A stretch of 64,000 nt of DNA from Crambe crambe (Eukaryota; Porifera; Demospongiae; Poecilosclerida; Crambeidae). Positions within the stretch are counted from its first letter, which is position 1, and every line of letters starts with the position of its first letter. The notes under the pieces are model-generated. The model was not told the DNA's origin. It saw only the letters and a program-made list of their open reading frames with translations, and searched no databases. Made by a program: the position numbers and the translations under genes. Below are positions 1 to 64,000 of this stretch, piece by piece. The DNA is taken from contig OZ004598.1 in NCBI GenBank assembly GCA_963924555.1, forward strand, positions 124,001 to 188,000. The letters are read 5' to 3'.

Positions 1-1244
1 CAATGCACCACACCTACTGATGACACAACTCTAAGCGATGCAGCAATAGAGAGTTCTGAAGATAATAGTGCTACATCCTTCAAATCCCCACCACTACCAT
101 CTGTCCCAAGAATCCCTCCCTCTGGCCCCATTGACCTTGGTCTTCTCAAGTCTCGCCTTCAGAATGCATACGCCACTCGACCCCCACAAATAGAAGTAAA
201 TCACATGACCTCTAAAAAGTAGGTCACATGATTTCAATGTTCTTGATTTTTTTTTTGCAGGTCTCAATGAATGATAGACCATCAAACTTTGATTCTAGAT
301 TCCCCACTCGCATGCGCACAACTTCCCAAGGTTGCTCCCCTTTCTCTGCTCCTTCCTCTATTGGTTCAAGCAGCAACTCCTCCTCCTCCTCTTCTGGCAA
401 CTCCCGTCCTCGTCTCTCCATGGAGGCCAGAATTTCCTCCCCCAGCAAGTCTGCCCCTTCCCCACACCTCCAATCACCGACAACTCATCAACCCTTTACC
501 AGTCCACAAAACAGCTCTTCCTCTCATTCTACTCGTTCATCCCTTGCCTGGCAACCCTCTCCATCCGGAAGGGCCAAGTACCAAGCCCAGCGGGGACACG
601 GGCAGGGAGGTCTAGGACGTGCCCTCCCTGATAGACGGGATATACCGCAGCAGGGAATGCGAACCTCTGGTACTCCTAGTCTGACCTCACGTCTGTCCAA
701 TCTGGAGATGGGACGTGTCACCAAGAAGAAAGCATCTCGTCAGCGAGCAGAAACTACTCCTGTTAATCCAACGTGGCTCAAGGCTGAAAAGAAAAGCATT
801 AGTGGCATTAACAATCCAGGTAAGTCTTAGAGATGTAGGCCAAGGGGGCAAAACAATTCACTTTTACTCTGCAGACTTGAAATCCATACTTGAACAAGCA
901 TCCATGGGTCATTACTTCACCATATTCCAGGAAGAAGAGGTAATGCAATGTCTCTCATATGATTTATTCTATTGCTAAATGTATGGGAATAGGTGGATGA
1001 GCATCTTTTTGTGAGTTTATGTGAGAAGGACCTTGTGGAGATGGGAATAAAGAACAAAGATGATAGGGACCAACTCGTGACCCTCATTGCAACACTGAAG
1101 TCACAGAGTAGCAGTCCAGGTCAGCTACTTCTAGTTGTCAATGTCCCTAGGTCTTCCATCGCAATCCCTACAGCCATGTCTAATAATTCCCCCCACCCTC
1201 CAGGCCAGGGTGTTAAAATAGTTTTTATTTTTCTGCCTCTGTAG
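1..1244 (+). CDS. SAM-domain protein, 3' part (5' end outside window)
   Basis: Four exons can be read with GT/AG borders: 1-195, 261-819, 875-939 and from 993. The first two encode a long Ser/Pro-rich, probably disordered region. The joined third and fourth exons encode a compact SAM domain: DLKSILEQASMGHYF, then VDEHLFVSLCEKDLVEMGI, ending near TLIATLK. SAM domains are small helical bundles that self-associate or bind other SAM proteins, so a scaffold or adaptor role is likely. After the domain the frame either reads through to a stop at 1244 or splices again (GT at about 1120, AG at about 1150) to a stop near 1220; I cannot tell which. The pattern recalls ANKS-type proteins, but no ankyrin repeats are in view, so I give no gene symbol. 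The SAM call is firm; orthology is open. Confidence 0.75.
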
Positions 1245-1939
1245 CTCCAGTGTCTGGTGGTTCCAGTGTTTTTATTTTTCAGTGACACTTTTAACAATCA
1301 TCTCAAGAGAATTAGTTATCATTATAATGATTATGCTTCAAGATAGTAGGGAAAATATGCTGTGCTCTCTTTGATAATTCAAGCTAGCTAGCTAGCTAAT
1401 AATTATTAGTGACTTGTTTGGTGAGAGGGTAACTTAACAGTTGAACAGTTGAAAATAATGTAGACCTGCTAAAGATAACGGTGTACAACTGTGACAATAA
1501 TGTTATGATACAAAGTGGCAAATTAAAATGAGTGTCCTCCTGACCATTGTAGCCAGAGACCACAAGTTAGCTATACAGTAGTTTAGGCAATATTTTCCGG
1601 CCTTCTTTCAATCAGGCTACGACTTCATTTACTTTTCTCTAATTCTTGATGACAAAATTAAAATATAATATATTTAGTGAACTCACTGCATTAAAATAAT
1701 CTTTGTCACCGAAAGAATAACTCAAGAATACATGTAAGGAAAATGTATTAAAAGTAGGTAACTTCTGATGCCCTAATTTCTATTGGTATAATTACATCAA
1801 TACTATGATTCTTCATTCTGAGAATAATGGGGGGAAATTTTAGCTATTCTGCTTCATACATTTTTGCCCTCTCTAATATCATTGCATCACAAATTCTTTC
1901 CATTTTGATCATCTGCCAATATTGATTCCATATTGGCAC
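1245..1939. other. AT-rich spacer, no gene seen
   Basis: I see no convincing coding exon here. The stretch is AT-rich and contains a short GCTA tetranucleotide run at about 1383-1400, a microsatellite type that recurs throughout the window (for example 51786-51803). Confidence 0.6.
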
Positions 1940-2410
1940 ATTCACTTTAACATACTCCCTAGAGGATCTTCCTTTGCCACTCAGTGGAGTAAATTTGACT
2001 TCAATTGCTTCAGAAAAAGCAAACTGTCTTCTTCTCTGAAGCTTTCATAAAATCCTTCATCCAAGGTTTCTTCATAGCTGACTTTGCTGTAGATAGAGTA
2101 ATAGTGAATTTTTACACTCTCCTCCATTGCACTTTAGAGGTAGTTTTTACCGAAGTTTAATCTGTTCAACAGGACAACTAATTTGTCTTGCTCTTACCAG
2201 AAGGTCCTGTGAAAACAAGAAGTCACTTGTACTTATTATTGCTATTGGTTTGGAGTGAGAGGTCTGTGAGAGAGAGGGCCAGGTATGACAAGTGTTCCTT
2301 CTGGAAAATGACTGTGATATTTTCTGTTTCATTTTGCCGACAGTAGCCACTACCAATGCAAGAGTTGAATTGCTGTCAACACTGCGCATGCCTACAACTA
2401 TGATGTGATA
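1940..2410 (-). pseudogene. decayed copy of the neighbouring small basic-protein gene
   Basis: This segment matches 2690-3120 closely over about 430 bp, including the exon that encodes the basic C-terminus. Here the last exon has one extra base in the run that reads TTGGTTTTTC in the sister copy, which moves the frame to an early stop. The first exon has also lost its counterpart of the PLTPLTK segment. The copy still has the ACTGCGCATGCC motif upstream at about 2391-2402. It is best read as a tandem duplicate that has lost function. It could instead be a transcribed non-coding copy. Confidence 0.65.
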
Positions 2411-2682
2411 ATGACATGACATCGACAGTACATGCTATCTTCAGTATTCAGTATAACTCCTATAATTATTTATATACCTGCAAAAATTAATCAGTGATAC
2501 TACGTACCGAGGCATCTAGTCTTTTAAGACTATTTACTGTACTTGTTCAGGAGAGAGCCACATAATTTATGGCATTTCTACCTAGCTATATGACATCACA
2601 AACATAAGTTCCAGTAACACATAATATATAGGTTATCTAGCTTCAGATTAAGTCAAAATTTGCATTACACATATTCGCACAT

Positions 2683-3086
2683 TCACTTTTTCACTCTCTG
2701 CATCTCTCTCCGTCTTTTAACATACTCCCTAGTGGATCTTCCTTTGCCACTCAGTGGAATCAGTTTGACTTCAATTGCTTCAGAAAAACCAACTGTCTTC
2801 TTCTCTGAAGCTTTCTTCATCCAAGGTTTCTTTATAGCTGACTTTTTTGCTGTAGATGTAGAGTATAATAGTGATTTTTACACTCTCCTCCATTGTACTA
2901 GTTCTTACTGAAGTTTAATCTGTTTTCAACAGGACAACCAATTGGTCTTGCTCTTACCAGAAGATCCTGTGAAAAAAAGAAGTCACTTGTACCTATTATT
3001 GCTATTGGTTTATTTACCTTTGTCAATGGAGTGAGAGGTCTGTGAGAGGGCCAGGTATGACAAGTGTTCCTTCTGGTCTGTTCCAT
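2683..3086 (-). CDS. small basic protein, 97 aa, unrecognised
   Basis: Three exons on the minus strand join in frame: 3018-3086, 2909-2966 and 2683-2849 (69, 58 and 167 nt; 98 codons with the stop), all with GT/AG borders. The protein starts MEQTRRNTCHTWPSH and ends in a Lys/Arg-rich tail that includes SGKGRSTREYVKRRRE. It has no signal peptide or membrane segment, and the charge suggests a nuclear or nucleic-acid-binding product (inference). A perfect TGCGCATGCGCA palindrome lies about 135 bp upstream of the start, as expected for a promoter. The decayed tandem copy next door preserves the same layout, which supports this being a real gene. I do not recognise the family. Confidence 0.6.
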
Positions 3087-3204
3087 TTTGGAAGAACCAC
3101 CGACAGTAGCCACTACCAATGCAAGAGTTGGTGGAAATTAAAAAATAATAATAATAATAAATAACGATATCGAGTCAATTGCTGTCAAAACGGTGTCAAA
3201 ACTG

Positions 3205-3232
3205 CGCATGCCTGCTGGTTGCGCATGCGCAA
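3205..3232. promoter_or_regulatory. NRF1-like palindromes TGCGCATGC
   Basis: A perfect palindrome TGCGCATGCGCA lies at 3220-3231, and a half-matching ACTGCGCATGCC about 15 bp away at 3201-3212. This fits the consensus known for the NRF1 family. The pair sits just upstream of the small minus-strand gene starting at 3086. Confidence 0.5.
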
Positions 3233-3781
3233 ACTGCAGAGTAAATCATTTTTATGTTACACCTGAGTAGCCTCCCTCAGTCACTTGACATTCTTTTTTC
3301 CCCGCATATGCCCTTTAGGCTTTACATTGCTTGATTGATTGAAAAGTAAGAACTATACTCGGGTGGGGGAGCAAGCTGTGCCCGCTCTGTGATGATGAAC
3401 TGGAGGGCCAACTGGTGGTGCATATTTTGGAGGAGCATGATGATCATCTTCACTTGAATTTAGCTGAAACTGAACTTTGTTGTTGTCTGTTAATTTTAAT
3501 TTTTGTAATGCTTCTTGCTGGGCGATGATCCTTTGACCTTTGACCGAGCTAATAGAGACCAATGAGACATTGGTCTCTATTTTTAATTGCTTGTAATCAC
3601 CTTTGAACCTTTATTTAGTCCTTTGGGCCTTTGTTCCATTAAACATTGACATTGATAATGCATTAATTTTTGTGATCAGCTTTGTAGGCTTTATATTGCT
3701 ATATTTGGCGCACCCACTTCAATCAGCTGTTGGAGAAAAATAATTATTAAATCTTATTTTATGATGAGTAATGACACAGTT
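3233..3781. other. spacer with a small hairpin
   Basis: No gene is supported here. A short inverted repeat, AGAGACCAATG...CATTGGTCTCT, at about 3554-3580 can form a hairpin. A 69-codon minus-strand open frame at 3353-3562 has no recognisable features, so I do not call it. Confidence 0.45.
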
Positions 3782-4270
3782 TTATTTATCCTCTCCACTT
3801 GTGTTCGAATCTTGCTTTTTTGGTTCTAAGCTCTTGTAGTCCTTCTCATAGGATGATGCCAATTCAGTGGCTCTACCCAGTAGTAGATTCAACCGTGGAA
3901 TCTGTAATGTGGGATCTGTGTAATGCCACCACTCAAACAATGGGTTAGGTTTCACACAGGCAATAATTGCACAGGCTATTAAGTGCTCGAGTTATGGCCA
4001 GGCAGCAAATAATGCAGGAATCTAATGTGTGTCAGTGTGATAAGGTGGATGTGGCTACAACCATGGCAGTATTAAACACACTTAAGAATGACAGGATTGC
4101 TCTCAAAATTAGTTCACTCTAGCGGTCCAGAATGGTACACATTACCTGATAGTTTTGAGCAATGTAGACCCCAACAATTGTACCAGATGCTAACCCAATC
4201 TGAAATAAAACAAGTTAATCATATCACAATACATGCAGCACACACTTACCACCCATGACCACACTCCCAT
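3782..4270 (-). CDS. STMP1: STMP1-like mitochondrial single-pass micropeptide, 64 aa
   Basis: Three exons join in frame: 4250-4270 (21 nt, MGVWSWV), 4146-4199 (54 nt) and 3782-3901 (120 nt with stop). The middle exon encodes the hydrophobic segment GTIVGVYIAQNYQ, followed by IPRLNLLLGRATELASSYEK. Human STMP1 has the same order, GNVVGMYLAQNYDIPNL, then a charged Lys-rich tail. STMP1 is a very short inner-membrane mitochondrial peptide of about 47 residues in human, linked to respiratory-chain function; this copy has a longer polar tail. The individual exons are too short to be found by an open-frame scan. The gene is divergent from MRPL38 with 114 bp between start codons. Confidence is good because the motif spans an exon junction exactly. 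Confidence 0.82.
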
Positions 4271-4384
4271 TGTTAATAGCTGCTGCCAACAGTTTGCTTA
4301 GATGAAATTTGTTATGATGCGCATCAATTAAAATAGTGGTGCGCACTATTAGGGGTGACGGGCATTAATTAGAGTAATTTCCAC
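4271..4384. promoter_or_regulatory. shared promoter STMP1 / MRPL38
   Basis: This 114-bp gap separates two divergent start codons, both of mitochondrial genes. It contains GATGCGCATC and GGTGCGCAC motifs at about 4317-4356, which resemble NRF1 half sites. It probably acts bidirectionally. Confidence 0.45.
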
Positions 4385-6067
4385 ATGGCCACAGTTCTGC
4401 TCTCACTGAGGAGCAGTGCTCTCCAAAGAGCGACTGCCACTCTACTGGCATGCAATATGAAGTGTTGTACGTTGATTGACTCTTCAGGGAAGTTGAGCAA
4501 CAAACAGTACCGAGTCCTCAGGGCCGAGACGCATAGGAAGAATCGACGTGATCCTGACCTAGAGAGAAAAGCAAGACTTGAGCAGTGTATGTGTGTGGAG
4601 GTATATCATAAGGGTTCCATGGACTGCATAGGGACCCATCCCTTATTAACCATGTGAGAATTTCATCTGAGGCCAATCAACCTTGACATCTAGCTAGCTA
4701 GGTAGGTAGATGTTATCAGGCCAGGGCCAGGGCCAGGGCATTGTGTTGGACCAATAGAGAATATTTTATAGTTGACTTATTCATGCATGATTATGCTGTC
4801 ACTGATCATCTTGGGAGGTATGTTCAGAAAGCAGAAGAGGCAATGATCCATGGGCCATTCTGAGCAAATATACCAATAGTACTTGTGTGAATCTAGCCAT
4901 TCAGCATGAGGCCTAGATTCACTTCTTGGTCGTGTAAAAAAATTTTTTACGAGACCAATGTAGGTATTCAGCATGATGTCTAGATTTGTTAGCATTTCCA
5001 GGATGATCAGTGCTCAAGTGGTCCCTTTTGCTTAGCCTATCAACGTTCCAATGATCCCTGCTCTCATCATGTGGTCTTGTATCTAGTGTTTGTCCCCCTG
5101 GATGAGGTCAAAAGAGACTGGCTGGATCCAAGGGGGAAGGCTACTAACCAACTTCAAACTATTGGGATCCATGATCATATATATCAGGACGTCTTTGGGA
5201 TTGTATTTCGTCCCCTTGGGTTTCTGGAGGTATGCTATATGCCACTGCACCATGTTAAGTGGGGTGATGTGATGCCAGCTAAAAACATGGCATCTGCCCC
5301 AGTAGTAAGTCTGCCCAAAGGTCTCAAGGGCAAGTATGCAAGTCTCATCATGACCAACCCTGATGGCCACTTGCAAGACAGCACTAAAGAACTTCTCCAC
5401 TGGTTTGTGTAAGTCCACCAAACATATGCTTAGCTGCTTTTCTGTATAGTGTTGTCATAGCCTTCCCATGCAGGATTAACATTCCTCTGGAGAATGGGTG
5501 TGGAGAATTTACCCGCGGTCAATCTCTCATCCCCTACTTACCTCCTGTCCCCCCAAAAGGAACTGGTTTTCATCGCTATGTGTTCTCCCTGTACACCCAT
5601 TCCACCCCACTCCCCTCCAACTCCCCCTATGTGGGTGTGGCCAAGAAAAGCTGGTTGCAGGAACGGTTGTTTTCCAGTGTTCAGTTCCTGAGAGATGGCG
5701 CGAGTGTGGAGGGAGGCATAACTCCCTGGACTTTCTGCTTCTGCCAGACGCAATGGGATAACTCTGTACACCATACTTACCAAAACATTCTCAGTAAGTG
5801 TGCATTAAATAGAACTTAGGAATGTGTTTCTTCATTCTTTGATTGTAGTACCTTAACTTATTAAAGCTATTAGTCTCTTTAATTACATGGAATCTCCCAA
5901 CATTCCCTCAGCTACTGGTTCCTATTAATTTCGTTTCAGTGAATGAGTGTTTATTTGATGCAGAGTGGCCTGAACCAGTGTTTGCCCCAGAAAGGAAGCT
6001 AAGACCTCATGCACTCAGAAAGATCGAAGTCAATGCAGCTAGACAGTCTAGATACATCAATATCTGA
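4385..6067 (+). CDS. MRPL38: mitochondrial large-subunit ribosomal protein mL38 (PEBP fold)
   Basis: Exons 4385-4586, 5087-5408, 5474-5793 and 5964-6067 join in frame to 315 residues. The first exon supplies a basic N-terminus likely to act as mitochondrial import sequence, ending ERKARLEQ. The core carries the family signatures MTNPDGHLQ, IPYLPPVPPKGTGFHRYVF, TPWTFCFCQTQWDNSVHH and WPEPVFAPERKLRP, which align with human MRPL38 (TNLDGHLLE, YLPPFPARGSGFHRF, FFQCRWDDSV). mL38 is a PEBP-like protein of the mitochondrial large ribosomal subunit. Human MRPL38 has 380 residues, so the N-terminal half is shorter here. The 500-bp first intron could hide one more small exon. The upstream neighbour is the mitochondrial peptide STMP1. 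Confidence 0.9.
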
Positions 6068-6345
6068 CCATGATTGCAACTCTCTCTCTCTCTCTCTCTC
6101 TGGTCTCTCGGGTTTGTTGCTAAAAAGAGGCAGTATATTTAGCATGATGGCCTTTTGCATGAGTTTACGCATGACTCTAGGGCTAGGGCTAAGGAAACAA
6201 ACATTTCCATTAAAGAGATCATTACACTGTTTACACTGGATATATTTCTTATGATGATGAAGTGAGCGGTTTGCCGTACTGTGAAGTGGTATATGTGAGT
6301 TATGGTACAAGTTATGATGCCACTTCTTCACTTGATAAGAGTAGA

Positions 6346-9300
6346 GTTACGAGACTGGGCCTGTTTTTTCATCAGGATTTTGTTCAGTGACTTCTTCCTC
6401 CTCCTTCTCATTGTCCCATATCGAACCTCTCTTTCCCCCAGGCACTATGTGTATAAATTCCTCCCCCAACTGCAAAAGAGGTGCCAGCGCATTTCCCATT
6501 TCATACATCTGCAACACACAACAAGAAGTTCAGTAATACTGTATCAAAGCCCTGGAGTGGAACCTCTAATGAAGGACCCTAGAAATAACCTCTCCAATAA
6601 AGGACCTCCTATACTGTCACCTTTGAATAATGGACACACTTGGGACCCAGCTTTTTGTCCTTTGTAGAGAGGTTGTCCTCTTTTGGAGGTCATTTTGGAG
6701 TAAGGTATAACTTTTAGACTGTCCTTTGTTGAAAGGTTTGTCCTCTTTCAGAGTGTCCCTTATTTGAAGAGAGAACAAACTCTTTACAGAGCTGCTCCCA
6801 ATGTGTCCTTTATTTAGGGGTTCCCCTCCTCAGTAAACACACCTCAAGGTCAGGGTTCACTGGTTTCTTCTCTCTCAAGTGACTATCATAGAGCTTGAAT
6901 TGATTGGTTGCTTCGGTGGCTTTTCCAGAGTTGTACAGGAAAATGGCATAATTGAGGTGGACCAAAGGGGTCACACTGCAAACACATAGCAAGTATTATA
7001 GAGTCAAGGAAATTGAAGGAATATAAACTAACTCTTCAAGTTTGAGACTTTCCTCATACACACGACTTGCATTCTCCATATCCTCCAATTTGGTAAGAAC
7101 AACTGATCATAAAAAAACAATAACGACAATAAGTGACCAGAATCCAAACACATTTTTCATTAGTCTTCCAAAAAGACGCTGAGTCATTATAGTAATTATG
7201 GAAAGAGTACACTGAAAACATTACTTAGAAACAGCTATTACTCTCATTAACATTTGTGAAGCTAAGGTCTACTTGATTTACTGGCTAGGAGCATGAAGAG
7301 TAGGCTGGACTGAGGTTTGTAACTGGTGGCTGCTCGTAGAAAGTGGAAGGCAGAAGCATACTGCTGAGTAGTGAGATGGATCAGACCAAGGTTGTAGAGA
7401 ATGCGCCAGTCAAAGGGGTCCAGGTAAGTGGCCCGCTTCAAACAGCTAATAGCCTGCAACATAATTAGAGAAACTATAAGAGGATCTCATTATAGTGAGA
7501 CTCCCCCTCATGCAAACTGATACCTGAAAAAAAAGAAAAAAGAATTCAATCAGGGACCTCCACATTGACTCTATGGCTTTTTAAACACTCCCAGAATTCC
7601 AATCTTTGAAATGCTCATATTATATCAAAGACTCTAGTCGTGGAAATTTCCCAAACTGTGTGTGTAGGGTCAGAGGTCACTTACAGCAATGTATTTTTTC
7701 TTGCCAAAGTTACACATGCCAATGTTATTCCAGAGATGAGGCGACTCAGGCATTGTTGCAGCTGCTATTCGATATTTGGAAAGTGCCACATCGAAATCAT
7801 CGTGTTGCTGCATCATAGACCCCACAGCCAGGATTGCATTGCCCTTACCAGGGTCAAAGGTCAATGCACTTCCCAGGGCCTCAAAGGCTCGATGGGATTT
7901 GCCAAGTTGGAGATAGAGGAGACCAAGGGTGGTAAGAAGGTCAGGGTCCTCAGGGTTCCATCTAAACAGTCGAGAAAAGTGCTATAAAAAAGGTTTCTTA
8001 TTGAATAACAAATGAGATCTCTAAGAGTGGAACCATTTTCAAATCATTTGTATAATGTTGGGTTCCAGGGAGTGTGTTCCTACCTGACAGCCTTCCTGTA
8101 GACATCCAGGGCACACTCCAAGGAATTGGTCAGCAAGTAGACCTTTCCCAGCTGCTTATATGTCACAGTCTGAGGACTTTGCTGCAGTGCAGCTAGAAAA
8201 TACTCTATTGCCTGCACACATAAAGAACTACTGGATGACTCACTGGATGAAACTTAATGCACCATAGTACCCTTACTGGTATAATATATTACCTTATCAT
8301 AGTTCCCAACATACACTGAGCACACACCTTCATTGTGCAAAATCTCCTATGTGTCACAAAAACTTTAAAAAATGAACTGGACAAGTCCAGTTGCTCACTT
8401 ACCCAGTCATTGGGACTTAGCAGGCTCGCTTCATCATAAGTGGATAAGGCAGCTTTGTGTCTACCCAACAGAAACCTAAGAATTCACCACAAAAACATAC
8501 CAACTCCAAAACTACTTGCACCGTAGACTTTAAAAAAGAAGAAAGGTCAAGTCCTGCAGGTGCTATGAACAGTTTTCGAATTCAAACTAAAAAGCATTAC
8601 TTCTCACCAACCACCAAACTTCACTGATTTTTGGTTTGTAGCTTTGTAGATACCAACAAATCCTTCTGTAATTTTGTAGAGAGTGCTACTAAGAAGCTTT
8701 AGGCTGAAAATCAGCCACTTAATTTCAGCGGTCGGTGAGAAACAATGCTTTTTATCTCTAAAGAGTAAAAAGACTCGTAGGACCTGTAAGAATTAACCTT
8801 TTTTCTTCATTTTTAGTGTGTGTATTAGTGATATACTACCTTATAACTCTGTGCAATTTGAAGTCCATAGCTATCGTATTTTTGGAGTTATTAATATTGT
8901 ATATCCACAGTTAGACTTACTGTCCCCTGGCCACCTGTTTGAGACTGGCTGCACTATTCGGGTTCAGGAGCACAGCCTTCAGGAATAACTCCAGTGACGC
9001 CTGCAAGTCACCTTCCTGGCGATTCACCAGACCTAGGGATAAGGACATCATGTGATGATATAATTAATAAGACACTGCTTACCTAGGATATAGATCGCAT
9101 ATTCACATAGTTCATCTGTTTCCACAAGGATTTGTTTCGCTAGCATCTAAAATAGAGTTAAGTTCAAATGTTATGCTATTTTTCTACTTACCTTGCAAGC
9201 TTCAAAATCTTTTCTAATGTAGTGCAAGTGAATTAGCCAGTTCCGTCTTTCAAAAATGGGGATATCTGGAGCTATGAGGTCACCAGTAATATAGACAGCG

Positions 9301-9484
9301 GGTTATTTTAATTAATGCACACCACAACAATACCTTTGGTTGCCCTAATGACTCTCCCTTCTACGCCTTTTCTAGGTCCCACTGAGCCTTTAGGTCTAGG
9401 AATGGGAACATTTGTCTCATCTTTTTTCTCGGAAGAATCAGACTCAGAACTAGTCTTATAAACGAAGCTTCCCGACTTCTCCAT
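6346..9484 (-). CDS. BBS4: Bardet-Biedl syndrome 4 protein, TPR subunit of the BBSome
   Basis: About twelve exons are read right to left: 9334-9484, 9192-9271, 9083-9146, 8921-9032, 8403-8475, about 8295-8342, 8085-8213, 7690-7961, 7265-7454, 7034-7105, 6837-6975 and 6346-6508. Tetratricopeptide repeats run through most of the protein. Near-identity to animal BBS4 is seen in [31 protein letters not shown] and [16 protein letters not shown]4 is a core TPR subunit of the BBSome coat, which carries membrane proteins into and out of cilia. I chose the ATG at 9484 because the upstream in-frame GTG is not a normal start. The tail ([19 protein letters not shown] to a TAA at 6346) is less conserved and acidic. 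The last intron contains a MITE of the window-wide family. Confidence 0.95.
6545..6832. mobile_element. CAGT-ended MITE copy (with nested partial copy) in BBS4 intron
   Basis: The segment begins GAGTGGAACCTCTAATG and ends GTGTCCTTTATTTAGGGG. Internally it has CCTTTGTAGAGAGGTTGTCC and CTTTTGGAGGTC, found in all copies of this family. Length and internal repetition suggest two overlapping copies. Confidence 0.7.
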
Positions 9485-9735
9485 CCTGCCCACTTTATAA
9501 ATGATTATTATTGCGCGCGCATGTGATTAGCATGCATGCTAGCTATGCATGCAAGCGCAATTAGGTCAGGAGGAAAATTGAACCTCCTATAGTATCTATG
9601 ATTGAACCTGCTAGTTTGGTGGTTGATAAGCTATAAGATGAGAAGCTAAGTTTATCGCAACTCATAATCTTATGATACTGAGGCAGCTAAGTTATCGCTT
9701 ATTGATGTCGCTTATTGAAGTAAAGTAAGTAGTCT
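9485..9735. promoter_or_regulatory. divergent promoter BBS4 / propeller protein
   Basis: A 251-bp gap lies between the two start codons. It contains alternating GCGCGCGCATG and nested ATGCATGC / GCTAGC palindromes at about 9512-9552. No TATA box is obvious. Confidence 0.4.
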
Positions 9736-12700
9736 ATGGAAACCCACCAAGCTACCCCCGACACAAAGCAGGAGAAAATCCGACTCTTTTCCGTTGGAGG
9801 AGAGCACAGCAGAAATTTGAGCCTGAGCAGCTTAGTAGGTGATGATAGTCAACTTCTACTAGCAATAGAAGACAAGTCACAATCGAAAGATGACACCAGC
9901 TCTGGCGGGACAGAAACTAGCTGCTGGAAATGGAAAATTAATGGAAGCTGTGTTTGCAAGCTCTCTATAGTATTCTACTTGGCAGTTTGTGTCTTAATCA
10001 GTGCTCTCTATGTGGCTTTTTTCGGAAAGAACCAGGCCATCTTTGGAGATGCTTGGATTCCTGGAAAGGTATAGTATGATAATATAGTTGCTTTAATGGA
10101 CCATATTTTATTTGTTAACATATCAGCCGACTGTCAACAGACCAAGTCACCATCAGTTCCCCACATTTCAAGACCTCCCATATACTGAGTGGGTGTCACA
10201 GCGATGGACCTACCACGTTGCACCCTTTGCTGACTGGCCAACCCTCCCCCCTGAGGTGGACCACATCCAGCAAGTCCTAGCGGGCAAGATGGCTGGTTCC
10301 AAGGGACTCTGGCTGCTCACCTTTTCCCAGCTCTTCTTTGTGAGAGGGTTATATGGTGGTTCTCCTGAAGAAGACGTTGCATTTCTCAATATCAGTCAGA
10401 AGTTGGAACTAGATATTTCTCCCAACAGCTACATAGTGTCTCATATGAATGATGTTCTCTACCTCATCACTCCAGACAATGTTACATATCTGGATTGCTT
10501 GTTAGCAGAGTAAGTTATATGGAAAATTTTACTATGCAAGTTATTATTTTCACGCCATTACTTTTGATTTGGAGGTCATGTTGCTTATGTGAAAAGTAAT
10601 TGCAATAGTTTTTTTTTTTAACTGAAGAGTAGGAGTCCTATTAATGGAGGTGTGCCCCTTCACACTAATTTTTGCCAAGGGATAGTTCTGAAAATTGGCT
10701 AGAATTATGACAACATGACCTCAATAATGATCTTGCACATGATGCTATATGCACTCATGCTATATGCATGCTACAGGCATTATTTTATACCACAAACATA
10801 AAAATGCGGACCAGGCATATTAGGAGGGGTGCCCTTTATGATTTGACCTCTTCATTGCATCAATACATGCACACACACACAGATGTGAGGTGATTCCTGC
10901 AAGATGTCCGCCTCCTCCCTTTACAAGAGTGCTGACTTCTGCCTTCTCTCTCAGTGATAATACACTGTGGCTGGGCACTCCTCAAGGTCTCTTCACTTTG
11001 TCCTTTGACAGTCAGCAAGGTTTCTCCTTTACCAATTTCAGTGAGGTCACAAGTCCTGTACAAACATTAGCATGGCGATCGGCAATATCGTATAAGAAGC
11101 AAAATAAGCGTTATGTCATGCAGTCTTTTATCTTCTCCCCTCTGGTGGGCAATCAGTTGCAGGAAACGTTTGCTTGTTCCAACAGTCATGGCATCAAGTC
11201 GATTGGCAGTTTTGGGTATCGCAGGAAGATTAAGTGGAAGTTTGGAGTCTTGGTGGTGGGTACAAGTGAAAGACTGTACTTTTATGATGGTACCAAGTGG
11301 TGGTTTGAATGGGTGTCTATATGGGAGAATGGACTAGGGGGAGTCATTGATGGTGTTCCCACGGCGATGACCTTTGGACCCTCTGGAGAACTGTATATAG
11401 CAAACAACATATCTCTGACAAGAGTGAACATCAACTACACTTTTGATCGTATTGGTCCACTAGATGGCCTTCCTTATAACGAACTTCTCTCCCTTCATGT
11501 GTCCCCATATACCCCTCTTTACCCTCCCCCTGCTGGACCTGCCCCTCCCCCTAGCCCCGAGGGAACATTATGGATAGGCACCATGAAAGGTTACACTCTC
11601 TTTGACATACAGGAGTCAAAGTTCAAAGGTTACTTCTATGGCCCTCGATGGCACCCCAGGGGAGGAATTTGGAGTATATCAGAGAGCGAAGGTTCTATGG
11701 TGCTGCTGACAGATGAAGGGTTAGCAGTGGTAAGTCCAGAAGTGTGGACCCTGGCCAAGAAAGCCCAACACTACCAGGCCATGCTAGGAAGACACACACG
11801 TGACCCAGGCCTAGTTGCAGACTGTCCCTTAAAGGACTACAATGTGTCTACTTGTATTCCAGTGAGCACTGAGAGTGACGGAATATGGACAGCCTGGGCC
11901 ATGGCAGCCGAAGCCTTCCGTTATCATGTCACCAAAAACTACTCTGCCAGGATAAATGCTTGGAACCTTTTTTCAGGACTACACTTTTTGGTCAATGTAA
12001 GTTCTTGCTCTAATGATTGGCTATTACCTCCAATAAGAGCAACACAGTCAAGTGTAAGCCTACACTTTTCAAGTGCTTGCTCTAATGAATATTGAATACA
12101 GTCTTAACTGTTGCCAGTATTATTGATTTCAACTGTCAATTGGGGTAAACAGCATGTTATTACCTTCTGTTCAGGTGACAGATATCAAGGGTCTGATTGC
12201 TCGCTCGGCAGTCTCTGAGAATATATCAGTTGAGGGGGAGAACTGGCATGACTCGGCGGGCATTTCAGGCTGGCAGTGGCTAGGAGACACCAGCTCGGAC
12301 ACAGTGGTGGGACATATGTTTGCCTACCCCATCATCTATGACCTAGTGGCTGAGGGGGAGGAAGAGAAGAAAGAAGTTGAGGAGTTGCTGGGTGATGTCG
12401 TAGGTGAGTAGAAGATTGTAGTGTTAGAGTACAATGCTTAAAGCTTTTCTCCGGTGTAGAGAACTTGTCTTCTCTATTGTAGCCTTTTTATGGGTAGCAA
12501 AGTGTTCATGACTGGAATTTTAGCTTAGTGGTGTGGAGTCTACAGCTCAAAGTCTATACAGCCTTGATGGATGTTTTATGTGGATGTGTAACTGTATTGC
12601 AGGTTACATTATGGAAAACCAGTTCAAACTAGTTGATGTTGGGAACCGCACAACACGATGGGGCATGTGGACACCTTCCCAACTCAACTACAACCAGTCT

Positions 12701-14058
12701 TGGTCAGAGGAACATGGCCTGAACTCCTTACAGATGCTCTCCTTCCTTCTCTCTGCATACCGTATCTCCAAGGACCCTCAGTTCCTTTCCGCCTGGCAGG
12801 TATGTTATCCCCCCTCCCCCCTTTCATCCTTTAGGACTAATGATTACATTAGATCCTCTTTTCTGAGATGTATGAGGATGTCCCTACTCATTATGGCCTG
12901 AACTCGATCAACCAAAAGATTTTATTTCCACGTGATAACAACTTTAGTGATGACGAACTTTCCTTCCTGAGCTATTTCATCTACTTCCACTCACTCAAGG
13001 TATAACCCTCCACACCCCCTCCTTCCCTCGCACAACCCCTTTAATAATTGATACTACTATCTGTAGCAAGAATATTATAGCCCTGTTTATGTCTAGTGAC
13101 CTCAACTATGAACATTATAGCCCAGTTTATGTGCCCTTGGATCTAGTGATAATCTTGTGGTTTTTAGTTGGTGGTTCCAGAGGACAGGCCAGGTATCATC
13201 TATGGTGTCTGACCTTTGACCAATAGATGATTATATTAAGATTCTTTCCTGTTTATTCTGGTCTCCCAAATTAAGTATGGCAAGTATGGGTGTATTAAGT
13301 ATGGGTGTAGGAGCTGGTATGATATTGGCTGTTTTTACAGAAACTGAACAAGTATGAGGAGGATGAGTTAGGGATGAAGAATGAGCCATGGGCCTATGGC
13401 AGGTTGAGTCTTGATAGAACTTGGAGGACGGTCAGAAAGGGGAGAAGCAGTGCATGGACTACCATATTTGCCTATGCAGCAGGTGGGTGAAGAAATTCAT
13501 AGTGGGGTGGTTGTGGTTAGTATGGTAGGTAAGTCAATCAGTTGGTTGAGTGCACTCGCTGTATGAGGCAAGAATGGATGCATAGTGGGTGTGGTTGTCC
13601 CCTTGGGAATGTGTGTTTATAACATTATCATGAGCAATGCATTTTTCTCCTTCAGATCGAGAGCACGAGGGAAAGTTGTTGGAGGAGTTGGTATGGAACC
13701 TCCGTACATGGCCTCTCGAGTTGATCCAATGGTCCACTCACAATTCCCATCGCTTGGACATCAGAATCAACCCTGAACAAGACAGGTAATTATTGGTAAT
13801 CACTAATGTCTATTTAAACCAGTGCTTGTTTCAGAAACACGTCTGAAACAAGACTTGTTTCAGATGATACTATTAACTTAATGTAGGAACTGGCATTCAG
13901 GATCACAGTCTGTAGAAGTGCTCCCAGCAAATGAACGAACTCAACTTCGCTGGAATGCAAACCCATTCCAACTTGATTGGACAGGACTGAGCAATGAGAT
14001 GGACCCAGCTCCATGGTTGATGCCCTATTGGATGGCTCGATGGAGTGAAATACTATAG
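9736..14058 (+). CDS. type II membrane protein with beta-propeller-like and alpha/alpha-toroid-like regions
   Basis: Nine exons join in frame to 919 residues: 9736-10068, 10127-10509, 10955-11996, 12175-12403, 12603-12799, 12868-12999, 13341-13482, 13656-13785 and 13887-14058. A polar N-terminus is followed by a single membrane helix (LSIVFYLAVCVLISALYVAF) with no cleavable signal, so the large C-terminal part should be outside the cell or luminal. The middle has propeller-blade phrases typical of two-component-regulator propellers: LWLGTPQGLFTL, LVVGTSERLYFYDG, LWIGTMKGYTLFD. The C-terminal 400 residues contain GDTSSDTVVGHMFAYPIIYD and TTRWGMWTPSQLN, which recall toroid domains of bacterial proteins, some of them carbohydrate-active (from memory). 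I cannot name an orthologue or a substrate. Many introns indicate long residence in the genome. Confidence 0.75.
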
Positions 14059-14378
14059 CCTGAGCAAGTAGTTATTGTATAGTATGCGATTCAACTCGTC
14101 CCTTATCCTGGCCTCCTTAGCTGCTTCCATTTCTTCTAACCTTGTAGCATGCAGTATCTCTTCATATATACGTCTTCCTCCATCCCACTTGCATCCTACA
14201 GTCTCCAACAGTTGGCTCTGCTATCTCATCCAATTTTTCTGTTTCTCTTGTGTTTCTCCCTTTCCCTACCCCTTCATTTCTCATTCAATTGTACAAATTT
14301 TTTTTAAAAAAAAAATTCTGAATTTGATAACTGAAAAGATGAATTTGCCATGATTATACTTAACTCCAATAATTATGA
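14059..14378. other. tail-to-tail spacer, no gene seen
   Basis: This is 320 bp between the stops of two convergent genes. It is C/T-rich, then has T and A runs at about 14300-14320. No exon or RNA gene is apparent. Confidence 0.6.
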
Positions 14379-21223
<6,845 letters not shown>

Positions 21224-21958
21224 TGAGAGAGAGTGAATTTATTGTAAAACTCAAGGTTAGTTAGCTAGCCCCACCTAAAATCGCCAGCTCCACCCACTCA
21301 ATGTTGCCATGCCAAAATTAACAATTGACCACACCCACACAATGGCCTGGAGACCATGCATGCTGCAATGCTCCATACCCAATCCATGGTGCAATCCAGC
21401 TATAACTGAGGCATATATTAATTTTTGCCGTTCCTCAGATGTGGCTAGGACTTATTTATTTTTGGGGATGCAAATATAGTCTGGTCAGATCACAGATTTC
21501 TTTTGCCAAGTACATGGCTAGCTAGTTAGCTTGGTATGTAAAGATTGCTCTTACTGAGATTTGTACCATTCCACTGATATTAGTAACAGTCCCCCCAAAA
21601 TAATGAATGAGGCCAGTCTCCCTAGGGCGCTAGCTAACTCATGTTATTATCAATTACAAGCTTGTATTGTAGCAGCCGCCCATCTGTACATTATGTAGAG
21701 TAGCTGACCAGACACTACACATACACACACTTATCTCAAGCTAGCTCACCATATACCATGTACCACACATGTGCATGTAATTACGTAACATCAATGACGT
21801 AGACAGTGTGCCATGACGTCATGCATGTACTGACCATGAAAAAAAAGACAGCAAAAGTTTTTACACTTATCACCGCCCACTGGTGCAGCTCATGAAGATT
21901 ATAAAGGCCTCCACTTTTTTCACACTTTCATTAGCTTACGAGTTACAAAGAGATAAAG
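21224..21958. promoter_or_regulatory. intergenic region with CRE palindrome and TATA box
   Basis: The region lies between divergent ATP2C1 and the membrane-protein gene at 21959. A perfect CRE palindrome TGACGTCA sits at 21814-21821, inside CATGACGTCATG. A TATA-like TATAAAG lies at 21900-21906, 53 bp before the ATG. This is the clearest TATA arrangement in the window and points to regulated expression of the downstream gene. The remainder is AT-rich with no exon seen. Confidence 0.5.
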
Positions 21959-24900
21959 ATGAAATATCTATTTCTGGTTCTGTGTATCTTTTCTGCAATT
22001 GATGCCATTTGTAAGTAATTTGCTAGCAAACAGTGCAAGAAAGCAGCTTTGTAGTTGCTAGTCATAGATAGGGCGTTTTTTTGTTTTTGTTTTTGTTTAA
22101 GTTTGTTTTTTTTTGTTTTTTTTTTGTGTTTTGTTGTTGTTGTTTTTTTGCACATTTAATTTTTAATTTTTGCACCATTCTTGAATTTCTGTGCAGGGAC
22201 CATTAGCGACAGCCGCAACACTGCAACGGTTACTGCTACCAATAGCTTCAGCACTGCAGCAATTACTGAAGCTGCCAAAGACCTCAGCACCTCAGCAGTT
22301 ACTGAAACTACCAGAAGCACTAGCAGCTCCATAAGTGACAGGAATAATCCACCAGTAATTTCAAACTGCCCTACAGACACTCTACATCTGACTGCTCAGG
22401 TGCTGAATTCTTCGGACATACTCACACTGGATGTGGGTGTGTCTGCTGCTGATCCTGATGGAGATACACTTGCTAATCCTGTATTGGTTGATTATGGCAC
22501 AAGTGTGGCTCTACGATTTGTCAACTTGACTCTGGATTCTCGGGGTAATCTTTACTTACTTCTGCCGGCTAATATCAATGTCAGCAATGTGGCATTGAAG
22601 CTTAGTGTTCGTATTGAGGATAGCAAGGGAGCATCTTCAGCTGAATGTGATTTTGGTGTGAATATTGATATCAATGGAAGCAGTAGTGGTAATAACAGAC
22701 CTCCAGTCATTCTAAACAGCTGTCAAAATAATGCTATCAATCTTACCACTCAAAGGAATGATTCTTCGAAGGTTCTCTTGCTGGACCTTGGGGTGTCAGC
22801 CACAGATCCCGACGGAGATAGTCTTGTTGGTCCAGTCTTTAAATACGATTCATCTCAAACTCTACAATTTATCAACTTGACTCTAGATGCCAGAGGTAAT
22901 TTTTATTTGCTTCTTGCAGTAGCTGAGCGAGTCACCCAGGTTAAGATAATAATCAGTATGGAAATTAGAGATAGCAATGGAGCATCTTCTGGTAGTTGTG
23001 AGCTCACGTTATTCATTAGTATCAACACCAGTAGTAATGGCAACACTGGTGGCGATGGCAGCAGCAGTGGTAGTGATAGCAGTGGTGGTGGTAGTGATGG
23101 CAGCAGTGGTGATGGCAGCAGTGGTGATGGCAGCAGCAGCAGTGGTGGTGGTGGTGGTAATGGCAGTAGTGGTGGTGGTGGTAGTGATGGCAACAGTGGT
23201 GGTGGTGGTAGTGATGGCAGTGGCAGCAGTGGTGGTGGAGGCAGCAGTGATGGAGGTAGCAGTGGTGGTAGTAATGGCAACAGTGGTAGTGGTAATGGCA
23301 GCAGTGGTGGTGGTGGTGGTGGTGGTAATGGCAACAGTGGTGGTGGTAGTAATGGCAACAGTGGTGGTGGTAGTAATGGCAGTGGTGGAGGTAGCAGTGG
23401 TAATGGTAGTGGTGAAGGTAACAGTGGTGGTGGTGGTAATGGCAGCAGCGGTGATGGTGGTAATGGCAACAGTGGTGATGGTGGTAATGGCAACAGTGGT
23501 GGTGGTAATGGCAGTGGTGGAGGTAGCAGTGGTGGTGGTGGTAATGGCAGTGGTGGTGGTGGAGGTAGCAGTGGTGGTGGTGGTAATGGCAACAGTGGTG
23601 ATGGTGGTAATGGCAGTGGTGGTGGTGGTAATGGCAGTGGTGGTGGTGGTAATGGCAACAGTGGTGGTGGTGGTAGTGATGGCAACAGTGGTGATGGTAG
23701 TAATGGCAGCAGTGGTGGTGGTGGTAATGGCAGTGGTGGAGGTAGCAGTGGAGGTGGGGATGATGGCAGCAGTGGTGGTGGTGGCAGTGGTGATAGGAAT
23801 GGCAGTAATAATGGTAGCAGTAATGGTGGTGGTGGTGGTATGAGTGGTAATGGAGGTAACACATCAAGTTGCCCTAACCGTGCCCATCCCAAACTTCTTA
23901 CCATTCTCCAGGCATTTGCATCGGTGAATATCACATTCAATATCAATCAATCACAAGTAAGTGGATGTGTATTAATTATATCATGACTTAACTCACACAC
24001 ATCTGTGCAGGTTGTACTCAAGTCCCTCAAAATTAAGACAGCGATAGCAGAATTGATGACAGTGTTCTGTGCTAATCATTGCGGTTTCTGTTCAATGACT
24101 TCGTGAGTCTAACCCTACGGCTAGCTATTCAAATTCATGTATATTTTGTCACATGCAGAGAATGTGTGACATTTTTCCACAATTGCCTCCCAATCGGCAG
24201 TGGTAATGTCATCATTCTGAATGTTGGAGTGACAACAAGTCGATTTATTATTTCCCTATTTGGCAACCGAGCTACGGCACAGGTGACTCTGGCAGTACGT
24301 CTGCCAACCAATGCCCCTCTCCTTACCAGCACCACACAGCCTCTAGTTCCTCCCAAGGCTGTCCTGACAGCTCTTCTCAATAATTTAGCTTGGTTAATGG
24401 CAAAAACTAAAATGGTGATCTATTCAATGGACTTTGCTGCTTCTTCTCGTAGTGATAGCACAGCATGTGGAGAGTCCAATGACTTGCGTGACACTGTACT
24501 TCTCTCTGTGATAGTGGCAGTATTGATTTGCATCCTCGTGGGTGGCATACTCATCATTGCAATTTTCAAGTGAGTGAGTGTGTGAAGTTTTGAAGCTAGG
24601 AGTGCGAGATATTTACTTCTACGTGTAAAATAGAGAAAAACGAAAGGTGTAAAAGAAAAATCATTCTCACCTGTTAAGGTGATAGAGTTAAATATGCAAT
24701 TATTGTCTTTCTTTTCACACATTGCTGGACTAAATTAGTTTCAATAGCAATTGCATTTTTTGTACCATTCTCACCTTACAGGTGCTAAAGTTAAAATAAT
24801 TCTTTTTCACACTTTTCCACACATTGTAGGTACTGTTATGACAGGAAGAAGAATAAGATTAACATTAACAACACCCAGCAAGGACAGCAAGGACGAGTTG

Positions 24901-24965
24901 GGGTTGTATCTCTGACTACTGTTGCTCCAGCTATAATCGAGTCAACTTTCATCCAGCATCATTAG
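21959..24965 (+). CDS. single-pass membrane protein A: cadherin-like repeats, giant Gly/Ser/Asn linker, Cys-rich ectodomain
   Basis: Five exons join in frame to 816 residues: 21959-22010, 22197-23956, 24011-24102, 24159-24569 and 24830-24965. The first exon is a signal peptide (MKYLFLVLCIFSAIDAI). Two homologous repeats of about 110 residues follow, each with an NNPPVI/NRPPVI start and an ADPDGD/TDPDGD motif as in cadherin- or dystroglycan-type Ig-like folds. Then come about 280 residues of almost only Gly, Ser, Asn and Asp. The proximal ectodomain has a Cys cluster (CANHCGFCSMTSEC) and LPTNAPLL, followed by one membrane helix (VIVAVLICILVGGILIIAIF) and a short basic tail. It shares its last four exons, with equal phases, with the gene at 25253. 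I recognise no named family; a surface adhesion or matrix-binding role is inference. Confidence 0.8.
23031..23862 (+). repeat. GGT/GGC/AGT/AAT trinucleotide-based low-complexity region inside a coding exon
   Basis: About 830 bp of GGT, AGT, GGC, AAT and GAT codons give (G/S/N)n in the sense frame. Period-3 purity leaves other frames open in both directions, which accounts for the long Val/Met-, Pro/Leu- and His-rich open frames over the same bases. Confidence 0.95.
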
Positions 24966-25252
24966 CTAGCATGTCAACATTCAAAATGTAGCTAGTATCT
25001 TAAACAAACACAAGTCAGACAGAATAATTGTGTGTCTTATAATTATTATTTATTGCTTCAGTAGCATTCAGACTTTACAATTTCAATCACAATAGCATTT
25101 TTTTTCTTTAATTGCTCAACCCTGTTGATTGAATGCAATTTACAGTGTCGTTCCCTTAGTGACATTTCACACCAAACAACATTGTTGCTGATGTGATGTG
25201 ACAAAGTCTTGAGACAGATCTGGCCATAGAGGAAAGAGAAGAGAGAATCACA

Positions 25253-26572
25253 ATGCAAGCTGCACTCCATCATACAATTCTCTTCTTTATCATTATTAGT
25301 AAGGACTCATGTATAGCTTAGCTACTTATACTGTGATTGTATTAATGCTGCAGACTGCTGTCAACAGACCTCTTGTAACAACATGTCTATGACTACTTCA
25401 ATGAATGGAAGTGGTAGTGGTAGTGGTATGCCTCCCACCATGATACCACCCAATTGTATCAACCCACATCATCCGATATTCATTCGGCTCCTAGCCCTCT
25501 TCACTTCAATTGATATAACAGTCAATACCAGCAAATCAGCTGTGAGTAGCTAGCTAGCTAGAGAACAGAATTATCTGAACTATTTCAGGTTACTGATCGA
25601 GTTCTCAACAATATCCGGGAATTTTTTGCTCAAGAATTGACTCCATTGTGTAGTAGGAACTGTGGAAGTTGTGGAATGACCTTGTGAGTTAGACTGACAT
25701 AGTGGAACCTCCGATAAAAGGGGTGGAATCTCTGGGTTGGGAAAGAGGTATCGAATATCATTAAGGATCCACCTTAATTGGAGTGGGAGGTTAATATCAC
25801 AGAGGTTCCACTGCACCAATATTTAAAAATATATATAATATCAGGAGCTGTACTGCATTTCTTCAAGACTGTTCTTCTTTCACAACTGCTGATGTTTCTG
25901 TTCTGAGTGTGGCAGATCCAATCACCAAAGTTGTCAATGGGATCATTACTCTGGTCCAGAGACAAGTCTTACCAGATGCGGCACGCCTCACAATAGCTGC
26001 CCGTGTACCAAACAATGCTCCTCTTCATCCAAACAACATACAGCCACTTATCCCTGCCAATACATTGTTATCCGTACTCGACAGCAACTTGAATCACTTC
26101 ACCAATATTACTGGGTTGACAATCCTTGCCTCTAAAAGCAATGTGCCAGCTGTGAGGGGTCCCATCAATTACGAGTTGATTTCGGCTATAGTGTTGCCTA
26201 TTGTGGTCATCTTAGCGGTAGCCATTCTGGTGGGCGGCATGATCATCATCACAGTTGTGGCGTGAGTACTGTATGATCAAGTTTATTGTGTTTCTCAAAA
26301 AGTTAAGACCAAAATTTTTGACTTATCACACATAAAATAGGACCCTCAATAAATAAGGATAACCTCCACCTTTCAATATGCCAAAGAAAAGAGACTCTCT
26401 GTAGTGTTAATACTGATACTTCTTTATCTTGAAACTCGTGTTAACTCCATAATATAATAATTATTATTATATCACCATATTATGTAGTTCCATCCGTAAG
26501 AACAAGAAAAACAAGATTGATCCCAGCTCGAAGAAAAAGGGAGGGCTCATGACTGTGGATGAACATAACTAA
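25253..26572 (+). CDS. single-pass membrane protein B, tandem paralogue of protein A
   Basis: Five exons join in frame to 276 residues: 25253-25298, 25354-25541, 25589-25683, 25845-26261 and 26488-26572. They encode a signal peptide (MQAALHHTILFFIII), a short Ser/Gly/Met segment where protein A has its long stalk, then the shared ectodomain and a membrane helix (IVLPIVVILAVAILVGGMII) with basic tail KNKKNKIDPSSKKK. Shared with A: FTSIDITVNTSKSAV against FASVNITFNINQSQV, CSRNCGSCGMTLSC against CANHCGFCSMTSEC, and VPNNAPL against LPTNAPL. Exon phases are the same in both genes, so they arose by tandem duplication followed by gain or loss of the repeat region. Function is unknown. Confidence 0.8.
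25699..25817. mobile_element. CAGT-ended MITE copy in intron of membrane protein B
   Basis: TAGTGGAACCTCCGATAA at the left end and CAGAGGTTCCACTGCA at the right end form the family's inverted repeats. The copy is about 118 bp and lies between exons 3 and 4. Confidence 0.8.
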
Positions 26573-26766
26573 CAGCAGTCAGTGGTTCTAGACTAACAGC
26601 AACTATATAGTATCCTATAGTATCCTATAGTATCTACACATGTAGTCATATTGGTACTAAGACTTTTAGAATAGTAGGTTAAACTTTATGTACAAGATGA
26701 GAAACTGCAAGCTATATATCTTTATTGTAATCTGAGAGTGATTATCTTCAAATCAAATGATACTAA

Positions 26767-29124
26767 TTAGGGATTGGGGTCACAGAGTATAGTGTCAATT
26801 ACTTTGTATCTTCGTTGGCCTGTGGAGGATGAAAAGACAGAGATGCAAAGCTCCAGAGAAGGACGAGATTGATTCACACTGGGGTTGCAGCTAAAAGGGT
26901 CACTGCTGTCTGTTAGACTCTTTAGCACATTCAAAAACTGTTGCTTTGCTCTCAAGTTTACATACAAGTTAGTAGGAGGCAGTTTCACTCCAGAGAAAAA
27001 CTTTTCTCCTTCCGATCCTGATGCTATAACTTCCACTTGTGCAGTATGGTCAGTTACAAGTAACGAGAAGGCATACATGAATCCCAGAAGCTTTGGCTCA
27101 AGTATGTCATCACTGTAACAGAAAGGACAGATATCACCAGCAGTGATGAGTTGGTTATAGTCTGCAGTTTGGGAGTTAGGAGTCACATAACGTGTCATGC
27201 AGCCACTGCAGCGGAGATGGCAAACATCCTCTAGTTTATTGCACACACTGCTGCCAAGTCCTGTCACTTGGACCACTGCAATGTGCACACTCCCTACAGG
27301 AGCTTTGAGGAGCTTGTCCAGAGTGGTGTGTTCACGACCCTCTGTACATGTCATTTTAGTGAACATATTTGGAAGGGAACTGCTAATTGTACTTGATGGC
27401 TGCAGGCTGTCAGATATGATCAGCCTGCTCTTAAATTCAGTGGCAACGTCACTATTGGCAGGAAGGACATTGACACAACCCTGGTAGTAAGGATGGTCTT
27501 GGATCATCAGCTCCATTGATGCATTACTAGATGACGCTTGTTCTGACTTTATCATGCAAATATTTGTCAGCTTCACGACATCCCCAGCAGTTACCTTTGG
27601 TTTGATTGCTGTGGTGACCTTCACAGTGCTAGTCAGTCCTTGGAAAGTGTGCTGGAGGGCAGGGTCACAGCTGACAGGAGTCAAAGACCTGCTCCTCTCA
27701 GCCAGTGGAGACTTGGGGAGGGTCCCATCAGACACAGTGAGGATAACTGGACCCTGTGGATCCAAGCAAACTTCCACCACCAAACACAGAGTCAAGCAAT
27801 AGTTAGCACAAGTCAATTCCTCCAGCTTGGAATTTAGCACTAAGGGCATCTCCTTCTGTGCCCAATCCTTTAATTGTTGTATTCTGGTTATTTCACTACT
27901 CTTCATTTCGTACCAATCGCCTATCGTATAAGGAATAGGTATAGCTGGATCGACTGGAAACACTCCCACTAAACAGGTTTCATGACCCATCCCCTGCAGA
28001 CAACCTTGGAAAGTGTTGATGGTTAGTCCTTTCAGCATAATCACTTCACCCGGGCTGCATACCACAGGTAATTTGTGCTTATCTGGGTTGAACAACACAC
28101 AAGAGATGTTTGCAGAACCAGAGGATGGACGGGAGTCATCTATCACGCCCAGAACTGTGAAGTAATCATTCCCTTTGGAGCTTGAGGGTGGCTTGAAATA
28201 CTTTAAAATTCCAGCAATTGCAGCTTCCTTTCTCCCAACTACCTAAAACGACAGTGACTTTAATACCAGTATAAAACAGGATTCATATTTATGATACCTG
28301 ATTTGCAATTCCAGCAAGTTGAGTATTGAAGTATCGATTCTTTGTTGGTCGACTGACACGTATAGCTGGACTTAGAGACAGGAGAGCCTTTCTCAAGGCT
28401 GAACTTCCATCGGCAAGATTGAGCTTGGAGGTATGTAGAGAAGATGGCATGGTAGTGGGAGGAAGATTCGTTGATGATGATGGAAGGTTACTTCTGGATT
28501 TTGTGACTTTTGGTCTTGCATGGGAGCTTGCCTGTTGCTGCTGAGGTTTGTCACCACCATCACCTACAACATAAGTAGTGTGTTATCCTTTTGTGTTCTT
28601 AAAGACTGCAAGGACTATAAACATACCTACCTTGTTTTCTGCACCAAGTCTTGAGCTGTGAGACCCTATTCCTCTCTGTAGGTCCCAATGAATAGTCAGG
28701 AAAGTCAGCACTTGATTTGAAATCCTCCTCTTTTCTGAGAAGGATCCAATTGTGTGCCTGGATAGCTATCTGGGAGCCTTCCTTCTCCTCCAAACCTGCT
28801 TTTCTCACACACAGTATATCTCCAAGGCATGGTGGGTGGGGCATATCACTGGACTTAGACAGGAATATGGAGCAGTTCACCTCAGCATTCGACTCGTCCA
28901 CAAGCATCACTTCATAGCCACTTTGAATCGCTCCTGGGAAAGGCACACTAGTCACTACCAGTCCTATCACATTAATGACCTGGAAGGGTACATGTGATGC
29001 GATTGAACCTATGCCATGAACAGAGGGGGACGGAACAGGGGAGGGAAATGAACGTTACCTTACGGTCTCCTGCTACCTTCAGTCTATCCAGTTTAGTATA
29101 AACAGTGCTCTTTCTTTTAGACAT
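26767..29124 (-). CDS. POT1: POT1 telomere protein with apparently duplicated N-terminal OB module
   Basis: Exons 29059-29124, 28631-28979, 28298-28563 and 26767-28242 join in frame to 718 residues (human POT1 has 634). Around residue 240, ILKYFKPPSSSKGNDYF and VIDDS match human POT1 OB1 (VKFFKPPYLSKGTDYC, IVDQT). RIQQLKDWAQKEMP matches the linker after OB1, and VNVLPANSDVATEFKSRL matches the end of OB2. The C-terminal part has CXXC pairs (CHLRCSGC, CPFC), as in the zinc-bearing C-terminal OB fold. Residues 10-150 show a second OB1-plus-linker copy: INVIGLVVTSVPFPG, VMLVDESN and RVSQLKTWCRKQ. POT1 binds the single-stranded telomere overhang and protects chromosome ends. The gene is intact and shares a 106-bp gap with NSFL1C. 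Confidence 0.87.
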
Positions 29125-29230
29125 TTTGACACACACACTATTGAAATTCCCGCCACTAATTTTCTAATTAGAGCCCACTTATTTAATAGTGCCACTTTTT
29201 AATTAAAGCACACAGGAGAACAGCTGGAAT
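29125..29230. promoter_or_regulatory. short bidirectional promoter POT1 / NSFL1C
   Basis: Only 106 bp separate two divergent start codons. The gap holds TTCTAATTAGAGCCCACTT and TTTAATTAAAGCACAC, two imperfect copies of an AATTA(R)nGC(C/A)CAC word that recurs elsewhere (43280, 37550, 54798). Confidence 0.5.
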
Positions 29231-31136
29231 ATGTCGTATGATAGCCAGCAGGAGTCCTTAATAGATAACTTTAGAGCAGTTACTGGAGTAGATAGAGAAA
29301 GAGCTCTCTTTTTTTTACAGTCAGCAGCATGGAACCTGGAGGTGAACACATAAATGCTTAATTACTGCTTTGATTTTCCTTGCTTGCAGGCTGCCATGGG
29401 AACATATTATGATGAAGCATCTCCCGAGAATGAACCAGTACCTAAAGAGGAGCCGGTAGGAATTCCACAACAAGAGTCATCTTCCTCCACTTCCTCAGAT
29501 CAGCCCACCTTGGCTAATACGTTGAACCCTCGATCTGTAAGAGGGTAAGTCTTATTTTACCTTTTCAGGTGTATAAATAGCCCAACAAACTTTTAAGAAA
29601 TTCGAATATAATAAGCATGATTCAGCGGTAGAAATCTATATTGAGAGGGGGAAGAATTGGGGATAGTACCTCTTTACTGTATTTCCATCTCCATTCAGAA
29701 GAGGTTTTGCTACACTTTCTGACTACAAAGAGAAGCTTATGTCAAGCCATGGGGAAGATGCTCAACAATTCTATGCTGGTGGTTCTGAGCACAGTGGGCA
29801 GATGATAGAGGGCCCTCCAAGAAAGAAGCAAAATCCAGAGAGTATTGCAAAGGATATATTTGAAGCAGCTAAGAAGTTGAGTAACAATAGATTCCTTGTG
29901 GTTGTATAATGATGCATGTAGGCATGGGGCAGTCAATGTCGAGGAAGAGGAAAGGGAGGAACAGAGACAAAGAGCGGCAGCATTCCAAGGTCAAGGATTC
30001 AGGCTGGGAGACACTGAAGGACCCAGCCCTTCTGTCGGAGAGGGAGCTCGGCCTCTACCACCAATGCCAAAAGTTGTAAGCTTTTACGTTGGGTTAATAT
30101 TTGTCATTATGTTACTGTTCATATTGTAGGCGAAGCATGTGCTATATTTTTGGAAGGATGGATTTTCTGTGGATGATGGTCCTTTACGGACAGGAGATTC
30201 CGAACAGGATAGAAATTTCATTGATGCTGTGCGCAAGGGGTCAGTTAAGAATTTCTTAGTCATTGGGGTTAGTTCAGAATTTCATGGTTTTATGTTAGGG
30301 AAAAGTACCAATATAAATATGGATCATCCCTTGATTATTGTGTGCAGGGAAATCCCCCCGGAATTATTGAAGGGTGCTCAAGGTGGGGAGGTAGATGTGG
30401 ACATTACAGACAGGAGGGATGAACTCTATGTCAAACCAAAACCCAAGCTTGTGGCCTTCTCTGGCCAAGGAAGGAAATTGGGCAGGTCAGCTACATAGTT
30501 AGGTGTAGCTCATTTCATCAAGTGATGTAGCTAGTTATTTTTTTCTATAATTAAATCATCTTTCTTAAAGCTGATTGCCTTCATTGTTAGTTATGCTCCT
30601 GAAGTGAAATCCTCTTCTACTGGGACGTCATCAAATACTTCATCCTCTGCTGCTGCTTCTCCTCCTCCTTCTGTTCCCCTTGACCCAACCCAACCCACCA
30701 CCTCACTTCAGATCCGCCTGGCAGATGGGACCAGGCTGGTGGCAAAGTTCAATCACTCCCACACTGTCAATGACGTCAGGCAGTTTGTCAACTTGTATCT
30801 TAACATCACTAAGAATTGATCATACAGCTCCATGTAATCAGAGAACCAAACTAAGCCTTGCTAGTAATGCATCAAGACAAGGCTAAGCTCCCTAACCATG
30901 TGAGATAGGCTGTACTGCATGCAAGCTAAACTCCCTAACCATTTGAGATAGACTGTACTGGTACATTGTATTTAGATGAATGCATAATTTTCCCCTGACT
31001 TTTGTGAAGATCACGTCCATCCTCTGATAACTACGTGCTGATGACAACTTTCCCTAACAAAGAGCTCTCTGACCCAACTATCACCCTTGCCCAAGCTGGA
31101 CTTCTAAACGCTGTCATAGTCCAAAGAAAAAGATGA
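29231..31136 (+). CDS. NSFL1C: p97 cofactor p47 (UBA-SEP-UBX protein)
   Basis: Eight exons are read: 29231-29341, 29390-29544, 29699-29875, 29922-30079, from 30130, to 30485, 30591-30794 and 31010-31136. The N-terminal UBA-like helix bundle ([20 protein letters not shown]) is followed by an acidic linker. A SEP domain comes next ([19 protein letters not shown] ... [11 protein letters not shown]), then a UBX domain ([18 protein letters not shown] ... [12 protein letters not shown] ... [11 protein letters not shown]). p47 recruits the p97/VCP ATPase to Golgi and ER membrane fusion and trims p97 shapes with ubiquitin. All three domains are present and the order equals animal p47. The 30794/31010 splice restores [17 protein letters not shown]. 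The gene is intact. Confidence 0.95.
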
Positions 31137-31253
31137 AAATTTATAGCATGAACTTATTATCTAGTGCAGCACAATTTCACTGTAGAAATGATCAATCATA
31201 AAATTTGAGGCCGGACCAAGGGGTCAGCCCCACCCCCTTATTGCAACAGTTTT

Positions 31254-32404
31254 ATGGAAGTTGACGGCTGTATTGAAAAGTTGAGCTTCCCCCGACTGGA
31301 TGAGAGTAGGATCCATGCCCAAGGGGCCTCGCGCTCGGTGCAGGTGCATCGCTGTACACCCTCCCTCTCTCCAGTAAGTAGCAGACCCCTCTCCAGAGCT
31401 ACTCCTCTCCGTCATTTGGGACGCACTTTAGTGAGCTATGCATCGACTCCTCAGCAAATCCGCTTGGGCGTAGACAGACCTTATCATAGGAGGCGAGCTA
31501 TGACCCAGGTATATGGTTGCATACAATTTTATAGAGATGCCCACAATTTCATAAGCAAACAAAGTATTAGCCTAGGCCCTGTACTATAACGTTTAACACA
31601 TGCGCCATCTGTCCTCAGTTTCACTATAAACAAATACAATTCCTGCAGCTGCCACTGTCTGCTCTGTGTTCAACAAGACCAGCACCGGGTGGACGTGGCA
31701 ATCTCTTCAACTCCACCACAAAAGTCAAGTGTGTTCCTCTCCCTCATTCCTTTAGCCATCACTGTCCAGCCACACCCCATGGGACCAGAAAGGTCCCCCT
31801 ACATACCCAGCGGTACATGCTGGCACCCACGGCAGATTCACCGGTCTCCCCACCTTCCCTAGTCTCACATTCCTTGCTCAACTCTAAACTACCTCGTCAA
31901 GGATGCCATCTCAACCAGAGAGAAACCGCTCTCAAGAAAAGCCGTTCCCTTCAAAGGGCACGACAATTCATACCTCATCGACTGAATATGGCTGTCTACT
32001 TGAATGGAGAAGCTGCTCAACTTTTTAACAAAGAGGTCATTCCCACTGACGAGCTTCAAACACTGGAGGGACTTTCCCTATCACAGAACCCCACCCTCTA
32101 TTACGGTGCTGGGATCAAGTCTGGTGAAGGCCACACCCCCAGGGAAGTGCTCCGATTTGAGCAGCGATTGAAGGATGCAATGGAGGAAGTGATGGTGGAG
32201 GGTTATGAAGGAATGGAAAGCCAATTCAATGCTGGCAGATCTAGCAGGCTCAGCAGAACATCGCCCATTCTAGAAGAGGGAGAGGAAGTATATGAACCCC
32301 TTGGACCAGTACCTCATCCTCAGCATACAGACACATTTCTAACTGATTATCAGAAGAATGACCAACCCAATTCAATACCACCGTACCACCATGATGTCAT
32401 TTAA
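31254..32404 (+). CDS. unrecognised 336-aa protein, two exons
   Basis: Exons 31254-31508 and 31649-32404 join at phase 0 to 336 residues. The ATG at 31254 is 118 bp after the p47 stop. There is no signal peptide or membrane segment. The first half is Ser/Arg/Pro-rich (RLDESRIHAQGASRSVQVH). The second half carries a helical charged stretch (REVLRFEQRLKDAMEEVMVE), then an acidic tail with GEEVYEPLGPVPHPQ. The long second frame without stops and clean splice sites support a real gene. I do not recognise the family. Divergence of low-complexity linkers suggests a structural or ciliary accessory protein, but that is only a guess. Confidence 0.6.
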
Positions 32405-32621
32405 ATACCAAAGTACCTGGATACCATTATACAGTTGTCATTTCCTCAATCATCGATATATCATTGCATAATAGCGATGATGTCACGACATAAACTAAAC
32501 ACTGAATATGATTAAGCGACCACAATAATCTAGCAGTGGGAGGAGAGACTGCCTCAAATACTGTACTTGTTTAATAGTAGGTGCATAAGCGAGGGATTCG
32601 ATCATAACTTTTACATTCAAG

Positions 32622-39518
<6,897 letters not shown>

Positions 39519-40013
39519 CCTCAAACACAATCCCATGACACATTCCAGTGGCCAAACAGATTGTCAAACATGCTGTGCATCATCTGTAGCTAGCCACTTT
39601 TAAAACAAATTTTTATATTATATAATTATTTTTTTGCTTCTAATAATCATGATTAGATTGATCGACATAAAAAACCGTGATAATTAATTTTATGGATGTA
39701 GTAACGATCCTTTACCATGATGTATATGGGTAAAGGGTCGGCTACCCCGATTACGGCTGCTCGCTCTTTGGTAACGGAAATAAATATCACTTTTCAGTAA
39801 ATCATTGTTAGTGAGTGGCTATGGCGACAGACTGGAGTAGTCTGTTGGGCTTCGCCCGCGCAGGTACTAGGTTCGAATCCTGCCGACTGCGCTTTCCTTC
39901 TTTTTTTCCTCCTGTACTTGTATACGGTGTACTTGGAGTCGTATTAATTTTACCTATAGAACTGCTGTAGGTCAGATTTATGTACAGATTGACCTATAGG
40001 ACAATGTCAATGA
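39519..40013. other. tail-to-tail spacer with a tRNA relic
   Basis: This gap separates the convergent SOWAH and GPAA1 genes. Apart from the tRNA-Ser relic at 39811-39891 it is AT-rich, and I see no exon. Confidence 0.6.
39811..39891 (+). pseudogene. tRNA-Ser-like relic
   Basis: The right half matches the tRNA-Ser at 42048 almost base for base (TTGGGCTTCGCCCGCGCAGG ... GTTCGAATCCTGCCGACTGCG). The 5' strand of the acceptor stem is absent, six bases (TACTAG) break the T arm, and the anticodon loop has G instead of the invariant U at position 33. It looks like a dead tRNA copy. Confidence 0.75.
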
Positions 40014-42499
40014 TCAATCCAAGTGCTTTTTTTGTGCAGTTTCTTTCTGACAGTTCAAACTCCACCCCATGAGCCAGAGAGGCCACACCCCCAAGCAACA
40101 GGCAGGGAATAACCAGCAGCTGAAGAAGTGCCAGGCATTGAGGGCAGATGCCATCCCTTTCAGGGTAAAACCCATCCCTTCCACAAGAGAGAAGGAAGAG
40201 GAGGATGGAATGAAAAAGTAGAGGTAGCTAGCAGAGAAGAGGATGAGGGATAAGAGAGGAAAGAAGAAGAGAGTACACAACATCTGCACGCCATGCACCA
40301 CTCCACTCCTACAACAATCAAAAATACCCAACCTAAATTGATCGGACCCTTTAAAGAGGGTAACCACATGCATGGCACTGTTCAAGGTTCTATACTGACC
40401 TGTGTTTGAGATGAGGTTGTGCCAGTACAGTAGGAATGGTTAGCATGAGAGAAGTTGATATGGCCAGGGGGAAGTTCAGGATACCCAGAGCCATCAATGT
40501 CAGCAGTGAGAAAATCAGCATAAAAAATTTGGCCATTCTCCAACTGCCTGAATCCAGTTCTGACCTGAGGAAGTCAAAGAGGTGAAGGAGGACAACCTCG
40601 ATGCTCTTTTGGGCCCCTTTCCCATAGCATTAGTACATTTTTAACCTCTGAGAAAAGGACAACCTCTCTACAAAGGACAAAGTGACTGATCCAACCCAAA
40701 GTACGTGTCCTTTACTCGGAGTTTCCACTGTAGGTCCCAAGAACAACTTGCAGTCTCTCACCTCCAAAGGAGCGGAAGAAAGAGTGTTGCTATGGAAGGG
40801 ACTAGGAGGCTGTATAGGAGGCCATGTGGAGTCAGGGGGTAGAAGAGATGACAGGAGATCAATGAGGAGGAGTAGAGGAGCAGACCACTCCCATAACAGG
40901 ACAGAATTAGTAGCATCACTGCTTGGAAGGGGAAGGGTGGACTGGACCCAGGTCTCTACAGGAGGAGGAGAGGAGTGGAAACATCTTACTTACTTAAAAG
41001 AGAGAGATAACTCACTTGTAGATTTGAACTTGTAAAGTGAGGATTTCGTGCCTGGAGCCATTGTGAAAGGGCGTGGTCAAAGTTAAGGAAGAACAGTGTA
41101 TGTATGTTTGGATGAATGTATGTATGTATGTATGTATGCATGCATGTGGGGATATTTCTAGTACTAGAGGGGCAAGCAAGAAGGCTAGAGGAGGCATATA
41201 CTGGCCAATGGAGATGAAGCGCCATGTATTAGATGTCAAGTAAAAGAACTCTGAATGATGGAGTGTTTCCAGCAAATTGTTAACACTGCGAAATGTTCCT
41301 TCCAAAGCCCTACAGGAGAAAGAAAGTGCTGGTCACAACAAACTGAATTGGTATCTGTTTCACTTCACCAGACTGTGAATCACCATCCCCCCACACATCT
41401 CATAGTACACCCACAAGACCACATGATGAACCAGTACACTTGCCTTGCCACACTGCGGAGATTTCTGGAGACCTTGGAACTCCTGGTCTTCATGGGGTCC
41501 TCTACTCCCCTCACTGTCACGGAGTCAATACGGTGCTGGAGGAAGTGGGCATGTCCACCTTGTGGGAGTCCAGGGGCTTGGAATGAGGCCATTGCCAGTG
41601 TGGTATAGAGAGCCATGTGGTGATTGGAGCCAAGGAACTGAGAAGGCTGCAGCCATTCCCACTGCACAGACCATGAAGACAAATTATGTGGAGTCACACA
41701 CTATCTGTGCTTTGGGTTTGACACTACTCACTCGGTCATGGAATCCTAGTGGCATATTCTCTAAATGGCACAAATACACTACCACATTCACCAGGTCAAG
41801 GTTCGGCAGAATGCCATTCATTCCTTCTGTGGATTATAATAACAGGGATCTCCCCACAACAATGTCCAGGTGTTTCTGCACTCACCTATAATAACTTTCA
41901 CATATTTTATGTCAGGTGAAGATATCTCAAGGTTAATGGCTGCTTGAATAGCTCCTGATCTTCCTGGTAAGCTACTAGACCTGATAGTAAATCCCCTTCC
42001 TGTGGTAGCTGAATAAAAATGTAAAATATACCACCCTATCACCGTCTGTAGTCGTGGCCGAGTGGTTAAGGCGATAGACTAGAAATCTATTGGGCTCTGC
42101 CCGCGCAGGTTCGAATCCTGCCGACTACGTATTTTTTTCATTTTCTTTTTTTTTTCCGTTTATGCATACCTTGCTGAAGTCCCATGTACTGATCCACCCA
42201 TGCTTGCATCCCCACCTCCTCATGAGATGTGACCAGAAATATCAAATCTTTGGCCCAATAGTTTTTCCCTGCAGTGTAAAACTAATTCTAACTCGTACCC
42301 ATGGTTAGTCTAACACTCCTTTCACCTTCGAAATATTTAGCCAGGGAGAGCATGATAGCAGCACCATAGACATTGCCTCCCTTTTCAGGTGTCAGGAAGG
42401 GAGCAGAGAGAATAATGGCCTCAGTACTCTGAGCTCTACTTGCCCGCATTATCCCATACACATTCCTCCCCTTGACCACTGGATCCTACAGTATGAGGA

Positions 42500-42553
<54 letters not shown>

Positions 42554-43089
42554 GATGGGGAAAGGAGTGGAGGGGAAAGGATGAGGAGGGGAGAAGGAGA
42601 GGTAACTACATACTTCTAAATCAGTAGTGACTGGTTTTGTGGCAGAGAAATTCTGTGAATACACTTCAAGGCCCAATGCCATTAGCTCTGCTTCTAATTG
42701 TGTCATGTACATTTTCCTATATGATAAGAAAATGAATTCAAACGCATTATGATGGCCAACATTTCGAACTAACTCGTCTGAAGAGATGTCTTTCAGTTTG
42801 CCTGCATACTTCGATATCGATCCTTGATCATTAAATTCCCTGTTCACCAGTCCAGCCATCAGAGCATTCTCATCCAAGAAGTTCCCACGGTTGAACTGCT
42901 CATGGGGAAGGAGCATCAGCCATCCCAAACCAGACAAATACAGCACCAAACTAGGTTCAAGAAAGACCCATATCATCATGGCATGGACGCATGATACATT
43001 AAGTATCACCTTAGGGTTCTGCCTTTTCTTATGATGAGATCTGCAGCCTTTCTGGACTGCTTAGAATCGAGATAGGCAGCTAACTTCAT
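40014..43089 (-). CDS. GPAA1: GPI transamidase subunit GAA1
   Basis: The gene is read from the ATG at 43089 (MKLAAYLDSKQSRKAADLI) through several exons to a TGA at 40014. The N-terminal membrane helix (LVLYLSGLGWLMLLPH) and SENALM-like DENALM match human GPAA1 (VLSYVAGIAWFLAL, SENAM). The luminal M28-peptidase-like domain has GRNVYGIMRASRAQSTEAII (42298-42478). LHHSEFFYLTSNTWRFISIG (41012-41305) matches [20 protein letters not shown]. Further membrane helices fill the 3' part. GAA1 is an ER-membrane subunit of the complex that attaches GPI anchors to protein C-termini. Exon borders in the 3' half (40014-41000) are less certain because the sequence is poorly conserved. An intron at about 42010-42298 contains a tRNA gene on the other strand. 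Confidence 0.88.
40600..40738. mobile_element. CAGT-ended MITE copy in GPAA1 intron
   Basis: It contains AACCTCTGAGAAAAGGACAAC, CCTCTCTACAAAGGAC and the right end GTGTCCTTTACTCGGAGTTT, then CCACTGTA. The left end is eroded. Confidence 0.65.
42048..42129 (+). tRNA. tRNA-Ser, anticodon AGA
   Basis: An 82-nt type II tRNA. The acceptor stem GTAGTCG pairs with CGACTAC, then discriminator G. The D arm contains GGCCGAGTGGTTAAGGC. The anticodon loop CTAGAAA presents AGA (read as IGA, Ser UCN). The long variable arm is TGGGCTCTGCCCG and the T arm GCAGGTTCGAATCCTGC is intact; A/B box promoters are internal. There is no intron. It is followed by T runs (TTTTTT at 42132 and longer at 42148) that fit a Pol III terminator. 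It lies inside an intron of GPAA1 on the opposite strand. Confidence 0.95.
42129..42158 (+). terminator. Pol III terminator T runs after tRNA-Ser
   Basis: T6 starts three bases after the tRNA 3' end, with further T tracts at about 42148-42156. This is the usual Pol III stop signal. Confidence 0.7.
42506..42552. repeat. (GA)n microsatellite in GPAA1 intron
   Basis: About 22 GA units. Confidence 0.95.
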
Positions 43090-43167
43090 CTTTGCCTCTA
43101 CTGCGCATGCTCAGTTTTGATCGGAATAAAGCTTAAAGATCTATTCTGTCTCAGTGGGCTTAGTGAA
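43090..43167. promoter_or_regulatory. bidirectional promoter GPAA1 / CYC1 with NRF1-like site
   Basis: Only 78 bp lie between start codons. ACTGCGCATGCTCAG at 43100-43114 fits the NRF1 palindrome (half perfect). NRF1 controls respiratory genes in animals, which suits cytochrome c1. Confidence 0.55.
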
Positions 43168-44350
43168 ATGGCCTTTAGCTGGCACAGACTCGCTGGGGGG
43201 ATGAGAAGTAGTCTAAGGAGGCTTTTAGGAAGCTTCAATTCCAAGGTAAGTGAATCATAAGTGGGGATAAACGATGTTTCTAATTAGTGCCCATCATGTT
43301 GTTTATCTCCCCCACAGGCTCATGGGGGGGAGACAAAGTTTAATGTGGTAAGTGCAAGTGTAAGGAATCTACCTATGCATCTAGAGGCTGGGAGCTTTTT
43401 CATATGGTATTTTGTGTAGCCAAAAGGATATTTTGGATTGTTGGCTGCTGGAGGGCTAGGAGCAGGAGTTGCCCTCATCACTGCATCAGCAACTGATTTG
43501 GAATTACATCCACCCAGTTACCCCTGGGACCACTCGGGATTCTTTGATGCCCTAGACCATAGGAGGTACATTATAGCCTGCTTTTTATGGTAAAGGGTCA
43601 ACTGTAAACATGACCTTTTTGTAGCATTCGTCGTGGCTACCAAGTATATAAACAAGTGTGCTCGGCTTGCCATGGCATGAAGCAACTTGCCTTCCGCAAT
43701 CTAATAGGTGTGGCCTATACCACTGAAGAAGCTAAGGCACTTGCAGAGGAATACGAGTATCCAGGTGACCCAGATGAAACTGGCAACCCCACCATGAGGC
43801 CAGGAAGAATCAGTGATTATTTTCCTGACCCTTATCCAAATGATGAAGCAGCTAAATATGCCAATAATGGTGAGATGGTTGACTATGTTGCATGCTAATA
43901 TGATTGTGGATGTTTGATGATGTTGCAACTATTATTTAGGTGCTTTACCCCCGGACTTGAGTCTGATAGTGTTGGCAAGAGAGGGGGGAGAGGTGAGATT
44001 TAGTGATGGAATGTATTCCCTATCCTACTCTATCACTTCCTTTTCCCATGCAGGATTACATTTTTTCCCTCCTGACTGGGTACTGTGACCCTCCAACGGG
44101 GGTGGAGATTGAGGAGGAAATGGCCTACAATCCTTACTTCCTTGGAGGAGCTATCTCCATGCCCCAACAGCTTTTTAATGAGAGTGTGGAATATGATGAT
44201 GGTTAGTATAAAACCTTTAAACACTCGAGTTTCATTAATTCATTCATGCATTTTGTTTCAGGAACTCCTGCTACTGTGAGTCAAATGGCTAAAGATGTAG
44301 TGACTTTTTTCCGTTGGGCCAGTGGTAAGTGCAAGATAAATTTTCCAGCC

Positions 44351-44381
<31 letters not shown>

Positions 44382-44665
44382 AGAGACACCCCCTCTGACT
44401 GTGATGCTCTATTTGGAGTACTTACTGTAGGGCTGTTTTATTTCATTGCACAGAACCTGAGCACGATGACCGGAAACGAATTGGCATTAAGGTGAGCTCT
44501 TAGGTTCAAGCGCTTCCTATTGGATTCATTCGTAGTGCTAATGCTGTTCAGGCCTTGCTGATCATGCTGCTTCTTACTGGTGTGGTTTATTACTGGAAGA
44601 GAAGCAAGTGGATGGTGCTCAAAACAAGAAAAATTGTGTACTATGATAAAGGTCTGAAAAAATAA
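43168..44665 (+). CDS. CYC1: cytochrome c1, heme protein of complex III
   Basis: About nine exons start with 43168-43245, 43318-43347 and 43420-about 43566, and the last ends at a TAA at 44665. The N-terminus ([19 protein letters not shown]) is an amphipathic import sequence, followed by a hydrophobic sorting segment ([16 protein letters not shown]). Mature protein: [19 protein letters not shown], the heme c attachment site [20 protein letters not shown], and the axial Met region AISMPQQL. The C-terminal membrane anchor is [15 protein letters not shown], then KRSKW. Cytochrome c1 passes electrons from the Rieske protein to cytochrome c on the intermembrane face. Everything needed is present. 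The gene is divergent from GPAA1. Confidence 0.96.
44349..44382. repeat. poly-C/poly-A tract in CYC1 intron
   Basis: About 23 C are followed by about 11 A in the intron before the small exon starting near 44453. Confidence 0.9.
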
Positions 44666-44775
44666 CTTCACATCACCATCTTTAGTGATAGCTAGTCTAA
44701 GCCAAGATCATTTTGTGTTTAGTATTAATTAGAGCTGTGTATAATTAATTACTGTATGACCACATCAAAGTTTAA

Positions 44776-44792
44776 TAGTGCGCATGCTCAGT
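44776..44792. promoter_or_regulatory. NRF1-like site upstream of coactosin gene
   Basis: TAGTGCGCATGCTCAGT lies about 125 bp before the ATG at 44916. It shares GCGCATGCTCAG with the CYC1/GPAA1 promoter. Confidence 0.5.
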
Positions 44793-44915
44793 ATGGGCGA
44801 GACAGGAAATTTCGGTCAGCCTACGATAAAGCTCCTCCTGATCGCTCCTGATTCTGCTCAAGAAGTGCGACTACCTTAGTGAAGCAGTTGAGAAAGTGCG
44901 TACAGTGCTTGGAAG

Positions 44916-45666
44916 ATGTCTAAACCTTTTGCAGATGGATGTGGGGGTGATGTGAGTGAGGCCTATCAGGACGTGCGCAATGATACTTCACCTACCAATT
45001 GGTGAGCTAGCTTGTTGCCAAATGAAAGTTAGAGTATTTATTTAGCTCCCTCTATTGCATTCTTTTCACGACAGCGCAGCTGGTAGTATGGCTGCTTAGT
45101 CTACGAACATCGGAACCATACAACATATCTAGAACCTAGCTAGTTCAAACTAGACTGCATATGGCTGCCCATGCGTAGTGAACAGTACTCCTTTTCTCTG
45201 TAGGGCTTTGTTTAAGTACGATGGTAAGCTGATTCATCATGCAGCCAGTGGTGGAGAATATTCTGAGTTTTTAGACAACCTTCAAGGTAAGGATAGATCA
45301 GCAATGTATTGGATTTTATGGCTTGTGTTCTCTTGCTAGATGATGAGCGAGCCTATGGTTATGTTCGATTTGAGACTGGAGATGAAATGAGTCGGAGGGC
45401 CAAGTTTGCATTCATTACATGGATAGGCCCCAGTGTATCCCCCCTCAAGAAGGCAAAAGTCAGCACTGACAAAGCATTTGTCAAGGCAATCATTACTGTG
45501 AGTGTAGGAGGGAAGTAGGGAGGGGTATAGTTAAACAAGAAATTATTTATCCTTGCAGAACTTTGGTAAAGAGATTCTTGCTGATGAGAAATCAGAATTG
45601 AAGTACGAAAAAGTCCTAAAGATATTGGAGGCAGCCAGTGGTGCCAGCTATGGCACTGGAAAATAG
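44916..45666 (+). CDS. COTL1: coactosin-like F-actin-binding protein (ADF-H domain)
   Basis: Exons 44916-45001, 45204-45286, 45340-45498 and 45559-45666 join in frame to about 144 residues, the normal length for the family. One ADF-homology domain spans the protein: AYQDVRNDTSPTNWALFKYD, YGYVRFETGDEMSRRAKFAF, WIGPSVSPLKKAKVSTDK and LKILEAASGASYGTGK. Human COTL1 has the matching WIG...SPLKRAKVGTDK lysine cluster, the main F-actin contact. Coactosin binds filaments and opposes cofilin; in vertebrates it also binds 5-lipoxygenase. The gene is intact. Confidence 0.93.
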
Positions 45667-46077
45667 TTTTCAATTTTCCATATTATTACAAACTTTTTTT
45701 TTTTTTTCCTTTTTGCATGTATTATGCAATTTAAATTATTTTCTTATGCAATTTAGAATTTTTTCCCCTTCATTTTAGTTCTGTTCAAGTACTGTGGTAG
45801 TAAGTAATGCATAGAGAGAGGCAAATGGCATGGCTCGTTTTCTATTTTTTGATGATAAATGTTGGGCTGATAATTATTCATTGGCTGTCCTTTAGAAATA
45901 TGTGGCTTCCCAGCCATTACCATATATGGTAACAAAAGCTGTTCTCCCTCGCCTGTGTAGGCCAGAATAATTAATAATTAATTACACAATGCACGAGCTG
46001 AGATACGCGGAAAATACTGAATTATTAATATTAAAGGTCATAATTTATAATATGGTCATCACTGCTGGTCTCCACTC
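45667..46077. other. tail-to-tail spacer, no gene seen
   Basis: This 411-bp gap separates coactosin from the end of BRD7/9. It is AT-rich with TTATGCAATTTA repeated twice (about 45723 and 45745). No exon is apparent. Confidence 0.6.
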
Positions 46078-49000
46078 CTAACATTGAGTTCCACTTCTGG
46101 GTGGTTGATCTGGTTGGAATTGGGAGGGGTCATCTGAAGGTGAGGGCTGTTTTTGAGTGTCTGAGGATGGAGATGCTGGATTGTCTGAAGGTAAGGGGTG
46201 TGGCTGGGGGCGATGTGGTGGTGGTGGGAGAGTCTCCACACTGATGCCCATGGCCTTATGCAAAGAGGAAACTGAGACCAAGTCAGATGGGTGTGTCTGC
46301 ACAGTCACACAGAAAGAGAAAGGATAAGGAACCTTATCAATCTGGATCCCTGTACACTAATTTATGCAAACAAAGGAGATTATTATCCCAAGCAGATAAT
46401 ACTCTCAGATAGCAGACCTTTGCTCTTACTATTACATTCTTAAAATATTTGATGTTGGAATAGATCATGTAGGATGAGAGAAGGGAGAATGACAAGACAA
46501 GAACAAGTAATAAGGATGCCATTTTATGAGTGTATAAAATACTGAAGCCTTGTAGCTGTCCATGATACTATTCAACCAGAAGGGCTTGACTTAATTATTT
46601 TGTAACACTCAAATAGTCCTCCCTATGCACAAACAAGAGGCGAGAGAGCTTAGTCCAGAGCCCTATTTGGTAAAATGTCAGAAATTCCTTGGATGAATTG
46701 AATACTGGTGCTGAATATTAGGTCTTGGCTCATTACCAGTACAAATTTGGCTTAACTTATTGCCTAAGTTTGTTACTAGCACAAATTGGAAAGGCTTTAT
46801 CCAATTATGATTGACGTACCGCTGCTGCCAAGGTGGCAAGTTCCTGCTGGAGTTTTCTAGCCACACCCATTTCTTCCTTTGAAGGACCAGGGAGCATGAA
46901 GTGCCCCTCGGAGAGGTAGGGGGGCAAGGAGAGACGTTCCGTCTGCTGTCCCTGAAGCTGACTCAACAGGGAGGATGCTTGTGACAGACCAGAATCCACA
47001 ACTGTATTGACACATTTAGTGACAAAATGAAGTGATTAGCACTTAGTAGTATAATGGAGCAAGCAAAATGGCCATGAAAAGACACTGATAATTGCCTGCT
47101 CTCAAGATAAACATCAGCACTTCTATATAAAGCACACCTTGGGTGGGACTGTCTATACTGACAACTTCACAGTTTCTGAAACAATATCACCAAAAAATAT
47201 ACATCCTTTTTTTAGAATAGCACCTCTCTTAGTCCTGGTCCAGGCAATGAATGTTGTTGATCTTTTTTTATAGTGCGCATGGGCAAAAAATTAGGAGACC
47301 ACCACCCTAATTATTTCTATTATCTACTCAAGGAGGAAATGTATTGCATGATCAAGGAAAGCGAATTAATAACCATGTTTGATCTTCCATTGATATGTCT
47401 TTAGAATATCAAATACTCTACACCTCCACTCTGTCCCCTATTAAGGCTCACTCTCTACACACATCCACTCTCCCCTATTAAGGCACACCTCTCTGTCCCC
47501 TATTAAGGTATCTGTCCTCTATTATGGCACACAGTTCAACTCACAAACTCACATAGAGTTCCTTCTGATGTGGTGTCACTACATCCCTCTTCCTGCTCCT
47601 CCTGCAGAGGAGAAAAGCTTCTAAATGCACATATGGATACATATAGACCCACCCACCCTCCCACAGTGATTAGAGTGAAACATTAGCTGTCTAAGATTGC
47701 ATAGATTTATCACTTCATTTAGTTTGTAGTGCTTCAAAAGACACGAGCTTCAGATTCCTGGCATGAAAGAGACAACCTTACACTGCCAACAAACCCCAGC
47801 CTTATTTGGAAATATGGGACAAGGACTTAGTGACATGATATGATCACTCACCCCCCAAAGAGGACTTGGTCCTATATCACCTCCCTGTTCCAGCAGTAAT
47901 GACTCCATTTCTTCTCGAGAACTGTCTACACTTTCTCTCCTAGATAGGGAGCTTGCCTCGCTATCACCTACAGACAATGAGTGTTCAATGCTCCCCCCTC
48001 TGGATCCAGAGAAAGAGCGTTCAATGCTCTCTCCTCTGGACCCAACCATGCTACCTCCTCCTGCAGACAATGAGTGTTCAATGCTTCCCCCTCTGGATCC
48101 AACCACGCTACCTCCTGCAGACAATGAGTGTTCAATGCTCTCCCCTCTGGACCCAACCACACTACCTTCTGCAGACAATGAGTGTTCAATGCTCTCCCCT
48201 CTGGACCCAACCACACTACCTCCTGCAGACAATGAGTGTTCAATGCTCTCCCCTCTGGACCCAACCACACTACCTCCTGCAGACAATGAGTGTTCAATGC
48301 TCTCCCCTCTGGACCCAACCACACTACCTCCTGCAGACAATGAGTGTTCAATGCTCTCCCCTCTGGACCCAACCACACTACCTTCTGCAGACAATGAGTG
48401 TTCAATGCTCTCCCCTCTGGACCCAACCACACTACCTCCTGCAGACAATGAGTGTTCAATGCTCTCCCCTCTGGACCCAACCACACTACCTCCTGCAGAC
48501 AATGAGTGTTCAATGCTCTCCCCTCTGGACCCAACCACACTACCTCCTGCAGACAATGAGTGTTCAATGCTCTCCCCTCTGGATCCTTCAGTTTCAACTC
48601 TGTCTCTTTCAGGTACAAATCCACTTTCTCTGGGCACAAATTCTTCACTGCTTCCCCTGGACAAAGACCTTTCTTTATTCACACTACTTCCCCTGGACAC
48701 AGACCCTTTGTTGACACTACTTCCCCTGGATAAAGACCCTCCTTTGCTCGCACTGGACACAGAGCCTTCCCTTCTCAAAGACTCATCCACTTGACTATCT
48801 TGCATACTAGAGGGAAACACCTCTACAGAATCTTCTTCAGCAAGTTCTGCAACTCTGGAGTCCATCTGTATAGAAATGTCATCAGTTCCAACACTGCTTC
48901 CCATAGACACACTCCCACCAGTCACCATATCGTCCCTTTTCATACCACTCTCCATAGAAACACCCTTACTGGTCACCTCTTCTCCTCTTCCAACACTAGT

Positions 49001-52000
49001 CTCTCTTGATATACCCTCACTGGCCACATCATTACCTTTTATATCTTCTCCAGTCACTCCATCACCTCTTCCAGCACTGGTCTCCCTCGACACACCTTCA
49101 GTGGTCACCTCCTCTCCTCTTCCCACATTGGTCTCCCTCGATACACCCTCACTAATCACCCCTTTGCCTCTATCCACACTGGTCTCCCTCGACACATCCT
49201 CACTGGTTACCTCCTCTCCTCTTCCCATACTGGTCTCCCTTGACATAGCCTCACTGGTCTCCCTTGACACACCCTCACTGGTCACCTCCTCTCCTCTTCC
49301 CACACTGGTCTCCCTCGACACACCCTCACTGGTCTCCCTGGATACAACCCCTTTCTCAGACTCTTCCCCATCACTCTTTGGAGCACCATCACCACCAGCT
49401 GACTCGGTCTCCATCTGCTTGGGAGCACCATCACCACCTACTGACTCAGTCTCCATCTGCTCGGGAGGAGTTCCAGATGGTGTCTGCTCCATCTTGTTCT
49501 CTTTCTCCTCAAAGGCCTTGAGTTTATCAGTGAATAAAGAATGTCTGTTGTTGGTGAGACCATTCAGCACCGCATTAGCCATCTCGCTCACAAACCCACT
49601 CCCAGCACCTTTCACAAACTGCTGCAGGCTGTAAAGTCACACGCCATGTTAATATCCATGTTCCATGACATGACATGAATGTACATGAATGGGGTGGGAG
49701 ATAAAGTCATAAGATTTATCAACAAAGAGAGAACTACATACAAACATCAACAAATAGAGCTATAAACATCATATACTTTCAAAAAGATGCTTTCCCCCCC
49801 TGTAAAAAAAAAAATTTTTTTGATGGTACCTGTGAGCATAGCTGATACCCAGTTCACTGCCATAGGTGGAGAGGAGGAGGTCAGAGTCCATCTTGGAGAG
49901 GGTGGCAAAGGTTGAGTCATAGACAGGGGCAAAGGAGCCAAAGGGTCCGTACATGAGGTAGGAGACAGGTGTTGCCTTCATCATAGGCAGTTCTGTACGA
50001 AGCACTGTGGAGGCGTTGTTTCCCATCCGCACATGGTCACTCAGCACTGACAGATCCACTGCCTTACTGGAGTCAACTGCACAAGGAGGGGGGACAAAAT
50101 TATAATCAAAACAGTTGACAGGACAAGAATTTGAGGAGCTATCATGTAGAAATGAGCTACCAAACAGATAATTTTGATCTGACATTTGATAACCATAACA
50201 TGAATACTATTTTATGCTCTGTTAAGGGTTAAAGAGCAGTGTCCACAAATGGACCTACCTGGGTTGACCTGCCTGGATTACTGTGCACACAATTTTAATT
50301 GGAGAGCACCCCATGCTTGACTGGGTTAGTGACCACAATAGAGTAATGGGATGAAATACTCCCTCAGAACTAGAATGTGGAGGAGGGGGCACTAGGAGCC
50401 AGCAGGAATGCAGAAAAGTAAGAGATTAAAATGTGACCCACAAACCACAGGTAAGCCAGGCTGACTAGGTCTCTCTATATACAGAGCTTGAGGTGTAAGA
50501 GTAATGAATACCTGTGTTTATGGAAGCAAAAACATCATGGTTTGGCACAGTATATATGTATGGATGCATTCCATCTACTACACTGTCCCTATTTTTATAA
50601 GGGACTGCCCCTATAATCACATTGAGGGATGGGACTAAGTTCTTTTGAGGGACTGCCCCTGTAATCACAGGGCCAGTATTTGAGGGATGGGACTAACCCC
50701 TGTAATTATAAGAAGTTCTTTTGAGGGACTGCCCCTGTAATCACAGGGCCAGTATTTGAGGGATGGGACTACCCCTGTAATTATAAGAAGTTCTTTTGAG
50801 GGACTGCCCCTGTAATCACAGGGCCAGTATTTGAGGGATGGGACTACCCCTGTAATTATAAGAAGTTCTTTTGAGGGACTGCCCCTGTGATCATAGGTGA
50901 GCTACTTAATTCTTTGGGAGGAAGTACATGGGCTGGAAGAATACAACTTACCCACTGCATTCAGCCAATTGAGAACACTCCTACAACATAATCTGTAGTT
51001 ACACCACCACTGACCTATATCAAGCCTCAATGCTATTCAAACTGCATAGAAAACTTCCTGCTCAATCACCCCATCCCCTAACACACACACATAAACTAAT
51101 TAGACAGCCATTCAGCCAGCAATGCTATCTAAGACAGCTATTTCCACCGCCCAATTAACATTTCAGCCAGCAAAAAATGGTTTGTTTTTCCCTACATGTA
51201 ATGGTAGTATACTACTTCACAGGTCTCCCCCACTATTTCCACAGCTGCAGAGTTGACCGTGTTTCCACAGCTGAGAAAGTGGTTGAGATTGGATGATCTG
51301 ACTGTGACCAGAGGAAGAGACCACTGAGAGAACAGGGCAGGATGTGGTAAACTACCTCCAACACAACAAGGTTCACGACATCTATGTCATAATCAAGCCA
51401 GGAAGTCCACAAGGGGCACAACAGAAATATCTCCACTTGGAGAGAAATCGTTGCAACCTTGAAATGTATATATCTCCACCTGCCTACTCACGAGGCAGCA
51501 AATTGAGAGGTATAATTATATTTCGTCCTACTATGCCCACTCATATGTATTTCCCTACTCATATATACTCCCCCTGCTCTGTCCTGCCCACTTCATGGAC
51601 AGAACTATGCATGGCTTACCTTCACAAGAGTCAGGGTTGAGGATGTTGAGCATCGTTTTCCCCTCACTGTTCTGATTTAAGAAACAGTATTTCATACTGG
51701 GATAGTTAACATCCAAATTCTCCTTGACAGCTGCAGCCTCTGCCTCCACCTACAATCACGCAGATGATTACCCTTTACCAGCCTAGCTAGCTAGCTAGCT
51801 AGACCCAACAATGTAACTACCCTTTACCCAACAAGGTACCGGTTCTATTGTCAACCCTTTACCAGATATGCTATATTACTGACCTGCTGTAGGATATCCT
51901 GAGCTGGTTCGGTGTCCTGTATGTCCTGGTCACAGCCCACTATGACCTGGGTCAGGTGACTCTGGTCACTCACTTCTTTTGCTCCCAGTTTATCCACAAC

Positions 52001-54930
52001 AATATTCAGAAAGTCTGCCTCCTGTACTGGGGGAGGGGGGCGTGGCTGGAGGAGGGAGAGGGGGAGGTGGCAGATAAAGGGACTGGAGTAGTCTAAAGTG
52101 ACATTGGAGGAAGGAGGAAGAGAAGGGAGAAAGAATTCTGATAGAGAGGGAGGAGGGAGGGGAGAAGCACTGCTGGAACGAGATGGAACCCTACCAAGTC
52201 TAATATCTGGACGCAGAGATGTCTCCTGTTCATAAATCAATAATTAACAACAGTCCAACGGGTTGTTTTCTAAATGGAGCCCACCTTGGCAATGATTTGC
52301 AGACCGCTGCTGAGTAGCCTCTTGGCAGTGGCATAGTAGACAGTATCAGGAGCATTGTAGGTCATAGCATTGTTGCACATCAAAATAAAGTCAGCCTACA
52401 TGGGACGACTTAGAGTTAGTACGTGTCCTCAAGCTTAATCTCAAGTCCTACAATCTTTCCATATACATGGACAGCTGATTACTTAAAGTACAATGGAACC
52501 TCCAATAAAGGACACTCCGAAAGAGGACAAGAAAACAACCTCTCTATAAAGGAAAAAAGGCAGGGTCCCACTGTATAACAACCAGCTTATGACCATGCAG
52601 AGCCTAACCCTTTACTTTGAACTCTTTGATGGAAGGGTAGAGGTTGTTCTCAATCTTTGAAGCCATGGTGGTGAGATCCATGGGGGACTTGATGATGGTG
52701 GAGTAGCCGGGAGCAATGTCATCCGTCACTGCCTCTGCAAATATATTCTCAGGATCCCGCCTGGAGAGACCAGAAAGATTTATGTTAATGTTTCTTATTT
52801 GTATATCATGATTGCTGTGTTCTTTACTTGTGAATAAGATGATGGAGGTTCTTTAGGAAAAACTTGAGAGCACTCCTGGACAATTTCACTGTATATAATA
52901 ATGATATAAAGAAAAAAACATTAATTTTATCAAAGTTAATGTAGGGATGACTAGTTAACTGGTCAAAAAAGAATTGGAACAAGAGCTGAATGGATGAGAT
53001 CATGCAAGGATGAAGTCGAATGTGGATATGTCACCTAGTGACTGCACCCGGATTCAATTTCATCCTCGCATAATCTCATCCACTCAGCTCTTGTTTAACT
53101 CTTTTCCTTTTTTTCGACCAGTTAACTTCATTTATTCAATAAATATTTTTCTTTACTTGGTGCTTACTAAAGGACCACTCCTTCCAAATCAGATAGGTGC
53201 TAAATTTGATATTGGGCTACTGAAATGGTATGTTACCTTGTGCAGTAGGGGCAATTGAAGGAGGGACGGTTACTTTAGAGGGTGTGGTAGTTGAAGGCGG
53301 GAGGGTTACTTTAGAGGGTGTGGTAGTGGATGGTACAACAGACTCGGGCTTGGGTTTGTCAAGGGGCTGAAATGTTGTTCCCGAAGTAGGTGGTTCTGCA
53401 TGCACCCTCTTAGCAAGAGATGTAACCTTGTCGTCCACAGTCTCTACAACACGCCCCCTTTTGAAGGAGGGTGTGGTTGTCACCACACTTACGTCTGCAG
53501 CAATTCGAGAAGTCACAGTAATTTCAGCGTGCTTCTTGATAGAGGGTGTGGTCTTTGAGGTCTTCTCCACGAGTGGAGGGACAGGATCAATGTACCCTCT
53601 TTTATGAGAAGGTGTGGTCTTTACTGTCTCATGGGGTGGAGAAATGGGATTAAGAACAGATTCAATCTGTTCCTTCCTAATTGAGGGTGAGATCTTCGTG
53701 TTTTTGCTCACAGCAACAGTGATGTGGGGAGTCATGTGAGAGGAGAGAGAGGAAGGAACAGACAATGGCTCCATTCGAGAATGCTTCTGCTTCTTTTTCT
53801 TCTCCTTCTTCTTTTTATGATGCGACCTTCCAAATCCCAGATCATGTGATTGCACATATGATCCCAGCTCTTCTGAGTCACGTGAATGTGACTCAAACAA
53901 ATCACTCCGACTTGAACTGATGTCCATAGATTCATTTGACTCTTTGGCAGAGAGAATACCAGATTCATCTTCCACCCTCATCTCCTTTTCTCTCATGAAC
54001 ATAGCATGGGGCTTCCCCTTACTGCTACCAAAGTGAGGAGGAGGAGGAAGAGGAGGAGTACTTGTACCTATTCCTCCAGGGGGGAAATAACCTTGCTTCT
54101 TTTGTTGAAATGGGTCGTTACCATCGTCATCAGAGTGATGATGGTAGCTAGCCAAATGAGAAGAGTGCGGACGGTGCTTCTTGTGGTGTTTGTGACTCTT
54201 CCTCTCCGTGGAGAGGATTAAGGCAGGGGAGGAGGAACTGGTGGCAACAGGCACATAGGAGGATCGTTCTTCCTTCCGATCTTTGGAGATGGTGAACTTG
54301 AAAGGAGAAGCGTGCACTTCAGTTTGATGAACAGAGAAATGTGACCCCTGAGAGTGAGGAGCTGTTTTCTCTGGAGGTAGAGGAAGAGTAGGAGTTTGGA
54401 AAGGGTTAGAAGATGAGTAACTTTCATGTATTTGTGCTTGGGCTGAGGTTGAGGGGAGAATGGATGGATGTCCTTCATGCGAAGAATGCTTTTTGTGTTT
54501 CTTATGCTTCTTGTGGTGATGTTTATGATGGTGTCTGTGTTCAGATAATGGAGGTAGCTCCTCTTCACTTTCCTCCACCTCCACAGCGGAAGGTGTGGCA
54601 GGTCTCAACCGGGCAAGTGGGAGAGACACAGTTAAGTCCATGGCTTCCGGGTGAACTCCACTCTCTCCTCCAAGTGGAGCAGTGTGTCTGGATGCTGAAT
54701 GGTCAGAACCTGGAAGCTTCAATACCACTTTCATTTGTGTTCCTAAACCTAAACCACTTGGTTCTGCTGCGGCTCCATCTACTGCATTAAAACTCTAAAT
54801 AATGCCCACTCAATCATTAATAATTTTCGCCACAAATAAACAGAGGGGTTTTTTAAACTTTACCTGGATGGTCATAGCTGAATGGTTGAAAATGATGCTT
54901 CTTGTGCTTCTTGTGCTTCTTCCCCATCAT
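46078..54930 (-). CDS. BRD7/BRD9-type bromodomain protein with giant repeat exon
   Basis: Exons from right to left: about 54863-54930 (MMGKKHKKHKKHHFQPF), 53237-54785, 52830-52887, 52606-52760, 52285-52395, 51885-52228, 51620-51750, about 49830-50080, 47852-49630, 47560-47606, 46820-46998 and 46078-46299. The bromodomain is TDDIAPGYSTIIKSPMDL and FILMCNNAMTYNAPDTVYY, with the acetyl-lysine-binding Asn. The following DUF3512 region has YLMYGPFGSFAPVYDSTFA and LLSTYGSE, as in BRD7, and LQQFVKGAG, as in BRD9. The end SLHKAMGIS matches BRD7. These proteins are subunits of SWI/SNF remodellers (PBAF or ncBAF). The sponge gene is likely pre-duplication, so I give no single symbol. Odd: exon 47852-49630 adds about 590 residues, mostly repeats. 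Confidence 0.9.
47960..48595 (-). repeat. coding minisatellite, 54-nt unit, about 11 copies (SRGESIEHSLSAGGSVVG)
   Basis: Units of 54 nt encode SRGESIEHSLSAGGSVVG, with only G/E, S/P-type single changes between copies. Edge units are more degraded. All copies keep the frame of the BRD7/9 exon. The multiple-of-3 length also leaves three other frames open, which should not be taken for genes. Confidence 0.95.
48950..49350 (-). repeat. coding degenerate repeat (VSRETS-GRGEEVTSEG)
   Basis: About nine imperfect units of VSRETSVGRGEEVTSEG lie in the same BRD7/9 exon. They are more diverged than the 54-nt array, so older. Confidence 0.85.
50581..50898. repeat. intronic minisatellite, about 75-bp unit, about 4 copies
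   Basis: The unit contains GAGGGACTGCCCCTGTAATC and AGTATTTGAGGGATGGGACT. Copies two to four are almost identical, so expansion is recent. It lies in a BRD7/9 intron. Confidence 0.9.
52488..52578. mobile_element. CAGT-ended MITE copy in BRD7/9 intron
   Basis: ATGGAACCTCCAATAAAGGAC at the left and GGGTCCCACTGTA at the right, with AACCTCTCTATAAAGG inside. It is about 90 bp. Confidence 0.8.
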
Positions 54931-55039
54931 GGCTCGTTAAAATTTATAACATTCTGACCAATAGCAACACGTAAACACAGTCATGTGACCTCTCCAATGG
55001 GCGGGAAAAAACAAAAAAACAACAACAAAAAACTCTAAG
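54931..55039. promoter_or_regulatory. short divergent promoter BRD7/9 / CEP76
   Basis: A 109-bp gap lies between start codons. It contains TGACCAATAGC (an inverted CCAAT-type box is absent, but ATTGG appears on the other strand) and GTCATGTGACC, an E-box-like CATGTG. Confidence 0.4.
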
Positions 55040-57741
55040 ATGAGTTCTCTGCCAACAGAAAAGCTCTCGGTGCTCCGTCAAGCTATCCATGGCCACGTCT
55101 CTCAGAGTGGTATTCAGGAGCAAATAAGAGCCTGCTTGTCTGAAGCTGTAGCTCAAGAGGAAGGAAAGTAAGTGAGCTGGTCATGACTGGTGAAGTTTAA
55201 TTTTTATTCTCTAGACAGTTAAATGAAGAAGCTCTGTTGCGGGTGTTGGAAGAGAGAGGACTAGTGGATGAAGTGATGAAGACTCTGGATCTGAGCTCTG
55301 TGGTCAGCCCAACTAGCCTGACCCCCAAGCCTAAGGAGGACAAGACAGCTACTGGGTATGTTCCTGTGAAGAAGTCTCCAACACACCAAGTGGCCTTTTC
55401 CTCACCTACACACCATAAGATCAAGTCCCTTTCACCAAAGACTAAGAAAGGTAGGGATGAAAAATTGAATTATTCCACCAGAGATATAACCCACTATATT
55501 ATGCTTCTGCAGTTACTTATCCAAGTAAGGACTTACCTTCGTCCTCTAAGCGTTGCTTGTTTGTACAGGTGCTGGGAGGGCGTGCTTTCCTCGATCACTT
55601 CCCTGACCCCACCCCTTGCTGCCACTCCCACTTTGTCCTGCATATTCACTTTAGAGGGCAACGTTACCACTCACAAAAAGTACCCTGTGCTTGTGAACCC
55701 GACTTTAAGGAAGGATTCTTGTTGGAGCTGGACAGACACTCTTCACCTGCTACTTGTGATGGAGGACGTTTAATTTCATGTGGAGATGCTCTCAGCATTT
55801 CAGATCCTATTCAAGTGGTTTTAACGACAACTAATCACAAGGGAGAAGTGGATTTAGTGGGTACATGTTCGCTGGAATGGAGAAGAGTATTGTGTGAAGA
55901 AACAGGTCGTTTCAACACAAGTGTAGAGTTGAGTGGCGTTGGCCCTGAAGCTAAGATTTCCCCCGGAGTATTGGACTTACAGGTGGACCTCATGCCACGC
56001 CCTTCAGAACCTTTGAATCCTGAGGTATTCACAGCACAACTTGGTCTTGAGAGACAACGAAGAGCGGAGAAGGACAGACTGTTTCTGGTTTATGCCAAGC
56101 AATGGTGGAAGGAGTACCTTCAACTTAGAACTCAACACTCGCAAAGACTTATTAAGATATTTGCTCCAGATGAAGCGGGTGTGTCTCGACTGGTCTGCCA
56201 GTATGTACAGCCCCTGAGAGCGGGACGGCTACTGGACAGTCCAAGACACGCTGCAAGGTTTGTCAGCCTCATTCCTTTTGAAAGGACTGGTTCAGTGGGC
56301 AGTGGAGGTTCTTGCAATGAAGTGTGGGGCAGTGCTTTCACCATGCTAGTCAGCAAGAGAGGAGTACGTAAGCATTATAGTGGAACCTTGGCCCAACCTT
56401 TTGTTCTTTGTGGAGAGCTCATCCTCTTTTGGAGGTTATTTTGCATAGAGTGTATATTCCTCTTTTATCCACTGTACACATGCTCCTCCCTGTAACTTCA
56501 CTGGTTAAGGTAATGTTGCTGTCTTTTCCCTAGGACTATGAGGACCATGCCTGCCTGCTATGCAGTTTGTTGCTGGGGTTTGGGCAGGAGGCATATGTCT
56601 GCATTGGGACCAAGGCTAAGGGACTGGCCCACGCATGGGTCATGACCCTCTCCTTTGATGGGGATGTCGTCTTTTGGGAGAGCATTACTGGACAGAGGTA
56701 CTCAATGGTGGAGGAATTGCATATCAGTTTGATGTACTCATTTTTTTAAGGTACCTGCATCCACCCTTTGATCCTAACACTCAAGCGGGCACTGCAGTTC
56801 CCCTCCCCACACACCCCTATCGGACCATTGGCTGCATCTTCAATCACAAATCTTTCTATGCCAACTGCCAACCATCAGACAATATCACCACCTGTCACTT
56901 TGATCTCAGCAACAGTTCTCTGTGGAAATCCATGAGCCCAGAGGCAATCAAGTATGTTTACCATTTCTTGGTAAAGATAAAAAGACACTCCAAAGGAAGA
57001 CAAACCTCTCAACAATACACAGTCTATAAGCTCCTGAAAGAGGATAACCTCTCTACAAAGGACAACACTAGGTCCCAAGTGTGACCTTGATGTCATGTGT
57101 GAATGTTTCTCTTTCCTTCCAGGTCTGTGGGTAAGGGACGATGTTTTCCTCCTCTCCTCCCTCCCCTAGTGGACCCCATTTTAGCGGCCAATGAGATGGA
57201 AACACAACTTCGAACCCTCACTGTCCAGCACAGAGATGTAAGAATAATAATGATTATCCATTTACCTTCTCTATTGAATTATATTGTGCTCAGGACTTGA
57301 GACTAAATACTGTATGGGACGACGACCTTTGCTACTTTTTGAGTCCAGCCCTCTCCTCTTATGAAACGGAGCGTTGTTTGGGAGTTAGTGGAGTGGGGAA
57401 TGAGGAGTTTCAGGCAGCCATACACAATGTTGTCCCTGATGGTCAAACATTCAAGGGTTTTCCCGTACAGCTGCTCCACAGAAATCCACGCAAAGCTTTC
57501 AATACATGCCTACAGTAAGCCTAGATTAATGTTTCTGACCCCCCTCCCCCCCCCCCCCCTATAATAATGAGAGAGAACTTTACATCTTTTTCTCTGTTTT
57601 AGGTCTCCCGTTTGTTCAGAGATTTTAGGGTGCAAAGGTGACCATGTTCGGTTGGCTGTGAGAGTCAAGATTTACTGTTACCCTGAAAACATTTCTGCTG
57701 TTTGGATCATGTTTGCTGTTAAGTATCGATCTGTACTTTGA
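55040..57741 (+). CDS. CEP76: centrosomal protein of 76 kDa
   Basis: The gene starts MSSLPTEKLSVLRQAIHGHV and ends AVWIMFAVKYRSVL with TGA at 57741. Near-identical blocks to human CEP76: VLGGRAFLDHF, PCACEPDF and GFLLELDRHS in the C2-like domain; KDRLFLVYAKQWWKEYLQLR; VQPLRAGRLLDSPRHAARFV; DHACLLCSLLLGFGQEAYVC, GTKAKGLAHAWVMT and FWESITGQRY in the transglutaminase-like domain; and YRTIGCIFNHKSFYANCQPS near the end. CEP76 limits centriole reduplication by restraining CP110-dependent events. The transglutaminase-like fold is thought to be non-catalytic. Two introns carry MITE copies (56380 and 56975). The gene appears complete. Confidence 0.95.
56378..56480. mobile_element. MITE copy in CEP76 intron (1)
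   Basis: TAGTGGAACCTTGGCCCAAC, then TTTGTGGAGAGCTCATCCTC and TTTTGGAGGTTATTTTGCAT. The right end is degraded (ATCCACTGTA). Confidence 0.7.
56975..57086. mobile_element. MITE copy in CEP76 intron (2), opposite orientation
   Basis: AAAAGACACTCCAAAGGAAG, CTGAAAGAGGATAACCTC and TCTACAAAGGACAACACTAG match the complement of the family's internal part. The ends are eroded. Confidence 0.65.
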
Positions 57742-57806
57742 CCCCACGACATAGTAGTTATTATTTTTATTGACATGATGATGTGCATTAAAATTGACAA
57801 GTTTTT

Positions 57807-59151
57807 TTAGTTTGGTTGTCGAAGGGCAGCTAATCTGTAATGATGAGAGCAATTGTATATTCATGCTACAGTCATAAAGGAAGCATGGCAGAATTATAAT
57901 GATACACAGTGGAGCCTCTGAACTATGGACACTTGGGACCCAGCCTTTCATCCTCTGTAGAGGAGGTTTTCCCCTTTTTGGAGGTCATTTGTATAGGGTA
58001 TTATAATATTCCTTTAGATTGTCCTTTGTCCTTGAGAGATTTGTTCTCTATTGGAGTGTCCTTTATCAGAGGTTGCACTGTTGAATAATGTATCTGCACA
58101 TGATTCCTTAAGAATGATGAGAACCAACCTGCTGGATAGTTTGTCTTCCTCTTCACCGGTCAGTGTTTGTAATCCTGCCGACTCTCCTGGTTGCTTGGTG
58201 GCCACAGGATTAGCATCTAGCTTGTCCAATACCTCCAAACCATTTTCCTCTGCCACCTAAATAGAAGAAGATAACACACTGATAAACTTCCTCTCATTTG
58301 TAGCTGCTTATGCCACTAAAGAATAAGATATTTTCTTTAAGAAATAGTAACCAATAACTAGTGTTTTAAACTAAACAATCTGGCAGTACAGTGGTTTACA
58401 TGATGATGTATGTATTTCTGTATGTACCTGTTTCATGAGAGAGTCCACTTGACCCTCAGGTGTACTGAGTGTGGTAGCACTAGCCATGGAAGAGTCCATC
58501 ACTTGTGTGTGCACATCAAGATCTTCAAACAAATCCTCAAACTTGGTCATGGTGGACGAAATCTGAAAAAATTTAGAGTCAGTCATCACACAACTCCCTG
58601 GGTGGAGGGTTTCTTTTATACCTTCTCCAAGTCCATGCTTTGAACCACTCTATCCAAGCCCTTGACCACACCTCCCATCTGCTTGGTGATCTATGCACAA
58701 AGTTACATCATGATATCAGGCACCTAGATTCACATTATTATTTTGTCACCTCTTTTGTCATCATGGCTGTCTGTACCCTGTTGGCCACAGCATCCACACG
58801 TGCTGCCATCCGCAAGTAGTTCAGCCCTTCATTCTTTTTCCTGATGGCATTCTCAGCATATATCCGAGCTCCTTCCACATTTCCCTGAGTGAGAGCTTTC
58901 TGAACTTTAGCCTTCTGGGCCCTCTCTTCCTTCTCACAGCGTTTGGCTGCTCTCTCCATCTGTTTGGTAGAGAACTGGGAGAGGTTGGGGGGGTTAGTTT
59001 ACATAGTGAGAACTCTATGGCCACTACTTACCTTAAGAGTGAAGAGAGTGTCTGTAATTTGAATAAAAGAGGCCAAGGTAAATGGCTTGTTCTAACATAC
59101 TTCGTTACAGAGGACATTACCTTCAAGTTTGGGTTGTTTCGACCTGAACAT
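57807..59151 (-). CDS. CHMP1A: ESCRT-III protein CHMP1A (Did2)
   Basis: Start exon 59121-59151 ([10 protein letters not shown]), then 59032-59051 (DTLFTLK), about 58750-58973, further exons near 58620-58690, 58440-58565 and 58117-58256, and a terminal exon 57807-57834 (LAALRQPN, stop). The family order is complete: [83 protein letters not shown], and a C-terminal MIT-interacting motif [21 protein letters not shown] and the short tail favour CHMP1A over CHMP1B. CHMP1 recruits VPS4 and spastin for late ESCRT steps. The terminal 28-nt exon lies beyond a MITE that fills the last intron. Its stop is only 66 bp from the convergent CEP76 stop. Confidence 0.9.
57903..58083. mobile_element. best-preserved MITE copy, in last intron of CHMP1A
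   Basis: The left end is CACAGTGGAGCCTCTGAAC, the right end GTGTCCTTTATCAGAGG then TTGCACTGTTG. Between them lie ACACTTGGGACCCAGCC, TCCTCTGTAGAGGAGG and TTTTTGGAGGTCATTTG. At about 180 bp with roughly 25-bp inverted ends beginning CAGT, it serves as reference for the family. Confidence 0.85.
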
Positions 59152-59272
59152 CGTGTTTCTTTGAATATAACAGTCACGACACACCAATTCAGCACAGCAT
59201 GCACAGACTCCACAGACTCTATCTCGTCTTTATTATGCACGGGTCAAAAGGTCATTGTTTACATGATGTCAC

Positions 59273-59285
59273 TGCTCATGCGCAG
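59273..59285. promoter_or_regulatory. NRF1-like half palindrome upstream of CHMP1A
   Basis: TGCTCATGCGCAG lies about 120 bp upstream of the minus-strand ATG at 59151. It is the reverse complement form of the motif seen at 43100 and 44778. Confidence 0.45.
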
Positions 59286-59439
59286 ATCACATGGCTAGGA
59301 TGCATGAGCTGGCTAATTTTTTTGCACATGACTCAGGCCCTAAACAATTTATGTTAAGATCTGCACACACAAAAGCTTATAATCAAAATCAACAGTCAAA
59401 AAACAGTTCTTTTTTTAAAAAAGTTGCACATTTCTGTTC

Positions 59440-62103
59440 TTATCCTCTGAGAGGACATGGTGGACTGTAGCACTTAAAGTTTTCTTGAGAACGGTCATGT
59501 GGCTGCATAAATAAACAACCTTTCAATGAAAAATATTACTAGCTAGCAACTATGAGCTAGCTGAATGTTGATTTATAGTCTCACACAACACCCCCTTTCC
59601 TTGCAACAGCATTTCCTTGGATGCTGGTGATACAATATGATTGTGCTGTGAGTCAAGAGGCTGGCTATGCAAGAATAAACCTGAGCCAGTGAGCCCGCTA
59701 CTGATAAGAGTCAAAGTGACTAGTATAGCCACAGCAGTGAGGTAATTATTAATATACTTAACCTTTGACCATAATAATTATAGCTACTAGCATGTTTTTA
59801 TTACGAGCAATGTGACAACTCCATACATGGACATCAACTATACAACTAGATTACATAGTCAGTCGTAATGTGCTTGCTTCCTACCCGTACCCTTCCATGG
59901 ATCCTCCAGTGAGCATATCCAGTGCAGCTAGCCCAGCGACGGAAACACCTGGTGTCTGAGGTATAGTCAGAAAGTGGACATGTGGAACAATTTCCAGGAA
60001 GAGTAGACACAAAATTATCACTGAAGTAGCATGCACTGCAGTAGGACAGGTTGCAGCTTCCAGTACAGCCTGGAAGCTCTCTGGGGCCTGGCCTGCAAGA
60101 GTACATTTTTCAAACCAAACCTCCAAAGAAAGGAATACAATTGAACCTCCAAATAATGGACACACTTGGGACCCAGCCTTTTATCCTTTGTGTAGAGAGG
60201 TTGTCCTCTTTTGGAGGTTATGCATTGTTTCATGGAGGTTCCATATACAAGAGACCAAAAGAAACACTTTTTACTTCAACATGTTGGTCCTAATGTGTCT
60301 GACTGTCTGATCATTATTTTCTTTGAGGTTTCACATTATGGTTGGGAAACGAGTGATAATAAACATTTATGCAACATTTTTACAGTATTTTATTAGCATT
60401 TCTTTATTAAGCTCGGGAAAGGAAATACTTGAGCACTAATGAAGTTTCTGTTTTGACTCACTTTGAGCAGAGAGCCTTTCGATTTCCACGTCTGCGACAG
60501 AAATCTTTAGTACACGTGGGAGGACAAGGTGGTGTGGTGGGAGGCTTATCACAAATCCTTGACTTGGGACACGGGGTGGTCACACAAGTGACATCTTCCA
60601 GACGGCAGGTTTCATCTTTGAGACATCCACCATTATTGAGACTGCAATCTGGCTGGCAAAATCCTTCACCTCCTGATACCTCGCATCGGAATCCATTGGC
60701 ACAAAATATGAGAGCGCAGGGTGAGACTGGAGATACTGAAACTATTATGACTACCATTAATACAACATGCAAATGTAGAATGAATTGCTGACTGCTAACA
60801 TAAATAGCTATAGACAATTCAAATGCCTCATTAGCTACATACTTCACCAAGTCATGTGGATACACACCTTTCTTATTATATGTCTATTAAATCCTATATA
60901 CTTATGTTCTAACCTTGACAATCATTTCCACAGGCCTCACTGGTTAGGAAGTTATTCGCATTTCCCTGGCAACCTCCATACACAAAGCGCTCACACTGCC
61001 CTGAGGTGTTGTTGTAGAAATATCTGAGGAAGCGAGCTCTACATGGGCCAGTCACTGGTGGAGAGAGACAAACTGCCTTCCGATCCAAACACTGAGTTGT
61101 TTCCGGACAGGGTGGGACCAGGCATGGTGCAACAGTGCGTCGACATATTTGGTTGGCAGTACATTCACTGCATGGATCATATGTGCACTTGATAACTGGA
61201 GGACATGGGGCACGCACACACTGCACGTCTTCCAGCGAACAAGTCTGATTTTTTAAGCACCCTCCATTATTGAGGGAGCAGGATGGCTCACAGAAAGCTT
61301 CACCAGATGCATCGACTTTACAGATGGAGTTAGGAAGGCAGTCAACCGTTGCACAAGGATCTAGCAAAAAGCAAATTATTTAATCCTCTAGATAGTCAGA
61401 ACTTGTAATTAGAATTACTTGGACACTCATTCGGAGAGACACATCTTCTATTTACAATATCCACTATTTGCCCTCCAGGACATTCACAGCTTGAATTAGT
61501 TAATCGACAAATTGCAGGACAAATTCTCTGGTTTCCATTGCGGAATTGGATGCAGGTGGTTTCACAGGGTTCACAGATAGCTCTGACTTGCCCTTCAAAT
61601 GGACAGTCTTCGGTTGCTATAAACAGAGTCATGAAATATACAATCACTCTCCAATTGATTAGCTGCTTACTTGAAACACATTTTGGACAACATTGTCCCT
61701 CAGGAGTAACCAGTTTTTGGTTATCAAGACATTCAGGTCGAAGACAAAGAACGGCTGAGCAATCTATCTGTCCAGGTGGGGGGAGTGTGCTACCTACAAT
61801 CCAAAAATGCATGCAGAAGATTAGCGTATGATGGCTTAGCTAATGGCTTATAGTCTCTAACTCTTTGGTTGGCATGTTGGACAGCATTCTCCATCAAGAG
61901 TTACCAATTCTTGATTATCATTGCACTCGGGACGAAGACAAAGAGTAGCTGTGCAATCTGGCTTGATGACAATGCCTGTAAAGTTATGAGAGGATGATAT
62001 GCATGCATATAGCTTGCTGAGTAGCAATATCCATCAAGTGTTCACTCACAGTGTGCAGTTAAAATTGTTGTTGTTACTAACAGAAGACTCTGGATAACCC
62101 TCA
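59440..62103 (-). CDS. secreted multidomain Kunitz/TIL/VWC-like protease inhibitor, copy 1
   Basis: The ATG at 62103 opens a signal peptide ([19 protein letters not shown]). Then follow two VWC-like units ([18 protein letters not shown]...ECCPTC and [18 protein letters not shown]...QCCPKC), a TIL unit (61396-61620, [20 protein letters not shown]), EGF/VWC-like Cys-rich segments with SLNNGGCLK, and a Kunitz domain (60930-61090, [17 protein letters not shown] ... [13 protein letters not shown]). A second SLNNGGCLK segment and a Cys-rich tail module (59890-60090, [17 protein letters not shown] ... [16 protein letters not shown]) follow. The terminal 63-nt exon 59440-59502 adds [12 protein letters not shown]. 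The P1 residue of the Kunitz loop is Arg, predicting inhibition of trypsin-like proteases. It is a tandem paralogue of the gene at 62434. The tail module is unknown to me. Confidence 0.8.
60134..60248. mobile_element. MITE copy in Kunitz gene 1 intron
   Basis: ATTGAACCTCCAAATAATGGAC, ACACTTGGGACCCAGCC and GTAGAGAGGTTGTCCTC at the left; CATGGAGGTTCCATA at the right. Confidence 0.7.
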
Positions 62104-62433
62104 TCTTACTTGTAGCTATAAATCTAATAGCTTATTGTTAACAGAATTGATGCCTCATTCTCTGCAGCATCCTTTTAAAGGACTTGGCTAATTATGATGT
62201 CATTGATAGCTGACATCATAATTATGACCATAATAGTGTAGCATGATAGCCTAATAGATTGAGCCATGAGTAAAGTTTTATGCAATGAAAAATAATAATA
62301 AATTTTAGCATATAAAGTTTGAGCTGTGAATAACCATAAAGTTCTAGCTATCTATATTATATTAGCAAAGTTATAATATCCATGTGATTTCAGCAAGTAC
62401 ATAGCTACATAGTATTATGGTATCAGCTGAATG
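62104..62433. promoter_or_regulatory. spacer between tandem Kunitz genes (promoter of copy 1)
   Basis: 330 bp lie between the stop of copy 2 and the start of copy 1. It is AT-rich, with TTTTAAAGGAC (62174) about 70 bp upstream of the copy 1 ATG, and a nested repeat of TGATGTCAT/GACATCATAATTATGA at 62198-62225. No exon is seen. Confidence 0.4.

Positions 62434-64000
<1,567 letters not shown>

Follow-up and report, generated by a model that had tools for sequence, protein, structure and literature searches.

A probable fast-diverging POT1 paralog with an additional OB1-class domain in the sponge Crambe crambe

The window gene and its domains

The window, which is the whole stretch of 64,000 nucleotides analysed here from the sponge Crambe crambe, carries a POT1 gene on its minus strand (29124-26767), with 4 exons encoding 718 amino acids (Table 1). 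Its introns, of 79, 67 and 55 bases, all have GT-AG borders, and by sequence the domains run module 1, linker, OB1 (here module 2), OB2 and OB3. Exon 2 has a coding score of +34.1 bits in its own frame, while none of its other five frames exceeds -0.7, and exon 3 scores 10.9 bits in frame, the best of its six frames. A pseudogene reading was rejected, the frame being open and codon-biased.

A divergent neighbour on the plus strand (29231-30498) has a UBA-like domain in its first exon and a SEP domain later (p47-type). Its ATG is 106 bases from that of POT1, so no coding exon lies between the POT1 start and the neighbour; a more distant upstream exon of POT1 is possible. The two genes probably share a promoter.

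Table 1. Exons and domains of the window POT1 gene
Feature	Position in window	Strand	Remarks
Exon 1	29059..29124	-	Residues 1-22; start codon at 29124; GT donor, phase 0
Exon 2, bulk of module 1	28631..28979	-	AG/GT borders
Exon 3, linker (residues 139-213, approximately) plus the first part of module 2	28298..28563	-	
Exon 4, remainder of OB1, OB2, OB3, stop	26767..28242	-	PF02765 and PF16686 matches
Module 1 (residues 9-138), predicted OB1-class domain plus its end helix	28632..29100	-	Spans intron 29058-28980
Module 2, regular OB1, about residues 214-359	27847..28339	-	Spans intron 28297-28243
OB2, residues 360-514	27382..27846	-	
OB3 region, residues 515-718	26770..27381	-	CxxC pairs at residues 572 and 599

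After module 1 and the linker, the architecture is that of a regular POT1. The whole protein scores 62.6 bits against PF02765 (cut-off 29), the top stretch being residues 237-356 in module 2, and PF16686 follows OB1 with 28.9 bits (cut-off 27.2), identifying OB2. When module 2 was compared with OB1 of human POT1 and with that of a second POT1, encoded on contig C20 of this genome, none of 500 shuffles did as well. Exon 4 matches human POT1 (1xjv, 3kjo, 8soj) with an E value of 6.5e-12, module 2 and OB2 lying in the matching order, and the window OB3 resembles that of C20, CxxC pairs included. From the first to the second CxxC there are 27 residues in the window protein (27210-27118), and 25 residues separate the CxxC starts in C20 (residues 672-700). 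Human POT1, as described in PMC7617103, has a single, N-terminal OB1 and an HJRL domain within OB3; the CxxC spacings leave too little room for such a domain there in either sponge protein. The window protein thus differs from human POT1 both in this short spacing and in its extra OB1-class domain. For TPP1, the genome gave a single PF10341 match below the cut-off (G000:C11:6225518-6225646, E 0.144, 18.3 bits), which is perhaps a putative TPP1, the partner of POT1.

A second POT1 and the divergence of module 1

The second POT1 gene (G000:C20:500940-503572; L003:3441-6073) has four exons and three introns, all of one phase, and encodes 817 amino acids. It is closer to human POT1 (E 9.4e-33) than the window protein is, and scores 90 bits against PF02765 and 53 bits against PF16686. 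Each of these profiles has two matches above cut-off in the genome, the window gene and C20; with a more canonical POT1 elsewhere in the genome, the window gene counts as its diverged paralog. The two genes share OB1-OB2-OB3 in one large last exon and similarly spaced CxxC pairs, with identities of 34/136 in OB2 and 33/133 in OB3. C20 differs in its N-terminal exon and in keeping D42, H82 and R83. Its first exon shows a five-strand OB-fold pattern by eye, with no support in Pfam (best E 0.1, an unrelated family) or in the PDB (best E 0.18, calmodulin), and may be a candidate for the OB-N of other animals. Two mini-exons of C20 (L003:4157-4207 and 4266-4304; 51 and 39 bases) are near-copies, each encoding GESSKRTED. 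No relative was found for window exon 4 in the viral collection or for the C20 protein in the viral and prokaryotic collections, searches that are silent on other sponges.

Several comparisons place module 1 in the OB1 class. Its sole Pfam match is PF02765, below the curated cut-off but over profile positions 4-138 of 140 (E 5.1e-4), and exon 2 alone matches the same profile with an E value of 0.0039. Module 1 shares 35% identity with C20 OB1 (E 1.3e-7), and hhalign gave 96.8% for the OB1 class, end helix included. On this sequence evidence module 1 belongs to the OB1 class, in a diverged form, and the sequence-only reading, which had placed an OB1-type domain ahead of a regular OB1-OB2-OB3, is upheld on this point. 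Module 1 showed no similarity to the N-terminal exon of C20 (hhalign 0.2%; BLASTP E 8.8), and 476 of 500 shuffles were equally good (Z -1.1).

Module 1 lacks most of the putative DNA-contact residues of OB1 that were compared. At eight OB1 positions in human numbering (K33, Y36, D42, F62, R83, Y89, K90 and Q94), module 1 has S, F, S, F, K, K, E and I, module 2 has K, S, D, F, G, F, Q and Q, and C20 OB1 has K, V, D, F, R, H, N and Q; retention is thus 1/8, 4/8 and 5/8, respectively, the loop positions depending on a four-sequence alignment with 18-30% identity to module 1. With C20 OB1 itself at only five, module 1 differs from it in the extent of the loss rather than in kind. K33 is taken here as one of the OB1 positions, structural roles are assumed for D42, Y9, R80 and H82, and the junction pocket of human OB1 is taken to consist of Y9, D42, R80, H82 and R83. 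Of this pocket, C20 OB1 retains four positions and module 2 two, a hint at a possible division of work between the paralogs. Y36, F62, R83, Y89, K90 and Q94 are published as variants or mutants with an effect on telomere binding or as disease variants, and D42 as a tumour variant only.

Of the two POT1s, the window gene has diverged further: its OB1-class branches are 1.92 (module 1) and 1.60 (module 2) long, against 0.56 for C20 OB1; the human branch is 0.88. The earlier suggestion that divergence is greater in the first copy is supported. A plain tandem duplication within the gene, also suggested, lacks support in that form: module 1 is nearer to C20 OB1 than to module 2, and the two group together in 89% of 200 bootstraps of a four-sequence tree. 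In that tree the alternative grouping of modules 1 and 2 is not rejected (p-AU 0.17), and adding Schizosaccharomyces pombe lowers the support to 60%. Module 1 may stem from an internal duplication or from a copy of the other paralog's OB1.

The telomere repeat

The usual telomere repeat is TTAGGG. In this genome (CTAGGG)n arrays in the proper orientation occupy 28 of the 36 ends of 18 large contigs, the repeats filling 94% or more of the final 600 bases. Ends without a CTAGGG array are both ends of C1, the start of C15 and the ends of C13, C17 and C21. The start of C12 (C12:1-3000) and the end of C10 carry an array in inverse orientation, either an internal array or an assembly error; on C12 a 20-base satellite lies on the outer side of the array. 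Genome-wide, (CTAGGG)4 has 40,889 exact matches (19,099 forward and 21,790 reverse, overlapping ones counted), and (TTAGGG)4 has two, both internal. A telomerase RNA-binding domain is encoded on C6 (57.9 and 34.6 bits). The vertebrate telomerase RNA model RF00024 had no match in the genome, in a weak search that scored 27 of 286 candidates. The TRF profile PF08558 likewise had no match, nor did its control, and no absence is claimed. Wnt genes, with 14 matches, mark the genome as that of an animal. No sponge study of CTAGGG telomeres appeared by title among the matches listed, and 'CTAGGG' is absent from the main text of the TeloBase article, as distinct from the database.

Efficient binding of (CTAGGG)n has been reported for human POT1 (PMC8492063), and diminished binding of CTAGGG for TRF1 and TRF2 (PMC3919612). 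A change to CTAGGG would therefore burden the duplex binders more than it would POT1. Any causal link from the repeat to the duplication of POT1 is conjecture.

Role of the N-terminal domain

The sequence-only reading assumed that animal POT1 begins with OB1, a premise that does not agree with the literature. Zahid et al. 2022 (PMC9119445) describe an additional OB fold, OB-N, at the N-terminus of basidiomycete Pot1 and, citing Myler et al. 2021, report one in most metazoan POT1s. Four OB folds are therefore not new in themselves. According to that study, OB-Ns are nearer to one another than to OB1; the N-terminal extra OB of Ustilago maydis Pot1 does not bind DNA and helps to bind Rad51, and telomeres become shorter when it is deleted (PMC9119445). 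The window POT1 shares with these proteins the four OB folds, the extra one ahead of OB1, and the CxxC pairs of OB3, and differs in that its extra domain is OB1-class by sequence. POT1s with four OB folds are already known; the OB1-type extra fold is the unusual part. Among the papers listed on POT1 paralogs, OB-N, sponge shelterin and POT1 in Amphimedon, none described a POT1 with a doubled OB1, and by title none of those listed on sponge shelterin dealt with sponge animals; this coverage leaves out the main study of animal POT1 evolution.

Other animals also have multiple POT1 genes with separate roles, as rodents do with POT1a and POT1b and nematodes with their POT genes. The window and C20 genes resemble these in number, and we know of no rodent or nematode POT protein with two OB1-class domains.

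Taken together, the window gene is probably a fast-diverging POT1 paralog with a diverged OB1-class N-terminus at the place reported for OB-N in most animal POT1s, as judged from its sequence. Module 2 and OB2 would still grip the G-strand overhang, here of CTAGGG repeats. Module 1 would have lost the OB1 contact surface and become an accessory domain, most likely one that binds protein, and the two paralogs would split the work at chromosome ends. We favour such an accessory, probably protein-binding role for module 1 over a longer DNA footprint because only one of the eight OB1 positions is kept. The proposal that the first copy has another ligand fits this count, and the larger DNA footprint suggested alongside it may exist but is the less favoured idea.

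That module 1 works as a third DNA-binding OB, giving a longer footprint on the overhang or another register, is on balance unlikely. The domain is OB1-class in sequence, it keeps F62 and it has a basic R-K at human positions 82-83, but the other seven positions differ, with E in place of K90. A further argument against it comes from U. maydis Pot1, whose extra OB reportedly does not bind DNA, yet that domain is an OB-N and not of OB1 type (PMC9119445).

It is harder still to see module 1 as this lineage's version of the old animal OB-N, with no OB1 copied. It does occupy the position reported for OB-N, but its match to the OB1 profile is full-length, it has the OB1 end helix, its identity to C20 OB1 is 35% and it is unlike the one candidate OB-N compared, the C20 exon, itself unproven. 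Very improbable, finally, is a separate short transcript of exons 1 and 2 for an OB1-only protein outside the window POT1: exon 2 stays open beyond its donor, ending RKQGRYVYSPCSL before a stop, so that intron retention would yield a short protein, but the 67-base GT-AG intron 2 fits in phase, neither AATAAA nor ATTAAA occurs between exons 2 and 3, an AATAAA lies at 26726 downstream of the POT1 stop codon, and the neighbour's ATG is those 106 bases upstream of exon 1.

We offer one bolder history, tentatively and as a minority possibility. An animal that went from TTAGGG to CTAGGG may have duplicated POT1 and retained canonical binding of overhang and junction in one copy; the other would have placed a second OB1 at the OB-N site and lost the junction pocket, the spare OB1 turning to a new ligand, with end protection shared between the two.

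The extra OB fold reported in animal POT1s is regarded as not derived from OB1, and that of the window POT1 is by sequence OB1-class. One genome with two POT1s that differ in their N-terminal domains offers a natural experiment on the function of the N-terminal OB position. With CTAGGG telomeres, the POT1 pair becomes a testable case of co-adaptation, and an animal with this repeat can reveal which telomere proteins needed to change.
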